Shown: in pieces, positions 1 to 64,000 of the stretch
Numbering within the stretch: position 1 is the first letter of the stretch
Layout: every line of letters starts with the position of its first letter
From: Natronorubrum tibetense GA33
GTDB lineage: Archaea; Halobacteriota; Halobacteria; Halobacteriales; Natrialbaceae
DNA length: 64,000 nt
NCBI RefSeq assembly: GCF_000383975.1
Contig: NZ_KB913017.1
Coordinates: forward strand, 441,133-505,132
Direction: 5' to 3'
Notes under the pieces: generated by a model
Databases searched by the model: none
Seen by the model: only the letters and a program-made list of their open reading frames with translations
Told to the model about the DNA's origin: nothing
Program-made: the position numbers and the translations under genes

Positions 1-586
1 GCGAAGCGCCGACCGGGTCGAACTCTGGCTCGATCAGGAGACCATGTTCCCGGTCAAACACGCCATCGCCGGCGACGGGATCGAACTGGAGACGGCCTAT
101 CGATCCCTCTCGCTCGACGAGGCGCTCGAGGAGGGGCTGTTCGACCCGCCCGAGACCGACGACGGAGCCGACTCCGAGGAGTTCGTGCTGCCGACGATTA
201 CTCACCACGAATCCGTCGCCGAGGCCGACGCGGCGGCACCGTTCTCGGTCGCCGAACCCGAGGCCGACGTGCTTTCCGACGGCGTCGAACTCGAGGAGAT
301 CAGTCAGTACGAGTTCCACGACGAGGACCGAACCCAGGTGACGCTGAGTTATCGGAACGGGGACGGCGATTCGATCGCGGTCACCACGAGCGACGGCCAG
401 CGGCAGTTCGCGACCGGGGGCGATCCGGTCGCCGTCGGGAACGCGACGGGAACGATCGCCCACACCGACGAGGGAACCGAACTCCAGTGGTCGTGTGACA
501 ACCTGTACTACTCCGTGTTCGCCGGCGACGGGTACGAAAGCGAGACAGCCATCTCGATCGGAGAGTCAGTCTCGTCTGCGTGTTAA
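1..586 (+). CDS. LolA-like / DUF4367-type lipoprotein, C-terminal part (5' truncated by window edge)
   Basis: The reading frame is open to the left edge, so the start lies outside the window. The visible 194 residues begin inside a LolA-like beta fold (ELWLDQETMFPVKHAI is the typical strand pair in which a treated surface lipoprotein reports on a substrate), followed by an acidic linker and a C-terminal beta-rich domain (about residues 95-194) like DUF4367, ending in a Cys. Haloarchaeal members are usually membrane-anchored lipoproteins that may bind lipids or other lipoproteins; no experimental role is known to me. A second, broken member of the same general family lies at 9977-11131. Confidence 0.7.
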   Translation, partial: RSADRVELWLDQETMFPVKHAIAGDGIELETAYRSLSLDEALEEGLFDPPETDDGADSEEFVLPTITHHESVAEADAAAPFSVAEPEADVLSDGVELEEISQYEFHDEDRTQVTLSYRNGDGDSIAVTTSDGQRQFATGGDPVAVGNATGTIAHTDEGTELQWSCDNLYYSVFAGDGYESETAISIGESVSSAC

Positions 587-770
587 CGACCGGAGCCGAC
601 GCGCGAACTCGTCACGGCCGAGCCGCCGGCCGAAGTCACGGCGACCCTCGAGGTGACGATCAAGCGCGACGGCGAACGGGAGACAATTACCGGACGCGGT
701 AGCTCATCGGGACTATTACGGGTAAAAATCGAATCTCGTCTCGAGCGGCGTCGAAACACTTCCTCGAGGG

Positions 771-1706
771 TTATTTGTGGCGGTCGAGCAGGTCGTAGCT
801 GCGCTCCCACTCACTGTCCTCGTCGAAGTAGCGCTCGGCGAGGGGCTGATCGGGCATCTCGCCGACTGCGGCCTTCTCCTCCTGGTAGGACGGTCGGTCC
901 TCCTCGACGAAGTACCGACCCGTCAGGACGGTCCCCTCGTTGAGGACGTCCTCGGTCTCGCGCATCATCTCGGCGGCCTCCACCCGGTCGTGGACGTCGA
1001 ACTCGTAGTCCTCGGACTCCTGGACGTCGATATAGGGGACGTACTGCCGGGCGTCCTTGTTCCAGGTCGGACACTGCGTCAGGAAGTCGACGTGGGCGAA
1101 GCCGTCGTGTTCGATGGCCTCCGCGATGATCTCCTTGGCCTGGTTCGGGTTGACCGCGGCCGTGCGAGCGACGTAGCTCGCGCCGGCGTTCAGCGACATC
1201 GACAGCGGACGCAGCGGCATCTTCGCGCTGCCCGAGGGCTGAGTCTTGGACTTGTGGCCCTTCGGACTCGTCGGCGAGGTCTGGCCCTTCGTCAGGCCGA
1301 AGATCTCGTTGTTGAAGACGATGTAGGTGATGTCGTGGTTCTCCCGGGCCGTGTGGATCCAGTGGTTGCCGCCGATCCCGTAGCCGTCACCGTCGCCGCC
1401 GGCGGCGATGACCTCGAGTTCGGGGTTGGCGAGCTTTGCAGCCCGAGCGACGGGCAGCGAGCGGCCGTGGATCGTGTGGAACCCGTACGTGTCGAGATAG
1501 CTGTTCAGCTTGCCGGAACAGCCGATTCCGGTGACCGTCAGCACCTCTTCGGGCGTCTTGCCAACTTCCGGTAGGGCCTGCTTGAGCGACTTCAGCACGC
1601 CGAAGTCGCCACAGCCAGGACACCAGGTCGGCTGCGGTTCGACACCGGGCGTGAACTCGTCCCGGTCGATCTCTCGCTCCTCTCCGATGGCGTTGAATGC
1701 ACTCAT
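771..1706 (-). CDS. porB: 2-oxoacid (probably pyruvate):ferredoxin oxidoreductase, TPP-binding beta subunit
   Basis: 311 aa. Beta subunit of the ferredoxin-dependent 2-oxoacid oxidoreductase that replaces pyruvate/2-oxoglutarate dehydrogenase in haloarchaea: 2-oxoacid + CoA + oxidised ferredoxin to acyl-CoA + CO2 + reduced ferredoxin. CPGC at residues 29-32 and the TPP/Mg motif GDGDGYGIGGNHW from residue 104, with NNEIFGLTKGQ following, are diagnostic. It lies 2 bp downstream of the alpha-subunit gene, so the two are co-transcribed and translationally close. Length (311/634 aa for the pair) fits the pyruvate enzyme better than the shorter 2-oxoglutarate pair that I remember from Halobacterium; substrate assignment is therefore an inference. 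Confidence 0.9.
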   Translation of the reverse strand: MSAFNAIGEEREIDRDEFTPGVEPQPTWCPGCGDFGVLKSLKQALPEVGKTPEEVLTVTGIGCSGKLNSYLDTYGFHTIHGRSLPVARAAKLANPELEVIAAGGDGDGYGIGGNHWIHTARENHDITYIVFNNEIFGLTKGQTSPTSPKGHKSKTQPSGSAKMPLRPLSMSLNAGASYVARTAAVNPNQAKEIIAEAIEHDGFAHVDFLTQCPTWNKDARQYVPYIDVQESEDYEFDVHDRVEAAEMMRETEDVLNEGTVLTGRYFVEEDRPSYQEEKAAVGEMPDQPLAERYFDEDSEWERSYDLLDRHK

Positions 1707-1708
1707 GA

Positions 1709-3613
1709 TTAGTCACCTGCAGCGGGTTCGATTCGTACCTGTGCGGTCGGCTCGCGGTCCTCCTCGGCGAGGTTGACCTCGTAGCCTTCGACGACTTCCG
1801 CCGGTTCGAACGGGTTCCCGTTGTACTTGAGGAGACTGGTCATCTTCTCGCCGAAGAGACCCAGTTCCTTCTGGATGAGACCGCGGAACTGTGCGGTGGC
1901 GTTCATCTCGACGACCATCGCCTCGTCGACGCTCTCTAAGAACTCGGTCATCTCTGCCTCGGGGAACGGCATCATATCCGAGACGGTAACTCCCTTGACG
2001 GAGTGGCCGTCCTCGTTGAGGCGTTCGACGGCTTCGGCGACTGCGCCGTGACTCGAGCCCCACGTGATGATGCCGTACTCGGCGTCGTCGTCGCCGTAGT
2101 AGGTCTGGTTCGAGGGGTGTTCCTCGTCGAGTTCGTCGCGAATGGTGTCGAGTTTCTCGATCCGGCGAGTCATCTGCGCGACTCGGTTGTCCGGGTCTTC
2201 CTCGATGTGTCCGACGGGACTGTGTTCGTTCCCGGTCGCGAGGTAGCGGCCGCCCTTCTGGCCGGGCAGCGACCGCGGGGCGACGTTGTTTTCGGCGTCC
2301 TCGTGGTTGAAGCGCTTGAACTTGCCGCTCGCGTCGTGAGCGGCATCTTTGAGCTCCTCCTCGGTGAGCGTCGATCCCAGATCTGGCGCGGGCTCTCGGT
2401 CGAAGAACTCGACGTCGACGTTCTTGTTCTCGCCGGAGAGCTTCTGATCGTAGATGACGATCACCGGAAGCTGGTAGTCCCAGGCGATCTCGAAGGCGAG
2501 TCTGGTCTGTTCGTAGGCTTCCTCGATGGTCCCCGGCGCGAAGACGACCCGCGAGGAGTCGCCCTGGCTCGTATAGAGGACGAACTCGAGGTCACCCTGC
2601 TCGGGCTTCGTCGGCAGGCCGGTCGACGGACCGGCGCGCATCGATTCGACGAGGACGAGCGGCGTTTCGGTCATCTCGGCGAGTCCGAGCGGTTCGCTCA
2701 TCAACGCGAAGCCACCGCCGGAGGAACCGGACATGGCCTTCGCGCCGGCGTGGCTCGCACCGAGGGCGAGCGCCGCGGCGGCGATCTCGTCTTCGACTTG
2801 CTCGGAGATCCCGCCCATGTCGGGGAAGTTCTGGCTGAGGATGGTGAACACGTCCGTCCACGGCGTCATCGGGTAGCCGGCGATGAACCGACAGCCGGCG
2901 TCGATCGCGCCGTAGGCGATCGCGTTCGATCCCGACAGCAGCGCCTGCTCGGTGTCGTGTGAGCCCGTCGGCGCTCGAAGGTCGTGTTCGAACTCGTACT
3001 CCTCGTTGGTCATCTCGTAAGCCTCGTGGAGAATCTCGAGGTTCGCCTCGAGGATGTCCCCGCCCATGGCGTCGGACATCAGATTCTCGATGTGCTCGAG
3101 ATCCATGTCGAGCAGGGCCGCGGTGACACCGACACCGGCGGTGTTGCGCATGACTTCGCGCCCGTGCTCTTTGGCGAGGCCGCGGAGATCCATCGGGAAG
3201 ACGTGCCAGTTGTTCTCTTCGGCACGCTCCTCGAGGTTGATCTCCTCGACGTCCTCTTCGTTGACCAGCCCCTCGTCGTAGACGATGATGCCGCCATCCC
3301 GTAGCTCGTCTAAGTTCTCGGAGAGGGGTTTGATCTCCTCGTTGCCGTAGTAGGCCTCTTCCTGTGGGTTGCGAGCGAAGGAGTCGCCCAGCGAGAGCAG
3401 GAAGTTGTAGCCGTCCCCTCGTGACTGTACCTCGTGGGCTGCGGCTCGAATCTCGACGTAGGTGTGGCCGCCGCGAATACGCGACGGATAGTGCCGATGG
3501 GTGAATACGTCGAGCCCCGAGCGCATCAGCGCTTTCGCGAAGTTCTGACTCGTCGAGTCGATCCCGTCTCCGGAACCGCCTGCAACTCGCCAGATAAGTT
3601 CGTCGTCGCTCAT
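1709..3613 (-). CDS. porA: 2-oxoacid (probably pyruvate):ferredoxin oxidoreductase, fused gamma-alpha subunit
   Basis: 634 aa. The N-terminal third (from WRVAGGSGDGIDSTSQNFAK, about residues 8-27) is the gamma domain that carries the CoA-side reaction; the rest (from about residue 215) is the pyrimidine-binding alpha domain with GYPMTPWTD and the SGSSGGGFALMSE loop near residues 295-310. This gamma-alpha fusion with a separate short beta subunit is the halobacterial arrangement. Start ATG at 3613 is supported by the family N-terminus. A TATA-like CTTTAGG lies about 55 bp upstream on the minus strand. No ferredoxin domain is fused; electrons probably go to a separate [2Fe-2S] ferredoxin such as the one at 47958. 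Confidence 0.9.
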   Translation of the reverse strand: MSDDELIWRVAGGSGDGIDSTSQNFAKALMRSGLDVFTHRHYPSRIRGGHTYVEIRAAAHEVQSRGDGYNFLLSLGDSFARNPQEEAYYGNEEIKPLSENLDELRDGGIIVYDEGLVNEEDVEEINLEERAEENNWHVFPMDLRGLAKEHGREVMRNTAGVGVTAALLDMDLEHIENLMSDAMGGDILEANLEILHEAYEMTNEEYEFEHDLRAPTGSHDTEQALLSGSNAIAYGAIDAGCRFIAGYPMTPWTDVFTILSQNFPDMGGISEQVEDEIAAAALALGASHAGAKAMSGSSGGGFALMSEPLGLAEMTETPLVLVESMRAGPSTGLPTKPEQGDLEFVLYTSQGDSSRVVFAPGTIEEAYEQTRLAFEIAWDYQLPVIVIYDQKLSGENKNVDVEFFDREPAPDLGSTLTEEELKDAAHDASGKFKRFNHEDAENNVAPRSLPGQKGGRYLATGNEHSPVGHIEEDPDNRVAQMTRRIEKLDTIRDELDEEHPSNQTYYGDDDAEYGIITWGSSHGAVAEAVERLNEDGHSVKGVTVSDMMPFPEAEMTEFLESVDEAMVVEMNATAQFRGLIQKELGLFGEKMTSLLKYNGNPFEPAEVVEGYEVNLAEEDREPTAQVRIEPAAGD

Positions 3614-4043
3614 AGTAGATCAGTGGCCGATATGGCCAACCGTGCCCTGATTTTGATCTACGTGACCTAAAGCCTTTGCTATAGATTATCATGCATCTAT
3701 CGTGAAGAATGAACAACCACACAATATACGCAATTATTGACCGTGAACGTTCGGTGTACTAGTGGTTTTATCTATTGTTTGTGAACGATCGAACGACCGA
3801 TAGCAGCGTCCGTGGCGCCATACTTGCGCGAGCAGAAATAATTATATACGATCTCATGACGGCGCTCTCGAGTACTCTCAGTGGTGTCTCCGATGTTGAA
3901 CGACCTGACACCGTCCGAAACGTCGGTGCGCGATTCGTGACTCACTCGAGCGAAGAATGGGGCGATTGTCGGCTCGAGGGCGACACTCGAGCCCATCGAG
4001 TGTCGAGTACGGCAACGAAAACCCGGAATCGCGAAAACGGTCG
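3614..4043. other. intergenic region, no gene seen (430 bp)
   Basis: Separates porA (reading left) from the 3' end of aroC. AT-rich around 3660-3850, with TATA-like tracts that can serve porA. The short open frames across it have no start context, no acidic bias and no recognisable family, so I call no gene here. Confidence 0.6.
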
Positions 4044-5195
4044 TTACTGGTTGTTCGGATTACTCGGGTGATACTCCGTGTCGTACTCGCCGGGCTGGCC
4101 GTCGACGCGGTCGGGGTTGAGTCGACCGGACAGCAGCATGAAGTCGACGAGCGTCAGGGCGAGCATCGCTTCGACGACGGGAACGCCACGCGGCGGGAGA
4201 ACAGGATCGTGGCGGCCGATGACCTGCTCCTCCGTGAGTTCGCCCGTCTCCCAGTCGGCCGTCTGTTGGGTTTTCGGGATCGATGTCGGCGCGTGGAGGG
4301 TGACCTCACCGTAGATCGGCTCGCCGCTCGAGATGCCGCCCTGAATGCCACCGTGGTCGTTCTCGACGGGCACAGGGTCGCCCTCCTCGTCGAACTCCCA
4401 GTCGTCGTTTCGATCCTTCCCGGTCCACTCTGCGGCCTCGGTCCCGAGCCCGAACTCGAAGGCCGTCGTCGCCGGGACCGCCATCATCGCCTGCCCAAGA
4501 CGCGCGGAGAGCGAGTCGAACCGCGGCGCCCCGAGGCCGACGGGAACGCCCTGTGCCTCAAAGTAGATGCTCCCACCGATGGAGTCGCCTTCCTCCTGGT
4601 ACTCGGCGATTCTGTCTTGCATTTCCTCCGCGGTTTCGGGGTGGGCACAGCGAACGTCGTTTTCCTCGCTGTGCTCGAGCATCTCCTCGAAACTGACCGC
4701 CGGCGCTTCGACGTCGCCGATCTGGTTTACGTGGGCCTTGAGTTCGATGCCCTCTCGTGCGAGCAGCTTCTTCGCGATGGCGCCGGCGGCGACCCAGTTG
4801 ACCGTCTCTCGCGCGGACGAGCGGCCGCCGCCGCCCCAGTTTCGCGTGCCGAACTTCGCCGAGTAGGTAAAGTCGCCGTGGCTGGGTCGCGGCGCGGTGA
4901 TGAAAGGTTCGTACTTGCCCGAGCGGGCGTCTTTGTTCTGGATGACCATCCCGATCGGCGTTCCGGTGGTGTAGCCGTCCTGAATCCCCGACTTGATCGA
5001 GACCGCGTCGGGTTCGCCGCGACTGGTCGTGATCATCGACTGGCCGGGTTTGCGTCGGTCGAGGTCGCCCTGGATGTCGTCTTCGGAAAGCTCGAGCCCC
5101 GCGGGACAGCCGGAGACGGTACAGCCCATGGCCTCCCCGTGGCTCTCGCCGAACGTGGTCACCTGAAAGAGGCGACCGAAGCGGTTGCCGTTCAT
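4044..5195 (-). CDS. aroC: chorismate synthase
   Basis: 383 aa. Converts 5-enolpyruvylshikimate-3-phosphate to chorismate, the last step of the common aromatic pathway, using reduced FMN. N-terminal MNGNRFGRLFQVTTFGESHG is the family signature (GESHG near residue 17-21); RGGRSSARET and DPVLPPRGVPVVEAML follow further on. An in-frame upstream ATG at 5300 would add 35 residues unlike any chorismate synthase, so I start at 5195. The previous pathway enzyme, aroA, is 2.8 kb away on the same strand but is not in one operon with it. Confidence 0.96.
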   Translation of the reverse strand: MNGNRFGRLFQVTTFGESHGEAMGCTVSGCPAGLELSEDDIQGDLDRRKPGQSMITTSRGEPDAVSIKSGIQDGYTTGTPIGMVIQNKDARSGKYEPFITAPRPSHGDFTYSAKFGTRNWGGGGRSSARETVNWVAAGAIAKKLLAREGIELKAHVNQIGDVEAPAVSFEEMLEHSEENDVRCAHPETAEEMQDRIAEYQEEGDSIGGSIYFEAQGVPVGLGAPRFDSLSARLGQAMMAVPATTAFEFGLGTEAAEWTGKDRNDDWEFDEEGDPVPVENDHGGIQGGISSGEPIYGEVTLHAPTSIPKTQQTADWETGELTEEQVIGRHDPVLPPRGVPVVEAMLALTLVDFMLLSGRLNPDRVDGQPGEYDTEYHPSNPNNQ

Positions 5196-5345
5196 TACGC
5201 CCCTCTCGGGGACGGGGACACTTAGCGGTACGTGATTCCGCAACGGTCCGAAATCGGGAAGAGGCCTCGGACGCTCCGATCGGAAATCCACGCTGCACAT
5301 CCATCCCCAACGCTCTTTATTTGGAACGATGTGTCATGTCATAAC

Positions 5346-5822
5346 ATGAATCGCCGCTCGTTGCTCGCCGGCGTCGCCGCCTCGAGTGCCGCCCTCGCGG
5401 GTTGTCTCTCGCTCGCCGATCCGGCAGCCACCCAGGACGAAACGGATCCCGAACCACCCGCGGATCCGGACGATCCGATCGCCCGAGCGACGATCGGCTC
5501 CCAGAGCGAGGACGAGCCGCCCCATCGAGTCCGCCTCTGGAACCTCGACGACGATCGGCGCGCCGTCGCCCTCGAGATTGAGTCGGCCGACGGAACCACG
5601 TCGTTCGACGGGAGCTACGATCTCGACCCCGAGGCGCACGTCGCCGTTTTCCTCCACGAGCGGGACGAGTACGAGATCACCGTCGATGTAAACGGCGAGG
5701 AACAGAGCACGACCGATCTCGAGGAATCGTCGTTTGACGATCCCTGCCCCGGAACTGACCTGTTCGTCAGTGTCGGCGGGGGACTCGAGGTAACGAACGA
5801 GTCCGACGGCGACCACTGTTGA
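5346..5822 (+). CDS. haloarchaeal lipoprotein, unknown function
   Basis: 158 aa. Starts MNRRSLLAGVAASSAALAGC: twin-arginine and a lipobox (LAGC, Cys20), so a Tat-exported, lipid-anchored surface protein. After an acidic linker (TQDETDPEPP) there is one small beta domain of about 110 residues that ends with CPGTDLFVSV and a C-terminal Cys; two Cys in this domain could pair. It may be an Ig-like fold, but I recognise no family. ATG at 5346 is chosen because it opens the signal peptide; the open frame extends 38 codons further upstream without meaning. Divergent from aroC. Confidence 0.75.
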   Translation: MNRRSLLAGVAASSAALAGCLSLADPAATQDETDPEPPADPDDPIARATIGSQSEDEPPHRVRLWNLDDDRRAVALEIESADGTTSFDGSYDLDPEAHVAVFLHERDEYEITVDVNGEEQSTTDLEESSFDDPCPGTDLFVSVGGGLEVTNESDGDHC

Positions 5823-5959
5823 TTCACCCGGCCATATAGACATCTCCGAACCGAGAATCTACGTTTTCATCCCACAGCGGCGACTACTGCCAGAGATAGA
5901 ACGGATACCGTACGTTCTGGCAAACGCTTTTGTAATACTGAAGCGTAATACTACTCCGT

Positions 5960-6187
5960 ATGACTGAGACAGTCTCCGCGAAGATTCCGGACGAGCTGAA
6001 ACGGGATATCGATGACGCAGATATCAACGTGAGTGAAGTCATCCGAGACGCACTCGAGAACGAGGTAACGGAGCGTCGACGGGAAAAGCTTCGAAACGAC
6101 GCCGCTTCCCTTCGGAATGACGTCGGTGACGGTGTGGAGACGGACGAGATCGTCTCTGCTATCCGAGAGACGCGCGAGGAGCGATAA
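5960..6187 (+). CDS. vapB: VapB-type ribbon-helix-helix antitoxin
   Basis: 75 aa. TETVSAKIPDELKRDIDD is the beta strand plus first helix of a ribbon-helix-helix DNA-binding domain, followed by NVSEVIRDALENEV (second helix) and a charged helical tail that would wrap the toxin. It ends 3 bp before the PIN-domain toxin gene, the standard antitoxin-first order. Such antitoxins neutralise the toxin and repress their own operon; an AT-rich promoter (ttttgtaatactgaag... ) lies just upstream at about 5930-5955. Family assignment is firm; target promoter and cognate specificity are inferred. Confidence 0.85.
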   Translation: MTETVSAKIPDELKRDIDDADINVSEVIRDALENEVTERRREKLRNDAASLRNDVGDGVETDEIVSAIRETREER

Positions 6188-6190
6188 CGG

Positions 6191-6604
6191 ATGTCTGCTT
6201 CGTATGTGTTCGATGCGAGCTCAGTAGTCGATGTGGTTCTCGGACGAGGCGGAGCAAGCGTCGGGATCGACCTCCTGTTCGACGAATACTGGCTCGATTT
6301 GACGCGATACGAGGCGGCGAACGCGGTCTGGAAAATCGGCGTCGCTCGAGACGAACTACGCGATTCAGAGATCGAGGAGGCGATCGACATCCTCGATCGG
6401 CTCGAGCGCGAGATGGGGTTCGCAGTAGCGACGGGGTCGGAGACGATTGATGTGGCTCAGGAGACCGGCCTGACATTTTATGATGCATCGTATCTCGCTG
6501 TCGCCCAGCGAGAAGAACTCACACTGGTTACCGAGGACGGTCCCCTCAGAGACGCAGCTGACGGTCAGGGTGTATCGACCGCCCAGGTCCGGACGCTCGA
6601 GTAG
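6191..6604 (+). CDS. vapC: VapC-type PIN-domain ribonuclease toxin
   Basis: 137 aa. The PIN acidic residues are visible in order: Asp8 (YVFDASS), Glu41 (RYEAANAV), Asp98 (FYDASYLA) and Asp116 (TEDGPL), the four-carboxylate Mg site of VapC RNases. Other VapCs cut tRNA or rRNA; the target here is unknown. All catalytic residues are present, so the toxin looks intact. Two genes of the module are separated by 3 bp and surrounded by core metabolic genes rather than by a mobile element. Confidence 0.88.
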   Translation: MSASYVFDASSVVDVVLGRGGASVGIDLLFDEYWLDLTRYEAANAVWKIGVARDELRDSEIEEAIDILDRLEREMGFAVATGSETIDVAQETGLTFYDASYLAVAQREELTLVTEDGPLRDAADGQGVSTAQVRTLE

Positions 6605-6781
6605 ACTCGAATTCAGTGTCCCGTCGGTCCAGTCACCGATCGACGACCGCCATGGCGTGCTGGGAATCGGAGGAACGAGCTACCATGCGGCCACCAACTC
6701 GTCGAACTCGCAGCTGCCAGCGGCACCAGCATCTGGTCGTCGGGACGATTCGATCGGCGTCAGAGCGGTGTTCGGATCGTC

Positions 6782-7924
6782 TCAGGGCAGTTCGAACTCG
6801 ATCGCCGCCCCCTGTCCAAAGCCGACGCACTCGGTCGCGATGCCGCGCTCGACGCCCTCGCGGTTCATCTCGTGGACGAGCGTGACCGGCAGGCGCGCGC
6901 CGGAGGCACCCAGCGGGTGGCCGATGGCGATGGCACCGCCGTTGACGTTCAGCTGGTCGTCCGGAATCCCCAGTTCCCGCTGGGAGTAGATCGTCTGGCT
7001 CGCGAAAGCCTCGTTGATCTCGACGAGCCCGTAGTCGTCGATCTCCCGGCCGGCGCGCTCGAGCAGCCCCTCGGTGGCCGGAACGGGTCCAACGCCCATC
7101 TCGGTCGGGTCGACGCCGGCGACGTAGCTGGTGCCGACTTCGGCGAGAACTTCGAGGTCGTTCTCGTCGGCAAACTCGCGGCTGGTGAGCAGGAGACCCG
7201 CTGCACCGTCGGCGATCTGGGAGGCGTTACCTGGTGTGACGGTGCCGTCCTCTTTGAAGACGGCCGGCAACTCGGCGAGTTTCTCGGGAGTTGTTCCGGG
7301 ACGCAGGCCCTCGTCCTCGTCGTGGATTCCGTCCGCCGTCTCGAGGGGGACGATCTCGTCGTCGAACGTTCCTTCCTCGGTGGCTTCGACGGCGCGCTGC
7401 TGGCTGCGCGCGCCGTACTCGTCCTGTTCCTCACGGGAGACGCCGTACTTCTCGGCGACCTTTTCCGCGGTCATCCCCATCTGGAGGTTGCGCATGCCGT
7501 ACTCCTCGTCGAGTTTCGGGTGCATGCTCCCGCTCTCGGCCGAGCCCATCTTCACGCGGCTCATGCTCTCGACGCCGCCCGCGAACACCGCCTGCTGTCG
7601 GCCCGCGGCGATCGAGTCCGCAGCGCTGATGATCGCCTGTGCTGAGGATGCACACTGTCGATCGATGGTGGTCGCGGGAACCCCCTCGCCGAGGTCGGAG
7701 AAGAGGGCGATCTGCCGGGCGATGTTCGCTCGCTGTTCGTCGCGCTGCTGGGCACAGCCCCACATCAGGTCGTCGATATCGTCCCCGGAGAGGCCGGTCT
7801 CCGCGAGCATCTCGTTGACCAGCGGGATGGACATGTCCTCGCTCCGGAATTCGGACAACGCGCCGTCTTCTCTTCCCTGTGCCGTTCGGACCGCACTAAC
7901 GATTACCGGTGTGGTGTCTGCCAT
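6782..7924 (-). CDS. acetyl-CoA C-acyltransferase (thiolase)
   Basis: 380 aa. Full-length thiolase II fold: nucleophilic Cys in QCASSAQAI (about residue 86), His in AIGHPLGASGARL (about residue 337) and the second Cys in ECVGFGQG (about residue 367). It condenses or cleaves acetyl-CoA and acyl-CoA; in haloarchaea this could be beta-oxidation or the acetoacetyl-CoA step that feeds mevalonate or polyhydroxyalkanoate. No partner gene is adjacent, so the direction is open. Start ATG at 7924 gives the canonical N-terminus (VIVSAVRTAQGRE). Confidence 0.92.
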   Translation of the reverse strand: MADTTPVIVSAVRTAQGREDGALSEFRSEDMSIPLVNEMLAETGLSGDDIDDLMWGCAQQRDEQRANIARQIALFSDLGEGVPATTIDRQCASSAQAIISAADSIAAGRQQAVFAGGVESMSRVKMGSAESGSMHPKLDEEYGMRNLQMGMTAEKVAEKYGVSREEQDEYGARSQQRAVEATEEGTFDDEIVPLETADGIHDEDEGLRPGTTPEKLAELPAVFKEDGTVTPGNASQIADGAAGLLLTSREFADENDLEVLAEVGTSYVAGVDPTEMGVGPVPATEGLLERAGREIDDYGLVEINEAFASQTIYSQRELGIPDDQLNVNGGAIAIGHPLGASGARLPVTLVHEMNREGVERGIATECVGFGQGAAIEFELP

Positions 7925-8028
7925 GGTTTATCACCATCTTTGTATGCACATATAGCTAGGTACATCGGTAACATCTCCGACTATATGCTATCCACCGTAA
8001 ACGTCACGCGGTGGTTTGCTTAGCTTCG

Positions 8029-9327
8029 TTACTCGAGTTGCTCGAGCGCGACGCCGAGATCCTCGAGCAGTCCGAAGAAGCCGGGAAACGAGACGTCGAC
8101 GTGGTCGGCCCCCTCGACGGTCGTCTCGCCGTCGGCGACCAGTCCGGCGAGCGCGAGCGACATGATGATCCGGTGGTCGCGACGGCCGGAGACCGTCGCC
8201 CCCACGAGATCGGAGTCGTCGCCGTGAATCGTCAGGGAGTCGCGCTCTTCGGTCGTCTCGACGCCCATCTTGCCCAACTCCTCGGCCATCGCGCTGACGC
8301 GGTCAGTCTCCTTGAATCGGACGTGCTCGGCGTTCGTAATGTGGGTGTCGCCGTCGGCGACGGCCCCGAGTGTGGCGATGGTCGGCAGCAGGTCGGGCGT
8401 GTCCTCGACGTCCACCTCGATACCCGAGAGCGGGGCGCTCGAGACGTCGATCGTTCCCGCCTCGCGGTCCCACTCGACGTCGGCTCCCATTCGGTCGACG
8501 ATATCGACGATGGCCGTGTCGCCTTGCGCACTCGGGTTCGCGCCCTCGATTCGCACGCTTCCGCCGTCCGCGCCGGCGATAGCACCCGCCGCGAGCGGGT
8601 ACGAGATCGACGAGAAATCGCCCGGAACGGCGTACTCGCCGCCGACCGGCTCGTAGGACTGCCCGCCGTCGACCGCAAAGCCGTCCTCGGTCTGGCGCGC
8701 GTCGACGCCGAAGTCGGCGAGCACCTCGAGCGTGATGTCGACGTACGGTGCGGACTTGAGGTCGGTCTCGAGGTCGATCTCGATCCCCTCGTCGGTGACC
8801 GCACCGGCCATCAGGAGCGCGGTGATGTACTGCGAGGAGACGTCGCCCGGAATGGAGACCGTACTGCCCGACAGCGGGCCGGTGACGACCAGCGGTGCCT
8901 GCCCGTTGCCCCGAGTGCTGAACGCCTCAGCGCCGAGGTCCGCAATCGCCTCGAGCAGCGGTCCCTGCGGGCGCGTGCGCAGCGATTCGTCTCCGGTGAG
9001 TACCGAGGAGCCGTCCGCGAGCGCTGCCGCGGCGGTCACGAGACGCATCGTCGTTCCGCTGTTGTCGCAGTCGATGACGTCCGCGGGCACGTCGGGCCGG
9101 CCGTCGAAGCCGTCGATCTCGAGGGTCCCGTCCTCGCGTCGCTGCACGTCGCCGCCGAACAGGTCGACGGCGCGAGCGGTCGCCTGCGTGTCCGCGCTCC
9201 AGAGGCCGTCTCGAACGGTCGCTTGCTCCGCGTAGCCCGCGGCGAGGATCGCCCGGTGCGTGTAGCTCTTCGACGGCGGTGCCCGCGCGACTCCCTCGAC
9301 GCTCGAGGGCGTGATACTGACGTTCAT
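8029..9327 (-). CDS. aroA: 3-phosphoshikimate 1-carboxyvinyltransferase (EPSP synthase)
   Basis: 432 aa. Transfers enolpyruvyl from PEP to shikimate-3-phosphate. [19 protein letters not shown] near residues 17-36 carries the conserved Lys; [17 protein letters not shown] corresponds to the N-G/S-G-T PEP loop; [13 protein letters not shown] is the RxKE(T/S)DR substrate motif, and [12 protein letters not shown] the C-terminal one. The open frame runs 92 codons upstream in an arginine-rich, non-acidic stretch, so the ATG at 9327 is the start. Supplies the substrate for AroC encoded at 4044-5195. Confidence 0.95.
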
Positions 9328-9443
9328 GCTCGGTCTGTGGGGTGGCCTCCCTATACCGATACCGATCCCAGAAGTCGAGCATCGGGTTTCGCGCGTCGAA
9401 CTCCGGCCCCGACCGCGAACGCAACAGGAGAGCAACGGGAGTG

Positions 9444-9845
9444 TTAGTCTCCGGACTGGAGCTCGCGTTCCCGCTTGAGTCGTTGACAGCCGAAGACTAG
9501 CGAATCGGGAATGTCGGTCGCCTCCGCTTGTAAGACGTCGAAAACGACGGCGACCTCGTCGAATCGGGGGCCGCGGGAGGCGACGAACGGCTCGGAGTGC
9601 CACTCGACGAACTCCATGTCCGCCAACAGCGGGAGATGGCAGTGGAACAGTTCCCGTCGAAGGTCGTCCGGATCAGGGGGTACGTTTGGGTTCACCGCGC
9701 TCTCCGGCAGCGGAACGGATTCGTCGGCTGGACTGTCGAGCAAGGAGACGACGAGTTGCCGACGTGGCTCGGCAGAGAGGGCCTTGAAAACGGCGTTCCA
9801 GCCGCGAATGACCCGCTTTCCGTTCTCGAAACGTACTCCGGTCAT
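9444..9845 (-). CDS. ArsR-like winged-helix regulator, haloarchaeal
   Basis: 133 aa. [20 protein letters not shown] (about residues 19-38) is the opening helix of the winged-helix domain common in haloarchaeal small regulators; [23 protein letters not shown] is the recognition part followed by a beta wing. The C-terminal 50 residues are less typical. Monocistronic; divergent or convergent neighbours give no target. Could equally be listed as a DUF protein; DNA binding is inferred from the fold. Confidence 0.65.
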
Positions 9846-9976
9846 ACTCGCTCATTCGTGCGGTAGAACATAAATAATTGTGATGGTTAGCGAGCGGTTA
9901 CGCTTTGACTCTCGAGCCCTGCCCAGCCAATCCGGAAACCGGGTACCGGCAACGCGTCCTGAAGGTGGAACACGCA

Positions 9977-11131
9977 TCACGGACAGCCGATAGAAGACGC
10001 GATGTCCCGTATCGGTTCGTCGACCGTCAGGCTCGAGACCTCGTAGTTCAGGTCGTCACACTCCCAGAAGACGCTCTGGATCCGGCCATCCCGGTAGTAG
10101 GCCGTCAGGCCGTCGACCTCGATTTCCTCGAGGACGTTCGAGCTGAACCGTCTGACCTCCCGAACGACCACGAACAGTTCCCGAGCGACCGCGTTCGGAT
10201 CATTGTACCACAGCGTCGTCGTCGTTCCGAACCGTTCGGCCTTCTCGACGACGGTCACCCGGTCCAGTCTGTACGCATTCGGAACGTCGGGATCCGGCAG
10301 CTCGTACGGGACGGCGTCCGCCGCTTCCGTTCGCGACTCGAAGATGCCGTCCGGCTCGGGACCGTCGGTGACGACCCGTGCCTCCCTCGGCGGCTGGTAC
10401 GTGAATGTCTCCGCATCCGTTCCGTCGTCAATCGAGAGGTTTTCGTACGCGACCGAGACGCTGTATTTCGTTTCGCCGTCGTCCTCAACCGCGCTCCGCT
10501 CCCCGACCGGATACCGGTACTCGTCGTCGATCCAGATCGTCCGAGCGACGTCGAGCCCCTCGAGATCGGCGGCCGACAGCGGAACGACGTACGTCGTATC
10601 CCCGACAACGAGGTCGAGCGAGCGACCGATGTCGTCGACCGGCGGACGGGTTTCGGCGATATGTGCCTCGCGTCCGTCGACGGTCGTCGTCCCGTCCTAC
10701 CCCAGCCGATCCGTTTCGAGAAGGGCCTCGAGGACGAGCCGCGTTCCGTCGGTGTCGACCTTGTACGGATGATGCTGCAGATCGACGATCCCCGTCTCCG
10801 GATTGTACTCCCACGTCCGTTCGCGGTTCGTCACCGTGACGGAGCCGACAGGAGCGTTCGGATCGGTCGACTCGACCACCTCGATCCGCTGTTTGGCAGG
10901 TGGCGCTCGCACGACGTCTTCGGTACGTTCGACGGTCCCGTCGGGCGTTTCGACCGACATCGTTCGACGAGCCGCGAGATCGGTCATTCCTCGACGCGTC
11001 GCGATCGCATCCTCGACGAGTTCCGCGGCGAACTCCTCGTCGGCGGGTTCGTCCGCATCGCTACCGGGGTAGCTGAGACAGCCAGCCAGCGTGAGTGTGG
11101 CTCCCGCTGCCAGAACCCGTCGACGGTTCAT
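9977..11131 (-). pseudogene. LolA-like lipoprotein interrupted by one in-frame amber codon
   Basis: One continuous frame of 384 codons, broken only by TAG (complement of 10697-10699, codon 145). The start MNRRRVLAAGATLTLAGC is a Tat/lipobox signal peptide with Cys18; residues 25-144 are the LolA-like beta sheet and the frame resumes directly with DGTTTVDGREAHIAETRPPV and ends in a DUF4367-like domain closing IGCP. I checked the frame through 10259-10696 and found no other stop. A single change of TGG or TAC to TAG explains it. Either a recent pseudogene, a base-calling error or readthrough. A GTG at 10258 could reinitiate the last 93 residues. Confidence 0.8.
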
Positions 11132-11247
11132 ATACGGGTGGATGACTGTCGTCAAATCATAAGTCTGTGGGTCCGAATCCAGTCTGCGATCGCTCGGCAT
11201 CGACCGCGATCCGCGATATTATGTACACCCCGGCCACACTCCGACGT

Positions 11248-12438
11248 ATGGATATCGACGTCGACCTCTCCTCGCTGCGAGAGTCGCTCGAGGCGAACGG
11301 AGCGGACGGCTACCTGATCGACGACGACGCGTCGGACTCCGACCAGCGGTACGTCTCCGGCTTCACCGCACCGGACCCCTACCAGACGCTCGTCACGTCC
11401 GAGGGCGTACACCTGCTCGTCTCGGGGCTCGAGTACGGCCGCGCGAGCAAGGAGTCGAGCGCCGATTCGGTGACGCGTCGAGCCGACTACGACTACCAGC
11501 AACTCGTCGCCGAACACGGCCCCTACGAAGCCAAGAGCCGACTGCTCGAGGCGTTTCTGGACGATCACGACATCGACTCGCTGGCCGTGCCCCGAAACTT
11601 CCCGACCGGAACCGCGGACGGGTTGCGAGCGCGCGGACTCGAGGTCACCGTCGAACCCGAGGGGATCGTCGAGGAGATTCGGGCGACAAAAAACGAGTGG
11701 GAACTCGCACAGATCGACGCGACCCAGGACGCCAACGAGGCGGCGATGGCGACTGCCGAGGAGTTGATCGCGACGGCCGATATCGCCGACGACGGCACGC
11801 TCGTCCACGACGGCGAGGCGCTTACGAGCGAACGGGTCAAAGAGGAGATCGAGATTACCCTGCTTCGCCACGGCTGCGGGCTCGACGATACCATCGTCGC
11901 CTGCGGTGCCGACGGCGCGGACCCGCACAATCGGGGCAGCGGCCCGCTCGAGGCGGACGAACTGATCGTGGTCGACATTTTCCCGCGGGACAAGGAGACG
12001 GGCTACTTCGCAGACATGACCCGTACCTTCGCTCGCGGCGACCCAGGCGAGGAGGCCCGGCGGCGGTACGAGGTCACCGAAGAGGCTTACGAGGCCGCCC
12101 TCGAGGCCGTCGAGGCCGGCGTTACGGGAGCCGAGGTCCACGACATCGCCTGCGACGTCATCGAGGACGCCGGCTACGAGACGCTCCGGAGCGATCCGAG
12201 CACCGAGACCGGCTTCATTCACAGCACGGGCCACGGCGTCGGACTGGACATCCACGAACAGCCGAGCGTCTCGCCGTCCGGCGGCGAACTCGAGGCCGGC
12301 CACGTAATTTCGATCGAACCCGGCATCTACGATCCCGAGGTGGGTGGAGTACGAATCGAGGACCTGGTGGTCGTTACCGAGGACGGCTACGAGAACCTGA
12401 CCGACTATCGCGTGGGATTCGAGCCAAAAAACGAGTGA
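11248..12438 (+). CDS. M24 family Xaa-Pro peptidase
   Basis: 396 aa. N-terminal creatinase-like domain (residues 1-150) and C-terminal pita-bread metallopeptidase. The five metal ligands are visible: Asp in IVVDIFPRD, Asp in YFADMTRTF, His in GHGVGLDIHE, Glu in ISIEPGIY and Glu in RIEDLVVV. Cytosolic; probably removes N-terminal residues ahead of proline. An ATG at 11221 would add nine residues (MYTPATLRR); I prefer 11248 because the family begins with the short MDIDVDLSSLRESL helix. Its 3' end is duplicated in the spacer (12421-12484). Confidence 0.9.
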   Translation: MDIDVDLSSLRESLEANGADGYLIDDDASDSDQRYVSGFTAPDPYQTLVTSEGVHLLVSGLEYGRASKESSADSVTRRADYDYQQLVAEHGPYEAKSRLLEAFLDDHDIDSLAVPRNFPTGTADGLRARGLEVTVEPEGIVEEIRATKNEWELAQIDATQDANEAAMATAEELIATADIADDGTLVHDGEALTSERVKEEIEITLLRHGCGLDDTIVACGADGADPHNRGSGPLEADELIVVDIFPRDKETGYFADMTRTFARGDPGEEARRRYEVTEEAYEAALEAVEAGVTGAEVHDIACDVIEDAGYETLRSDPSTETGFIHSTGHGVGLDIHEQPSVSPSGGELEAGHVISIEPGIYDPEVGGVRIEDLVVVTEDGYENLTDYRVGFEPKNE

Positions 12439-12484
12439 CGGCTCGGCGAGTCGAGCCAAAGCGCGAGTGACGATTCGGCGGGTC
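12421..12484 (+). repeat. imperfect 32-bp tandem duplication at the end of the M24 gene
   Basis: Two 32-bp units, 12421-12452 and 12453-12484, each gagccaaa...gcgagtgacg...cggcg.gtc, differ at about six positions. The first contains the last codons and TGA of the peptidase gene; the second is non-coding. It looks like a diverged local duplication. Confidence 0.75.
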
Positions 12485-12489
12485 GAGCG

Positions 12490-12768
12490 TCACTCGGCCG
12501 CCGACTTGGGCGACGATTCCGCCCGCTGTTCGACCTCCAGTTCTTCGAGGTCGCCCTCCGCCGTCGCCTGTTCGATCTTCGCGATCTCCTCCGCGTAGTG
12601 GAGGAAGGTGTCGACCGAAGCGACGACGACGCGGGCTTCGATCGTCAGTAACTCGATCCCGACAACGGAGACGCGCGCCCAGATGTCGATGACGACGCCC
12701 TTGTCGAGAATGCGGTCGAGCACTTCGGCGAGACTCGAGGAGTCCGGTCGTCGTTGTGGTGATGCCAT
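12490..12768 (-). CDS. gvpA: gas vesicle structural protein GvpA, orphan copy
   Basis: 92 aa. [19 protein letters not shown], then [20 protein letters not shown], then [20 protein letters not shown]: this is near-consensus GvpA across helix 1, the beta hairpin and helix 2. GvpA polymerises into the rigid shell of gas vesicles. The C-terminal tail is about 15 residues longer than the 76-aa Halobacterium protein and acidic ([14 protein letters not shown]). No gvpC, gvpN, gvpF-M or regulator is within this window, so it cannot make vesicles alone unless a cluster exists elsewhere. GvpJ/GvpM are alternatives, but the match to GvpA is better. Confidence 0.88.
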
Positions 12769-13152
12769 TAGTGACCTCCGTCTGAGCGTCCAGCGCGAGT
12801 TCGTTTCATCACACGGGTTGCACCAGCAAGCAAATATCCGGACCGAATGCTACAAAAGGAACGCGAGGATTCGGAACGACTACCTACTGATCAATGACGC
12901 TCCTCGTGCTACCGGCCTCGACGAGGAGGCAGTTCCGATCGATGATCCGCCGTCGCATACACGCTCGGGTTTTGGCACGACTCGACCGATTCGGACGCGT
13001 GCTCCGACCTCGAGTCCATCGCGGGCAACGATGCGATACAGCACCGTACAACTGATTGTCGACGTGGCGTTCGCGACGCCCGATTTGAGCCGTTCGTATC
13101 GAACGGCTATTTTTTACATACTAACAGAATAAACGACAATCAGACCGAGACG
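12769..13152. other. intergenic region upstream of gvpA and the HExGH membrane protein
   Basis: 384 bp between divergent genes. TATA-like ttttttacatacta lies at about 13110-13125, serving the rightward gene; AT-rich caagcaaatatcc near 12828 could serve gvpA. Open frames here are arginine/threonine-rich without family resemblance, so none is called. Confidence 0.5.
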
Positions 13153-13698
13153 ATGATCGACCTCGCAGCGACGATCGCGATCAACGCCCTCGCGATCGGC
13201 GTCCTGTTTACCGTCCACGAGAGCGGACACTACCTCGCTGGACTGTCGATCGGGATTCCGCGCGACCGACTGCGACTCCGCTTGCTGTCGATCCCGCCAC
13301 ACGTTGCACTCGTCGACGGCGATGGAACACCCGTGAGTCCGTCGGCGTTCGACCGGTATCTCGACCTCCTCACGACTCACACGACCAACGTACACCAGCA
13401 GTATCGGTTCGTCGCTGGCGGACACGTCCTCGAGTGGCTGATCGTCGTCTCGAGTACGACCGTTGCACTCGGAAGCGGTACTGACCCCCTTATAACGGCT
13501 GCGTCGCTACTCGTCTACTGGTCGCTCGTGATAACCGGACTCTACCTCATCGTCGACGCCGCCGGAACGATCGTCCGCGGCTACCCACACGGTGACGCAT
13601 CCGGACAGTGGTCCCTGGCTCCACGTTCGACGCTCGCGTTCTATCTCGTTTATTTCGGGACGTACCTCTGGCTCGCACGCGGTCTCGGACTGTTTTAG
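13153..13698 (+). CDS. small membrane protein with HExGH motif (site-2-protease-like?)
   Basis: 181 aa, about four transmembrane helices (residues 5-28, 92-108, 112-136, 155-175). HESGHYLAGL at residues 22-31 sits at the end of the first helix, exactly as the HExxH zinc motif sits in site-2 proteases (M50). The third ligand motif (usually NPxxP or xDG) is not evident: only IVDAAGTIVRGYPHG near residue 138-152 could stand in. So it may be a minimal M50-like peptidase or a degenerate relative. Convergent with the FAD enzyme at 13725; monocistronic. Confidence 0.6.
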   Translation: MIDLAATIAINALAIGVLFTVHESGHYLAGLSIGIPRDRLRLRLLSIPPHVALVDGDGTPVSPSAFDRYLDLLTTHTTNVHQQYRFVAGGHVLEWLIVVSSTTVALGSGTDPLITAASLLVYWSLVITGLYLIVDAAGTIVRGYPHGDASGQWSLAPRSTLAFYLVYFGTYLWLARGLGLF

Positions 13699-13724
13699 GC
13701 GGGCTGTCGACTCGAATCGAGATC

Positions 13725-14774
13725 TTATTCGTCGACCGGGACCCGCTCGCCGACCTCGAGTCCACTCCGTAACGCGGCGTGTAACCGTCCCTCGCCGGCG
13801 ACCCAGTCGCCGAGACAGTACAGGCCCGCGTCCTCAGCGCGCCGAAGAGGGTCCCGGTCGACGCCATTCTCCGGCAGCGCGTACCGCCAGCCCTGGTGAT
13901 CCGTCCAATCGGGCTCGAGCAGGCGCTCGTCGTCGACTATCGCCGCAGTCAACTCGGCGAGTGCCTCGAGATTCGCCGCCGGCTCTTCGTCGTACCGATC
14001 GGCGGACCACCCGGGACTTGCCTGTACGATCAGCAGCGACTCGCCGTCGGGGACGCGGCCGGCTTTGCACTCTTCCCGTGAGATCCACCCGACATCGTGG
14101 GCCTTGTCGGTGTTAACCAGCGCGTAGTAGGGTCGCTCGAGTTCGAACGGGTAGTGGAAGACCCCCGTCCAGATCGTTCGATACGAAACGTCGTCGATGA
14201 CATCGACGAGTTCCTCGCGGATGTCGGCGTCCCACGCCGCCGTCCGCAGCAACTCGGCCGTCTGCGGCGCGGGAGGACTCAGGAAAATCGCGTCGAACGG
14301 CCCCCAAGAGTTCCCGTCCGCATCCTCGAGTCGCCAAATCCCACTTCCATCGTCGTCGTCCCGCCGCAGTGTCTCAACGCGCGTCTCGCGGTGGATCGTC
14401 GCCTCAGTACGGGCGAAGAGCCGCTTTGCGATCTGAGTCAGCCCCGTCTCGTAGGTCCACTTGTGCTCGTCCGCGTCCCGACCCGCCGACACCTCACCCG
14501 CGCTGTCGAAGGTCCAAACGGGATCAGTAATGTCGACCAGCCCCTCGGTGTCGAGCGTCTCCGTGAGCAATTCGACGACGCGCTCGTCGTCCGATTTGAC
14601 GTAGTTCGCGCCGTAGTCGTAGATCACGTCGTCCCGGCGGCGGGTCGCCGCGCGCCCGCAGAGGCCGCGGGACTTCTCGAGCACCGTGATCTCGGGCGCG
14701 TCGAGTTCCTTCTCGAGCGTGTACGCCGCGGCTGCGGCCGCCGCACCGGCACCGACGATTCCGATCGTGGTCAT
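13725..14774 (-). CDS. NAD(P)/FAD-dependent oxidoreductase, renalase-like
   Basis: 349 aa. N-terminal dinucleotide fold TTIGIVGAGAAAAAAAYTLE followed by ITVLEKSRGLCGRAATRR, the typical flavoprotein pair of motifs; the C-terminus GLYCLGDWVAGEGRLHAAL (about residues 315-335) is the second FAD contact, as in the renalase/amine-oxidase-like group. No signal peptide; cytosolic. Substrate is unknown. The frame opens 22 codons earlier but the extra residues precede the beta strand of the Rossmann fold, so ATG at 14774 is used. Confidence 0.85.
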   Translation of the reverse strand: MTTIGIVGAGAAAAAAAYTLEKELDAPEITVLEKSRGLCGRAATRRRDDVIYDYGANYVKSDDERVVELLTETLDTEGLVDITDPVWTFDSAGEVSAGRDADEHKWTYETGLTQIAKRLFARTEATIHRETRVETLRRDDDDGSGIWRLEDADGNSWGPFDAIFLSPPAPQTAELLRTAAWDADIREELVDVIDDVSYRTIWTGVFHYPFELERPYYALVNTDKAHDVGWISREECKAGRVPDGESLLIVQASPGWSADRYDEEPAANLEALAELTAAIVDDERLLEPDWTDHQGWRYALPENGVDRDPLRRAEDAGLYCLGDWVAGEGRLHAALRSGLEVGERVPVDE

Positions 14775-14855
14775 ACCGGTACTCCGGCCCCCTCGGGTAT
14801 GTATTGCAGGCCTACAGGAACCGAACTCGGGGCCACTCACCGGACGAGCCGTCGG

Positions 14856-15587
14856 CTACAATTTGTAGGCCATCATCACCTCGTCGACGCACTCCCCGTC
14901 GATTTCGTAATGATCCCGCCGAATTGCCTCGGTGTCCCAGCCGTGAACGGTGAGGAATTCGAGGGCGCGCTCGTTGGTGATCGGCACGCTGTTGTACACC
15001 TTCCGGAAGCCGTTGGCTTCGGCCCACTCGACCCCGCGGGCGAGCAGTTTGGTGCCGATGCCGTTCCCCCGGTAGGCCTCGCGGACCCCGATCGTCTGCT
15101 GGGCGGTTCCCTGTGCGTGCTCGATCTGGGGCAGATCGAGGTGGGTCCAGCCGACGACGTCGCCGTCGACCGTCGCGACGAAGAACATCCGAGACTTGAC
15201 GCTGTTGTGTCTGGTCACGGCGTCCTCGTAGAGCAGTTCCTCCGCGATGGTCTCCGCGACGACGTACGTCTCCGCCGCCGTCACGTCCCGAATCGTGTCG
15301 ATGAGTCCGTCAAAATCAGCCTGTCTGCCGGGACGGACGAGAAACGTGCAGTCGTCGGTCTCGTACTCCGTGACCGCGCCGAACTCGAGGGCGATCTCGA
15401 GCGTTCCGTCCTCCTCTTGCAGATAGCCGTCCGACTTCAGTCCCTCGAGGTGTTCCCGAAACTCCTCGGAGGGGAGCGACACGACGTCCAGTAACTTGTG
15501 TCGCTTAACGGTCCCGTTCCGTTCGACGTATTCGTAAAGCCGTTTGCGTGCGTCCGAGGAAAACGCCGGTCGCTCCATCGCTCCCAT
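14856..15587 (-). CDS. GNAT N-acetyltransferase with N-terminal winged helix
   Basis: 243 aa. Residues 1-70 form a small helix-turn-helix-like domain (DARKRLYEYVERNGTVKRHK, then EEFREHLEGLKSDGYLQEE). Residues 82-243 are a GNAT domain: the acetyl-CoA loop is VREAYRGNGIGTKLLARGVE and the preceding beta strand TIGV; NERALEFLTVHGWDTEAIRR completes the fold. The combination suggests a DNA-associated or self-regulating acetyltransferase, but the substrate is unknown. Start at 15587 (MGAMERPAF) could also be the second ATG three codons on. Confidence 0.85.
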   Translation of the reverse strand: MGAMERPAFSSDARKRLYEYVERNGTVKRHKLLDVVSLPSEEFREHLEGLKSDGYLQEEDGTLEIALEFGAVTEYETDDCTFLVRPGRQADFDGLIDTIRDVTAAETYVVAETIAEELLYEDAVTRHNSVKSRMFFVATVDGDVVGWTHLDLPQIEHAQGTAQQTIGVREAYRGNGIGTKLLARGVEWAEANGFRKVYNSVPITNERALEFLTVHGWDTEAIRRDHYEIDGECVDEVMMAYKL

Positions 15588-15872
15588 AGGGTCGGTACGA
15601 CGACCTCGGGTTTAGAGCTTGGGTAGTGTTGGCACACTGTCGACGAATTACTGACCGGACGGAACGGGCCGATCCCACGTCGGCACCGAACAGACGCTCG
15701 AGCCGACCCTCTGTCGATACCGACTCGACGACCGAGCCGATTGCTCGCCAGTCCCGAATCGAGGTCGGGCTGGCTGCTGCGTCACCGAACCGACGACCGA
15801 CCCGCTTCGCGGACAGTCACTCGAGCAAATCGATCGAACGGCTTTTGCGATGCCGGGCGGTAGGAGCGAGCG

Positions 15873-16715
15873 ATGGACGTACTGATCGTCGGCGCGGGCG
15901 CGATGGGGACGTGGTTCGGCCGCGCCACGGACGCCACCGTGACGTTCGCCGACGTGGACGCCGACGCCGCGGCCGCGGCAGCCGAACGAGTGGGGAGCGG
16001 CGCCGAGACGACGGCACTCGAGGGAACGGACAGCTACGACGTCGTCTGCATCGCGGTGCCGATGACCCACGTCGTCGACGCGGTCGCCGACCACGCCGAG
16101 CGGGCCGAACGGGCGATCGTCGACATCTCGGGCGTGATGGGACCGTCGCTCGAGGCGATGGCCGAACACGCACCGGGGCTCGAGCGAGCGAGCCTCCACC
16201 CGCTGTTTGCGCCCGAACGGGCGCCCGGGTCGATCGCGGTCGTTCGCGAGGAGGCCGGACCGACGGTCGAGACGCTGCTCGAGACCTTCGACGCGGGCGG
16301 CAACGATCTCATCGAGACGACGGCGACCGAACACGACGACGCGATGGAGACGGTCCAGGCGACGACCCACGCCGCCGTCCTCTCCTTCGCCCTCGCCGCG
16401 GAATCGGTTCCTGACGGGTTCGAGACGCCGATCTACGAGGGGCTGGGAACCCTGGTCGAGCAGTTCACCGAGGGGACCCCTCGCGTCTACGCGGATATCC
16501 AACAGACGTTCGACGGTGCCGACGCCGTCGCCGACGCGGCCGCGGCCGTCGCCGACGCCGACGCCGAAGAACTCGAGTCGCTGTACCGCGAAGCCGCCAG
16601 CCAGTGGCAGCCCGAAAGCGACGCTGACAATGCAGGGGGTCGGACCGAGACGGCCGACCACGGCGGAGCGCACGACCGCACCCAGACGACCGACGATACG
16701 ACCACCACCAAATGA
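15873..16715 (+). CDS. tyrA: prephenate dehydrogenase
   Basis: 280 aa. MDVLIVGAGAMGTWFGRATD is the NAD(P)-binding Rossmann start; ASLHPLFAPE near residues 108-117 carries the catalytic-site His region of TyrA, and the C-terminal helical domain follows. Makes 4-hydroxyphenylpyruvate (or tyrosine from arogenate) after chorismate, so it belongs with aroC and aroA in this window. A C-terminal acidic/Thr-rich tail (about 30 residues) is not part of the fold. Its last codons overlap the next gene by 4 bp (ATGA), implying translational coupling. Confidence 0.9.
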   Translation: MDVLIVGAGAMGTWFGRATDATVTFADVDADAAAAAAERVGSGAETTALEGTDSYDVVCIAVPMTHVVDAVADHAERAERAIVDISGVMGPSLEAMAEHAPGLERASLHPLFAPERAPGSIAVVREEAGPTVETLLETFDAGGNDLIETTATEHDDAMETVQATTHAAVLSFALAAESVPDGFETPIYEGLGTLVEQFTEGTPRVYADIQQTFDGADAVADAAAAVADADAEELESLYREAASQWQPESDADNAGGRTETADHGGAHDRTQTTDDTTTTK

Positions 16716-18343
16716 CCGACCAACGTGAGGCCGTCCGTTCGAACGCAAAGTATCTTCGTAACGTCAGACCGATCGATCCCGACGAAATCTGTGACTACAT
16801 CGACGGGAGCCCCCACCCGGCAGTCGTCCGCCAACTCCTCCGAGAAGAGGCCCCTGACCTCGGACTGCTCGAGGGCGACGACGGCACCTTCGTTCCCGTC
16901 GACGACGAGCCGGTTCGACCGAACCGGGGTCCAGTCGAGCGGTTTCCCGCCGCCTACGAACGCCGACTCGAGGACTTCCTGGTCGATCGCTACGGCGTCG
17001 ACTGGCACGAGGACGCCACCGGCGAACTCCTGCGATCGACGGTTCGACGGTTCAAAGCACGATACCTCGAGCGCCAGCACGTCGAGTACGACGACGACGT
17101 CGCGGCGGGCTACGCAATCTACCACCTGCCGGGCTACTACGCCGCGGTGCAGTACGCGCTCGACGACCTCGCTGAAAGCGGCCTACTAGGTCGCAATCTC
17201 CGCGTACTCGACATCGGCGCGGGCGTCGGCGGTCCCGCGCTGGGGCTCTGTGACTATCTGCCCGACGACGCCTTAGTTGACTATCACGCGATCGAACCCA
17301 GCGCAGCCGCAGACGTCCTCGAGGAACTGCTCGAGGAGACCGGGCGGAACGTCCACCCGACGATTCACCGAACGACGGTCGAGGCGTTCGATCCGAGCGT
17401 CATCGCGAACGGGACCGACGGCGAAACCGGCGGTGGCGACGACGGCGGCGCCACCGGCTTCGATCCGACGGCGCCCGACGACGGCTTCGACCTCGTGATC
17501 GCCGCGAACGTGCTGAGCGAACTCGAGGATCCGGTCGCCGTGACGCGCTCCGCACTCGAGTTGCTCGCTCCCGACGGAACGCTGCTCGCAACATCCCCAG
17601 CGGACAAGAACACGAGCATCCAGTTACGCGAGGTCGAGCGGGAACTCGAGGACGAGCGCATCTGGACGCCCGAGCAGATGGGGGTCGGCGAGAGCGAATC
17701 CGACGGGAATGTCGACGGCGGCGACGATGACGGCGAGAGCATCGACGACGCCGGCCGACACGGACGGGTCACCGTCTACGGACCCACCGTTCGGCTCTGG
17801 TCCGGCGCACGACCGACGGATCGCGGCTGGTCGTTCGACGCCAGACCCGATCTCGAGGTCCCATCTTTTCAGCGAAAGTTCGACGAGGCGACGCCCGAAC
17901 ACGACGAGGAACACGCACCGGGCGAGTTCGTCAACGTCGACGTCCAGTTCTCTTACTCGCAATTGCGCCTCGACGGGCAACGGCGGATGAACGTCTCGCT
18001 CGAGGCAAGCGACTGGGCGCGCATGACCGACATGGACCAACACGTGACGAACCGGATCGATCTCGTCGCGGCGAAACTCAGTCGATCGCTGAGCGGCGAC
18101 GATGACGACGACTACAGGGACGGCTCAGGCCGCTCGAATCCGCTGTTTAAGATCAGCGACGGGAGCGAGTCTATCGACCACTATGCCGTCCTCACGGGTG
18201 AAACGTCGCTCAATCAACCATTACTCGAGGCCGACTACGGCGAGATCTGCTCGTTCGAACAGATCCTCGCGCTCTGGAACGACGACGAAGGCGCGTACAA
18301 CCTGGTCGTCGACGAGGAGACGATCGTGGACCGTATCGGCTGA
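16712..18343 (+). CDS. Rsm22-like small-subunit-associated methyltransferase family protein
   Basis: 543 aa. N-terminal helical domain, then an AdoMet fold: RNLRVLDIGAGVGGPALGL (about residues 160-178) is motif I and DLVIAANVLSEL motif IV. Haloarchaeal relatives are annotated as Rsm22 or mitochondrial-ribosomal-S35-like proteins, eukaryotic counterparts of which act in small ribosomal subunit assembly. Glycine/Asp-rich linkers at about residues 230-252 and 325-350 are haloarchaeal insertions. It overlaps tyrA by 4 bp, so co-translation with an aromatic enzyme is seen but probably not functional linkage. Confidence 0.75.
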   Translation: MTDQREAVRSNAKYLRNVRPIDPDEICDYIDGSPHPAVVRQLLREEAPDLGLLEGDDGTFVPVDDEPVRPNRGPVERFPAAYERRLEDFLVDRYGVDWHEDATGELLRSTVRRFKARYLERQHVEYDDDVAAGYAIYHLPGYYAAVQYALDDLAESGLLGRNLRVLDIGAGVGGPALGLCDYLPDDALVDYHAIEPSAAADVLEELLEETGRNVHPTIHRTTVEAFDPSVIANGTDGETGGGDDGGATGFDPTAPDDGFDLVIAANVLSELEDPVAVTRSALELLAPDGTLLATSPADKNTSIQLREVERELEDERIWTPEQMGVGESESDGNVDGGDDDGESIDDAGRHGRVTVYGPTVRLWSGARPTDRGWSFDARPDLEVPSFQRKFDEATPEHDEEHAPGEFVNVDVQFSYSQLRLDGQRRMNVSLEASDWARMTDMDQHVTNRIDLVAAKLSRSLSGDDDDDYRDGSGRSNPLFKISDGSESIDHYAVLTGETSLNQPLLEADYGEICSFEQILALWNDDEGAYNLVVDEETIVDRIG

Positions 18344-18446
18344 CTCACCGCTTTTTCGGCTCCGAACCACGTCGACTCGCCGGAGCAGTGCGCTCCCGAT
18401 CCGTCGAAGCGGTGGGCTTTTCGCGCCGGCCTCCCACCCGACAGCT

Positions 18447-19268
18447 ATGAGCGACCCTCTCGAGATCCTGTTGACGAACGACGACGGGATCCACAGTACA
18501 GGTATCAGGGCACTACACGACGCCCTCGCCGAGCACGCCAACGTGACCGTCGTCGCTCCGGCGACCGACCAGAGCGCCTGCGGCCGCTCGATGTCACACG
18601 AAGTCGATGTCGAAGAGCGCGAGTTGGGATACGCCGTCTACGGCACCCCCGCCGATTGCGTCGTCGCCGGGCTGGCCGAACTCGGCCCCGACCCCGACAT
18701 CGTCGTCGCGGGCTGTAACAAGGGTGCGAACTTAGGCGAGTACGTCCTCGGCCGCTCGGGGACGATCAGCGCCGCGGTCGAGGCCGCCTTCTTCGACGTC
18801 CCCGCCATCGCGACGTCGATGTACGTCCCGGTCTCGGACACGCCGCTGTCCGAAATCGACCTCAGTCACGAGGAGTACGCCGAAGCGACCCGCGTGACGT
18901 CGTATCTGGTCGACAACGCGCTCGAAGCCGGCGTCTTCGACCACGCCGGGTATCTCAATATCAACGTTCCGGTGGCCGACGGCGATCCCGCACCGATCGA
19001 AATCACCAGGCCCTCGAAACGCTACGAGATGGACGCCGAGCGCAACGGCACGCGCATCCACATGCGAGACCGCATCTGGGAGCAAATGGACCCCGAAACG
19101 CTTCCCGATGCCGACGGAACGGACCGACGAGCCGTCGTCGAGGGACGAATCAGTGTCTCGCCGCTCACCGCGCCGCACTCGACGAACCATCACGACGCGC
19201 TCAGCGCGCTCGCGGAGGCGTATCTCGAGACTGGAAACGTAACGGATCGACAATCTGTCGATATATAG
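18447..19268 (+). CDS. surE: 5'/3'-nucleotidase SurE
   Basis: 273 aa. LLTNDDGIHSTGIRALHDAL (residues 7-26) provides the paired Asp metal ligands, Ser of QSACGRSMS follows, and NKGANLGEYVLGRSGTISAA is the SurE active-site loop. Dephosphorylates nucleoside monophosphates and short polyphosphates. The open frame extends far upstream through the previous gene's 3' end, but the ATG at 18447 gives the exact family N-terminus. Confidence 0.95.
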   Translation: MSDPLEILLTNDDGIHSTGIRALHDALAEHANVTVVAPATDQSACGRSMSHEVDVEERELGYAVYGTPADCVVAGLAELGPDPDIVVAGCNKGANLGEYVLGRSGTISAAVEAAFFDVPAIATSMYVPVSDTPLSEIDLSHEEYAEATRVTSYLVDNALEAGVFDHAGYLNINVPVADGDPAPIEITRPSKRYEMDAERNGTRIHMRDRIWEQMDPETLPDADGTDRRAVVEGRISVSPLTAPHSTNHHDALSALAEAYLETGNVTDRQSVDI

Positions 19269-19349
19269 CCATAACCGAGACTGAGATTCCGACGGCGAGA
19301 ATGCACTGGCTACCGAACTGATTTGTAGCGGGATGATGAATCCTCACTT

Positions 19350-19580
19350 ATGACGAGCGTCGAGATCAAGTACTGCGTCCCCTGTGGTTTCCTCGAGCGG
19401 GCCGAGGACCTCCAGCACGCGCTTCTGTCGACGTTCGGCGAGCAACTCGAGGCGGTGACGCTTGTGACGGGCGCGAACGGGGTCTTCGCAGTCCGTGTCG
19501 ACGACGAACCGGTTTTCGAAAAGCACGAGGAGACGTACGACGTCGACGAAATCGTTCGTCGGGTGCGTGATCGACTATGA
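19350..19580 (+). CDS. SelT/SelW/SelH (Rdx) family thioredoxin-fold protein
   Basis: 76 aa. VEIKYCVPCGFLERAEDLQHA places CVPC (Cys9, Cys12) after the first strand, as in selenoprotein W; here both are Cys, not Sec. The body is the usual beta-alpha-beta-beta-alpha of Rdx proteins and it ends DVDEIVRRVRDRL. Probably a small cytosolic redox protein; partner unknown. Monocistronic with a TATA-like tract (gattcc...gaactgatttgtag) upstream. Confidence 0.88.
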   Translation: MTSVEIKYCVPCGFLERAEDLQHALLSTFGEQLEAVTLVTGANGVFAVRVDDEPVFEKHEETYDVDEIVRRVRDRL

Positions 19581-19782
19581 GTACTGTGCACACACACCAT
19601 GTGTGTCGGGTCGTTGAAGTGATAACCGACTTGCGGGTCGCAAGGCCGTCGCTATTCGACGGTGGTGACATTACGATAGTCATACCGTAACGAGCAGCGA
19701 CAGGGATAGGTAACAAATGAAACAACAATACACGGACAGTACGCGTTGGAACGGCGTTCGGTTCCGAAGCGGGTGATCGACA

Positions 19783-20169
19783 ATGGTATTCAATACACTC
19801 TGGACTCGCCTCTCGTCGCTCTGGTCGACCGATTCGACCGGCGAGACGGCGGACGGTGACGCTGCGGCAGACGAATCGGCTGAGACGGAGGACGAAACAC
19901 TGAGTTACGCCGAAGAGATCGAGTACGGTGTCGACGAACGTGATCTTCCCGACGAGGATAAGATTCTCAGACTGCTCGTCAAACGCGGCGGTCGCGTCGA
20001 TCGGTCGACGGTCCGCAACGAGACCGGCTGGACTGACGACCACCTCGAGGACGTAATCAACAGCATGGAAGACGACGGCCAGGTCAGCGCGATTACCGTC
20101 GGCCGCAAGCGAGTTATCTGTCGGCGAGGATTCGAACCGAAAGGCTATCGCTCGCATCTCAACGAGTAG
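19783..20169 (+). CDS. winged-helix DNA-binding protein, haloarchaeal
   Basis: 128 aa. A hydrophobic N-terminal helix (VFNTLWTRLSSLWST) and acidic linker to about residue 60, then a wHTH: DEDKILRLLVKRGGRVDRST, then NETGWTDDHLEDVINSMEDD and a GRKRVICRRGFEP wing. The HTH resembles MarR/DUF7343-like domains fused to membrane anchors in haloarchaea; here the N-terminal segment is too short to span a membrane with certainty. Regulatory target unknown. Confidence 0.75.
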   Translation: MVFNTLWTRLSSLWSTDSTGETADGDAAADESAETEDETLSYAEEIEYGVDERDLPDEDKILRLLVKRGGRVDRSTVRNETGWTDDHLEDVINSMEDDGQVSAITVGRKRVICRRGFEPKGYRSHLNE

Positions 20170-20478
20170 CGGCTACCGGCGGCGGACTTCCGAGCGGACT
20201 CTCGACGGCATCGGCGACGACCGTCCCTCGGTCGTACCCTGATACTGAACGATTCGCTTCGCGATATTTCTCTCGTTCCGACCCACGGGTTCTGCTGGAC
20301 GAGCCAGTGTTGACTGTCGGGAAATAATTGCTCGAGCGCGAGCGAGACGGAACAGGTCCGAAAACCGAAACACGGACCGGCTCGATGTCGACTGACGCGA
20401 CGATATCACCGATACGGAAGCGCGTCTGTGGCGTATTCAGGCCGAATTCATTTCCATCGAACTGACCTACGTTGAGGT
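20170..20478. other. intergenic region (309 bp)
   Basis: Between the winged-helix gene and the DUF1328 gene. No reading frame with acidic bias or family resemblance; a TATA-like stretch may lie near 20440-20455 (gaattcatttcc). I see nothing else in it. Confidence 0.5.
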
Positions 20479-20625
20479 ATGTTAGAACTCGCACTGTTGT
20501 TCTTCGTAATCGCGATCATCGCCGGTGCGCTCGGCGCGGGCGGCGTCGCAGGCATGTCCATGTCCATCGCAAAGTGGCTCGTGTTGATTTTCCTCGTGCT
20601 CGCGATCGTCTCGCTATTGCTGTGA
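20479..20625 (+). CDS. DUF1328 small membrane protein
   Basis: 48 aa, two transmembrane helices. [20 protein letters not shown] then [20 protein letters not shown]: the phenylalanine/isoleucine helix, the GAGGVAGMS turn and the closing helix match DUF1328 proteins, short two-helix membrane proteins found across bacteria and haloarchaea with no known function. The ATG is preceded by gttgaggt, an acceptable ribosome-binding site. Confidence 0.85.
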
Positions 20626-20802
20626 GCGAGACGCGGGGAGCAATCGGACGTCCACCGCGGGCGTCTTCCCAGCGGACCTCCTCGAGAGGAATCGTTTCGC
20701 AACGGACAGCAGTCGCTCCGAAGCGATAGCGTCACGTCGAATAACAGTCGTCCACAACAGCGTTGGATCGGACCGATGACTCGCCGACGTCCGAGTCGAA
20801 CC

Positions 20803-21114
20803 TTACCTGTGGGTACAGGTCGACGACCGATCCACCAGCAGGTCGTCGCGACAGAGGACACCGTCGACGAACAACCGACCGTCGCTCGTTACCGTCACCT
20901 CGTGGTCGGCGATGTCGAACCGGAACGTCCACGTGCCCGTATCGTGAGTGGCTAACTCCGTCAGGACCATCGGATTGATGTACTCGTAGAGGGTGTACTC
21001 GACCTCCTCTAACTCGAGTCGGTCGGCTTCAGCCAACGCCTCGACGACGTCGACGATAATCGCATCCCGTTGTGAGTCCATCGGTCTCTCTCGCTTCGAA
21101 TCGTAGTTGGTCAT
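20803..21114 (-). CDS. HalOD1 output-domain protein
   Basis: 103 aa. The segment DAIIVDVVEALAEADRLELE, followed by VEYTLYEYINPMVLTELATH, and ending TVTSDGRLFVDG, is the HalOD1 output domain typical of haloarchaeal signalling (small stand-alone outputs). Start could be ATG at 21114 (MTNYDSKRERP) or 21081 (MDSQRD); an arginine-rich frame extending further is non-coding. It ends with a Cys/His-containing tail (SSTCTHR). Confidence 0.8.
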   Translation of the reverse strand: MTNYDSKRERPMDSQRDAIIVDVVEALAEADRLELEEVEYTLYEYINPMVLTELATHDTGTWTFRFDIADHEVTVTSDGRLFVDGVLCRDDLLVDRSSTCTHR

Positions 21115-21754
21115 CGGTTGGTTTGGATCTGCGTTCGTATCGCGTTCGTCGGTCCGGCCACGCCCCGCCCTCCCCTGCACGATTCCGTGCTCGTGTCGGT
21201 CGCGTCCGGGATCGTGCCTCGAGCACACCCCTCTGAGTCCGAGCGAATCGGCGGCGGCCTCGGTCCGCGGTTCGTGCCACCGTCGTGTACCGGAGTGATA
21301 CGTCGCACTTGCCGAACCCCGGTTCGCTGCCCGCACACGACCAACAAACTGGTCGGTCATCGCCACGGATGGGGCGTCGAGGTGACCGTTATTAAATAGG
21401 ATGTCACTAAATCTAATAGAAACGGATCGTTCGCTCGAGTACGGCAATATTGACCGATCCAGTGGCTCGAAACATTATATCGGGGCGCGTATCGTGACAC
21501 CGCTGACGAACGTCGTAGACTGCGGTAGGTGTTCGAACGACTACTGAGACGGCCGACTGGTTTTCGACGAAAACGAGTATTCACCCAATTGCTGACTGTA
21601 ACTTGACGGTGATCGGCCTACTGTGATGGGAGACAGACGTACTATCGGGTTCGCGGTGTCCGAATAACCTGGGCCGACGAAGGACGGGAGACTTAGTGGT
21701 CCGGTCCCAACGTGCTCCCAACATGCGTCTCAATACCGACTCGAGGTGGTCCCG
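21115..21754. other. intergenic region of 640 bp without a convincing gene
   Basis: Divergent spacer between the HalOD1 gene and the gene at 21755. Lower GC from about 21390 to 21600. A 48-codon frame (21401-21547, starting MSLNLIETDR) is open but has no promoter at a workable distance and no family resemblance, so I do not call it. Promoters for both flanking genes must lie here. Confidence 0.5.
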
Positions 21755-22159
21755 ATGATCCTCGACGATTCCGAGCGTCCCGCCGCGGAGTACGAGGCCT
21801 TAGCCGACGCGCTCGAGGACCTGCGTGAGGAAGTGGCCGACGAGCCGATCAAGGAGTCACGACTCGAAGGGCTGTTCGACGAGACGACGACGACGAATCC
21901 CAACATCTGGAACACCGTCACGGCGTTCATCGACGTCGAAAACGGCGAGGCCGTCGTCACCGAAACCTCGAAACTCGCCCAGGGAAGCTGGGCACCCGAG
22001 ATCGTCGACGACTGCGACGCGATGGTGACCATGGATATCAGCTACGGGCAGATGCCCGACGAGTTCAAATACACCGTTCTGAAAAAACTGGAAGAGAAGA
22101 TCGAGGAGGCTCGAGAACGGGCGATCGTCGCTCGGGACGCGGATACAAGCGACGAGTAG
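21755..22159 (+). CDS. conserved-looking haloarchaeal acidic protein, unknown function
   Basis: 134 aa, strongly acidic with a C-terminal coiled-coil-like helix (VLKKLEEKIEEARERAIVAR). The middle has a compact beta part (NIWNTVTAFIDVENGEAVVT, APEIVDDCDAMVTMDISYGQ). I do not recognise the family. The start is chosen at ATG 21755 because gaggtgg lies five bases upstream as a ribosome-binding site; a GTG at 21746 is the alternative. Confidence 0.65.
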   Translation: MILDDSERPAAEYEALADALEDLREEVADEPIKESRLEGLFDETTTTNPNIWNTVTAFIDVENGEAVVTETSKLAQGSWAPEIVDDCDAMVTMDISYGQMPDEFKYTVLKKLEEKIEEARERAIVARDADTSDE

Positions 22160-22165
22160 GGCTCG

Positions 22166-22441
22166 TCAGTTATCCAGCTCGGTCTCGAGCGGGAGCCACC
22201 AGAGATGCCACCGATCCTCGACGCGGTGGTGTTTCAGTGTCCCGACTTCGACCATTGCGGAGAGCTGTTCGAACATTTTGTCGACCGAAACGTCGTGCTC
22301 GTCGGCCAGATACTGCGTGTTCACGACGGGTACCGGCGCGGTGCGGATCGAATCGACGATCGCTGCGGGAGATATCCGACCGCCGTCGGTGGACTTCGGG
22401 TCGGGGCTCGTCTCCGAGTGAGGGTATCTATCGGATGGCAC
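22166..22441 (-). CDS. small winged-helix-like protein
   Basis: 91 aa, GTG start. NTQYLADEHDVSVDKMFEQL, then SAMVEVGTLKHHRVEDRWHL, looks like a recognition helix followed by a wing. The N-terminal 25 residues are Pro/Ser-rich. Convergent with the gene at 21755, 6 bp apart. Function unknown. Confidence 0.55.
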   Translation of the reverse strand: MPSDRYPHSETSPDPKSTDGGRISPAAIVDSIRTAPVPVVNTQYLADEHDVSVDKMFEQLSAMVEVGTLKHHRVEDRWHLWWLPLETELDN

Positions 22442-22590
22442 AACGTTCGTACTCGCCGCATCGTGTTGAATCCCACGTGGCGACGCTGACGTCGCTCGCG
22501 AGGAATCAGGCTCCGGTCTCGTTAGGCGTCGTCTTCCTTGAGGTCCGCACCTTGCGGTGTCGAACCCTGATTATAACGGAGAAATTGGAG

Positions 22591-22662
22591 TGGACTCGCC
22601 GGGATTTGAACCCGGGGCCTCTCCCATGCCAAGGGAGTGATCTACCTCTGATCTACGAGCCC
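22591..22662 (-). tRNA. tRNA-Ala(GGC)
   Basis: Reads GGGCTCG ... CGAGTCC with one G-T pair in the acceptor stem and discriminator A. D arm contains TAGATCAGAGGTAGATCA; the anticodon stem CTCCC/GGGAG encloses TTGGCAT, anticodon GGC; T arm is CCGGGTTCAAATCCCGG. 72 nt, no intron, no encoded CCA. No integrase or 3'-end duplication was found beside it. Confidence 0.95.
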
Positions 22663-22797
22663 TCGTTCGCATTCCTCCATTTTCCTCGGGAATAGATAAA
22701 CCCCTCGAAATGCTCGAGCCACCCCTGACGCTAACACGCACAGTACCCGCGAACCCACATTCCAGTAGTTATAAGTTAATATCCAGACAAGACCCGT

Positions 22798-23001
22798 ATG
22801 GAAGCTACGACTCCGATCCGCCGCAGGGGGCCTGCGCCGAAATGCCCCGGGTGTACCAGCACCCGAGACGTGGCTTCCAAACGAGCGGTTTGCAAGCCAT
22901 GATTACGTTCCAACCACGTCGATATAAACGTCCCGCAAGCCAGTCGCATCGCACTCGAGACACACCCCTCCCACGCACCACTGGGAGGCCAGCATGAGTG
23001 A
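22798..23001 (+). CDS. zinc-ribbon mini-protein with in-frame UGA at the expected fourth cysteine
   Basis: 67 codons plus stop, with TGA at 22900-22902 (codon 35). Upstream residues give CPGC (Cys16, Cys19) and Cys32 followed by KP, then TGA: CPGC...C-K-P-(UGA), i.e. exactly where a CxxC second knuckle should close. Downstream the same frame continues LRSNHVDINVPQASRIALET, with a conserved-looking PSHAPLGGQHE end, and GC at third positions is about 64% on both sides. A TATA-like ttataag lies at 22768-22774, about right for a leaderless start. Either a Cys-to-stop mutation, a sequencing error or recoding. If terminated at UGA the product is 34 aa. Confidence 0.5.
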
Positions 23002-23143
23002 GGAAGAGCCCAACCCGCTGTTGGGTCGCTGTCCCAGCTGCGACGGGCAACTCGCGTGGGTTACCACAATGGGCCCGCACACCCACAACGCACAACCCTG
23101 TGGCTGTCGGCTCACTGCCAGCCAGATCAGGGCGTTGCTGTAG
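22994..23143 (+). CDS. 49-residue zinc-binding mini-protein
   Basis: MSEEEPNPLLGRCPSCDGQL, then AWVTTMGPHTHNAQPCGCRL. Cys13/Cys16 and Cys36/Cys38 with three His nearby form a plausible zinc site. It overlaps the end of the preceding UGA-containing frame by 8 bp, so the two are likely an operon. Similar mini-proteins occur in haloarchaeal plasmids and proviruses and on chromosomes; function unknown. Confidence 0.65.
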   Translation: MSEEEPNPLLGRCPSCDGQLAWVTTMGPHTHNAQPCGCRLTASQIRALL

Positions 23144-23385
23144 CCACACGCGAGACGGACCACCATTTCTTCGGACCAAACCCACCAGAGCCACGACTCC
23201 CGAGCCGGTTCCGGTCTAGAAACCCTTTAGTCCGTCCGAGCGAAAGCGCTGGTGGGAAGCGCACGGCCGCAAATCTGACTGCGCCGTCCACTCTTTCGGA
23301 TGGCTTGGGATTGCGGAAGTGCAACGGTAGTCGGATGACCGACTATCGCACAATCGAGCGGTCAGTGCGGTTCCTATCCTCACCA

Positions 23386-23853
23386 ATGGCACGAATGCAT
23401 ACCCGCCGCCGAGGCTCGTCCGGGTCGGACAAGCCAGCGGCAGACGAACCGCCGGAGTGGAGCGACGTCGACGCGGACAAGATCGAAGACCGCGTCGTCG
23501 AACTGGCAGAGCAGGGCTACGATCCCAGCCAGATCGGGATGAAGCTGCGTGACGAGGGTGTCACGGGCACGCCCATCCCGGACGTCAAGCTGGCGACCGG
23601 GAAGAAGCTCACCGCGATTCTCGAGGAGAACGACGCCAAGTCTGACCTCCCCGAGGACCTCGAGAACCTGATGGAACGCGCGATTCGACTGCGCGAGCAC
23701 ATCCAGGAGAACCAGCAGGACTACCAGAACAAGCGCGCGCTGCAGAACACGGAATCGAAGGTCCGTCGACTCGTCTCCTACTACCGAGGGAACGAGCTCG
23801 AGCCGGACTTCACGTACTCCTACGAGGTCGCGAAGGACCTCCTCGACGAGTAA
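23386..23853 (+). CDS. rps15: 30S ribosomal protein S15 (archaeal, uS15)
   Basis: 155 aa. MARMHTRRRGSSGSDKPAAD start is the archaeal/eukaryotic S13e-type extension; the C-terminal 90 residues, including RLREHIQENQQDYQNKRALQ and KVRRLVSYYRG, are the S15 helical core that binds 16S rRNA. First gene of the archaeal cluster rps15 - RecJ/Cdc45-like - pcc1 - rps3ae. The frame opens 110 codons earlier but only the ATG at 23386 gives the family N-terminus. Confidence 0.97.
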   Translation: MARMHTRRRGSSGSDKPAADEPPEWSDVDADKIEDRVVELAEQGYDPSQIGMKLRDEGVTGTPIPDVKLATGKKLTAILEENDAKSDLPEDLENLMERAIRLREHIQENQQDYQNKRALQNTESKVRRLVSYYRGNELEPDFTYSYEVAKDLLDE

Positions 23854-23866
23854 CCCAACCTCACTA

Positions 23867-25060
23867 ATGTCCACAGAGGGTCGTTCCGCCGAGCCGTCGT
23901 CCGCCTCCACCGCGAGCGTCCTCGAGCGTGCGGGCTTCGTCCACATCGTGGCACGAGCCGACGGCGACGCGCTCGCGGCGAGCGGCCTCCTCGCGAGGGC
24001 GCTCCGCGAACGAGAGACGCCGTATCAGGTCAGCGTCGGACGGACTGTCGCGGACCGAACGGCACGCGTTCGCGACCGAGAGCCGGCGGCCGACGACGCC
24101 ACAATCGGTGTCGGAGCCGTCGACGCGGATATCACGAGCCTCGAGGCGGCCGATCGACCGGCCACGCTCGCGGCGCTCGATCTCGTCCGCGACCTCGATG
24201 CGACGCCGGATCCCGTACTCGCACTCGCCGGCCTCGTCGCCGCCGACGTAGAGCCGGGTGCCGGCGAGAGCGAGTGGCTCCTCGAGACCGCCAGCGAACG
24301 CGGGCTCGTCGACCGTCGCCCCGGAGTCGCGGTTCCGACCGCGGATCCGGTGGACGGGCTCGCCCATTCGACGCGGCTACACGCGCCGTGGTCGGGCAAC
24401 ACCGACGCGACGCGCGACGCACTTGCGGGACTCGATATCGACCTCGAGGCCCCCGAGACGTTCGACGGCGACGACCACCGGGCGATCGGCTCGGCCGTCG
24501 CACTCGACGTGATCGGCGACGACGACGCGGCCCCGGTCGCCGCCGAGACGATCCAGCGCGCGCTCCGGCCGTACGCGACGCCCGACCACGGGTTTGCGAC
24601 GGTCGGCGGCTACGCGGATGTCCTCGAGGCGACGGCGCGAACGGAGCCGGGAACGGGCGCGGCGCTCGCGATGGGTCACGACGCCCACGAGCCTGCGCTC
24701 GCGGCCTGGCGGGCCTACGGCCGAAACGCCCACGCGGCGCTCGGGGGCGCGTCGACCGGCCGTTACGACGGCCTGTTCGTCGTCGGTATCGACGACGGCC
24801 CGGTCGACGCGGTCGCTCGCATGGCCGTCGCGTTCCGATCGCCGGAGCCGTCGGTTCTCGCCGTCGCAGACGGTGAGGCCGCGGTCGCGACCCGGGGCGA
24901 CGAGTCCCTCGGCGCGACCGTCGAGGCCGTCGCCCGCGAGTTCGAAGATGTTGGGATCCCCGACGTCGCCTACGACGGTGGCCGACGGCGCGGCTATCTC
25001 AGATACGACGCCGACGTGGACGAGTCGACGATCATCGCGACAGTGAGGGAGATACTGTGA
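23867..25060 (+). CDS. archaeal RecJ/Cdc45-like DHH-family protein
   Basis: 397 aa. ARADGDALAASGLLARALRE (about residues 29-48) aligns with DHH motif I, and later DLVRDLDATPDPVLALAGLV and GYADVLEATARTEPGTGAA fit the RecJ-like core, but several metal-binding Asp/His motifs (DHH proper) are not obvious, as in Cdc45-type members of the replisome. Sits between rps15 and pcc1, the position conserved in archaea. Probably a replication-associated single-strand-specific nuclease or its inactive relative. Confidence 0.8.
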   Translation: MSTEGRSAEPSSASTASVLERAGFVHIVARADGDALAASGLLARALRERETPYQVSVGRTVADRTARVRDREPAADDATIGVGAVDADITSLEAADRPATLAALDLVRDLDATPDPVLALAGLVAADVEPGAGESEWLLETASERGLVDRRPGVAVPTADPVDGLAHSTRLHAPWSGNTDATRDALAGLDIDLEAPETFDGDDHRAIGSAVALDVIGDDDAAPVAAETIQRALRPYATPDHGFATVGGYADVLEATARTEPGTGAALAMGHDAHEPALAAWRAYGRNAHAALGGASTGRYDGLFVVGIDDGPVDAVARMAVAFRSPEPSVLAVADGEAAVATRGDESLGATVEAVAREFEDVGIPDVAYDGGRRRGYLRYDADVDESTIIATVREIL

Positions 25061-25356
25061 GCCGACGCGCGACTATTCGAACGACCCACGACGATCCGGA
25101 ACTCGTCGCCCGGGCGCTACGTCCGGACAACACCGACGAGATGGAGACCGAAGTCGAAGACGGTACCGTCGTCACGCGAATCGAACGCGAGACGACCGGC
25201 GGACTCCACTCGAACGTCGACGACTACGTGGTCAACCTCGAGGTCGTAATCGATATCGCTCGGACGGGACAGTACGGAGCCGAACAGCGCGACCGACCAG
25301 AGGACACGGGGACCGTGTCCGACGCAGACAGCAACACCACACACGATACATCATGA
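25057..25356 (+). CDS. pcc1: KEOPS complex subunit Pcc1
   Basis: 99 aa, GTG start overlapping the previous stop by 4 bp. TIRTTHDDPELVARALRPDN, then TRIERETTGGLHSNVDDYVV and the strand-helix that follows, are the Pcc1 dimerisation fold. KEOPS makes t6A at position 37 of ANN-decoding tRNAs with Kae1/Bud32, which are not in this window. The last 20 residues are a Thr/Asp tail. Confidence 0.9.
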   Translation: MSRRATIRTTHDDPELVARALRPDNTDEMETEVEDGTVVTRIERETTGGLHSNVDDYVVNLEVVIDIARTGQYGAEQRDRPEDTGTVSDADSNTTHDTS

Positions 25357-25991
25357 GTGAACGATCAGTTTCACGAGCGAAACAGGAAAAGCGGTGGTAC
25401 ACCATCCTGGCACCGGAGCAGTTCGACCGCCAGGAACTCGGCGAGACCCCCGCTGACGAACCGGAGAAAGTATACGACCGAACAATCGTCACGACGCTCG
25501 GCGAGTTGACGAACAACGCCAGCGAGAACAACACGAAGCTGACCTTCAAGGTCACCGACGTCGGCAGCGACTCGGCGTACACGGAGTTCGTCGAGCACTC
25601 GCTGACGCGAGACTACCTGCGATCGCTGGTTCGCCGCGGCGCCTCGAAGGTCGAGGCCTACGTCACCGTCCTCACGACGGACGACTACCGCGTCCAGATC
25701 CAGCCCGTCGCCTTCACGACCAAGAAGGCCGACGCGAGCCAGGAGAAGGCCATCCGCGAACAGATGGTCGCGATGATCGAGGAGGCTGCCGCCGAGCGCG
25801 ACTTCGAGGAACTCGTCGACAGCGTCGTCGAGGGTCGACTCTCCTCGGCGATCTACGGTGAAGCCAAGACGATCTACCCGCTGCGCCGCGTCGAGATCCA
25901 GAAGACGACCCTCGAGGCCCGTCCCGAGGAAGTCGCCGAAGAGGAAGCGACCGCGGTCGACGTCGACGAAGAAGACGTCGCGGCCGAGTAA
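25353..25991 (+). CDS. rps3ae: 30S ribosomal protein S3Ae (eS1)
   Basis: 212 aa. KQEKRWYTILAPEQFDRQEL is the family N-terminus and YLRSLVRRGASKVEAYVTVL the core; the C-terminus is a haloarchaeal acidic tail (EEEATAVDVDEEDVAAE). ATG overlaps the pcc1 stop by 4 bp, so the cluster is one translational unit. An oligo-T terminator follows at 26036-26041. Confidence 0.97.
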   Translation: MSERSVSRAKQEKRWYTILAPEQFDRQELGETPADEPEKVYDRTIVTTLGELTNNASENNTKLTFKVTDVGSDSAYTEFVEHSLTRDYLRSLVRRGASKVEAYVTVLTTDDYRVQIQPVAFTTKKADASQEKAIREQMVAMIEEAAAERDFEELVDSVVEGRLSSAIYGEAKTIYPLRRVEIQKTTLEARPEEVAEEEATAVDVDEEDVAAE

Positions 25992-26035
25992 TCGCGACTC
26001 GGCGATCGCAGCCGATCGAGATTCAACAACACACG

Positions 26036-26041
26036 TTTTTT
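26036..26041 (+). terminator. oligo-T transcription terminator after rps3ae
   Basis: T6 within acacgttttttgcgg, 45 bp after the stop codon. Archaeal RNA polymerase terminates at such oligo-T runs; strength is inferred. Confidence 0.6.
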
Positions 26042-26079
26042 GCGGACGGAAACAGACCCAGTCTCGAGTCCGTTCACCC

Positions 26080-26790
26080 TTAGGTTACCAGCACCATCTC
26101 GGTGACCTTGTGCGCGCCCGTATTGACCCGGACGGGGAACGACTCGCCGTCGCCTGCGGGGTGTCCCGCCCGGAACTCGAGCGTGATCGTTTCCTGATCG
26201 CCCGCGCCGAGCGTCAGCAGTTGCGAGTCTTCGATCACCGGATCGTAGCCGACGACGAGGTCGATATTCGTCCGCCCGGTCTCGCCACCGACGTTCTCGA
26301 TGATGGCGTTCACCTCGAGCAGTTCGCCGCCACCGACGGGCGAGTTCGTCCGGACGGTCGACACCTCGAACAGCGCCGGATCCACCGTCTCGTGTCCGTT
26401 TTCCGTGACGGTGACTATTTCGGTGACCATGTGCGCGCCGGTGTCGAGCCGAACCGGGAACACCTCGTGACCGCCCGAGGGCTGTCCGGCCTGAAACTCG
26501 AAGACGACCGGCTGTCGAACGTGAGGTGGGAGCGTCAGCGTCTGGCTCCCTTCGACCACCGGATCGTAGCCGACGATGAAGTCGACGTCGGTCGTGCCGG
26601 TTTCACCACCGACGTTCTGGATGGTCCCGTCTACCCAGAGCAGTTCGCCGCCGCCGATGGGCGAATTCGTCCCGAGAAACACCACCTCGAACAGCGCCGG
26701 ATCGTCCGCCTGTGCACCTACCGCCGTGCCCCCGTAGCCAGCGGTCCCGACGCCCGCTCCCACGAGGGTGATGAACTGTCGACGGTCCAT
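26080..26790 (-). CDS. Tat-exported protein with two tandem CARDB-like domains
   Basis: 236 aa. MDRRQFITLVGAGVGTAGYG is a Tat signal (RR at 3-4), no lipobox. Residues 31-128 and 138-236 are two copies of one beta domain: each starts PALFEV, contains NSP(I/V)GGGELL and ends with a TEIVTV/TEMVLV strand, the arrangement of CARDB adhesion/ligand domains. Probably a soluble secreted or cell-surface beta protein. An upstream frame extends to 26928 but lacks any signal. The repeat is clear; function is not. Confidence 0.75.
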   Translation of the reverse strand: MDRRQFITLVGAGVGTAGYGGTAVGAQADDPALFEVVFLGTNSPIGGGELLWVDGTIQNVGGETGTTDVDFIVGYDPVVEGSQTLTLPPHVRQPVVFEFQAGQPSGGHEVFPVRLDTGAHMVTEIVTVTENGHETVDPALFEVSTVRTNSPVGGGELLEVNAIIENVGGETGRTNIDLVVGYDPVIEDSQLLTLGAGDQETITLEFRAGHPAGDGESFPVRVNTGAHKVTEMVLVT

Positions 26791-26950
26791 AACTGAACCT
26801 TGGTAGTCAATGACTATCAAACTACACGGAACGTATCGCCGTCGTCCATTGTCAGCCGCCCTGTCTTCTTCTTGCGCTGCCCCCTCGAGGAGTGTTCCGT
26901 CGATCGCCGCAGTTCTCGCTTTTAACACCGCTCCGCTCGTACCGTCGCCT

Positions 26951-28183
26951 ATGACACCGACTCACTCGAGCGACGATCGGCGGGACTCGACCGTCCGATT
27001 CGAGTACGATCCGGCGACGATCCGGTTCGGCACCGGTTGTGCCGCGGAACTCGAGAGCGAACTCGAGACGCAGGGACTCGAGCGCGCGCTGCTCGTCTGT
27101 GGCTCAACCGTCGGGAGCACGCCCAACGTCATCGATCCCGTTACGGAGGGCCTCGGCGGCCGACTCGCCGGTGTGTTCGACGAGACGACGCCGAAGAAGC
27201 GCCTGCAGACAGCCCTCGAGGGCCGGGACCGACTCGAGGACGCGGACGCCGACGTCCTCGTGAGTCTCGGTGGTGGCAGCAGTCTCGACGTCGCGAAGGC
27301 AATTAGCGTCCTCGCGGCGACCGACTTCGGTCCGGCGGCCGCCGGCCGGAAGTTCGCCGAAACCGGCACGCTTCCGGTCCCGGACGACGGACTGGTTCCG
27401 ATCGTCGCGATTCCGACGACTCTCGCCGGGGCCGACCTCTCGATGTCCGCGGGGCTCACCGCCGGGCCCGACTCCGGACTGGTCGACGAAGAGATCAGCG
27501 GCGGACTCTCGGCGACGGGGTTGATGCCCACCGCGGCGGTCTACGATCCGGAACTGGTCGCGACGACTCCCGACTCGATCCTTGCAGGTTCCGCGATGAA
27601 CGGGTTCGACAAGGGGATCGAGGCTATCTATGCGGCCGACGCGACGCCGGTGACCGACGCGACGGCCAGACACGGCCTCGAGCAACTCGAGGACGGCCTC
27701 CGGGGGTTCGGCGACGGCGACCGCGATATCGACACGTTCGAGACGATCCTCGAGGGCATCGTGCTCGTCCAGTACGGCATCTCGCGACCCAGCGGGTCGA
27801 TACTCTCGATCGTTCACGCCTTCGGTCACGGCCTGACCCACACCTACGACGTCCAGCAGGGGGCTGCCCACGCCGTCGTCGTCTCGTACGTCCTCGACTA
27901 TCTCTTCGAGCAGGAGGGAGTCGACGCGCGGGAGGAAATGCTTGCGAACGCGCTTGGCGTCGACAACGCCGCGGATCACGGCGCTGCGATCGTCGAGGCG
28001 GTCACCGAGATCCGAGACGGACTCGACCTTCCCTCGCGGCTTCGTGACGTCGACGGTCCCGAGCCCGACGAGTTCACCGCGGTCGCCGAGTACGTGCTGT
28101 CCGACTGGCTCATGGAGAACGTGCCGCCGGGGTTGGATCCGTCGGTCGAGGATATCGAGGAGATACTCGAACAAGCGTGGTAG
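26951..28183 (+). CDS. iron-containing alcohol dehydrogenase family enzyme
   Basis: 410 aa. Nucleotide-binding loop VLVSLGGGSSLDVAKAISVL (about residues 97-116) and metal-site region SAMNGFDKGIEAIYA; HAFGHGLTHTYDVQQGAAHA carries the two metal-binding His. Reduces or oxidises alcohols/aldehydes with NAD(P). ATG at 26951 is used because the family begins with the YDPATIRFGTGCAAELE strand. Start context follows a promoter-containing spacer shared with the divergent Tat protein. Confidence 0.9.
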   Translation: MTPTHSSDDRRDSTVRFEYDPATIRFGTGCAAELESELETQGLERALLVCGSTVGSTPNVIDPVTEGLGGRLAGVFDETTPKKRLQTALEGRDRLEDADADVLVSLGGGSSLDVAKAISVLAATDFGPAAAGRKFAETGTLPVPDDGLVPIVAIPTTLAGADLSMSAGLTAGPDSGLVDEEISGGLSATGLMPTAAVYDPELVATTPDSILAGSAMNGFDKGIEAIYAADATPVTDATARHGLEQLEDGLRGFGDGDRDIDTFETILEGIVLVQYGISRPSGSILSIVHAFGHGLTHTYDVQQGAAHAVVVSYVLDYLFEQEGVDAREEMLANALGVDNAADHGAAIVEAVTEIRDGLDLPSRLRDVDGPEPDEFTAVAEYVLSDWLMENVPPGLDPSVEDIEEILEQAW

Positions 28184-28236
28184 GCGCTTGGCGGCGCGTG
28201 GAGGCGCGTGGCGGGAGTTTACCGACGTTTCGCCGG

Positions 28237-28704
28237 TCAGCGATTCGACGGCGTCGATTCCACAGACTGCGGCGGACTGACGCCGCGGCGTGGTGGCTGG
28301 AGTCCGTCCTGCATCGGGGAGAGCAGCCACGCGAGGTAAATCGCGAGAACCGTACCGATCGCCGCCAGAACGAACAACACCGTCGGAACGGCGAGGTCGA
28401 CGATCTCGAGAAGCGAGAGTCCGAGGCCACCGCTGAGAAGCGATCCCAGCACGAAGTTCCGCAGCCCATCGGGGATGAGTGCACAGAGCCGCTGGCGCCA
28501 GTACACCGCATAGCAGAATCCACAGACGGTTCCGAGGAGCACGGCGCCGGGGCTCTCGAAGGCGTTCGGGAGCCCCGTTTGACGCGTGACAGCGAAGCAA
28601 AATATCGGCAGGCCGAGCACGAGAGCGACGAGTTCGCCGCGGCGACCGTTCGGGGTCGTCCACCCACCGTCATCGCGGAACCACTCGAGGAGGAAGACGG
28701 CCAT
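28237..28704 (-). CDS. small integral membrane protein
   Basis: 155 aa with about four transmembrane helices (for instance ELVALVLGLPIFCFAVT, GAVLLGTVCGFCYAVYW and IVDLAVPTVLFVLAAIGTVL), ending in a Pro/Ser-rich tail. Another ATG at 28731 is in frame; I choose 28704 because a TATA-like tract at about 28733-28745 would start transcription near 28712. Family unknown to me. Confidence 0.6.
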   Translation of the reverse strand: MAVFLLEWFRDDGGWTTPNGRRGELVALVLGLPIFCFAVTRQTGLPNAFESPGAVLLGTVCGFCYAVYWRQRLCALIPDGLRNFVLGSLLSGGLGLSLLEIVDLAVPTVLFVLAAIGTVLAIYLAWLLSPMQDGLQPPRRGVSPPQSVESTPSNR

Positions 28705-28779
28705 TGCTATCGGGTTGGACGTGTTGATCAATAATTATGTCGGTAGGATCGACTGCGACCCGCTGTTCACCGATGCGAC

Positions 28780-29526
28780 TTATTGCTTGCCGACCTCGTC
28801 GACGTACGAGGGACGTTCGGCGTACGCGATCGGATCCCGAACGCCGATGGTCTGGAACGCCTGCAGCCGGAACGCACACGAGTCACAGGTTCCGCAGGCG
28901 GGTTCGTTCTCGCGATAACAACTCCAGGTGTGTTCGTAGGGGACCTCGAGAGCGACCCCTCGCTCGGCGATATCCGTCTTCGAGTCCTCGACGAACGGGG
29001 CCTCGATCAAGATTTCGGTCTCGGGTTTCGTTCCGATGTCGACGACCCGCTCGAAGGCCTCGAAGAACTCGGGCCGACAGTCCGGATATCCGGCGAAATC
29101 CTCGCTGTGGGCGCCGATGAAGACGGCTCCGCAATCGTTAGCTTCGGCGTAGGAGACCGCCATCGAGAGCAGGTTTGCGTTCCGGAAAGGGACGTACGAC
29201 GAAGGGATCTCGTCGCTATCCATATCCGCGTCCGTGACGGCCATTTCGTCGTCTGTGAGACTCGAGGCCCCGATCTCGGCGAGGTGGCCCGTCTCGATCC
29301 GCAGAAAATCCTCCGCGTCGAGTTCGTCGGCGAGTCGGCGGGCACACTCGAGTTCGCGATCCTCCGTCCGCTGGCCGTAGGAGGTGTGCAGGGCGTAGAT
29401 TTCGTACCCCCGGTTGCGGGCCTCGTAGGCCGCGGTGGCGCTGTCCATCCCGCCGGAGAGGAGGACGACGGCGCGTTTCGAAGTCGATTCGTCGGTCACA
29501 GTGTCGGTGTCAGTGATATCAGTCAT
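28780..29526 (-). CDS. queC: 7-cyano-7-deazaguanine synthase
   Basis: 248 aa. PP-loop VVLLSGGMDSATAAYEARNR near residue 20; zinc Cys cluster SCYRENEPACGTCDSCAFR near the C-terminus. Makes preQ0 from 7-carboxy-7-deazaguanine; in archaea preQ0 is placed at tRNA position 15 by TgtA and becomes archaeosine. Third gene of a queD-queE-queC operon running leftwards. Confidence 0.96.
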   Translation of the reverse strand: MTDITDTDTVTDESTSKRAVVLLSGGMDSATAAYEARNRGYEIYALHTSYGQRTEDRELECARRLADELDAEDFLRIETGHLAEIGASSLTDDEMAVTDADMDSDEIPSSYVPFRNANLLSMAVSYAEANDCGAVFIGAHSEDFAGYPDCRPEFFEAFERVVDIGTKPETEILIEAPFVEDSKTDIAERGVALEVPYEHTWSCYRENEPACGTCDSCAFRLQAFQTIGVRDPIAYAERPSYVDEVGKQ

Positions 29527-29532
29527 TGCGAA

Positions 29533-30378
29533 TCACGTCTCGGGGGCGTCGTTCCAGAGGTCGACGTGGAGTCGTGGCGTGTACCGGAAGCCGTAGTCCA
29601 TCGCCAGCTGGGCGACTTCAGCGCGGGTCTCCTCGAGTCGCTCTCGCGTCGCGCCCTCGGGCATCAGGAGGACGTCGTCGCCCCGGATCGGAACGGCCGC
29701 CGCGTCTCGGAGGTCGGCGAGCAACTCGAGGATCTCGGGCATATCCTCCTCATCGGTGACGACGAATTTCAGCTGGAAGTCGTAGCTCTCGATGAGGTCG
29801 GTGAGCGCCTCGAGATCGATCCGATCGTTCTCGTGGCGTTCCGCCCACTCTCCTCCACCCTGATTCGCGGCTCCCGTCGGTCGCCGCTCATCGCTCCGAG
29901 ATTCCTCCGGAATCTCGCTCCTTGGATCGCGTTCGGGCGTCGGCGTGCTGCTCTCGAGTTTCGGACTGATCGAGGCGAGATCGATCGGCGCGTCGCGGAA
30001 GATCGTCCCGTTGGTCTCGACGGTAGTGTGATAGCCACGTTCCTCGAGCGCCTCGAGCAGGTCGACACAGGTCTCGTGGATCATCGGCTCGCCCCCCGTG
30101 AGGACGACGTGCTCCGCTCGGTCGTAGGACTCGATCTCCGCTACGATCGCCTCGAGATCCAGCCAGGCGTGGGTCGGCTCCCAGGAGGTATGATAGGAGT
30201 CACAGAACCAACAGCGGAGGTTACAGCCGCTCGTACGGACGAACACCGACGGAACGCCGGCGAGCGTCCCCTCCCCTTGCAGAGAGTAGAACAGTTCGTT
30301 GATCGGGAGCCCGTCAGTCACGTCCTCGCCGTCGGCCGTAGTACCGACCTCCCGATCGACCGAGTCTGAGACCGGCAT
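29533..30378 (-). CDS. queE: 7-carboxy-7-deazaguanine synthase (radical SAM)
   Basis: 281 aa. RTSGCNLRCWFCDSYHTSW contains the radical-SAM CxxxCxxC; INELFYSLQGEGTLAGVPS precedes it. Converts carboxy-tetrahydropterin to CDG. A low-complexity insertion of about 35 residues (TPTPERDPRSEIPEESR...) interrupts the domain near residue 150. ATG at 30378, one base after the queD stop, is a better start than the ATG at 30396. Confidence 0.94.
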   Translation of the reverse strand: MPVSDSVDREVGTTADGEDVTDGLPINELFYSLQGEGTLAGVPSVFVRTSGCNLRCWFCDSYHTSWEPTHAWLDLEAIVAEIESYDRAEHVVLTGGEPMIHETCVDLLEALEERGYHTTVETNGTIFRDAPIDLASISPKLESSTPTPERDPRSEIPEESRSDERRPTGAANQGGGEWAERHENDRIDLEALTDLIESYDFQLKFVVTDEEDMPEILELLADLRDAAAVPIRGDDVLLMPEGATRERLEETRAEVAQLAMDYGFRYTPRLHVDLWNDAPET

Positions 30379-30379
30379 C

Positions 30380-30868
30380 TCAGAACCGACTCCCACCGCA
30401 GAGCTCGCTCGTTTCGTTGACCTGCACGGCGATTTCGGTGACGTTCTCGGGCAGCGCCGCCTCGAGCTTTCGCTCCAGGATGACGCTCATCACCTCCGCC
30501 GTCGGCGGGTGCTCGAGGACGATCATCCCGTCGTCGTCACCGGCTGCTTCGAAGGCCTCGACGAGGGGATCGCCCCTCTCGAGGAGGAACATGTGATCCC
30601 ACTCGTCGATCACGTCGGTAATATCGCCTTTGTCGGCGACCCAGCCTTCCTCGGTCAGTTCGCCGGCGACGGTGACGGCGACCTCGTAGTTGTGGCCGTG
30701 GGGGCGTGAACACTTGCCGTCGTGATGAAGAATCCGGTGCCCGGCGCTGATTCTGATCGGTCGGTCCCGTCCGACGTGGAGGACGCGCTCGGTCCCGGTA
30801 ATCGCGTCCTCATCGCTTTCGGCACCGATTTCGTCCCGTCGATCGGGAGTCGTTGCTCTTCCAATCAT
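30380..30868 (-). CDS. queD: 6-carboxytetrahydropterin synthase
   Basis: 162 aa. Zinc ligands are in HRILHHDGKC and PHGHNYEVAV. First enzyme of the preQ0 set, acting on 7,8-dihydroneopterin triphosphate. The N-terminal 30 residues (DRRDEIGAESDEDAITGTER) are an acidic extension beyond the usual enzyme. One base separates it from queE. Confidence 0.93.
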   Translation of the reverse strand: MIGRATTPDRRDEIGAESDEDAITGTERVLHVGRDRPIRISAGHRILHHDGKCSRPHGHNYEVAVTVAGELTEEGWVADKGDITDVIDEWDHMFLLERGDPLVEAFEAAGDDDGMIVLEHPPTAEVMSVILERKLEAALPENVTEIAVQVNETSELCGGSRF

Positions 30869-31122
30869 ATCTGGGTATTCTCATAGGAGTACTTAACTAT
30901 GATCCACTCGACGCGCTATCACACGAACTGGCACGGGCGGGGCTCGAGCGACGTGACGCGATCGCTAGCGAGAAGACTCGAAACGGCTCAAAAATGTCGA
31001 TATACCTGCGAAACCGCGGTCAGAAACGGCGAGCGCGGCGCAGCCGACCGCTTTCGACTCTGCCCGCCCTCACCACCACCTTCCACCGTGTAATGTGCCG
31101 ACTGCGATCGTTTGCGAGGGGT

Positions 31123-31479
31123 TCAGTCCTTGAGCTGGTCCTGAAGCCTGTTTTTGGCTTCGGTTCGGCGTTTCCGAGAGAACTGCGGGCGCTCGTCGGA
31201 AAAGTCGACCTCGATTTCGTCGAGCGTCCGCCGATAGATGTTCGTCCGCCGACCCTCTTCGGAAAGCTGTCGGCCTTCGCAGGTCAACAGTCCGGCGTCG
31301 ACGAGTTCTTCGATCCGACGGTAACACGTCGCGATCGGAATCTCGATATCGTTACTCAGTGCCTGTGCCGATTTCGGTGTGCCTGCAGCACAGAGGATCT
31401 CTGCGCTGTATTTGTTCCCGAGTGCTGAAAGGACCGCAGTCGAGTCCGCTTCGGGTCGTTCCCTCCGACTATGAGACAT
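31123..31479 (-). CDS. winged-helix regulator, ArsR/MarR-like
   Basis: 118 aa. VLSALGNKYSAEILCAAGTP, then KSAQALSNDIEIPIATCYRR, then IEELVDAGLLTCEGRQ: helix-turn-helix with wing. The C-terminal part (RTNIYRRTLDEIEVDFS) is charged. A perfect 15-bp palindrome at 31502-31516 sits 22 bp upstream, suggesting autoregulation. Target otherwise unknown. Confidence 0.82.
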   Translation of the reverse strand: MSHSRRERPEADSTAVLSALGNKYSAEILCAAGTPKSAQALSNDIEIPIATCYRRIEELVDAGLLTCEGRQLSEEGRRTNIYRRTLDEIEVDFSDERPQFSRKRRTEAKNRLQDQLKD

Positions 31480-31501
31480 CGTTCACTGTGTACTGAATTA
31501 T

Positions 31502-31516
31502 CAAGATTTAATCTTG
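31502..31516. promoter_or_regulatory. palindromic operator candidate
   Basis: caagatt-t-aatcttg, perfect 7+1+7 inverted repeat between the regulator start (31479) and the divergent CinA-like gene. The position and symmetry fit a winged-helix dimer site; binding is inferred. Confidence 0.5.
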
Positions 31517-31668
31517 TGGTTGTTCCGGGACCGGCTTTATAAGCTCGAGCGACAACCACCGAAAAGTGTCTCCTTCTGACATGAAGATAGTGCTCGCCAG
31601 CGAAACGACGATCACGGGAGAACCGTCGCCTCGATACTCGTTTTAACCCACGGCCCGAACGAGGAGTC

Positions 31669-32355
31669 ATGAACGTCGCGGTCGTCACCGTTGGAGACGA
31701 ACTACTCGCCGGGCGGACGATGAACACCAACGCCACCTGGCTCTGTGACCGACTTAGCGACAGTGGCGTCTCAGTCGAACGCGTCACCACCATCCCCGAC
31801 CGAATCAGCGACATCGCTCGCGTCGTCAACGAATACCGGGCCGAGTACGACGCCGTGATCGTCACCGGCGGCCTCGGACCGACGCACGACGACGTCACCA
31901 TGGCGGGCGTCGCCGCCGCCGTTGGCCGTTCGCTCGAGGAACACGAGGGCGCACTCGCCTGGCTCGAAGACGACGGCTACTCGCGTGCGGACCTGACCGA
32001 AGGGACCGCCGACCTGCCGAAGGGGGCACGCGCGCTGCACAACGAGACCGGGGTCGCACCCGGAGCCGTCCTCGAGGGTATCTACGTGCTCCCGGGCGTC
32101 CCCTCGGAGATGAAAGCGATGTTCGAGTCGATCGAAGCCGAGTTTTCAGGGACCGCGACGTACCGCAAGGAGGTCGTCGCCGACGAACCGGAGAGCGCCC
32201 TACTCGACCGAATCGCGGAAGTCCGAGAACGGTTCGACGTCACGGTCGGCAGCTACCCGGGTGAATCGGTTCGACTCTCGCTCACGGGGACTGACGAAGC
32301 GACCGTCGCGACGGCCGCGGCGTGGCTGCGCGAGCGCGTCGAAAGTCCGAACTAA
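31669..32355 (+). CDS. molybdopterin-binding (CinA/MoaB-like) domain protein
   Basis: 228 aa. MNVAVVTVGDELLAGRTMNT start and VIVTGGLGPTHDDVTMAGVA (about residues 62-81) are the MoCF/CinA N-domain signatures; LHNETGVAPGAVLEGIYVLP, then GVPSEMKAMFESIEAEF follow. Stand-alone CinA N-domain homologues are annotated as competence/damage-inducible protein A, or NMN/ADP-ribose pyrophosphatase relatives. No CinA deamidase domain is present. Confidence 0.88.
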   Translation: MNVAVVTVGDELLAGRTMNTNATWLCDRLSDSGVSVERVTTIPDRISDIARVVNEYRAEYDAVIVTGGLGPTHDDVTMAGVAAAVGRSLEEHEGALAWLEDDGYSRADLTEGTADLPKGARALHNETGVAPGAVLEGIYVLPGVPSEMKAMFESIEAEFSGTATYRKEVVADEPESALLDRIAEVRERFDVTVGSYPGESVRLSLTGTDEATVATAAAWLRERVESPN

Positions 32356-32392
32356 GGGTGAAAGCGTCGGACGACGCTCTCGGCTGTATCGA

Positions 32393-32518
32393 TTATCGGT
32401 ACAGGTAGGCGAGCCAGCCGATCGTCACGAGCAGACTCAGCGCCAGGACCCCCCAGCCGGCGATCTCCATCGGCAGTTCCGTCTCCGCCTCGAGCACGGC
32501 GAACGCGAGTTGGTTCAT
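32393..32518 (-). CDS. 41-residue single-span membrane protein
   Basis: MNQLAFAVLEAETELPMEIA, then GWGVLALSLLVTIGWLAYLY: acidic short N-terminus and one transmembrane helix ending at the C-terminus. Convergent with the CinA-like gene. Small, but the coding frame is clean and codon use matches its neighbours. Function unknown. Confidence 0.6.
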   Translation of the reverse strand: MNQLAFAVLEAETELPMEIAGWGVLALSLLVTIGWLAYLYR

Positions 32519-32674
32519 GTTCGGCGGTGTGTTCCCATCCCTCTTAATCTTTCAGAATCCAGACCAGGCCGCTTCTTCATATCGTTTTTATGATGGTTGG
32601 GACCCGCCGATTTCTTCGAGTCCGTGCGCCAAAAATACCACACGGCTTTTAGATCGGCTCCCCCTAGGTTCGAT

Positions 32675-33844
32675 ATGGAGTCTCTCGGTGTCGTTGTCAA
32701 CCCGATCGCGGGGATGGGCGGTCGGGTCGGATTGAAGGGAACCGACGGCAAACTCGAGGAGGCGCGACGCCGCGGGGCCGAGCCGCGTGCACCCGATCGG
32801 GCGCGAGAAGCTCTCGAAGCGCTTCACCGGCGCACACCCGAGCTAACCGTCTACACGGCCGCGAACGTGATGGGCGAGCGTGCAGTGCAGGACGCTGGTT
32901 ACGAACCCGTAGTGGTCTACGATCTGGCAACCCCGGCGGAGTCGAAGACGGCAGCGGAGCCGGCGACTGCAGAAGAGTCGAAGACGAATCCGGCGACTGC
33001 AAAAGAGTCGAGGACGACTCCGGAAACTGCCGAGACGACCGCGGCGGACACGCGAGCAGCGGTCGAGGCCTTCCTCGAGCACGACGTCGACCTCGTCCTC
33101 TTCGTCGGCGGCGACGGGACGGCCGTCGACGTCGCCCAGGTACTCGAAAAAGCGAGCGACGACGCGACCCCGATGCTCGGCGTCCCGGCCGGCGTCAAGA
33201 TCTACTCCTCGGTGTTTGCGGTGACGCCCGCCGACGCGGGCCGGATCGTTGCGGAGTTCGACCGCGTCGCCGACCGCGAGGTCAACGATATCGACGAGGA
33301 GGCCTACCGCGAGGGAGAGGTCCGGACGGAACTCAGAGCCGTCGTCCCGGTTCCCGTCGCGTCCGACGTCCAGTCGAGCAAGCAGGTCTCGAGCGGGAAC
33401 GTCGACTCGCTGGCTGCCGGGTTCGCCCGCGAAATCGACGCGAACCGGACGTACGTTTTCGGTCCTGGCGGCACCGTCGGTGCCATCGAACGCGAGCTTG
33501 GAATCGACACCTCGCCGCTCGGCGTCGACGTCTGGCGCGACGGCGAGTTGCTCGCCCGCGACGCGTCCGAAAGCGAGATCCTCGAGGTGCTCGAGGAACC
33601 GGTGACGATCGTCGTCTCACCGATTGGGGGACAGGGGTTTCTCTTCGGCCGCGGCAATCACCAACTCTCGCCGGCGGTCATCCGGCGCGCCGACGAGATC
33701 GAGGTCGTCGCCTCGGGAACGAAACTGGATGGAATCGACGCACTGCGCGTCGATACCGACGACCGCGACCTCGACGATGAGCTTCGAGGGTGGATTCAGG
33801 TCCGAACGGGCCGGTTTACGACTCGTCTCGTCAAAGTTGTTTAA
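32675..33844 (+). CDS. ATP-NAD kinase-like family protein
   Basis: 389 aa. MESLGVVVNPIAGMGGRVGL is the DGK/NAD-kinase opening; LVLFVGGDGTAVDVAQVLE (about residues 144-162) has the GGDGT motif and GVPAGVKIYSSVFAVTPADA is typical of the AcoX/NAD-kinase-like branch. Residues 88-132 are an extra segment of short repeats (AESKT, PATAEESKT, PATAKESRT, PETAE) not seen in NAD kinases. Substrate uncertain; the archaeal branch may act on NAD or another phosphate acceptor. Confidence 0.82.
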   Translation: MESLGVVVNPIAGMGGRVGLKGTDGKLEEARRRGAEPRAPDRAREALEALHRRTPELTVYTAANVMGERAVQDAGYEPVVVYDLATPAESKTAAEPATAEESKTNPATAKESRTTPETAETTAADTRAAVEAFLEHDVDLVLFVGGDGTAVDVAQVLEKASDDATPMLGVPAGVKIYSSVFAVTPADAGRIVAEFDRVADREVNDIDEEAYREGEVRTELRAVVPVPVASDVQSSKQVSSGNVDSLAAGFAREIDANRTYVFGPGGTVGAIERELGIDTSPLGVDVWRDGELLARDASESEILEVLEEPVTIVVSPIGGQGFLFGRGNHQLSPAVIRRADEIEVVASGTKLDGIDALRVDTDDRDLDDELRGWIQVRTGRFTTRLVKVV

Positions 33845-33893
33845 GGTATGGGCGAGAATCGGCCTCGTAATCAACCATATAATTATCCGACCC

Positions 33894-33906
33894 GGACATA
33901 ATGTCC
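33894..33906. promoter_or_regulatory. palindromic operator candidate upstream of the PhoU/AbrB gene
   Basis: ggacat-a-atgtcc, a perfect 6+1+6 inverted repeat about 9 bp after a TATA-like catataatta (33876-33885), so it overlaps the expected transcription start. The gene begins at 33949 and encodes an AbrB-like domain; autoregulation is an inference. Confidence 0.55.
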
Positions 33907-33948
33907 ATATAGTCAAGATTAAGGTCCGGTCCTTCCTATGGAACACAT

Positions 33949-34980
33949 ATGGAAACGCGGAAAGTGCAACGACTGGGTCCGTCGACGCTTGCCATGACCC
34001 TCCCCGCAGAATGGGCCTCCGAACACGATGTCGAGAAAGGCGACGAAGTCTCCCTGCGAACCAGCGGAAAAGGGACGCTCACCGTCATGCCCGAATCGGC
34101 CAGCTCCGAGGAAACGGAGGCGATCATCCACGCCGACGACTTAGACGCCAACGCCGTCGAACGTGCGATCGTCGCACAGTACGTACTCGGCCGGCGCGTC
34201 ATTCGGATCGACACCGAGGATGGCGCCCTCGAGTCCGATCACATCAACGCCGTCTACCAGGCAGAAACCCAGCTGATGGGGCTCGGCGTCATCGAGGAGA
34301 CCCCCGAGAGCATCTCGATCCGATGTTCGGTCGACCCCGAGGACTTCACGCTCGACAACCTCTTGGAGCGCCTCGAGCGAACCGGACAGACGATGCGCGG
34401 CGAAGGTATCAAGGCCTTAGCCCACGGCAACCCCGATCTGGCCCAGCGCGCGCTCAACCGGGAGCGACAGGCGAACAAGATCTTCGTGCTCCTGCTTCGA
34501 TTGATCTTTACGGCCTACCAGAACCCGAACCTCGCGCGCGCGGTCGGTCTCAACACCGGGTTCCCGCTGATCGGCTACCGGTCGATCGCAAAGAACCTCG
34601 AACTGACAGCCGACAACGGCGAGGACATCGCCGATATCGTCATCGAGACCGAGGGCCACAGCCTCAACGTCGATAGCTCGATCATGCGCGACATCCGCGA
34701 GCTTAACGAGTCGGTCGACGAGATCACATCGCTCGCCGTCGAGGCGGCCGTCGAGCGCGACTACGACAAGTCCAATCAGGTTCGCACGCTGTTCCACGAG
34801 ATCTCCGACCAGGAAAAAGAGATCCTCGCGGAACTGCCCGAGATGGACAACGAGGATCTGCTTCGCATCCGAGAGGTGCTCGTCAGCCTCCAGCAGACCG
34901 CCCAGTATGCGATGCGAAACGCCGAGATTGCGGCGAACCTCGCGCTGAACGAGGAGTCCGAACACACGACGATCAACTGA
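33949..34980 (+). CDS. PhoU-domain phosphate-uptake regulator with N-terminal AbrB/SpoVT domain
   Basis: 343 aa. METRKVQRLGPSTLAMTLPA is a SpoVT/AbrB swapped-hairpin DNA-binding start; residues 130-340 form two PhoU helical bundles with repeats at about 115-215 (LDNLLERLERTGQTM) and 235-335 (DEITSLAVEAAVERDYD). Haloarchaeal PhoU-AbrB proteins are thought to control phosphate transport genes. No pst genes are adjacent here. Confidence 0.88.
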   Translation: METRKVQRLGPSTLAMTLPAEWASEHDVEKGDEVSLRTSGKGTLTVMPESASSEETEAIIHADDLDANAVERAIVAQYVLGRRVIRIDTEDGALESDHINAVYQAETQLMGLGVIEETPESISIRCSVDPEDFTLDNLLERLERTGQTMRGEGIKALAHGNPDLAQRALNRERQANKIFVLLLRLIFTAYQNPNLARAVGLNTGFPLIGYRSIAKNLELTADNGEDIADIVIETEGHSLNVDSSIMRDIRELNESVDEITSLAVEAAVERDYDKSNQVRTLFHEISDQEKEILAELPEMDNEDLLRIREVLVSLQQTAQYAMRNAEIAANLALNEESEHTTIN

Positions 34981-35141
34981 CGAAGTCCCGTTCGGGACGA
35001 CCCGTCGGATCGGCCGTGTCCTCCGGTTTTTCGTTCCGTTGCTCGAGGCGACGAGACGCATCGCCAACGAGTGACGACGAACTGGGACGCAGATATTTCG
35101 ATTCGAAAGGATAATCGGCCCGGCTATCGCAGATACGGCCG

Positions 35142-36431
35142 ATGCGGGACCTCCCTCGTCGGATCGTCGCGCAGTTTGCCGTCGACCGACGAGTCCTCGC
35201 GCTGGCGTTCGCCCGGATGGCGGACGGCGTCGGTAACTCGTTTCTGATCATCGTCATTCCGCTGTACGTGGCGAGTGACATCGTCGGCGGAGCCACGTTC
35301 GGCCTCGAGGAGGCCATGATCATCGGAATTATCCTCTCTCTGTTCGGCTTCTTGAACAGTAGCTTCCAGCCGTTTACCGGTCGCCTCTCCGACCGGGTGG
35401 GCCGTCGAAAGCCGTTCATTTTGATCGGACTCGGCGGACTCGCCGTGACGAATCTCTCGTACATCTTCGCGGAGTCGTATCTCTCACTGCTAGTGATTCG
35501 GGGCCTGCAGGGCGTCAGCGTCTCCTTTATCGTCCCCGCATCGATCGCGCTCGTCAACGAACTCGCGACGACACAGGACCGGGGTGGCAACATGGGCGTC
35601 TACAATACGTTCCGACTGATCGGGTTCGGTGCCGGTCCCATCGCCGCCGGGGCGGTCGTCAACCTCGGCCCGTACACGATACCGACGGGCCTGGAGGTCA
35701 CCGGCTTCGACGCGGTCTTTTACATCGCGACGGTGACGGCGCTGATCAGCTACCTGCTCGTCACCGTCCTCATTTCCGACCCCGACGCGACGAAGGCGAA
35801 CGCGGGCGCGGACCTCTCGATCGCGATCCGCGACCCGACCGGTAAACGGCTGCTCGATCCGATCTTTACCCTCGGCGTCGCCTCGCTGTTCTTGGCCGCC
35901 GCCATCGCCCTGTTCGCGACGATCCAGCCGCAGGTCAACGCTCGCCTCGAGCAGGGATCGACCTGGTTCGGACTCCAGTTTGCGGCCTTCATCCTCGCAC
36001 AGGTCCTGTTGCAGACGCCGATCGGGCGGGCCAGCGACTACTACGGACGGCGGCCGTTCATCGTCGGCGGGATGATCCTGTTGATCCCGACGACGCTCGT
36101 CCAGGGGTTCATCTTCACGTCCGAACTCATGTTTGTCGCCCGCCTCGCACAGGGTATCGCGGGCGCGATGGTGTTCGCACCGTCGCTCGCGCTGGCGGGC
36201 GACCTCGCTGGCGAAGGGGAATCCGGCTCGAAGCTCTCGATTCTGACGATGGCCTTTGGCTACGGGATCGCCATCGGCCCGCTCTCCTCGGGCGCGCTGG
36301 TCGGCTACGGCTTCTACGTGCCGTTCGTCTTCGGCACCGTCCTCGCCGTCTTCGGTACGATTCTCGTCTACACCCAGATCGAGGAGACCCTCGAGACCAC
36401 GCGGCCGGTCCCGGTCGTCGGGAACGATTGA
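35142..36431 (+). CDS. MFS transporter
   Basis: 429 aa, about 12 transmembrane helices. The signature loop SDRVGRRKPFILIGLGGLAV follows helix 2. A DHA-type (drug/metabolite:H+ antiport) architecture is likely; substrate unknown. Its TGA stop (36429-36431) is part of the target duplication of the element that follows, so the insertion preserved the stop. Confidence 0.9.
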   Translation: MRDLPRRIVAQFAVDRRVLALAFARMADGVGNSFLIIVIPLYVASDIVGGATFGLEEAMIIGIILSLFGFLNSSFQPFTGRLSDRVGRRKPFILIGLGGLAVTNLSYIFAESYLSLLVIRGLQGVSVSFIVPASIALVNELATTQDRGGNMGVYNTFRLIGFGAGPIAAGAVVNLGPYTIPTGLEVTGFDAVFYIATVTALISYLLVTVLISDPDATKANAGADLSIAIRDPTGKRLLDPIFTLGVASLFLAAAIALFATIQPQVNARLEQGSTWFGLQFAAFILAQVLLQTPIGRASDYYGRRPFIVGGMILLIPTTLVQGFIFTSELMFVARLAQGIAGAMVFAPSLALAGDLAGEGESGSKLSILTMAFGYGIAIGPLSSGALVGYGFYVPFVFGTVLAVFGTILVYTQIEETLETTRPVPVVGND

Positions 36432-36593
36432 TACTGTCGGACAGAAGTCAACACGAAGTCGATCGCGAATTCGCGGCCGTTGAGCAACCCCGTGGGTTGC
36501 GATGCCCAGCAGAACGCATCCGTTCTGCGGACGTCGCCGTCGGAGACGGCCGCAGTAGAGCGACCGATCTTCACGTAGTTCTGTCCGACAGTA
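36432..36593 (+). mobile_element. MITE-like element with 15-bp perfect terminal inverted repeats
   Basis: Left end tactgtcggacagaa (36432-36446) and right end ttctgtccgacagta (36579-36593) are exact inverted copies, flanked on both sides by tga (36429-36431 and 36594-36596). Inside are two hairpins (gcaacccc-gtgg-gttgc; cagaacg-catc-cgttctg) and an additional matching pair gcggccgt/acggccgc. No transposase. The 3-bp flank fits TNA target duplication, as in some IS5-group elements. Confidence 0.8.
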
Positions 36594-36662
36594 TGACCGA
36601 CCGAAACGCGAGCGCCAACCGGAGCCCGTACCCCTTTGGCATACGATACCGTACCGACTCGT

Positions 36663-37820
36663 ATGACGACAGCCGACGAGTCGATCGAGCCCTTCGAACT
36701 GACGGTCGATCGGGACGCGATCGACGACCTTCGGACGCGTCTCGAGCGGGCGCGCTGGCCCGACCAACTGCCGGACGCAGGCTGGGCGTACGGAACCGAA
36801 CGGGAGACGCTGCGGTCGCTCTGTGCGTACTGGCGCGAGGAGTACGACTGGTCCGCCTTCGAAGAGCGCTGCAACGAGTTCGACCAGTACACGACCGTGA
36901 TCGACGGCCAGCGGATCCACTGCTATCACGTTCGGTCGCCCGAACCGTCGGCGACTCCGCTCCTGTTGAGCCACGGCTGGCCCGGCTCAGTCGCGGAGTT
37001 CTTCGACGTTCTCGGCCCGCTAACCGATCCGGCCGCTCACGGCGGCGACCCCGACGACGCGTTTCACGTCGTCGCGCCCTCGCTGCCGGGCTTTGGCTTC
37101 TCCGGACCGACCACCGAACAGGGTTGGGACGTTCCGCGGATGGCCGACGCCTTTGCGACGCTGATGGACCGCCTCGGCTACGATCGGTTCGTCGCGCAGG
37201 GCGGCGACTGGGGCGCACTGATCACGGCGCTGCTGGGTGCGAACTACCCCGACCGCGTCGACGCGATCCACACGAACATGCTCTTTCTGACGCCGTCGAC
37301 GCTCGACGAGCCGATGGAACTGCTGGACGAGCGGGGACGGGCCGACTACGAGGCGACGAAGGCGTTTCGAGAGACCGGGACCGGCTACCACGAGATTCAG
37401 GCGACGAAACCCCAGACGGTCGCCTACGGACTCACCGACTCGCCGGTCGGACTCGCGGGCTGGCTCACGGAGAAGTTTCGCGCCTGGAGCGACTGCGACG
37501 GCGACCTCGAGTCCTCGTTCGACCGCGATCGGCTGCTCGACAACCTGAGCATCTACTGGCTGACGGGGACGATCGGCTCCTCGATGCGCGTCTACTACGA
37601 GACCGACATCGCGTCGGCGACGCCCGAGTCGGTCGACGTGCCGACGGGTCACGCGCGGTACCCTGCGGAGATCTACAAGACGCCGCGCGTCTGGGCCGAA
37701 GCGGTCTACGACGTCGTCCACTGGTCCGAGCTGCCCGCGGGCGGACACTTCGCGGCGATGGAAGTTCCCGATCTGTTCGTCGAAGACGTGCGGACGTTCG
37801 TCCGCGAGGTCGGTCCGTAG
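36663..37820 (+). CDS. epoxide hydrolase (EHN-type alpha/beta hydrolase)
   Basis: 385 aa. Nucleophile Asp182 in QGGDWGALI, oxyanion HGWPG at 104-108, catalytic His in GGHFAAME near the C-terminus; residues 1-95 are the EHN lid/N-domain of microsomal epoxide hydrolases. Hydrolyses an epoxide to a diol; substrate unknown. The MITE lies directly upstream and may carry part of the promoter. Confidence 0.9.
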   Translation: MTTADESIEPFELTVDRDAIDDLRTRLERARWPDQLPDAGWAYGTERETLRSLCAYWREEYDWSAFEERCNEFDQYTTVIDGQRIHCYHVRSPEPSATPLLLSHGWPGSVAEFFDVLGPLTDPAAHGGDPDDAFHVVAPSLPGFGFSGPTTEQGWDVPRMADAFATLMDRLGYDRFVAQGGDWGALITALLGANYPDRVDAIHTNMLFLTPSTLDEPMELLDERGRADYEATKAFRETGTGYHEIQATKPQTVAYGLTDSPVGLAGWLTEKFRAWSDCDGDLESSFDRDRLLDNLSIYWLTGTIGSSMRVYYETDIASATPESVDVPTGHARYPAEIYKTPRVWAEAVYDVVHWSELPAGGHFAAMEVPDLFVEDVRTFVREVGP

Positions 37821-37936
37821 CTCCCATACCGACGTGTGAGCGTCGTATAGCGGCGGTTCGAGCCACCGAGCGCTCCGTCGGTGCGGGTCGCGCCGGGACG
37901 CAACGCAAAAGTAGCGGATGCGCATACGATTCGACG

Positions 37937-38440
37937 ATGACGCTCTCGGAGGAGGCCACAGAACGACTGGCGGACGTGGTGGAGCTACAGCCGACGAAGA
38001 ACTCGGAGCTACAGGAGCGATGGGACATGGAGGGCGGCAGCGAGGTCCACCAGTACCTCGAGAACGAACTGGGCGACTACTACTTTCGGGACGACAACAG
38101 CCTCATCCGCGCGACAGCGGAGGCAAATGACCTCGTCGACGTCGAACCAGGTATCGAGAGCGATCCGGACGCCGAGGGCGTCCCTTCGAAGATCCGGGTT
38201 CCGGAACTCCAGCGCCAGATCGTCGCGGTGCTGGCCGGTCCAGACGACGAGTCCGAGAGCGTGGTCTCGGTCCTGCACAGCCTCCGGGACGAGTTCGACG
38301 TCGATCCCGACTCCGAGGACGTCCGTTCGGGGCTACAGAGCCTCCGTCGCAAGGGCGTCGTCGAGGTCGAGTACCGCACCGTCCCCACGTTCCGACTGGC
38401 CGTCGAGCGCGATGAACTCGAGGTTTCGGTCGCTGACTGA
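37937..38440 (+). CDS. DUF5797-type haloarchaeal winged-helix protein
   Basis: 167 aa. TLSEEATERLADVVELQPTK, then NSELQERWDMEGGSEVHQYL is the conserved opening of this haloarchaeal family; the second part (VPELQRQIVAVLAGPDDES, then VVSVLHSLRDEFDVDPDSED) is a second helical/wing unit. Presumed DNA- or nucleoprotein-associated; function unknown. Start ATG is at 37937, the only start giving the family N-terminus. Confidence 0.8.
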   Translation: MTLSEEATERLADVVELQPTKNSELQERWDMEGGSEVHQYLENELGDYYFRDDNSLIRATAEANDLVDVEPGIESDPDAEGVPSKIRVPELQRQIVAVLAGPDDESESVVSVLHSLRDEFDVDPDSEDVRSGLQSLRRKGVVEVEYRTVPTFRLAVERDELEVSVAD

Positions 38441-38503
38441 TTGGGCCTGTTCTTCCCAATCTTTTTATGTTCGCCGTTCAACACTCCGGTTGCATGCATC
38501 GAA

Positions 38504-38665
38504 ATGCACGACTCAGCAACCGTGGGTCCGGTGTGGCCCACGGCTGGGTTCCGCGAAGATCGTAACGGCAGTACTGGTTCTATCCGAGTAGTCGATCGAC
38601 TGATTGCAACACTTCACAGCGGCGAGTACGTCGCTCACAACGAAGGTGATCGCGGTGCGACGTAG
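38504..38665 (+). CDS. possible 53-residue leader reading frame ahead of proS-like gene
   Basis: Starts MHDSATVGPVWPTAGFREDR and ends overlapping the ProRS GTG by 11 bp. A TATA-like ctttttatgtt at about 38461 could serve it leaderlessly. The product is basic-neutral, no family. It may be a leader peptide or chance; low confidence. Confidence 0.3.
   Translation: MHDSATVGPVWPTAGFREDRNGSTGSIRVVDRLIATLHSGEYVAHNEGDRGAT
38645..38651 (+). promoter_or_regulatory. strong Shine-Dalgarno site deciding the ProRS-like start
   Basis: ggtgatc (in gaaggtgatcgcg) matches the anti-SD of haloarchaeal 16S rRNA over at least seven bases and ends three bases before GTG 38655. Confidence 0.7.
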
Positions 38666-39911
38666 CGAGGCGCTCCTGTTTACGAGCCGCGAGGCTGACG
38701 GACACGAAAACGAGACCGTCGCGAGGACGTTACGGGCCGGACTCGTCCGGCAGTTCGGCAGCGGCCTCTACGGCTTTACGCCCACCGGTCAGCGCGTCCG
38801 CGAGAACGTCGTCTCGCTCGTCCAGCGTGAGATGGACGCCATCGGCGGCCAGCAGATCGGGCTCCCTTCGCTGAACGACAGCGGCATCTGGCGACGGAGC
38901 GGCCGCTGGGAAAGCTTCGAGGGTGAGATGTTTACTTTCGAGAACCGCGATGGAAAGCGGCTGTGCCTGGCTCCCTCCCACGAGGAGGGCGTCGCACACC
39001 TCGTCAAGTCTGGCGTCCGCTCCTACGACGACCTGCCCCTCTTACTGTACCAGGTGGGATCAAAGTACCGCGACGACCACGCGCGAAACGGCCTCGTCCG
39101 GACGAAGGAGTTCACGATGAAAGACGCCTACAGCCTCCACACGAGCCACGACTCGCTGGCGGAGTATTACGAGCGTGTTCGGCGGGCTTACGTCCGGATC
39201 TTCGACGCGCTCGACCTCGAGTTTGCTATCACCTCCGCTGACAATAGCGTCATGGGTGGCTCGAGCTCCGAGGAATTCGTCGCGCTCGCCGACGAGGGAA
39301 CGCTAGCGCTTCGCCTGTGTTCCGCGACCGACTGCCGGTTCGGCGTTACCGACGAGTCGCCCCACAGCGGGCTGTCGGCCGGCGACGCCTGTCCTGACTG
39401 TGGGAGTCGCCTCGAGGCCGGCGAGGGTATCGAGATCGCACACGTCTTCGAACTCGGGACGCGCTACTCCGAGCCCATGGGCTTGACCGTTGACACGGCC
39501 GGAGGCGGCGAACGCAACGTGGTGATGGGGAGCTACGGAATCGGCATCGAACGGCTCCTCCACGTCCTCGTCGAACAGCACGGCGACGCAGCGGGCTGTA
39601 ACTGGCCCAACGCTGGCGCTGACATCGGAACCGTCGCTCCTTTCGACGTCTCGATTGTCCCCCTCGAGTACGACGGCGACCTTCGAGAGGTAGCCGATCA
39701 GTTGTACGAGACCCTCGGGGGCGACGTACTCCTGTTCGACGATCGGGATCAGACGATCGGCGAACGGTTCGCCGAGAGCGATCTCCTCGGCGTCCCCTGG
39801 AAGGTGATCCTCGGGAATCGGTTCCGGGAAACCGGCGACGTCGAACTCGAGTCGCGCGACGGCGACACACGGGACGTCAACCTCGAGGAGGTATCCGTCA
39901 TCGTCGGATAG
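38655..39911 (+). CDS. bacterial-type prolyl-tRNA synthetase paralogue lacking the INS editing domain
   Basis: 418 aa, GTG start. Motif 1 region GLYGFTPTGQRVRENVVSLV, motif 2 LYQVGSKYRDDHARNGLVRT and KEFTMKDAYSLH, motif 3 GSYGIGIERLLHVLVEQ, then an anticodon-binding domain. This is the bacterial architecture, not the archaeal/eukaryotic ProRS that haloarchaea use as housekeeping enzyme. The roughly 180-residue INS editing domain is missing and replaced by about 60 residues with CSATDC and CPDCG, a possible zinc site. All class II catalytic motifs look intact. Confidence 0.82.
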   Translation: MRRSEALLFTSREADGHENETVARTLRAGLVRQFGSGLYGFTPTGQRVRENVVSLVQREMDAIGGQQIGLPSLNDSGIWRRSGRWESFEGEMFTFENRDGKRLCLAPSHEEGVAHLVKSGVRSYDDLPLLLYQVGSKYRDDHARNGLVRTKEFTMKDAYSLHTSHDSLAEYYERVRRAYVRIFDALDLEFAITSADNSVMGGSSSEEFVALADEGTLALRLCSATDCRFGVTDESPHSGLSAGDACPDCGSRLEAGEGIEIAHVFELGTRYSEPMGLTVDTAGGGERNVVMGSYGIGIERLLHVLVEQHGDAAGCNWPNAGADIGTVAPFDVSIVPLEYDGDLREVADQLYETLGGDVLLFDDRDQTIGERFAESDLLGVPWKVILGNRFRETGDVELESRDGDTRDVNLEEVSVIVG

Positions 39912-39957
39912 CTGGCAGACCGTTTGGATTACTGGCGGGAAACTCCCGTTCTGGCCA

Positions 39958-41016
39958 TCATCGACTCGAGTCCTGTCCTGGCCGCCGGCGTCGTCGCCGA
40001 TCCGCGAGCAGTTGCTGACACCGTTTTCCAGGGCCGCCTTCGATCGGCCACCCCCGGGTTCGCCAGACGGGCGGCTCCGGTTCGAACGCGGGACAGTTCC
40101 CGGAACACTCGGCGGCCGTCTGGCAGCGGCGCTTATCGGCACAGTGGGGTTGCAGTTGGACGCCGTCCTGTGCGCGCAACTGGAAGTGCCGGCAGTCTGG
40201 CCGCATGGTGTCGACGAACGAGCGCCAGCCGCGCTCGTAAGCTCGTTCGGCGATCGCAAGGCGTTTGTCGGCCTTTACCGCGGGATCGACGTACTCGAAT
40301 CTCGCCGCCGAGCCGTCCCGCTGCCCGCCGTCGGGGCGCTCGAGGATTCGCGTCCCCGGTTCGTCGGCGCTGAGCGTCCGGGGGTACCACTCGACCTCTG
40401 CCGTGAGCGTCTCTGGCTCGAGCGTCAGAATGCCCGCTTCAACCGGGAGTCCCTCGAACAGCGCGGGTTCGACGGCGTCGCCGGTCTCGCGCGTGGCGAC
40501 CCAGACCTCGTCGGCCAGTCCTATCGCGACGTCGTACTCGAGTTGTGAACTCAGTGCACGCGCGGCGCTGGCGTCGAGATCCGGTTTGTTTTCGATGGCG
40601 ACGATTCGGTCGAGCCAGTCGGGATACGGCCACTTCCGGCGGATCTCGATGCGGTTCCCACTCTTTCGGGTCTCGAGAATATCGCGGCTGTCGGCCTCGT
40701 GAATCGCCTCGCGGACGTATCGCCACGGGTAGCCGGGATGGGGCAGACAGTCGCGGTAGTAGGTCCACTCCGCGGGGGCGTTGCTGACGACGTGGAGGAG
40801 GTTGCTGTCGAGTCGGTCCGAACCGAACCTCGCGCGCTCGCGGAGGCCTACGGGATCGCACTCGAGGACGATCGTATCCCAACGCCGGCGTTTCGTCCCG
40901 AGTTGGCGGGCGACGACGATTGCACGGTCGTCGCTCGCGGACTCGAGCGGCCAGGCGCGCTCGGCCCACCGGCAGGTCCGCAACTCGAAGCCGAACTCGG
41001 CAGTGTGACGAGCCAC
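39958..41016 (-). CDS. DUF5787-type haloarchaeal protein
   Basis: 352 aa from the GTG at 41016 (ARHTAEFGFELRTCRWAERA is the family-like start); an ATG at 41097 would add 27 residues. RKWPYPDWLDRIVAIENKPD and LSSQLEYDVAIGLADEVWVA resemble a nuclease-like PD-(D/E)xK core, with D...E-N-K as possible metal site, but that is my reading. C-terminus has a Cys/His cluster (CRHFQLRAQ ... CADKRRCQTAAECSGNC). Unknown function. Confidence 0.75.
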   Translation of the reverse strand: MARHTAEFGFELRTCRWAERAWPLESASDDRAIVVARQLGTKRRRWDTIVLECDPVGLRERARFGSDRLDSNLLHVVSNAPAEWTYYRDCLPHPGYPWRYVREAIHEADSRDILETRKSGNRIEIRRKWPYPDWLDRIVAIENKPDLDASAARALSSQLEYDVAIGLADEVWVATRETGDAVEPALFEGLPVEAGILTLEPETLTAEVEWYPRTLSADEPGTRILERPDGGQRDGSAARFEYVDPAVKADKRLAIAERAYERGWRSFVDTMRPDCRHFQLRAQDGVQLQPHCADKRRCQTAAECSGNCPAFEPEPPVWRTRGWPIEGGPGKRCQQLLADRRRRRRPGQDSSR

Positions 41017-41236
41017 ACCTGCCGTTCGGAGCGGAGAACGAAAAACGCTACTCGATCCGTTCGTGGTGTCGATCCCGACCGCGTCAATACTGCTCACCGA
41101 CGACGAGGCTCGCGCTGCTGGACGACGGTCGCATCCGCGACCGCGTCTCCGGCGCGCTGATCGTCATCGCGCACGGAGCGCCAAAAGCGTCGCTGCGGGC
41201 CGGCGGCGGACGAGTCGAGCGACGAATCGGTACGGC

Positions 41237-41674
41237 CTACTCTTCGTCTTCCTCCTCCCACTCGTCGAGGAACTCGTGTGCGTCCTCTAAAATCTCCCGC
41301 GGGCCATCCTGGGTGACGGTGTTTACTGCCTGCTCGTAGTCGCGCCACTGGAGGTCGCGGTGTTCGTTCGAAAGTTCCGCGCTCGCCTCGAAGGACTTCG
41401 CGATAAAGAGGTGAACGGTCTTGTGGATCGTCGTGCCGTTCGCCTCGAAGACGTAGTTGTAGTCCTTCCGGAAGCCGTCGAGTAGCCGGAACTGGTCGAT
41501 ACCTGCCTCTTCCTTTATTTCGCGGATCGCCGTCTGTTGTAGCTCTTCATCTCCTTCGACACCGCCCTTGGGGAACTCCCAATCGCCTGGGCGGCTCTTG
41601 AGTAGAAGATACTCGCGCCGGCCCCGCGTATCGCGGAAGAGGATCGCGCCTGCGCTCGTAGCTTCGACTGCCAT
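41237..41674 (-). CDS. Nudix hydrolase, diadenosine-tetraphosphatase-like
   Basis: 145 aa. Nudix box at residues 37-59 (GGVEGDEELQQTAIREIKEE, then AGI) is complete. ILFRDTRGRREYLLLKSRPG precedes it, as in Ap4A hydrolases. C-terminal acidic tail (EFLDEWEEEDEE). Probably clears Ap4A or similar nucleotides. Confidence 0.88.
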   Translation of the reverse strand: MAVEATSAGAILFRDTRGRREYLLLKSRPGDWEFPKGGVEGDEELQQTAIREIKEEAGIDQFRLLDGFRKDYNYVFEANGTTIHKTVHLFIAKSFEASAELSNEHRDLQWRDYEQAVNTVTQDGPREILEDAHEFLDEWEEEDEE

Positions 41675-41785
41675 TAACTGGGCTAACAGGTGCGACGTTA
41701 AGAGAATATCGGACTGTTCGTCCGCGATAAAGGAATCTCAGCAGGTTTTTACGCGCCGACCGTCCACGTTTGGACGACTCCCCAC

Positions 41786-42121
41786 ATGACCTTCGTCACC
41801 CGTCTCACGCTCCAGAGCGGCGATCGAGCCGCGCTCGACGGCATCGTCGACGACATCAAAACCTCCGCCGAACGCAAGGGGGCCGCACTGAAAGGGCCAC
41901 ACTCCCACCCGCCGGAGAAACTGTCGGTCCCCCAGCGGTGTCGACTCCACGGCGACGACCACCGACGATTCGACTCGTGGGACTACACCGTCTTCACCCG
42001 CGAACTCGAGATCCACGGCCACGACAGCCTCGCGCGCAACATCGCCTCGCAGAACTTCCCAGATTCGGTCCACATCGAAGCCGAAGTCGAGCAGATCCAC
42101 GGCGCGGGCCGCGGAAACTGA
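41786..42121 (+). CDS. uS10/mL48-family ribosomal-protein paralogue
   Basis: 111 aa. TFVTRLTLQSGDRAALDGIV and KGPHSHPPEKLSVPQRCRLH correspond to the S10 beta-alpha-beta fold; the translation-associated S10 in archaea is usually beside EF-1alpha, which is absent here, so this is a second copy with an unknown role (paralogue). Its TGA stop is half of the target duplication flanking the small mobile element immediately downstream. Confidence 0.75.
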   Translation: MTFVTRLTLQSGDRAALDGIVDDIKTSAERKGAALKGPHSHPPEKLSVPQRCRLHGDDHRRFDSWDYTVFTRELEIHGHDSLARNIASQNFPDSVHIEAEVEQIHGAGRGN

Positions 42122-42192
42122 TACGGTTTGCTGTACCGGTGGGACCGCAAGACGCTCGCGATCCCAGCTGAACTGACTTACAGCAGACAGTA
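42122..42192 (+). mobile_element. MITE-like element, copy 1 (71 bp)
   Basis: Left end tacggtttgctgta, right end tacagcagacagta (imperfect inverted repeats), flanked by tga (42119-42121 and 42193-42195). A second copy, 79 bp because of an 8-bp internal tandem, is at 62889-62967 flanked by tca. No coding capacity. Confidence 0.8.
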
Positions 42193-42261
42193 TGAGCCGT
42201 TCCCCTCGCAGTCGCCGCCGGTGGTCGGTAGCATTTTCAGCGCTCACGACGATGAGCGGGT

Positions 42262-43530
42262 ATGAGCACGGACGATCTCGTTTCCCTTCGCCGAGACCTG
42301 CACCGCAAGCCCGAACCGGCCTGGTGTGAATTCTATACGACCGCACGAATCGTTACGGAACTCGAGAAGCGCGTCGACCTCGACGAACTCCACGTCGGTC
42401 CGGACGCCATCGCGGGCGACCATCGAATGGCCGTCCCGGACGATTCGGAACTGGCCGTCTGGCTCGAGCGCGCCCGCGAAGCGGGTGCCGACGAGGCCGT
42501 CCTCGAGCGACTCGAGGGCGGGCACACCGGGGCCGTCGCCGTCCTCGAGCGCGGCGAGGGGCCCACCGTCGGCCTCCGCGTCGACATCGACGCCCTCCCC
42601 CGGAGGGAGAGCGACGATCCGGACCACGCACCCGCCGCGGGAGGCTTCCGCTCCGAACACGAGGGCGCGATGCACGCCTGCGGCCACGACGCCCACGCGA
42701 CGATCGGTATCGGTGTCCTCGAGCGAATCGCCGAAAGCAACTTTCAGGGCACGTTGAAGGTATTCTTCCAGCCCGCCGAGGAGGTCGTCGGCGGCGGGAA
42801 GTCGATGGCTGAGAGCGAGCACATCACGGACGTCGACTCGCTGCTCGCGATCCACATCGGCCTCGACCACCCGACCGGCGAAATCGTCGCCGGAATCGAC
42901 GGCTTTCTCGCGGTCAAACACCTCGAGATCGAGTTTTCGGGCGAGTCGGCCCACGCGGGCGGCCACCCTGAACAGGGTCGCAACGCGGTGCAGGCGATGG
43001 CGACGGCCGTCCAGAACCTCTACGGCATCCCACGGCACAACGACGGCAAGACCCGAATCAATGCGGGCGTCGTCGAAGGCGGCAGCGCCGCCAACATCAT
43101 TCCGGACGAGGCGCGCATCCTCGCCGAGGTCCGAGGCGAGACGACCGAACTCATGAACTACATGGACCGGAAGGCCCGCCACATCGTCCGGAACGCCGCG
43201 AACATGCACGGCTGCGACGTCGAGTTTTCGACGGGTGCCGAAGCACCGAGCGCGACGAGCGACCAGGAACTCGTCGATATCGTCGCCGACGTCGCGGGCC
43301 GGACCGAGGGAGTTTCGAGCGTCCTCGAGCGCGACGAACTCGGCGGCAGCGAGGACGCGACGTTCCTGATGCAGGCCGTCCAGGACAACGGCGGCAACGC
43401 CTGCTACGTCGGCATCGGCACGGACCACCCCGGCGGCCACCACAGCGCGACGTTCGACGTGGACGAAGAGAGCCTCCAGCACGGCGTCGACGTGCTTACC
43501 GGCGCAGTTGAGCAGATCAGCCGCGACTGA
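42262..43530 (+). CDS. M20-family amidohydrolase
   Basis: 422 aa. VDIDALPRRE and HACGHDAHATIGIGVLER provide the metal-binding His/Asp set; FQPAEEVVGGGKSMAE the Glu pair; residues 190-300 are the dimerisation domain. Close to aminobenzoyl-glutamate/indole-acetyl amino acid hydrolases (AbgA-type), so it cleaves an amide on a carboxyl-amino-acid; exact substrate unknown. Confidence 0.88.
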   Translation: MSTDDLVSLRRDLHRKPEPAWCEFYTTARIVTELEKRVDLDELHVGPDAIAGDHRMAVPDDSELAVWLERAREAGADEAVLERLEGGHTGAVAVLERGEGPTVGLRVDIDALPRRESDDPDHAPAAGGFRSEHEGAMHACGHDAHATIGIGVLERIAESNFQGTLKVFFQPAEEVVGGGKSMAESEHITDVDSLLAIHIGLDHPTGEIVAGIDGFLAVKHLEIEFSGESAHAGGHPEQGRNAVQAMATAVQNLYGIPRHNDGKTRINAGVVEGGSAANIIPDEARILAEVRGETTELMNYMDRKARHIVRNAANMHGCDVEFSTGAEAPSATSDQELVDIVADVAGRTEGVSSVLERDELGGSEDATFLMQAVQDNGGNACYVGIGTDHPGGHHSATFDVDEESLQHGVDVLTGAVEQISRD

Positions 43531-43660
43531 TAGCCGTAGGCTGGACTACCCTGCTACCCAGGCTGGTCTCATACCGCCGGCATCGAGACATGCAAACGCT
43601 TTTCTATACCACATATAAGTGTTGAAACAACTGGCAGGAACAGCCCTGTGCGGTTTGTCA

Positions 43661-44965
43661 ATGACGAGGACAAGCGAGACACTCCAGCGGACTCGAGTAC
43701 GAGTGGGTCTCTGGCTACGGATAGTAGCCGCCGGTTCGATCGCCACACTCGGGTTCGTCTGCTTGTTTCTCATCGAGGTCGCAGCCATCACGCTGATGTC
43801 GATGTTCATGCTTGTGCTGGCCCCGTTTGCAGTTGCCATGTTGCTGCTTTTCATCGGGCTCTGGGTGTTCACTGCGGGACTCTACCGCCGGCTGATGCCG
43901 ACCTCGCTGGTCGTTGGTCGAATTTCGAACAAGTGGTTGGGCGAGCTCGAGCAGGTCGCACACCAGGTCACAAACCCCAGGGACGGCCTCGAGAGGCGGC
44001 CGATCGCACTCATGCTGTCCGCGCTCGTCGTCTGGATCGTCGGAGTCGCAATCGTCGAATCCATCACGCTGATCTCGAGGTTTGACGCACTCCTCGTGGT
44101 CAGCACGGTCATCGGTGTCGGCAGCGCGACATACTACACGGGCAAAACGATCACCGAAGAACGTGGCCGCGGGGGAGTCGTCGAAGCGCAACTCGTAGAC
44201 GATATCGACGTCCTCGAGACTACTGCGGCTGCTACCGAGAAACTAGCCGGTGGGGCCGAATACAGTCTCGAGGAGCTTCAGGCGCGCGTCGATCGCCTCG
44301 CGGCGCAGGCGGGTGCCCCCGCACCGACCGTTCGGCTCGGCCGCGAACGAGTGCCGTTCGCGGCGACGGTCGGCTTCCGACCGGGCACCTCGACCATCAT
44401 CGTCTCGGTCGGCCTCTGTACCGCGCTCTCGACCCGCGAACTCGAGGCCGTGCTCGCACACGAACTCGCCCACGCTGTCAATCGGGATGCGGCGGTTCTG
44501 ACCGCGCTGGCCCTGCCCAACGCGAAGTTCGAGACGATGCTCGAGACGGCACTCGCGGACCCACACGACGACTCAGCAACCCCGATACAGGCCCATCCGA
44601 TGCTCTTGCTGGTTGCGCTTCCGATCGTCGCGTTCACGCGAGCGTCGGTGATTCTTGTCACCAGATACCGCGAGTACGTCGCCGACCGTGGTGCTGTCGC
44701 ACTCACGGGCGACCCGGCGGCGCTCGCGAGCGCCCTCGAGACATTGGACCAGGAATTCACTCGTCGTCCCTCACGTGACCTCCGTACTCATCACTCGACA
44801 GCGGCCTTTTCTATCGTCCCGCCGCCGTGGGAGGAACACCGGTTTTTCGACCGCTCGAGGCGGTTCGTGGCTCGGCGGCTGCTCGGAACGCATCCACCCA
44901 CAAAAAAGCGGATCGAACGGCTGCGATTCGAGACGCCGGATTCGGCGGCGACCGGCGATCAGTAG
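43661..44965 (+). CDS. M48-family membrane metalloprotease (HtpX-like)
   Basis: 434 aa. Zinc motif HELAH at 267-271 and third ligand Glu339 in YREYVADRGAV. Transmembrane pairs at residues 17-40, 45-75, 115-135, 140-160 and a fourth near 315-335 put the catalytic domain at the cytoplasmic face. HtpX homologues degrade damaged membrane proteins. ATG at 43661 follows TATA acatataagt near 43610. Its 3' end overlaps the convergent DUF4397 gene by 7 bp. Confidence 0.88.
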   Translation: MTRTSETLQRTRVRVGLWLRIVAAGSIATLGFVCLFLIEVAAITLMSMFMLVLAPFAVAMLLLFIGLWVFTAGLYRRLMPTSLVVGRISNKWLGELEQVAHQVTNPRDGLERRPIALMLSALVVWIVGVAIVESITLISRFDALLVVSTVIGVGSATYYTGKTITEERGRGGVVEAQLVDDIDVLETTAAATEKLAGGAEYSLEELQARVDRLAAQAGAPAPTVRLGRERVPFAATVGFRPGTSTIIVSVGLCTALSTRELEAVLAHELAHAVNRDAAVLTALALPNAKFETMLETALADPHDDSATPIQAHPMLLLVALPIVAFTRASVILVTRYREYVADRGAVALTGDPAALASALETLDQEFTRRPSRDLRTHHSTAAFSIVPPPWEEHRFFDRSRRFVARRLLGTHPPTKKRIERLRFETPDSAATGDQ

Positions 44966-45828
44966 CCGTCGTCTTCGTCGCCGTCGTAGTCGTCGTCTTC
45001 GTCGCCGTCGTAGTCGTCGTCCATGTCGTCGTGCTCGTAATCGACGACGACCTCGAGGTCGAAGGGTTCGTCAGCGGGGGCCGCGTCGGGCTCGAGGTAG
45101 CCGACCGCGAACGCGGAGTAGACGGTTCCGGCTTCGGGTTCGACATCGAACGTCGCGACGACGTCGCCGTCGTTGTCCTCGGTCGCGGGGCGGACCTCGA
45201 GTGTGTACGCGTCGGGGGCGACCTCGACGGCCGCAGCGTCGCCGAAGGCGGCGTCCTCGACCAGCACCGTCTCGCCGTCACCCACCGTTACGTCGACGGC
45301 CGGAGCGTCGGGCGAGGCATGGACGAGTCGGACCCGTGCGTCCTCGCCGGGATCGCTCAGGTCGTCCTCGAGGACGACCGGCTCGAAGGGCTGGTTCTCC
45401 TCGGCCAGTTCGCCGAGGGCGGCGATCGTGTAGTCGCCGTCGCCGACCTCGACTTCGTCGTCGAAGACGACGGTGTCGGCGTCGCCCGCGGCCGTGATCA
45501 TCACGTCGTACGTCTCGGGCGGGAGCTCGAGATAGTCGCTAACCGCGCGGTAGGGCACGTCCTCGAGGGTGGGTTCGCCGTCGACCCAGACGTCGACGTT
45601 CGGCGCGTCGGGCGAGAGGTGGGCGACGCGGACGCCGGCGTCGTGGTCGTCCATCTCGTCGTCGTGTTCGTCGTCGCTGTGCTCGTCATCGTCGTGTCCG
45701 TCGTCGGCGTGATCGTCCGCGTCGTCGTTCGCTGCGTCGTCGTCGCCACCTAAGCAACCCGCAACTGCGATGACCCCGGTTGTGCCGATCAGTGACAGTG
45801 CACGTCGGCGCGTGTGGTTTTCTACCAT
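44959..45828 (-). CDS. DUF4397 lipoprotein with acidic repeat tails
   Basis: 289 aa. Signal peptide with lipobox (IAVAGC, Cys24), then an Asp/His-rich linker (DDHADDGHDDDEHSDDEHDD) and two DUF4397-type beta domains: VRVAHLSPDAPNVDVWVDGE and VRLVHASPDAPAVDVTVGDG start each copy. The last 20 residues repeat DDDYDGDED. Likely an exported cell-surface protein, possibly cation-binding. Overlaps the M48 gene tail to tail. Confidence 0.85.
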   Translation of the reverse strand: MVENHTRRRALSLIGTTGVIAVAGCLGGDDDAANDDADDHADDGHDDDEHSDDEHDDEMDDHDAGVRVAHLSPDAPNVDVWVDGEPTLEDVPYRAVSDYLELPPETYDVMITAAGDADTVVFDDEVEVGDGDYTIAALGELAEENQPFEPVVLEDDLSDPGEDARVRLVHASPDAPAVDVTVGDGETVLVEDAAFGDAAAVEVAPDAYTLEVRPATEDNDGDVVATFDVEPEAGTVYSAFAVGYLEPDAAPADEPFDLEVVVDYEHDDMDDDYDGDEDDDYDGDEDDGY

Positions 45829-45980
45829 CACCACTACATAACCTGTCGACACGAATAGCCAAGACTCCTAACTAAGTAGGTTTTTGGCCAAATCATATTT
45901 AAGTCATTAGATGGTTAAGATCGGCAAAAGTTAACTACGTCAACCAGGGAGATGCACAGTTGTTCGAGTTTTGCTGGCCG
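45829..45980. promoter_or_regulatory. promoter region of the DUF4397 gene
   Basis: TATA-like tract on the minus strand near 45896-45904 (cttaaatatg in the transcribed direction) and AT-rich sequence to 45935; the array of hairpins begins just beyond it. Confidence 0.4.
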
Positions 45981-46313
45981 GGAGCGGGCTCCGAGCACCG
46001 CGAGGAGTCCGCGACCCTACGGAAGAGCGTGCTCTTCGGAGCGGCGAGGGACCAGAGGTCCCTCGAGCAGTCGGCGCTTCGCGCCGACTGCAAGCGATTC
46101 CGTCGGGATCGCCCAGTCCAAAAGAGCGCGAGGCGCTCTTTTGAAGATCTCACCGAGGGACATCGCGCTGTGGGGCAGCTATGCTGCCGTCAGCGCGACA
46201 GACCGTGGTTCGAAAGACGCCTCCGGCGTCTTTCGTCATCAAGCGAGATCTTCGGTCTCGCGGACCTCGCAAATCTTCGATTCGCTCAGTCACGAGAGGC
46301 CGAAGCTCTCTCG
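45981..46313. repeat. array of about ten hairpins, non-coding
   Basis: Successive stem-loops, mostly perfect with 3-nt loops: ggagc/gctcc at 45981-45992; gaagagc/gctcttc 46022-46037; cgagggacc-aga 46045-46065; 11-bp stem around ttc at 46067-46091; gcgattcc-gtc 46094-46112; 11-bp stem with gag loop 46119-46143; outer tcgcgctg/cagcgcga around ggcagc-tat-gctgcc at 46163-46198; 11-bp stem with tcc loop 46211-46235; gcgagatc-ttc 46243-46261; cgagag/ctctcg 46293-46313. Stem sequences differ, so it is not a simple repeat. Confidence 0.8.
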
Positions 46314-46336
46314 AACGACAGAGTAAAATTTCGGTG

Positions 46337-47743
46337 TTAGTACTTCGGCTCCGCCCCGGTCGTCTCGTAGACGTTTTCCATCAACTCGTCGCGTCGGTCC
46401 TGCCACCCCGCGAGTCCCTCCGGACTGGTCGGGTACTGCTCGTAGTGGGCCAGCAGGTCGTCGGCACAGCGCTTGGTCTGGTAGAGATTCCAGATAGTCC
46501 CCCAGTGACCGCGGCTCTTGATCAGGGACTCGAGTTTGAGCTTCAGGCCGATATCCGTACTCCCCGAGTAGAGCGCCTCGGCGAGTTTGTCGCCGGGCAT
46601 CGCTGCGAGCAGCCCCATCAGGTCGTCGACGTCGATAGCCGTCGAGAGGATATTGTAGACATCTAAGGCGGCGTAGCGCGCCCCGAAATGCTCCATGACG
46701 CGCTCGTTGTACTCCCAGAAGGTCGCCTCGCTGAAGTCGCCGGTCTCGAGTGCTTCGATCGCCTGATCGGCGGCGTACTTGCCGCCGTAGGCTGCGCCGG
46801 CGATGCCGCCGCCGGTGGTGGGGTTGACGTGACCCGCGGCGTCGCCGACGGCCATGTAGCCGGGGTGGACGGCCGAGTCGTAGGGCCGGCGGGTGGGGAG
46901 GGCGGCACCGAGTTTGTCCTCGACTTCTGCGCCCTCGAACTCCGCGCGGTTCTCGAGGTCCTTCTTGAGGTCCGCGACGAGCTTCATGGGTTCCTCGGTC
47001 ATCTGGAAGCCCAGCCCGGCATTGATCTCGGTGTCGGTGCGCGGGAAGTACCAGAGGTAGCCCGCGGCGCGCTCGGTCGGTTTGAACACGAGGGCGTCGT
47101 CCCACTCGACGGGCTCTTCCACGTGGACGATCTCGCGGTAGGCCGAGCAAAAGTGCGAGTAGTTGACGTTGGTATCGAAGGTCGAATCCGAGAAGTCGAC
47201 GTTGTCCTGCAACACCGACAGCGACCCGGCCGCGTCGATGACGATGTCGGCTTCGTACGTCATCGGGTCGCCCTTGCGGATCGTGTCGACGCCCGTCACG
47301 CGGCCGTCGTCGGCCTGTCTAACGTTCGTAACCACGGTGTCGTACTGGAACTCGACCCCGGTGTCCTCGGCACCCTCGATGATGCGTCGGCCGTACTCCC
47401 AGCGGTCGATGACCGCCAGTTCGCCGGGGACGGGAATCTCGAGGACGGTGTCCTCCTGGGGAATCTCGAAGCGTCCGTGGTCGACGCCCGTATTGGTGAA
47501 GGCCGGCTCGAGTTTCGACTTCGGGATCGCCTCGGGGAACGCGTCCGCACCCTTCAGTGCGTCCCCGCAGGCGATGTGGCCCGCCTCTGTCTCCGTCTTG
47601 CGCTCGAGAACGACGGCGTCGTAGCCTTCGCGTGCGACGGTCGCTGCGGCGTAACATCCTGCAGTCCCGGCACCGACGACGACCACGTCCGGGCTGCGAG
47701 TTTCGGACGTGGCGGTGGTGGCGGACTGCTCCTGCGTGCTCAT
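46337..47743 (-). CDS. geranylgeranyl-reductase-family flavoprotein
   Basis: 468 aa. PDVVVVGAGTAGCYAAATVA FAD motif, ACGDALKGADAFPEAIPKS and GYMAVGDAAGHVNPTTGGGI (FAD second motif), as in digeranylgeranylglycerophospholipid reductases that saturate archaeal lipid isoprenoids. Possibly reduces another prenyl group (e.g. a quinone side chain). Start ATG at 47743, two residues after an alternative. A [2Fe-2S] ferredoxin is divergently encoded next door and could donate electrons. Confidence 0.88.
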   Translation of the reverse strand: MSTQEQSATTATSETRSPDVVVVGAGTAGCYAAATVAREGYDAVVLERKTETEAGHIACGDALKGADAFPEAIPKSKLEPAFTNTGVDHGRFEIPQEDTVLEIPVPGELAVIDRWEYGRRIIEGAEDTGVEFQYDTVVTNVRQADDGRVTGVDTIRKGDPMTYEADIVIDAAGSLSVLQDNVDFSDSTFDTNVNYSHFCSAYREIVHVEEPVEWDDALVFKPTERAAGYLWYFPRTDTEINAGLGFQMTEEPMKLVADLKKDLENRAEFEGAEVEDKLGAALPTRRPYDSAVHPGYMAVGDAAGHVNPTTGGGIAGAAYGGKYAADQAIEALETGDFSEATFWEYNERVMEHFGARYAALDVYNILSTAIDVDDLMGLLAAMPGDKLAEALYSGSTDIGLKLKLESLIKSRGHWGTIWNLYQTKRCADDLLAHYEQYPTSPEGLAGWQDRRDELMENVYETTGAEPKY

Positions 47744-47957
47744 ACCCACACTGTCCGACCACGGGAAGAAAACGTTTTATGTGTGATTTGTCGCTCTCGG
47801 AGAGCCAGATGGAGGTGGCCGTGAATCCGTCCACTGGTATCGACACGCGCGGGCGGCGTTCGTCCGGCCGAACAGGTTTCGATCGGCGATTTTCGTTGTG
47901 CCGGATACGACAGATAGTCGATAAAGAGTTTTAGTGGGGTCGTTCGTAGCTGCCTGT

Positions 47958-48293
47958 ATGACAGAGTACGCGATCGAGTTCGTCGGAACCGGCGAGACGA
48001 TCACCTGCACGGACAAGGAGACCATCCTCAGTCGCTGTCTCGAGGAGGGTATCGCTCAGGAGTACTCCTGCCGCGTCGGGATGTGTCTGGCCTGTTCGGC
48101 CGAGATTCTCGAGGGCGAGGTCACCCAGCCTGCGGCTCGAGGCCTGACGGAGGAGGAAGCGGAAAACTACGCACTGACCTGTATGGCCCGCCCGCAGTCG
48201 GACCTGAAACTCGATCGCGGGAAGTACCCGCCGAGCATCGAGGGGGATCTCGAGAGCAGCGCCACGGGTGACACAGCCGCTGCGGACGATTAA
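47958..48293 (+). CDS. [2Fe-2S] plant-type ferredoxin
   Basis: 111 aa. CRVGMCLAC with a more distant LTCMARP gives the four cluster Cys. MTEYAIEFVGTGETITCTDK start. Divergent from the flavoprotein gene above; electron donor role is inferred, as is any link to 2-oxoacid oxidoreductase. Confidence 0.9.
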   Translation: MTEYAIEFVGTGETITCTDKETILSRCLEEGIAQEYSCRVGMCLACSAEILEGEVTQPAARGLTEEEAENYALTCMARPQSDLKLDRGKYPPSIEGDLESSATGDTAAADD

Positions 48294-48636
48294 CGCGACG
48301 TCCGCTACGGGACATCATTTCTCATCCGATCGGAGCGCTATGAAGTTTCCCACTACCGAGTGGCGGAACCCGTCTCGCGTCAACAGCCGGGAATCGGAGT
48401 TCAAGGCGTACTCTCCCAGAAAAGTGTGGGTCGATGGAATTTTGAAACCCTACTGCATCAGGACCGGGGTTCAACCATGTCCGCGACGCTGAACTGCACG
48501 CTCGAATCGATATCTACAGCCGGGTTCGATCCAGGCGTTGTCGGCAGTGCTCGAGCCTTCCCATTACGCCCGACCAGTTTTTGGCTAGCTTTTTACTACA
48601 CAAGAATTATACATTTTTACTCGAGCCAACTCGTAT
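48294..48636. other. intergenic region ahead of the halocin-like gene (343 bp)
   Basis: No gene called. AT content rises after 48570 (tttttactacacaag, ttatacattttt), which is a good promoter region for the gene at 48637. Isolated ggttcaa/ggttcgatcc stretches at 48471 and 48524 resemble a tRNA T-loop but I could not build stems, so I reject tRNA. Confidence 0.45.
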
Positions 48637-49461
48637 ATGTCTGACAAAAATACTGATGGGGTCGAATCAGTGGCTACCACGGAATCACCACTTGACCGTC
48701 GGACGCTATTAAAAGGTATAAGCGGGAGTACAGTTGCATTCGGCGCCAGTATCGGTACTTCCACTGTTTCGGCAGCCCAGAACGACGAGCCACCAGTCAC
48801 CGAGGTCGACAATGGGCAGGCGAGGAAGGCGATCGGTCGTGCGAGGCGATCGGATGCATTCAAGGAGCTCAAATCGTATCTTCGTGACGCGTACGATCTC
48901 ATCGTCCCATCTCGGGATGCAAGAGTGTTCGAGGCTGAAGGGCCCGAGGGAACGGCGTACGAGGTCGTCTCGTTTTACCCGAAGCGTCGAGGTCAGGGAT
49001 CGAACGAGAATACGCAGTACAGTCTCGCTGTGACGCTCCGTGGCTCGAGTGTTGTCTCCAATAAAGCAACAATCGTTTCGTTCGATGACGGCGATATCCC
49101 TACCGACGCTACCTCAATCAGCGTCCGCGAGGGCGATATCGAAGAGTCGGAGGAATCAGTCGAAATAAACGATCCGGAAGACCCAGAGACATCAGCCGGC
49201 CATGAAACGACAGGTGCGGAAACGGCGTCCGTAACGGTGCAATCGACGAGTTGTAACCTCTGTCGAACGATCTTCGATCTGGCTTGCGTCGTAGGTTGTG
49301 GAGTTGGCGCTGCAGCACTCTGCTTACTGGCTGGTGTGACGACGTTCGGCACCGGATTCATCGTGTGTGCAGGGGTCACTGCAGCCGTCTGCTATTTCAT
49401 CCAACGGTTCGGTTGCACGCCCCCTTCCAGAACCGCCTGCACGGAGATGAGCTACTGTTAG
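48637..49461 (+). CDS. halocin-C8-like antimicrobial precursor
   Basis: 274 aa. Tat signal LDRRTLLKGISGSTVAFGAS (RR at 21-22). Residues 60-190 are a globular acidic pro-domain; the C-terminal 72 residues (from STSCNLC) have ten cysteines at 206, 209, 217, 221, 229, 244, 252, 260, 268 and 274 and a hydrophobic middle, matching the size and Cys count of mature halocin C8 (76 aa, ten Cys), whose precursor is about 283 aa. In C8 the pro-domain is also the immunity protein. Lower GC than neighbours, so likely acquired. Confidence 0.85.
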   Translation: MSDKNTDGVESVATTESPLDRRTLLKGISGSTVAFGASIGTSTVSAAQNDEPPVTEVDNGQARKAIGRARRSDAFKELKSYLRDAYDLIVPSRDARVFEAEGPEGTAYEVVSFYPKRRGQGSNENTQYSLAVTLRGSSVVSNKATIVSFDDGDIPTDATSISVREGDIEESEESVEINDPEDPETSAGHETTGAETASVTVQSTSCNLCRTIFDLACVVGCGVGAAALCLLAGVTTFGTGFIVCAGVTAAVCYFIQRFGCTPPSRTACTEMSYC

Positions 49462-49489
49462 TACCTACCAACACAATATACACAACAAT

Positions 49490-49669
49490 ATGTTCGAAAA
49501 TTCATCCGACAGTTTGGCCGTTCAATCCTCGATCCTTTTCGGAGTCGTTTTCCTCGTCTTCTTCGGGCTGTCCGTTCTATTCGGCGATTCGATACGTCGA
49601 GGTGCACTCTACGGGTTCGTGATCGCGGCTGCCTTCGCCGGCGCGGCAATGATCCTCCTGTCCCGATAG
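49490..49669 (+). CDS. 59-residue two-span membrane protein, halocin-locus partner
   Basis: Two transmembrane helices: SILFGVVFLVFFGLSVLFG and GALYGFVIAAAFAGAAMILL. Starts 29 bp after the halocin-like gene on the same strand with a TATA/AT-rich gap, so probably co-transcribed or divergently timed. Could be an immunity or transport helper; function unknown to me. Confidence 0.65.
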   Translation: MFENSSDSLAVQSSILFGVVFLVFFGLSVLFGDSIRRGALYGFVIAAAFAGAAMILLSR

Positions 49670-49720
49670 TTCGTCACCCACGACTCCGGTTCGTACGAGC
49701 ACACGAGAATCTGGGACCGA

Positions 49721-50650
49721 TCACGCCACGCGGTTCTTCAGCGACTCGCCCGCCTGGAACCGGCGGACGTTCTCGCGGACCAGTTCGGCGATATCGAGGT
49801 GGTAGCGGTTCGTCGCCGAGCCGCGGTGTGGCGTCACGATGACGTTCTCGAGGTCCCAGAGCGGTGACGACGGCGGCAGTGGCTCCGTCTCGAAGACGTC
49901 CAGTGCGGCGCCGGCGATCGCGTCCGTTTCCAGCGCTTCGACCAGCGCCGCCTCGTCGACGAGCGGCCCGCGGGCGACGTTGATCAGGTAGGCGTCCGTC
50001 CGCATCGCGTCCAAAATCCGCTCATCGATCATCCCCTCGGTTTCCGGCGTGTGCGGGGCCGCGAGCGCGACGAATCGGGCGTCGGCGACAGCGTCCTCGA
50101 GCGCGGGCGGGTCGTAGATCCGCGAAACCGATGGCACGGACCCCTCGGAGCGACGGACGCCGACGACCTCCATGCCGAGGGCGTCGGCTCGCTCCGCGAT
50201 AGCAGTGCCGATCGTTCCGAGACCGACGACGCAGAGCCGTTCGTCCGAGAGCGTAAACGGGCGCTCGTAGGCCGGGTCGTGCCACTCTCGTTCTCCCTGG
50301 TGATCGCGGTACACGTGCAGCAGTCGCGCCAGCGACAGCATGTAGCCGACGGCGAGTTCCCCGACGGTCTCGCCGTGGATCCCGGAGCTGTTGGTGAGCG
50401 GTACCCCGGCGCCCTCGTAGGCGTCGGTGTCGAACGCGTCGTATCCCGCGCGGATGCAGTGGACCCAGCCCGCCTCGAGAAATTCCGGGCGCGGTTCGAA
50501 CGAGGCGACCGCGTCCGTCGAGGCGTAGGACGCCTCGTCCCCGACGAGTTCGACCCGAACGTCGAGGCCGTCGAACGCGTCGACGAACGCCGCCTTCGGG
50601 ATCTTCGTCCCGACCGATTCGTGCAGACACAGCCGCTCGAGTGGTGCCAT
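49721..50650 (-). CDS. D-2-hydroxyacid dehydrogenase
   Basis: 309 aa. Rossmann loop VVGLGTIGTAIAERADALGM (about residues 142-161), NVARGPLVDEAALVEALETD with the catalytic Arg region, and the C-terminal ENVIVTPHRGSAT with the catalytic His. Reduces a 2-oxoacid with NAD(P)H; substrate unknown. A TATA-like tataaaaata at 50721-50730 may be its promoter on the minus strand. Confidence 0.9.
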   Translation of the reverse strand: MAPLERLCLHESVGTKIPKAAFVDAFDGLDVRVELVGDEASYASTDAVASFEPRPEFLEAGWVHCIRAGYDAFDTDAYEGAGVPLTNSSGIHGETVGELAVGYMLSLARLLHVYRDHQGEREWHDPAYERPFTLSDERLCVVGLGTIGTAIAERADALGMEVVGVRRSEGSVPSVSRIYDPPALEDAVADARFVALAAPHTPETEGMIDERILDAMRTDAYLINVARGPLVDEAALVEALETDAIAGAALDVFETEPLPPSSPLWDLENVIVTPHRGSATNRYHLDIAELVRENVRRFQAGESLKNRVA

Positions 50651-50816
50651 CTATCTCGACTGACTGGCGTCGCGTGCAAGAACGTTTTCGGGAGCCGTTC
50701 GCCGTCCCACCCGCTGTGCGTATAAAAATACTCGCCGAATTGATCGTCCCCTCGAGTGACGAAAATGGACTCCTCCCGGTCTGCTCCCGTTTGCGAGCGG
50801 TGACTGCCGACTGAAC

Positions 50817-51983
50817 TCAGTCGACGAAGTCGATGTCTTCGCCCTGTGCGGGCGCTTCGGGCTGGACGGCCTCGCCGTCGGGCTTGCCGTAGATCTGTGG
50901 CGACTCGACGCCGGTGACGACGATCATCGTCCGCATGCTGCCCTCGAGGCTCTCGTCGATCGAGGTCCCCCAGATGATGCGCGCGTCGGGGTCGATCCGG
51001 TCGTAGATCTCCTCGACGACGCCTTCGGCTTCCTCGATGGCCATATCGTTACCACCGGTGACGTTAACCAGCGCGGAGCTCGCCCCCGAGATGTCGACGT
51101 CGAGCAGCGGCGAGCGCAGGGCTGTCTTGACCGAGTCTTCGGCTTTCGCTTCGGAGTCCGATTCACCGAGTCCGATCATCGCGACGCCGCCGCGCTCCAT
51201 GACGGTGCGAACGTCGGCGAAGTCCAGGTTGACGAGGCCGGGTTTCGTGATGAGTTCCGTGATGCCCTTGACCGAGCGCATCAGCACCTCGTCGCTCACC
51301 TTGAACGCCTGTCGGACGGGCAGTTTGCCCACGGAGTCCAGCAAGCGGTCGTTCGGGACGACGATGACGGTGTCGGAAACGTCGCGCAGACGCTCGAGGC
51401 CGGCTTCCGCGTTCGTGCGCCGAACTTCACCTTCCGCGGTAAACGGCGTCGTGACGATCGAAATCGTCAGCGCGCCGGCCTCGCGGGCGGCTTTGGCGAC
51501 GACCGGGGCGGAACCGGTTCCGGTGCCGCCGCCCAGACCCGCCGTGACGAAGACCATGTCGGAGCCGTCGATAGCGTCGTAGATGTCCTGCTGGCTCTCG
51601 AGGGCGGCCTCTTCACCGACCTGTGGGAGCGAGCCAGCGCCGCGGCCGCTGGTCTTCTGTTTCCCCATCAGGATTTTTGTGTCGGCCTCGATTTCGACGA
51701 GGTGTTGGACGTCGGTGTTCGCGGCGACGAGTTTCGCGCCGTGGATCCCTTCCTCGTGCATTCGATTGATCGTGTTTCCGCCGGCACCGCCACAGCCGAC
51801 GACGGTAATATCGGTCTGGAGGTCCTGCAGTACGTCCTCCAGTTCGTCGTCGGTCATGGTTCCGGTCGGGTTCGATTCGTCTCCGGTCGGCGACTGCCCG
51901 TCCTGCGGTGGGGCATCGTCGGGGGCGCCTCCCGACTCCCCGTCTTCAGCCTCGTCGATGGCGTCGTCGATGATGGAGTCCAT
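50817..51983 (-). CDS. ftsZ1: cell division protein FtsZ (FtsZ1-type)
   Basis: 388 aa. GTP-binding [10 protein letters not shown] (about residue 148), N-terminal [20 protein letters not shown] and the T7/synergy region follow. Acidic N-terminal [16 protein letters not shown] is typical of haloarchaeal FtsZ1, while the C-terminal tail is QGEDIDFVD. Polymerises at mid-cell; FtsZ1 organises the Z ring with FtsZ2. FtsZ2 is not in the window, so the subtype assignment rests on the N-terminus. Confidence 0.9.
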
Positions 51984-52117
51984 TCTTGACCCAGTCTAGA
52001 AGATGGAGCATAATTACCTTTCCCCTACACGTCAGACGGATGTCTGACACGGTACGGAGCGATTACTACGCGTCTACTGACGGTTCAAATGCCGATACCG
52101 GACCCGATATACGGCCA

Positions 52118-53506
52118 TTACCGCTCGTTTCGGTCCGGTTGTATCTGAAAATGATCAGTCTGTCGCGCACGAACTCTCTCGGGATTGATGGGTTCGCCGT
52201 CGACGGTGACCGACTCGCCGCTCGCGAGCGCGCCGAACTTCGGTCCCTCCGGAACGCCGGCCTCGAGCGCCAGCGCCGGGTCGAAGGCGCTCCGCTCGGC
52301 GATCACGGCGTCGTCATCGCGGGTCACCGAGTCGTACTTCGCCTCGAGGACGGTCGCCAGTTCCGCAACGATCGTCTCGCGCGCGCCCCCCGAATCGAGG
52401 GTCGAGTCGTCGGCCGAATCGTCACTGCCGGCCTCTGGTATCGCGACTCGAGCGCCGACCCGACTACCGCCGTTTTCGGTCGTGAAGGCGACGGCGTTTG
52501 TCTCGACGATCTCCCGCACGCGATCGGGGTCGATCCCCTCCGCGGCGTCGACCAGGTCGGACGGGAGGTCGACGACGTCGAACGCGGCGTCCCGGCGATC
52601 ACCGAACCGGATTCCGTCCTCGACGCTCCCGAGCGCGGACTCGACGTCGCCGACCAGGTCGAGCGAGCGGTCGCCGACCTCGCGCAACCAGGTCTCGGTC
52701 ACGAGTCGGCAGTCCAGCTCCGCGAGCGTCTCCTCGAGCACCGGCCACTCGCCGTCGATCACGGCGATGTCGGTCCCGCTGGCATCGAACGCCGCCTCGA
52801 GGACGTCTCGGTGGGCGCTCGGATGGCCCATCGCCTCGAGCGCCCAGTCGGCGGCGACGTGGCCCACAGCCCACGGCGTCTCGCGGACGATGCGCTCGAA
52901 TCGCGGGACGTAGTGGTTTCCGCCGAAGCCGACAAGCTGCCTACTCCGGTGCGGTTCGACCCCCCGAAGCCCGAGGATTGCGCGAGCGACGGCGGCCGCG
53001 CCCTCGGGGTCGTCCCACTGCTCGTCGTCGCTGCCGAGTTCGGCGAATAGCGACGGACAGCCGACGTCGGTGGGGCCGTGGTGGGTACACTCCAGCCCGA
53101 CGTCGTAGCCATCCGGTGCGTGTTCGTCGAACGCCTCGAGCAACCGGGCGAGCGCGTTCGGTGGTGTCTCGGCGACGGCGTCGTCCTCGCCGCCGAACTC
53201 GGCCGGGCCGAAGTTTCCCGTGACGTGGCCCGTCAACAACGGCCCCGTGTCGCCGGAGTGACGCGAGGCGAAGACGAGCAGATCGGGGTCGCAGTCGAAG
53301 GCGTCGGCGGGGCGCTCGAGCTCGAGGTGGAGGGCCTCGAAGGAGCGAAGTTCGACGCCGTCGAGTCGGTAGACTGTCCCACCTCCTTCGGCGGCGGGCC
53401 GTGAGTTGTCGGGCACGGTTTCCCAGTCGGCGAGTTCGCGGAGTTGGTCGCAGATGTGGACCGACGCGCGATCAGCCCGACTCTCGACGATAGCGAGATC
53501 GGTCAT
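52118..53506 (-). CDS. dtdA: D-aminoacyl-tRNA deacylase (DtdA, archaeal)
   Basis: 462 aa. The DUF516/DtdA fold: DLLVFASRHSGDTGPLLTGH and YDVGLECTHHGPTDVGCPSL early, GFGGNHYVPRFERIVRETPW later. It removes D-amino acids from tRNA. Divergent partner of the BAT regulator; near ftsZ, which I think is a common haloarchaeal neighbourhood. Confidence 0.9.
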   Translation of the reverse strand: MTDLAIVESRADRASVHICDQLRELADWETVPDNSRPAAEGGGTVYRLDGVELRSFEALHLELERPADAFDCDPDLLVFASRHSGDTGPLLTGHVTGNFGPAEFGGEDDAVAETPPNALARLLEAFDEHAPDGYDVGLECTHHGPTDVGCPSLFAELGSDDEQWDDPEGAAAVARAILGLRGVEPHRSRQLVGFGGNHYVPRFERIVRETPWAVGHVAADWALEAMGHPSAHRDVLEAAFDASGTDIAVIDGEWPVLEETLAELDCRLVTETWLREVGDRSLDLVGDVESALGSVEDGIRFGDRRDAAFDVVDLPSDLVDAAEGIDPDRVREIVETNAVAFTTENGGSRVGARVAIPEAGSDDSADDSTLDSGGARETIVAELATVLEAKYDSVTRDDDAVIAERSAFDPALALEAGVPEGPKFGALASGESVTVDGEPINPERVRARQTDHFQIQPDRNER

Positions 53507-53704
53507 ACTCGCACACGCGAACTGGGGACCGGTAACGTCGTCGGTTTCGGATAGTTGTTCGCCGGGTGTCAGCGTCGCTACCGCCGCTATGGCATAAAGC
53601 CGTGGCGATGGCTACCATCGGTTTTTCCCGTTCGGGAATAGTCGTTAGTAACCTGCATAATCATTGCTGATAATCGTCGCCCCTCCCATCGCGTTCAACT
53701 ACCT

Positions 53705-56251
53705 ATGACTGATTACCCGTCGAAGTGTGACGACTCAGCGACCGATTCCTCGCCGGAGAGTGACGAATCGACAAGCGAGTCACTGTCAGAGACCGGTGAC
53801 AGCCTGGACGACGCCGACCCGACGGGAGACGCCGAGTTTCCGAACGGAATCAATCTCGACGTTCGCCAGCTGACCGACTTTGTCAGTGACCATGCCGTCT
53901 GGTTGCTCGACGCCGACGGTCGCGTCGCCACGTGGAACGAACGGGCGGCGGCGCTGACGGGACACGAGGAGAGTGAAATCGTCGGAACACAGTATCGGGT
54001 CTTTTTCCCGCCGGAGAGTCGCGAAACCGGACGGCCGGAGCAACTCCTCGAGCGGGCTCGTACCGAGGGACGGGTCGAAGACGACGGCTGGCGGCTCCGG
54101 AGCGACGGGGACCGGCTCTGGGTCCGCGAGGTGATCGCATCGATTCGAGGTGGTGAAACGGATACGGCGTCCGACCGAGAGGTGCCGTCAGCCGGGCGCG
54201 TCGGGGAGGCGAGTGGCGAACTGCTGGGTTACGCGATACTCGTCCACGATCGGACGGCGGCGTACGAACGGGAGCGGGAGCTTCGGGAAGAGCAGGCGTT
54301 CACGGAGAGCGTCTTCGAAGCACAGCCCGACATCGTCTACGCGTTCGACGCCGACGGGAACTACATCGAGTGGAACGATCGAGTACCGGAGGTAACGGGA
54401 TACACCGACGCGGAACTGGCCGAGATGGGACCTCTCGAGTTCGTGGCACCGGAGCACCGCGAGCGGATCGCCGCCGCCATCACGCGCGTTCTCGAGGAGG
54501 ACACCCACGTCACCGCCGAAGCAGATCTTCTCACGGAAGATGGCACCCGAATCCCCTACGAGTTCAACAGCGCGCGGATCACCGACGAAACCGGAACCGT
54601 CCTCGGCTTTACCGGTATCGGCCGGGACGTGAGCGACCGCAAGGCTCGCGAACGAGAACTGCGCGAAGAGAAAGCGCTCACGGAGAGCGTCTTCGAGGCC
54701 CAGCCGGACCTCCTCTACGCCTACGACACCGACCGCGATCTGATTCACTGGAACGACCAGTTCGAACAGCTCACCGGCTACGACACCGACAAACTCGAGG
54801 GGATGAACCCGCTCGAGTTTATCGCGCCGCCGGACCGAGAGCACATCGAGCGGGCGATCGAACGGATCATGGAAGACGGCGAGCGCGTCACCGCCGAGGG
54901 TCGCGTGCTGACGAAGGACGGAACGACCGTTCCGTACGAGTTCAACAGCGCGCGGATCACCGACGAAACGGGGACCGTCCTCGGTTTTACCGGCGTCGGT
55001 CGGGACATCACCGACCGAAAGATCCGGGAGCGCGAACTCGAGCGCCTCGAGCGACTCAACGCGACGATTCGAACGATCGACGAGACGATGGTCGCGGCGG
55101 AGACCCGTGACGAAATCGAGTCGGCGATCGTCGAGGCGTTCGCCGCCGCCGACGCCTACCGGTTCGCCATCATCGGCCGGGTCGACGCCGGCGTGGCGCT
55201 CGATCGGCTTCGGTGGGAGCCACAGGCGTGGGCCGGAATTGATGCGGACGGCGTCGAGAACGTCCGCTCGTCGTTCGTCGAGCCGGCCAACTATCCGGAC
55301 GAATCGCCGTTCGAGACGGGAGCCGTCCAGTGCTATCGACACCTTCGCGAGAGCGATGTCGACGAGCGGCGAGCCGACGCGCGAGATCGCGATTACGGTT
55401 CGGTGGCCGTCGTCCCGATCGACGCGAGCGGGCGCGCGTACGACCTACTCGTCGTTGCGGCCCGCGAATCGGCCGCGTTCGCCGACCGCGAGCGGGAAGT
55501 CCTCCAGGAGTTCGGCGGCACGATCGGGCACGCGATCAACGCGATGGCCGTCCGTCGACTCCTCTATTTAGATACTGTCGTCGAACTCGAATTCGAGTCG
55601 ACCGACCGGCAGGACGTCTGCATCGACCTCTCGGCCCGAACCGGCTGTCGCCTCTCCCTCGAGCACGTCTTGCCGCTGACCGACGAGCGGTACGTCTACT
55701 ACGTCACGGTCGGCGACACCGATCCGGAACGGATCCGCTCGGTCGCCGGCGATCACGGATCGATCAGCGAGGTCCGACGTATCGACACCAGCCGCGACGA
55801 CAGCCACTGGGAGTTCGTCGTTCAGGGTCCGACGGTCACCGGCCTGCTTGCGGATTACGGCGCTCGAATACGGTCGGAAGTCGTCGACGACGGCGTTGCG
55901 AGTTGCGTCGTCCAGGTCAGTCCGGACGTCGAGGTTCGCGACGTTGTCGAGGCGGTGACGTCGGCCTACCCCGAGATGCGACTCGTCTCGAAACGCACGG
56001 ACGAGCAGTCGATCGAGCCCCGCAGCGACTTCCGCCAACGGCTCGAGGACGAGTTGACGACGAAACAGCGAACCGCGCTCGAGGCGGCCTACTACGGCGG
56101 CTACTTCGAGTGGCCGACGCGAAACAGCGACGCGAGCGAGATCGCCGACCGACTCGGTATCGCTCGCCAGACGTTCCACCAGCATCTCCGGGTCGCACAG
56201 GAGAAACTCCTCACGGCGTACCTCGAGGACGGCGAGACGGGCGACGACTAA
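53705..56251 (+). CDS. PAS-PAS-PAS-GAF-BAT regulator with C-terminal HTH-10
   Basis: 848 aa. Three PAS domains (about residues 60-165, 195-310, 320-435), GAF-like (450-615), BAT output domain (625-780) and bacterio-opsin-activator HTH (LTTKQRTALEAAYYGGYFEW, then ASEIADRLGIARQTFHQHLR). The second and third PAS are near copies, 126 aa apart. Bat-type proteins respond to oxygen/light; target genes not visible here. Divergent from dtdA. Confidence 0.88.
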   Translation: MTDYPSKCDDSATDSSPESDESTSESLSETGDSLDDADPTGDAEFPNGINLDVRQLTDFVSDHAVWLLDADGRVATWNERAAALTGHEESEIVGTQYRVFFPPESRETGRPEQLLERARTEGRVEDDGWRLRSDGDRLWVREVIASIRGGETDTASDREVPSAGRVGEASGELLGYAILVHDRTAAYERERELREEQAFTESVFEAQPDIVYAFDADGNYIEWNDRVPEVTGYTDAELAEMGPLEFVAPEHRERIAAAITRVLEEDTHVTAEADLLTEDGTRIPYEFNSARITDETGTVLGFTGIGRDVSDRKARERELREEKALTESVFEAQPDLLYAYDTDRDLIHWNDQFEQLTGYDTDKLEGMNPLEFIAPPDREHIERAIERIMEDGERVTAEGRVLTKDGTTVPYEFNSARITDETGTVLGFTGVGRDITDRKIRERELERLERLNATIRTIDETMVAAETRDEIESAIVEAFAAADAYRFAIIGRVDAGVALDRLRWEPQAWAGIDADGVENVRSSFVEPANYPDESPFETGAVQCYRHLRESDVDERRADARDRDYGSVAVVPIDASGRAYDLLVVAARESAAFADREREVLQEFGGTIGHAINAMAVRRLLYLDTVVELEFESTDRQDVCIDLSARTGCRLSLEHVLPLTDERYVYYVTVGDTDPERIRSVAGDHGSISEVRRIDTSRDDSHWEFVVQGPTVTGLLADYGARIRSEVVDDGVASCVVQVSPDVEVRDVVEAVTSAYPEMRLVSKRTDEQSIEPRSDFRQRLEDELTTKQRTALEAAYYGGYFEWPTRNSDASEIADRLGIARQTFHQHLRVAQEKLLTAYLEDGETGDD

Positions 56252-56337
56252 CCGTCACGATTCTCTAGCTATATCTCCCGGTCATACCAGAGCACGCTGG
56301 TACACTCCTTTCCCGCACTCATCGTTTCTATCCGGCA

Positions 56338-57612
56338 ATGAATTTGGACCTCGCTACCGAGCAGACGACTACTGCGTTCGACGTTCTCGCCGATTCCGGC
56401 CGCCGACGTGTGCTTTCGACGCTTCTCGAACAGGACGAACCGCTCTCTCTGGAGACGCTCGCGACCGACGTCGCGGTCCGGGAGCACGGGTCTCCGGTCG
56501 TCACCGAAGCCCAGTCCCGGACGGTACACATCGAACTCGTCCACAATCACGTCCCGCGACTGCTCGACCTCGGTGTCCTTCGGGAGGTCGGCGACGACGA
56601 GACACGCCGCATCGCCCTCGCGGACCATCCGCTTCTCGAGGCCGAATGGGTCAGCCGTCTCCTCGAAACCTCGACCGACGGACCGGAATACGACGAAGGG
56701 ACGCTGAGTCGGACGCTCGATGCGTTCCAACCCGCACGTCGTCGAATCGCCTGTGCCGTACTCTCGAGACACGACGAGTCGCTTCCGGTCGCCGACCTGG
56801 CTGCGATGCTCGTCGCTCGGGAGGAAGACACCCGACTCGTCGACGTCAGCGAGACGGACTGGAGTCCCGTCGAGACGACGCTCACACACAATCACCTGCC
56901 AGCCCTCGACGACGTCGGCCTCGTCGAGTACGACGCCTCGAGTGAGACCGTCGCGCTCGCGACCGACGCCCCGCAGTGGCGAGCGAACTGGCTGGCCGCG
57001 AGTCCGCTCGGGGAGATCACCGCGAGACTCGAGCCGGCCCGGAAACAGTTCGCCGACGGCTCGATCGGGGCCGAATTCGATCCCGCGTCCGCGCTCGGTT
57101 CGTCGGCCTCGGGTGCGTGCTGGACGATCGAGGGGCGAGCGAACGTCGTGAGCCGAGCCCACGACATCGCCGACAGCGCCGAGGAGGAACTGTTCGTGAC
57201 GGTGCCGGACGCGGGGATGATCCAGAACGGCTGTCTCGAGCGCTGGCGGGCCGCCGCCGAGCGCGGCGTCAACGTCTACATCGGGTCGCGGTCACAGGAG
57301 GTCCGAGACGCCGTTCGCTCCGCCGTGCCGCAGGCGACCGTCTGTGAGCCGCAGTTCGACTGGCTGAACTATCCCGTCGACGGCGTCCACCACGGGCGAG
57401 TCGTGTTCGCCGACCGCGAACGAGTGCTGCTCGTAACGATCGACGACTCGGCTGCGACCGACAACCCGCACGTGACCGGGATCACCGGCGACGGGTCCGA
57501 GAACGCCCTTGCGATGCTCGTTCGCGAACACGTCGGGCCGCGACTGGACCGACTCGAGTCCCGATGTGCCGCCGGCGACTGGAGCGAGGAGGCGACGCCG
57601 TTTCCGCTGTGA
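56338..57612 (+). CDS. double DUF7344 regulator with C-terminal TrmB/PLD-like sensor
   Basis: 424 aa. Two consecutive DUF7344 winged helices, VLADSGRRRVLSTLLEQDEP with HIELVHNHVPRLLDLGVLRE, and FQPARRRIACAVLSRHDESL with VETTLTHNHLPALDDVGLVE, then a domain from about residue 225 with WRAAAERGVNVYIGSRSQEV and VHHGRVVFADRERVLLVTID that resembles TrmB/PLD-like sensing regions. Transcription regulator of unknown target. Confidence 0.8.
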   Translation: MNLDLATEQTTTAFDVLADSGRRRVLSTLLEQDEPLSLETLATDVAVREHGSPVVTEAQSRTVHIELVHNHVPRLLDLGVLREVGDDETRRIALADHPLLEAEWVSRLLETSTDGPEYDEGTLSRTLDAFQPARRRIACAVLSRHDESLPVADLAAMLVAREEDTRLVDVSETDWSPVETTLTHNHLPALDDVGLVEYDASSETVALATDAPQWRANWLAASPLGEITARLEPARKQFADGSIGAEFDPASALGSSASGACWTIEGRANVVSRAHDIADSAEEELFVTVPDAGMIQNGCLERWRAAAERGVNVYIGSRSQEVRDAVRSAVPQATVCEPQFDWLNYPVDGVHHGRVVFADRERVLLVTIDDSAATDNPHVTGITGDGSENALAMLVREHVGPRLDRLESRCAAGDWSEEATPFPL

Positions 57613-57718
57613 GCTCATTTTACGAGCAGTAGCGTCCGTCGCGACGGCCGATTCACCGAAACCACCAGTGCTTAACGGATGCCACCCACAGGTTGCGATA
57701 TGATTCGAGGTGTGAGCT

Positions 57719-58714
57719 ATGGTCAGCAGTGAAGGACTCGGTCGACTCGCGATTGTCGTGCTCGGCGCAGCAGTGTTCGCCGCCCTCGGCGTCGCCTTGT
57801 TCGTCGTCGCGCCGGCGAACATGACGGACCTCGTGGGCATCGTGCTCGCGCTCGTGGTCGTACTCGTCGGGCTCCGCATCGCGGGGAACATCGCGAATTC
57901 GGTGTTCCCGGGCTACGACGTCGCCGAGGTCGCGGTCGAGGGACCGATCACCCGCGACGGCGGCGGGGGACGATTTCCCTCGAGTCCGGGCTCGACTCCG
58001 GCCGACGATATAGTCGACCAGATCGACCGCGCCGACGAGGACGAGAGCGTCGACGCCTTACTCTTGAAACTCAACACGCCGGGCGGCGAGGTCGTCCCGA
58101 GCGACGACATCCGGCTCGCGGCCGAACGCTTCGACGGCCCGACGGTCGCGTACACGACGGACGTCTGTGCCAGCGGCGGCTACTGGATCGCCAGCGGCTG
58201 TGACGAACTCTGGGCTCGAGACGGCAGCATCGTCGGCTCCATCGGCGTCATCGGCTCCCGGGTGAACGCGAGCGACCTCGCGGAGAAGGTCGGACTCTCC
58301 TACGAGCGGTTTGCGGCGGGTGAGTTCAAGGACGCCGGAACGCCACTGAAAGACCTCGAGGAAAAGGAACGCGACTACCTGCAGGGACTGATCGACGACT
58401 ACTACGAGACGTTCGTCGAGCGGGTCAGCGACGGCCGCGACCTTGACAGCGAGTTCGTCCGGGACACGGAGGCTCGCATCTATCTCGGCGAGGAGGCCTA
58501 CGAGATGGACCTGGTCGACCACCTCGGGACGCGCCGAGAGATCGAGACCGAACTGGCCGACCGGCTGGATCGAGACGAAGTCTCCGTCGAGGAGTTCGAA
58601 CCCGACCGTCCGCTGATGGCCCGCGTCGGCACCGGTGCCCAGCAGATCGCCTACGCCTTTGGAGCCGGTATCTCCGGGCTCGCCGGGGACCGCGAGTTCC
58701 GACTGCGGACCTGA
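57719..58714 (+). CDS. sppA: signal peptide peptidase SppA-like (S49)
   Basis: 331 aa. Catalytic Ser152 (ASGGYW) and Lys204 (GEFKDAG) form the S49 dyad. Two N-terminal transmembrane helices (residues 8-32 and 36-58). Digests leftover signal peptides in the membrane. Third neighbour of regulators with no obvious operon. Confidence 0.88.
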   Translation: MVSSEGLGRLAIVVLGAAVFAALGVALFVVAPANMTDLVGIVLALVVVLVGLRIAGNIANSVFPGYDVAEVAVEGPITRDGGGGRFPSSPGSTPADDIVDQIDRADEDESVDALLLKLNTPGGEVVPSDDIRLAAERFDGPTVAYTTDVCASGGYWIASGCDELWARDGSIVGSIGVIGSRVNASDLAEKVGLSYERFAAGEFKDAGTPLKDLEEKERDYLQGLIDDYYETFVERVSDGRDLDSEFVRDTEARIYLGEEAYEMDLVDHLGTRREIETELADRLDRDEVSVEEFEPDRPLMARVGTGAQQIAYAFGAGISGLAGDREFRLRT

Positions 58715-58794
58715 GTCGACGCAGGCCGAACGCCGTCCGCCAACAATTCGAACGAGTAAGTGGTTTTATCGTCACACAGCATGGAACAGCAACC

Positions 58795-60108
58795 GTGACA
58801 ACGCTGGTCGTCTGTCTCGACCGGACCGACGACGTGGGACGCAAGACCGGTCTTCGGTCGCCCGTCGTCGGCTGGGAGGCAGTCCGCGCGCTCGTGACCG
58901 ACGTCGGACTCGCGGATCCGGAGGATTCGGGAGTCAACTCCCTGCTCGAGACGTTGCGCGTCGCCCAGGATCTCCGCGACGAGAACGAAGAGGTCGTCGT
59001 CGCGGTCGTCTCGGGGGACCGAGAGTCGATGGTCTCGGCGGACCGAGCCGTCGCAAAGCAGATCGACGAACTCGTGGCCACGTACGATCCGGACTCCGCA
59101 GTCGTCGTCATCGACAGCGCGGAGGACGAGCGACTGGTGCCGATCGTCGAGAGCCGCGTCCAGGTCGACTCGGTCGACCGCGTCGTGGTTCGACAGGCGC
59201 GGGACATCGAGTCGACCTACTACCTGCTCAAGCAGTTCCTCGCCGACGAGGAACTGCGCCAGACCGTGCTCGTGCCGATCGGGCTGACGTTTCTGGTCTT
59301 CCCGATGCTCGCGACGTTCCTCGGGCCCGCACAGGGAGCGGCCGCCATCACGACCGTCATCGGCATCTTCCTGCTCTACAAGGGGTTCAATATCGACGAC
59401 TGGATCGCTAGAGTCGGCCATCAGGTTCGCGAATCGCTGTACTCGGGGCAGGTCTCGGTCGTCACCTACGTCGTCGCCGCCGGCTTGACCCTCGTCGGCC
59501 TCTTCGCGGGGGTCCTCGGCGTCTCGAGTCTCGATGACCCACCGGGCGTCGTGATCCCGGCGATGCAGTTCGCCTTCGACGCCGTCCCGTGGCTCGCGAT
59601 GGCCGCCCTGACGGCCAGCGCCGGCCGACTGCTCGACGAGGCTATTAGCGACGAGCCGATCCGGACGTCTTTCCTCAATCTTCCCTTTATCGTCGTCTCC
59701 GTCTCGCTGGTGGTTCGCGGGTTCTCCGCGTACTTCCTCGAGCAACAGGGCGTCGAAGAGCCGTTCTCGGTGCCGGCCTACGAGTTCGGCGTGGTATCGA
59801 ACGAGAGCTTCACGATCACGGCCGGCGAGCGACTCGCGCTGTTCGTCGTCGTCGCGATCGTGATCAGTCTCGTCGGCGCGCGGGTCGCGTCGTACTTCAG
59901 CGGGACTCGAAACGGCGACGAAGCAGAACTCGCGGACGGCTCCGGGTCGACGATCGCCGAACCGGACCGGGAGTCGAGCGCAGACTCCCCGTCCGAACTC
60001 ACCGACGGCGGGCCGGCGAGGGAGTCCTCCCCGGCGATCGACTCGGAACCGACCGCCGACCCCGCGTCCGAGCCAGGTTCGAACGACGAACCGGATTCGA
60101 GGGAGTAA
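58795..60108 (+). CDS. DUF373 membrane protein
   Basis: 437 aa, GTG start. N-terminal cytoplasmic nucleotide-like domain (TLVVCLDRTDDVGRKTGLRS) then about six transmembrane helices (from residue 160) and an acidic, Ser/Pro-rich cytoplasmic tail from residue 375. DUF373 is widespread in archaea with unknown function. Confidence 0.82.
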   Translation: MTTLVVCLDRTDDVGRKTGLRSPVVGWEAVRALVTDVGLADPEDSGVNSLLETLRVAQDLRDENEEVVVAVVSGDRESMVSADRAVAKQIDELVATYDPDSAVVVIDSAEDERLVPIVESRVQVDSVDRVVVRQARDIESTYYLLKQFLADEELRQTVLVPIGLTFLVFPMLATFLGPAQGAAAITTVIGIFLLYKGFNIDDWIARVGHQVRESLYSGQVSVVTYVVAAGLTLVGLFAGVLGVSSLDDPPGVVIPAMQFAFDAVPWLAMAALTASAGRLLDEAISDEPIRTSFLNLPFIVVSVSLVVRGFSAYFLEQQGVEEPFSVPAYEFGVVSNESFTITAGERLALFVVVAIVISLVGARVASYFSGTRNGDEAELADGSGSTIAEPDRESSADSPSELTDGGPARESSPAIDSEPTADPASEPGSNDEPDSRE

Positions 60109-60162
60109 CACGCTCGCAGGACGACTCGGTACCCATTTACTCCCGTACGCGTACTGACGACC

Positions 60163-60888
60163 ATGAGCGACACAGACGGCACGTGGGTGAGTCTCTTTTC
60201 GGGCGGCAAGGATTCCTCCTGGGCGCTGTATCAGGCCCTCGAGGACGGACTCGAGGTCTCCCGCCTCGTCACGGTCCACCCGACGGGCGACTCCTACATG
60301 TACCACGTCCCCGCGACGGCTCTCGCCGCGCTCGCGGCCGAGAGCACCGGGATTCCGCTCGTCGACGTCGAGCCCGAGGACTTCGAGGCCGCCGACGCGG
60401 CCGACTCGGGAACGCAGGGCGACGACGAACTCGAGCCGCTCGAGGCCGCCCTGACCGAACTCGATAGCGAACTCGAGGGCGGCATCGCCGGCGTGACGGC
60501 GGGAGCCGTCGAGAGCGAGTACCAGACGAGCCGCATCCAGGGGATGTGCGACCGACTCGGCTGCGAGCTGTACGCCCCGCTCTGGCAGGAGGAGCCCCGC
60601 GAACTCGCGGACGCGATGCTCGAGGCCGGCTTCGAGATCAAACTCATCCAGGTCGCGGCGGAAGGGTTGGACGAGTCGTGGCTCGGTCGGACGCTCGACC
60701 GCGAAGCCATCGAGGAACTCGAGGAACTACACGAGGAGTACGGCGTCCACATCCTCGGAGAGGGCGGCGAATTCGAGACGCTGGTAGTGGATGGACCGCA
60801 CATGGACCGAAAGATCGACCTCGAGTACGAAATTGAGTGGGAGGGGACGCGGGGACGGCTGCGGATTACGGATGCAGAACTGGTCTAA
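60163..60888 (+). CDS. dph6: diphthine-ammonia ligase
   Basis: 241 aa. PP-loop SGGKDSS at residues 13-19 and QTSRIQGMCDRLGCELYAPL further on; GGEFETLVVDGPHMDRKIDL is the C-terminal conserved region. Last step of diphthamide on EF2. A terminator hairpin follows at 60912. Confidence 0.93.
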   Translation: MSDTDGTWVSLFSGGKDSSWALYQALEDGLEVSRLVTVHPTGDSYMYHVPATALAALAAESTGIPLVDVEPEDFEAADAADSGTQGDDELEPLEAALTELDSELEGGIAGVTAGAVESEYQTSRIQGMCDRLGCELYAPLWQEEPRELADAMLEAGFEIKLIQVAAEGLDESWLGRTLDREAIEELEELHEEYGVHILGEGGEFETLVVDGPHMDRKIDLEYEIEWEGTRGRLRITDAELV

Positions 60889-60911
60889 GATCACACTACC
60901 GCGAGCGAACA

Positions 60912-60943
60912 GCGAGAGCGTGCTCTCGCCAGACAGATTTTTT
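60912..60943 (+). terminator. hairpin plus T6 terminator after dph6
   Basis: gcgagagc-gt-gctctcgc stem (60912-60929) followed eight bases later by tttttt (60938-60943), 24 bp after the stop. Confidence 0.6.
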
Positions 60944-61052
60944 GTTCGAGGAGTCAACCGGAGGCTGACCCGAAAAAAACCTGTTCGTCTGGGAGCTTCG
61001 CGAACGCTACCGCATCGACCGCGAACTCGAGGACCCGTTCACCGAGTCGCGA

Positions 61053-61766
61053 TCAGCCGAGATCGACGGTCGATCCCGCCGCCTCGAGAACTGCCTCGCG
61101 GACGTCCCCGTCGGTGAACGTCCACCACGCGAGACGGTCGACCTCGAGCATCGTGTACGACGACTCGAGGGCCAGCCACTCGCCTGAGGCGATGGTCCGC
61201 AGATCGGTCGCCGTATCGAGGGGAGACGACTCGAGGTCGTCGTCGACGGCGTCAATCAGGGCCACGACTGTCGGATCGGGCGTGATCGCCTCGATCCCCG
61301 CGAGCTGGCGGAGGGACTGAAAACTCGAGGGACCGACGCCGGCGATCGAACCGATGGGATCCGCGTCGTAGCGATAGGGGTCCGCCGCGCTCGCCCAGCC
61401 GACGAGCGCGGCCAGATCGTCGGTTTCCGGCCGATCCGCGAGCACGCGGGCGGCCTCGAGCAGGACGTGGCGTTTTCGCTGCGCGCCGAACGCGTCGATC
61501 AGGTCCTCGTCCTCGAGATCGAGCGTCGCCAGCGCGTCGAACGAATCGACGCGACCGGTCATCACGAACGCCTCGCGGAACCGTTCGACGGTCGGCTTGA
61601 CGCCACCGACAAACCCCTGTCCAGTCGTCGACGCGGCGGCCTCGGCCAGCAGGAGCCGGGGATCGTCGCCGCTCCAGCGGCGATGCTCGCGGAAGGCCGC
61701 TGCGAGGTCCTCGCAGGGAACGCCCTCGGCGTGCCGGTCGAGGATCGACTGCACCCTCTCGGACAT
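61053..61766 (-). CDS. helix-hairpin-helix / DNA-glycosylase-like fold protein
   Basis: 237 aa from ATG 61766 (61781 also possible). SIAGVGPSSFQSLRQLAGIE is a helix-hairpin-helix loop of the HhH-GPD type; DPTVVALIDAVDDDLE places an Asp 20 residues later, as in glycosylases with an Asp catalytic residue. No FeS-cluster Cys set. Could be an unusual DNA glycosylase or non-catalytic relative. Confidence 0.6.
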   Translation of the reverse strand: MSERVQSILDRHAEGVPCEDLAAAFREHRRWSGDDPRLLLAEAAASTTGQGFVGGVKPTVERFREAFVMTGRVDSFDALATLDLEDEDLIDAFGAQRKRHVLLEAARVLADRPETDDLAALVGWASAADPYRYDADPIGSIAGVGPSSFQSLRQLAGIEAITPDPTVVALIDAVDDDLESSPLDTATDLRTIASGEWLALESSYTMLEVDRLAWWTFTDGDVREAVLEAAGSTVDLG

Positions 61767-61870
61767 GTAGCTTGTCGACACACATCACACGGGAGACGTA
61801 TAGCTGTATCGTCCAGCAGTGGCTCAACTGCTGTCCGTCGGGGGTCGCTGGCGAGAACACCGACGCCTGC

Positions 61871-62845
61871 TCACTGCGGCGACCCGTTCGTAATCGTCGT
61901 GTGAGCGCCGATCAGTGCGCCCGCGAGATCCAGTTCCTCGAGGTGGGTCCCCTCGTCGATGATCGAGCGGCGAATGTCGCCGTTGCGAACCGTCGCCTTC
62001 GGGAAGATCACCGCCTGATCGAGGTTCGTGTTCTCGAGGGTGACGTCGGCCATCACGTGGACGTTGTCGCCGATCGAGGCGTTCTCGAGGGTCGCCGAGT
62101 CGTCGACCAGCGAGTCGCCGTCTAAGTGCCAGGCGACGGCGTCGAGATAGCTCTCGGGGGTTCCGATGTCGAACCACGCGTCCTCGAAGGTGTACGCGTA
62201 GGTTGCCTCGCGCTCTTGGAGCCACTGGACGAACCAGCCGGGCTCGTCGGGGTTGTTCCCGTCCTCGAGGTACGTCGAGAGCAGGGAGAGCGAGTCGGCG
62301 GGGAACGCATAGCAGGCGATCGAGACGAGCGTACTCTTTGGGTCGTCGGGTTTCTCCTGAAAATTGACGACCCGCTCGCCGTCGAGTTCGACCAGCCCGT
62401 AGGATTTGGCTTTCTCGCGCGAGCCGACGTCGTAGGCGGCCAACGTCGGTGCCCTTCGTTGCTCGAAGTCGTCGATAAAGTCGCTCACGTCGAAACTGAT
62501 CAGGTTGTCACCCGCGATGACCAGCAGATCGTCGGTGACGTTCTCGCGGTCGATCAGCTGTGCGAGCGCTCCCACGACGCCGAACTTATCGTCTTCCTCG
62601 CTCGTCTCCTCGATCGACAGCGTCGGCTTTTCGAACTCGCTGTCGGCGAGGTGAGCCTCGAAGTCGGGCGCAAACCGCTCGTTCGTGCTGACGTAGACCT
62701 CGTCGATTCGTCCGTCCGCCTCGAGTTCGGCGAAGATACGATCGATGACGGTCGACTCACCGATCGGGAGGAACATCTTCGGCCGATGCTTCGTGATCGG
62801 CCACATGCGGGTCGCGTATCCGCCGGCAAGGACGACGGCCTTCAT
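61871..62845 (-). CDS. sugar nucleotidyltransferase (GlmU/RmlA-like) with left-handed beta-helix
   Basis: 324 aa. LAGGYATRMWPITKHRPKMF, then LPIG is the nucleotide-binding signature; IAGDNLISFDVSDFIDDF follows, and the C-terminal about 80 residues (SATLENASIGDNVHVMADVT) are hexapeptide repeats. Activates a hexose-1-phosphate for glycosylation; haloarchaea use such for S-layer N-glycans or lipids. A MITE copy lies in its promoter region. Confidence 0.85.
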   Translation of the reverse strand: MKAVVLAGGYATRMWPITKHRPKMFLPIGESTVIDRIFAELEADGRIDEVYVSTNERFAPDFEAHLADSEFEKPTLSIEETSEEDDKFGVVGALAQLIDRENVTDDLLVIAGDNLISFDVSDFIDDFEQRRAPTLAAYDVGSREKAKSYGLVELDGERVVNFQEKPDDPKSTLVSIACYAFPADSLSLLSTYLEDGNNPDEPGWFVQWLQEREATYAYTFEDAWFDIGTPESYLDAVAWHLDGDSLVDDSATLENASIGDNVHVMADVTLENTNLDQAVIFPKATVRNGDIRRSIIDEGTHLEELDLAGALIGAHTTITNGSPQ

Positions 62846-62888
62846 GTCACGGTGTTCACCTGCGTGGGGTAAGTGGTTTGTCCTTTCA

Positions 62889-62967
62889 TGCGGTTTGCTG
62901 TACCGATGTACCGGTGGGACCGCAGGACGGTCGCGGTCGCACCGGAAATGACTCACAGCAGACAGTA
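62889..62967 (+). mobile_element. MITE-like element, copy 2 (79 bp)
   Basis: tgcggtttgctgta ... cacagcagacagta, with an 8-bp internal tandem tgtaccga/tgtaccgg not in copy 1; flanking tca at 62886-62888 and 62968-62970. Aligns with 42122-42192 over its full length. Confidence 0.8.
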
Positions 62968-63032
62968 TCAGTAGTTCTCGAGTCGCCGGACGCGAGCGGG
63001 ACATGTAAGGGCTCGACGCTCGTGTCTCGAGT

Positions 63033-63329
63033 ATGCGCGAGGCCGACGAAACGACGCGACAGCGACTTGCCGACGCCCTCCGTGAGGAACCCGCAACGCC
63101 GAGCGAACTCGCCGTCGAGCTCGATCTTACGCCCCACTCGGTGCTCCGACACGCCGAACACGTGTTCCGGTCGGTAGACAGCGCGGAGACGGATGAACAG
63201 CTACTCGTCGCACCGCCGACGTGTCGCGACTGCGGTTTCGACGACTTCGACGACCTGTTGAATTTACCGTCCCGATGCCCCAGCTGCAAGAGTGAGGCCG
63301 TCTCAGAGCCGACGCTGACGATCGAGTGA
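63033..63329 (+). CDS. HTH domain fused to zinc ribbon, transcription-regulator-like
   Basis: 98 aa. TTRQRLADALREEPATPSEL, then AVELDLTPHSVLRHAEHVFR is a wHTH; CRDCGFDDFDDLLNLPSRCP, then SCKSE is a CxxC-CxxC ribbon. Haloarchaeal family annotated as predicted regulators with HTH fused to Zn ribbon. Divergent from the nucleotidyltransferase. Confidence 0.85.
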   Translation: MREADETTRQRLADALREEPATPSELAVELDLTPHSVLRHAEHVFRSVDSAETDEQLLVAPPTCRDCGFDDFDDLLNLPSRCPSCKSEAVSEPTLTIE

Positions 63330-63532
63330 GACGTACCGGTCGACGGGACAATCCGTTTTCGCTGACAACCTGAAACGGATTCGATACTAATATTTACTGT
63401 GGAGGCGAGAAATCGGTACGAACCCTCGAGCGACGGACGGTCGACCCCGACGGTCCGACCGATCGTTCCCCCACCTCTCGTCTTCACGTTACGGGGGCTC
63501 GTTCGTTCCGAGCGGTCTCACGGAATATACAC

Positions 63533-63895
63533 ATGACTGCCACACCCCCTACCGAGTCCGACTGTGTCGAGTTCGTGCTGGCGGTCCTCGACAACCTGGA
63601 ATCCTGTGAGGCGTCGGCACCGACGGTCAACCGGGCGTTCGGGCTACTCTCCGACCAGCGCAGACGGCTCCTCCTCGAGGTGATGCGTACGTACGGCGAA
63701 TCGCTGACCCTCCCGGACGCCGCCGAGGAGGTCGCCGTTCGCGAAACCGGTTGCAAGGTGACGAACATCTCGGCCGAGCGCGTCCACGAGGTCTATATCT
63801 CGCTCTACCACGATCACCTTCCCCGACTGGTCGATGCGGGACTGCTCGAGTACGATCAGGAACGGGATCTGGTCTCCCCCGCCGCACTCCGCTGA
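63533..63895 (+). CDS. DUF7344 winged-helix regulator
   Basis: 120 aa. LLSDQRRRLLLEVMRTYGES, then VHEVYISLYHDHLPRLVDAG, then LLEYDQERDLVS is the DUF7344 fold. Monocistronic, no neighbours of known function. Related to the two domains in the protein at 56338. Confidence 0.85.
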   Translation: MTATPPTESDCVEFVLAVLDNLESCEASAPTVNRAFGLLSDQRRRLLLEVMRTYGESLTLPDAAEEVAVRETGCKVTNISAERVHEVYISLYHDHLPRLVDAGLLEYDQERDLVSPAALR

Positions 63896-63902
63896 CCAGA
63901 AC

Positions 63903-64000
63903 CTAGATTTTGACGTTTGAGGTCGACGTGAGATCGCCGTCGTCCTCGATCGGTCCCTCGCCGACGAACGAGTACTCGTCGTCAGTCAGATAGACGTCGC
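63903..64000 (-). CDS. C-terminal end of a protein cut by the window edge
   Basis: About 31 residues ending DDGDLTSTSNVKI before TAG at 63903-63905; the frame remains open to the right edge. Acidic as expected for a haloarchaeal protein. The fragment is too short to name. Confidence 0.45.
   Translation of the reverse strand, partial: DVYLTDDEYSFVGEGPIEDDGDLTSTSNVKI

Follow-up and report, generated by a model that had tools for sequence, protein, structure and literature searches.

The window analysed here, a 64,000-nucleotide stretch of the Natronorubrum tibetense GA33 genome, contains a gene for a halocin C8-like precursor and, 28 nt after its stop codon and in the same direction, a gene for a 59-aa two-span membrane protein, hereafter P59 (Table 1). 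The gene order around the pair is ferredoxin, halocin, P59 and dehydrogenase, followed by ftsZ. The first-pass annotation had described a 274-aa frame with a Tat signal and ten C-terminal cysteines (C206-C274) together with the 59-aa two-span frame, and all of these features were confirmed. The low GC content that it reported relative to the neighbours was also borne out: the segment 48294-49720 has a GC content of 54.7%, compared with 63.9% for the whole window, and GC3 is 58% in the halocin gene and 67% in the P59 gene, compared with 79-87% in the neighbouring genes.

Table 1. Features of the halocin-P59 locus, with positions counted from the first nucleotide of the window
Feature	Position	Strand	Basis
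Halocin C8-like precursor, 274 aa, ATG start	48637-49461	+	TIGR04449, 59.6 bits (cut-off 24); alignment A1
Tat-type signal region (RRTLLKG, hydrophobic stretch, VSA-AQ)	48637-48780	+	Read from sequence; R21/R22 at least 90% conserved among 20 members
Pro-domain, residues ~52-185, counterpart of HalI	48790-49191	+	Aligns with HalC8 pro-domains; model
Ten-cysteine halocin domain, residues 206-274	49252-49458	+	TIGR04449 positions 1-69 of 69; modelled four-helix saposin-like fold
P59, 59-aa two-span membrane protein, candidate cognate immunity protein	49490-49669	+	28 nt downstream; homologue in G368; family-wide pattern
Segment missing in the closest relative, G189	48296-49719		blastn breakpoints and gene order
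Ferredoxin gene, conserved flank, outside the system	47970-48293	+	Gene order
D-2-hydroxyacid dehydrogenase-like gene, flank outside the system	49721-50650	-	Name from sequence; gene order

We compared the precursor with the curated family TIGR04449 (NCBIfam halocin_C8_dom, curated cut-off 24 bits). The full model matched residues 206-274 with 59.6 bits, and the E value of 4.5e-16 indicates that the cysteine pattern is not due to chance. All 20 members of alignment A1 matched TIGR04449, and the ten cysteine columns were invariant among these diverse members as well as in alignment A3. The cysteine spacing is 2-7-3-7-14-7-7-7-5 in the window protein and 2-7-3-7-13-7-8-8-5 in the HalC8 clade, so that the number and order of cysteines are the same as in halocin C8 and three of the nine gaps differ, by one residue. 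The pro-domain could be aligned with those of other family members, including HalC8 (alignment A1), and matches spanning it were found in other halocins (best E 1.9e-16). The twin-arginine motif DRRTLLKG occupies residues 20-27. Thus the TIGR04449 score, the order and spacing of the ten cysteines, and a Tat-type signal followed by a HalI-homologous pro-domain all place the protein in the halocin C8 family. The first-pass annotation was therefore correct in naming a halocin-C8-like precursor, but its view that the cysteine pattern and the pro-domain differ visibly from those of halocin C8 did not hold, and the distinct halocin class that it considered on the basis of the cysteine pattern was rejected.

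HalC8 precursors of Natrinema and Haloterrigena are mostly 283 aa long, and the Tat-exported HalC8 precursor yields the peptide and an immunity part, HalI (PMC11509114). The window protein resembles this system in its Tat-type precursor of similar length (274 aa), its homologous pro-domain and its ten C-terminal cysteines of identical order and nearly equal spacing; it differs in being only distantly related and in having a 59-aa membrane protein downstream, which HalC8 loci lack. The true halocin C8 clade was anchored by locus L088, which shares 98% identity with the gene of Haloterrigena salina and 82% with its counterpart in Natrinema altunense. The window precursor is ~18% identical to that of L088 over the full alignment and falls outside the HalC8 clade (clade support 100), and no close relation to ProC8 was found. 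Given the family match, the shared cysteine pattern, the alignable pro-domain, the low identity and the position outside the HalC8 clade, the window precursor is, on sequence, a divergent member of the known family, neither halocin C8 proper nor a separate class. Among 392 genomes from the order, 53 have TIGR04449 members, in a patchy distribution. No relatives were found in plasmids or viral contigs, which gives no sign of a mobile carrier. A scan of genome contigs with the window protein returned no named relative, and Pfam, which has no model for the halocin domain, returned no match above its cut-off for either protein of the pair.

Several variants of the precursor were observed within the family. 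In L129, L133 and L149, the precursors are very long (680-706 aa) and end in a halocin domain that has lost C3 and C8. L091, L120, L131 and L141 have an N-terminal extension with a conserved DG[GS]GC motif ahead of the Tat signal. Stand-alone proteins of ~150 aa in L155-L158 have no signal peptide and resemble the halocin pro-domain (best E 1.9e-6); they are possibly free HalI-like proteins.

The site of the pair was then compared between genomes. In G189, the closest relative compared, the ferredoxin gene is directly next to the dehydrogenase gene and a ~1.4-kb segment is missing, with approximate blastn breakpoints as in Table 1; the halocin and P59 genes are absent together. In G368, from a different genus, the same site between ferredoxin and ftsZ holds only a P59 gene, which is 59% identical, and we found no halocin domain in the G368 genome and no halocin remnant in its 181-nt spacer. 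This is the one clear relative of P59, which thus has two known occurrences, one of them beside a halocin gene. The dN/dS of the two P59 genes was 0.27/0.46, only moderately below 1, and their dS of 0.46 (59 codons) was similar to or somewhat lower than that of the flanking genes (0.56-0.90). The recent acquisition proposed in the first-pass annotation fits the low GC content and the empty site in G189. Because a relative from another genus, G368, retains a lone P59 gene at the same site, however, an older cassette with repeated loss could also explain the pattern. Either a halocin-P59 cassette was lost piecemeal, or the halocin was inserted beside an older P59; the G368 homologue may be an ancestral gene with no relation to the halocin, which would have been inserted next to it later.

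To place P59 in the family, we collected the neighbourhoods of the window gene and 69 further family members, giving 70 loci in 47 clusters at 50% identity. An ORF was scored as a partner when it was co-directional, encoded a protein of 45-160 aa for which two or more spans were predicted, and started between -20 and +130 nt past the halocin stop. Such a partner was present at 30 of the 70 loci (22 of 47 clusters), compared with 8 of the 311 ends of other genes in these loci (2.6%), 2 of 70 on the divergent side of the halocin gene and 3 of 1400 dinucleotide shuffles (Fisher p 7e-16, counted by clusters); the contrast is large, even though uncurated ORFs served as control genes and spans were called by a simple hydropathy rule. 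At many of the loci that lack a co-directional partner, a convergent one lies close by, but small multi-span ORFs in convergent orientation were also seen at 21 of 293 controls, and the statistics were therefore restricted to the co-directional set. The true HalC8 clade has no co-directional small membrane partner, which agrees with its immunity being provided by the precursor itself (PMC11509114). Members of the family can thus do without a second gene, since about half of the clusters, and the whole HalC8 clade, lack a same-strand ORF of this kind.

The partners split into many unlike sequence families, and partner type tracks halocin type. Many other TIGR04449 proteins therefore share with the window protein both the C-terminal domain and a small multi-span ORF directly downstream, while differing in the sequence family of that ORF. 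Partners of 66-70 aa are homologous to one another although their orientation is flipped, being co-directional in L104 and L136 and convergent in L108 and L110. Among the 392 genomes, this partner had seven confident homologues, six of them no more than 2.5 kb from a halocin gene, and a 4-span partner had six, all adjacent to a halocin gene (within 2.5 kb), which together gives 12 of 13 at this distance. In L210 (genome G249), a 66-aa partner is present and the halocin is absent, whereas the congeneric genomes of L211 and L212 keep the halocin in a syntenic locus that is ~92% identical. The halocin of L210 is missing together with another small membrane protein. Two orphan partners were thus found overall, the P59 relative in G368 and the 66-aa partner in G249, and both fit an immunity function because immunity genes often outlast the toxin.

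An adjacent, toxin-specific small membrane protein is a mark of two-gene bacteriocin-immunity systems, and the enrichment and the two specific families show this mark in the halocin family. The proposal in the first-pass annotation that the halocin has its own small two-span partner is supported indirectly, by the family-wide co-occurrence, the specificity and the orphans, and the function of P59 itself is predicted from its sequence and setting. Taken together, the comparison suggests that P59 may be a dedicated immunity protein, a second gene apparently missing from HalC8.

We next examined the cysteines for signs of pairing. Across the family, C3 and C8 were lost together with a phi of 1.0, C4 and C7 with 0.96, and C1 and C10 with 0.89, and the loss of C3 and C8 occurred at three separate places on the tree. 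The exceptions were single-cysteine losses in L135 and L136 and the degenerate member L147. The pattern implies a predicted nested disulfide ladder, C1-C10, C2-C9, C3-C8, C4-C7 and C5-C6, in which co-loss supports C3-C8, C4-C7 and C1-C10, and C2-C9 and C5-C6 follow by elimination only.

Saposins have a nested disulfide topology. A model of the last 75 residues, built from a 26-member alignment, showed four helices at moderate confidence (pLDDT 79). Its best solved match was human saposin A (2dob; rmsd 2.5 Å, 69 of 75 residues), with a Z of 7.6, a range where helical bundles can match through arrangement alone; the next structure had a Z of 3.2. In Foldseek, the saposin A match had an E value of 8.3, and no relationship to saposins was seen at the sequence level, including in a profile search of the PDB. 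For these two reasons the saposin-like fold of the C-terminal domain is taken as a lead. The modelled domain would share the four-helix arrangement and the nested disulfides of eukaryotic saposins and saposin-like proteins, but it has ten cysteines whereas saposins have six. The pro-domain was modelled, mostly with high confidence, as two helices and six strands; its cystatin-like matches (Z 4.7) were weak and were set aside. The full-length model gave no significant match in Foldseek or VIA-align.

We consider it fairly probable that the locus is a two-gene toxin-immunity cassette, consisting of a membrane-disrupting saposin-like halocin and its cognate membrane immunity protein. The precursor would leave the cell folded, through the Tat pathway, with the pro-domain (two helices and a beta sheet) restraining the C-terminal domain. 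An extracellular protease, probably a subtilase, would free a peptide of ~70-75 residues. The genome carries nine S8-family protease genes, and activation by an S8-type enzyme has been published for other halocin precursors (PMC12893001). Halocin C8 is described as the molecularly best-known halocin, yet its processing protease is unidentified (PMC12893001). The freed peptide would have a saposin-like fold of four helices and five nested disulfides; it may insert into or disrupt the membranes of related haloarchaea, and P59 in the membrane of the producer would block it there.

Bacterial systems offer an analogy for this mechanism. Bacterial saposin-like bacteriocins act on membranes (PMC7559574; PMC10269926). 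Enterocin AS-48, lacticin Q and aureocin A53, circular and leaderless bacteriocins with a saposin-like fold, are hydrophobic multi-helix membrane-acting peptides, as is predicted for the halocin. Circular bacteriocins have a dedicated immunity protein, which is small, cationic and hydrophobic (PMC6131525) and of which P59 would be the candidate counterpart. However, enterocin AS-48, lacticin Q and aureocin A53 have no Tat precursor and no disulfide ladder, and no sequence relation to them was found. The parallel is one of working, and not of common descent or membership.

An alternative is that the locus is a single-gene system in which immunity comes from the pro-domain alone, with P59 as a chance neighbour. 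HalC8 works in this way (PMC11509114), the window protein retains the pro-domain, the true HalC8 loci do without a co-directional partner, and P59 stands without a halocin at the same chromosomal site in G368. We nevertheless regard a chance neighbour as unlikely, since small multi-span ORFs follow the halocin in 22 of 47 clusters and only 2.6% of the controls, two partner families are nearly confined to halocin loci, and the closest relative, G189, lacks both genes together. The partner may instead serve export, processing or anchoring of the peptide. Conserved linkage alone would look the same for this role and for immunity, and in some loci the 4-span partners (120-132 aa) precede a large multi-span protein that is possibly part of a transporter. 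This role is rather improbable: Tat export needs no dedicated partner, partners that outlast a lost halocin (G368, G249) fit immunity better than biosynthesis, and there are many unlike partner families that track halocin type.

The precursor could also be a halocin that has degenerated or been repurposed and lacks antimicrobial activity, with, for example, a signalling or cell-surface role. Its sequence is far from that of any tested halocin (~18% identity to the HalC8 precursor), and the antimicrobial activity of the window halocin is predicted from sequence. However, the frame is intact and retains the ten cysteines, the Tat motif and the downstream partner, which makes a lost function very improbable. 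Immunity conferred by P59 against an active halocin is the reading that we prefer.

For the family as a whole, we tentatively propose, at somewhat less than even confidence, that halocin C8-type proteins are archaeal saposin-like membrane-disrupting toxins with nested disulfides, normally encoded in two-gene cassettes whose dedicated small membrane immunity protein changes along with the toxin type and persists when the toxin is lost; the single-gene immunity of HalC8 would be the exception. The putative toxin of the window is itself a new member of a described family. In a literature search, outside which many subscription papers lay and an earlier mention is possible, we did not find the recurrent partner, its specificity, the orphans, the disulfide ladder or the saposin-like model, nor any paper that describes the fold of halocin C8 or connects it with saposins. 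With a testable map of the disulfides, a hypothesis for the fold and candidate immunity genes in dozens of haloarchaeal lineages, the mode of action and the self-protection of archaeal antimicrobial peptides would become directly testable, and the spread of new halocin types that leaves their hosts alive would find an explanation.

Larger membrane proteins were also observed near halocin genes. A conserved two-span protein of ~240 aa lies, in convergent orientation, just downstream of five related halocin genes (L119, L121, L123, L124 and L127). Downstream of the 4-span partner in L086, L090 and L106 lies a large multi-span protein, which has 539 aa in L086 and no match to a known family. A two-span protein of 260-325 aa, one of which was scanned and had no Pfam or NCBIfam match, occurs near the halocin genes of L102, L147, L151 and L152 and carries the motifs YTGxNRC and YLRGYLVPGTPTLTKRYLP.
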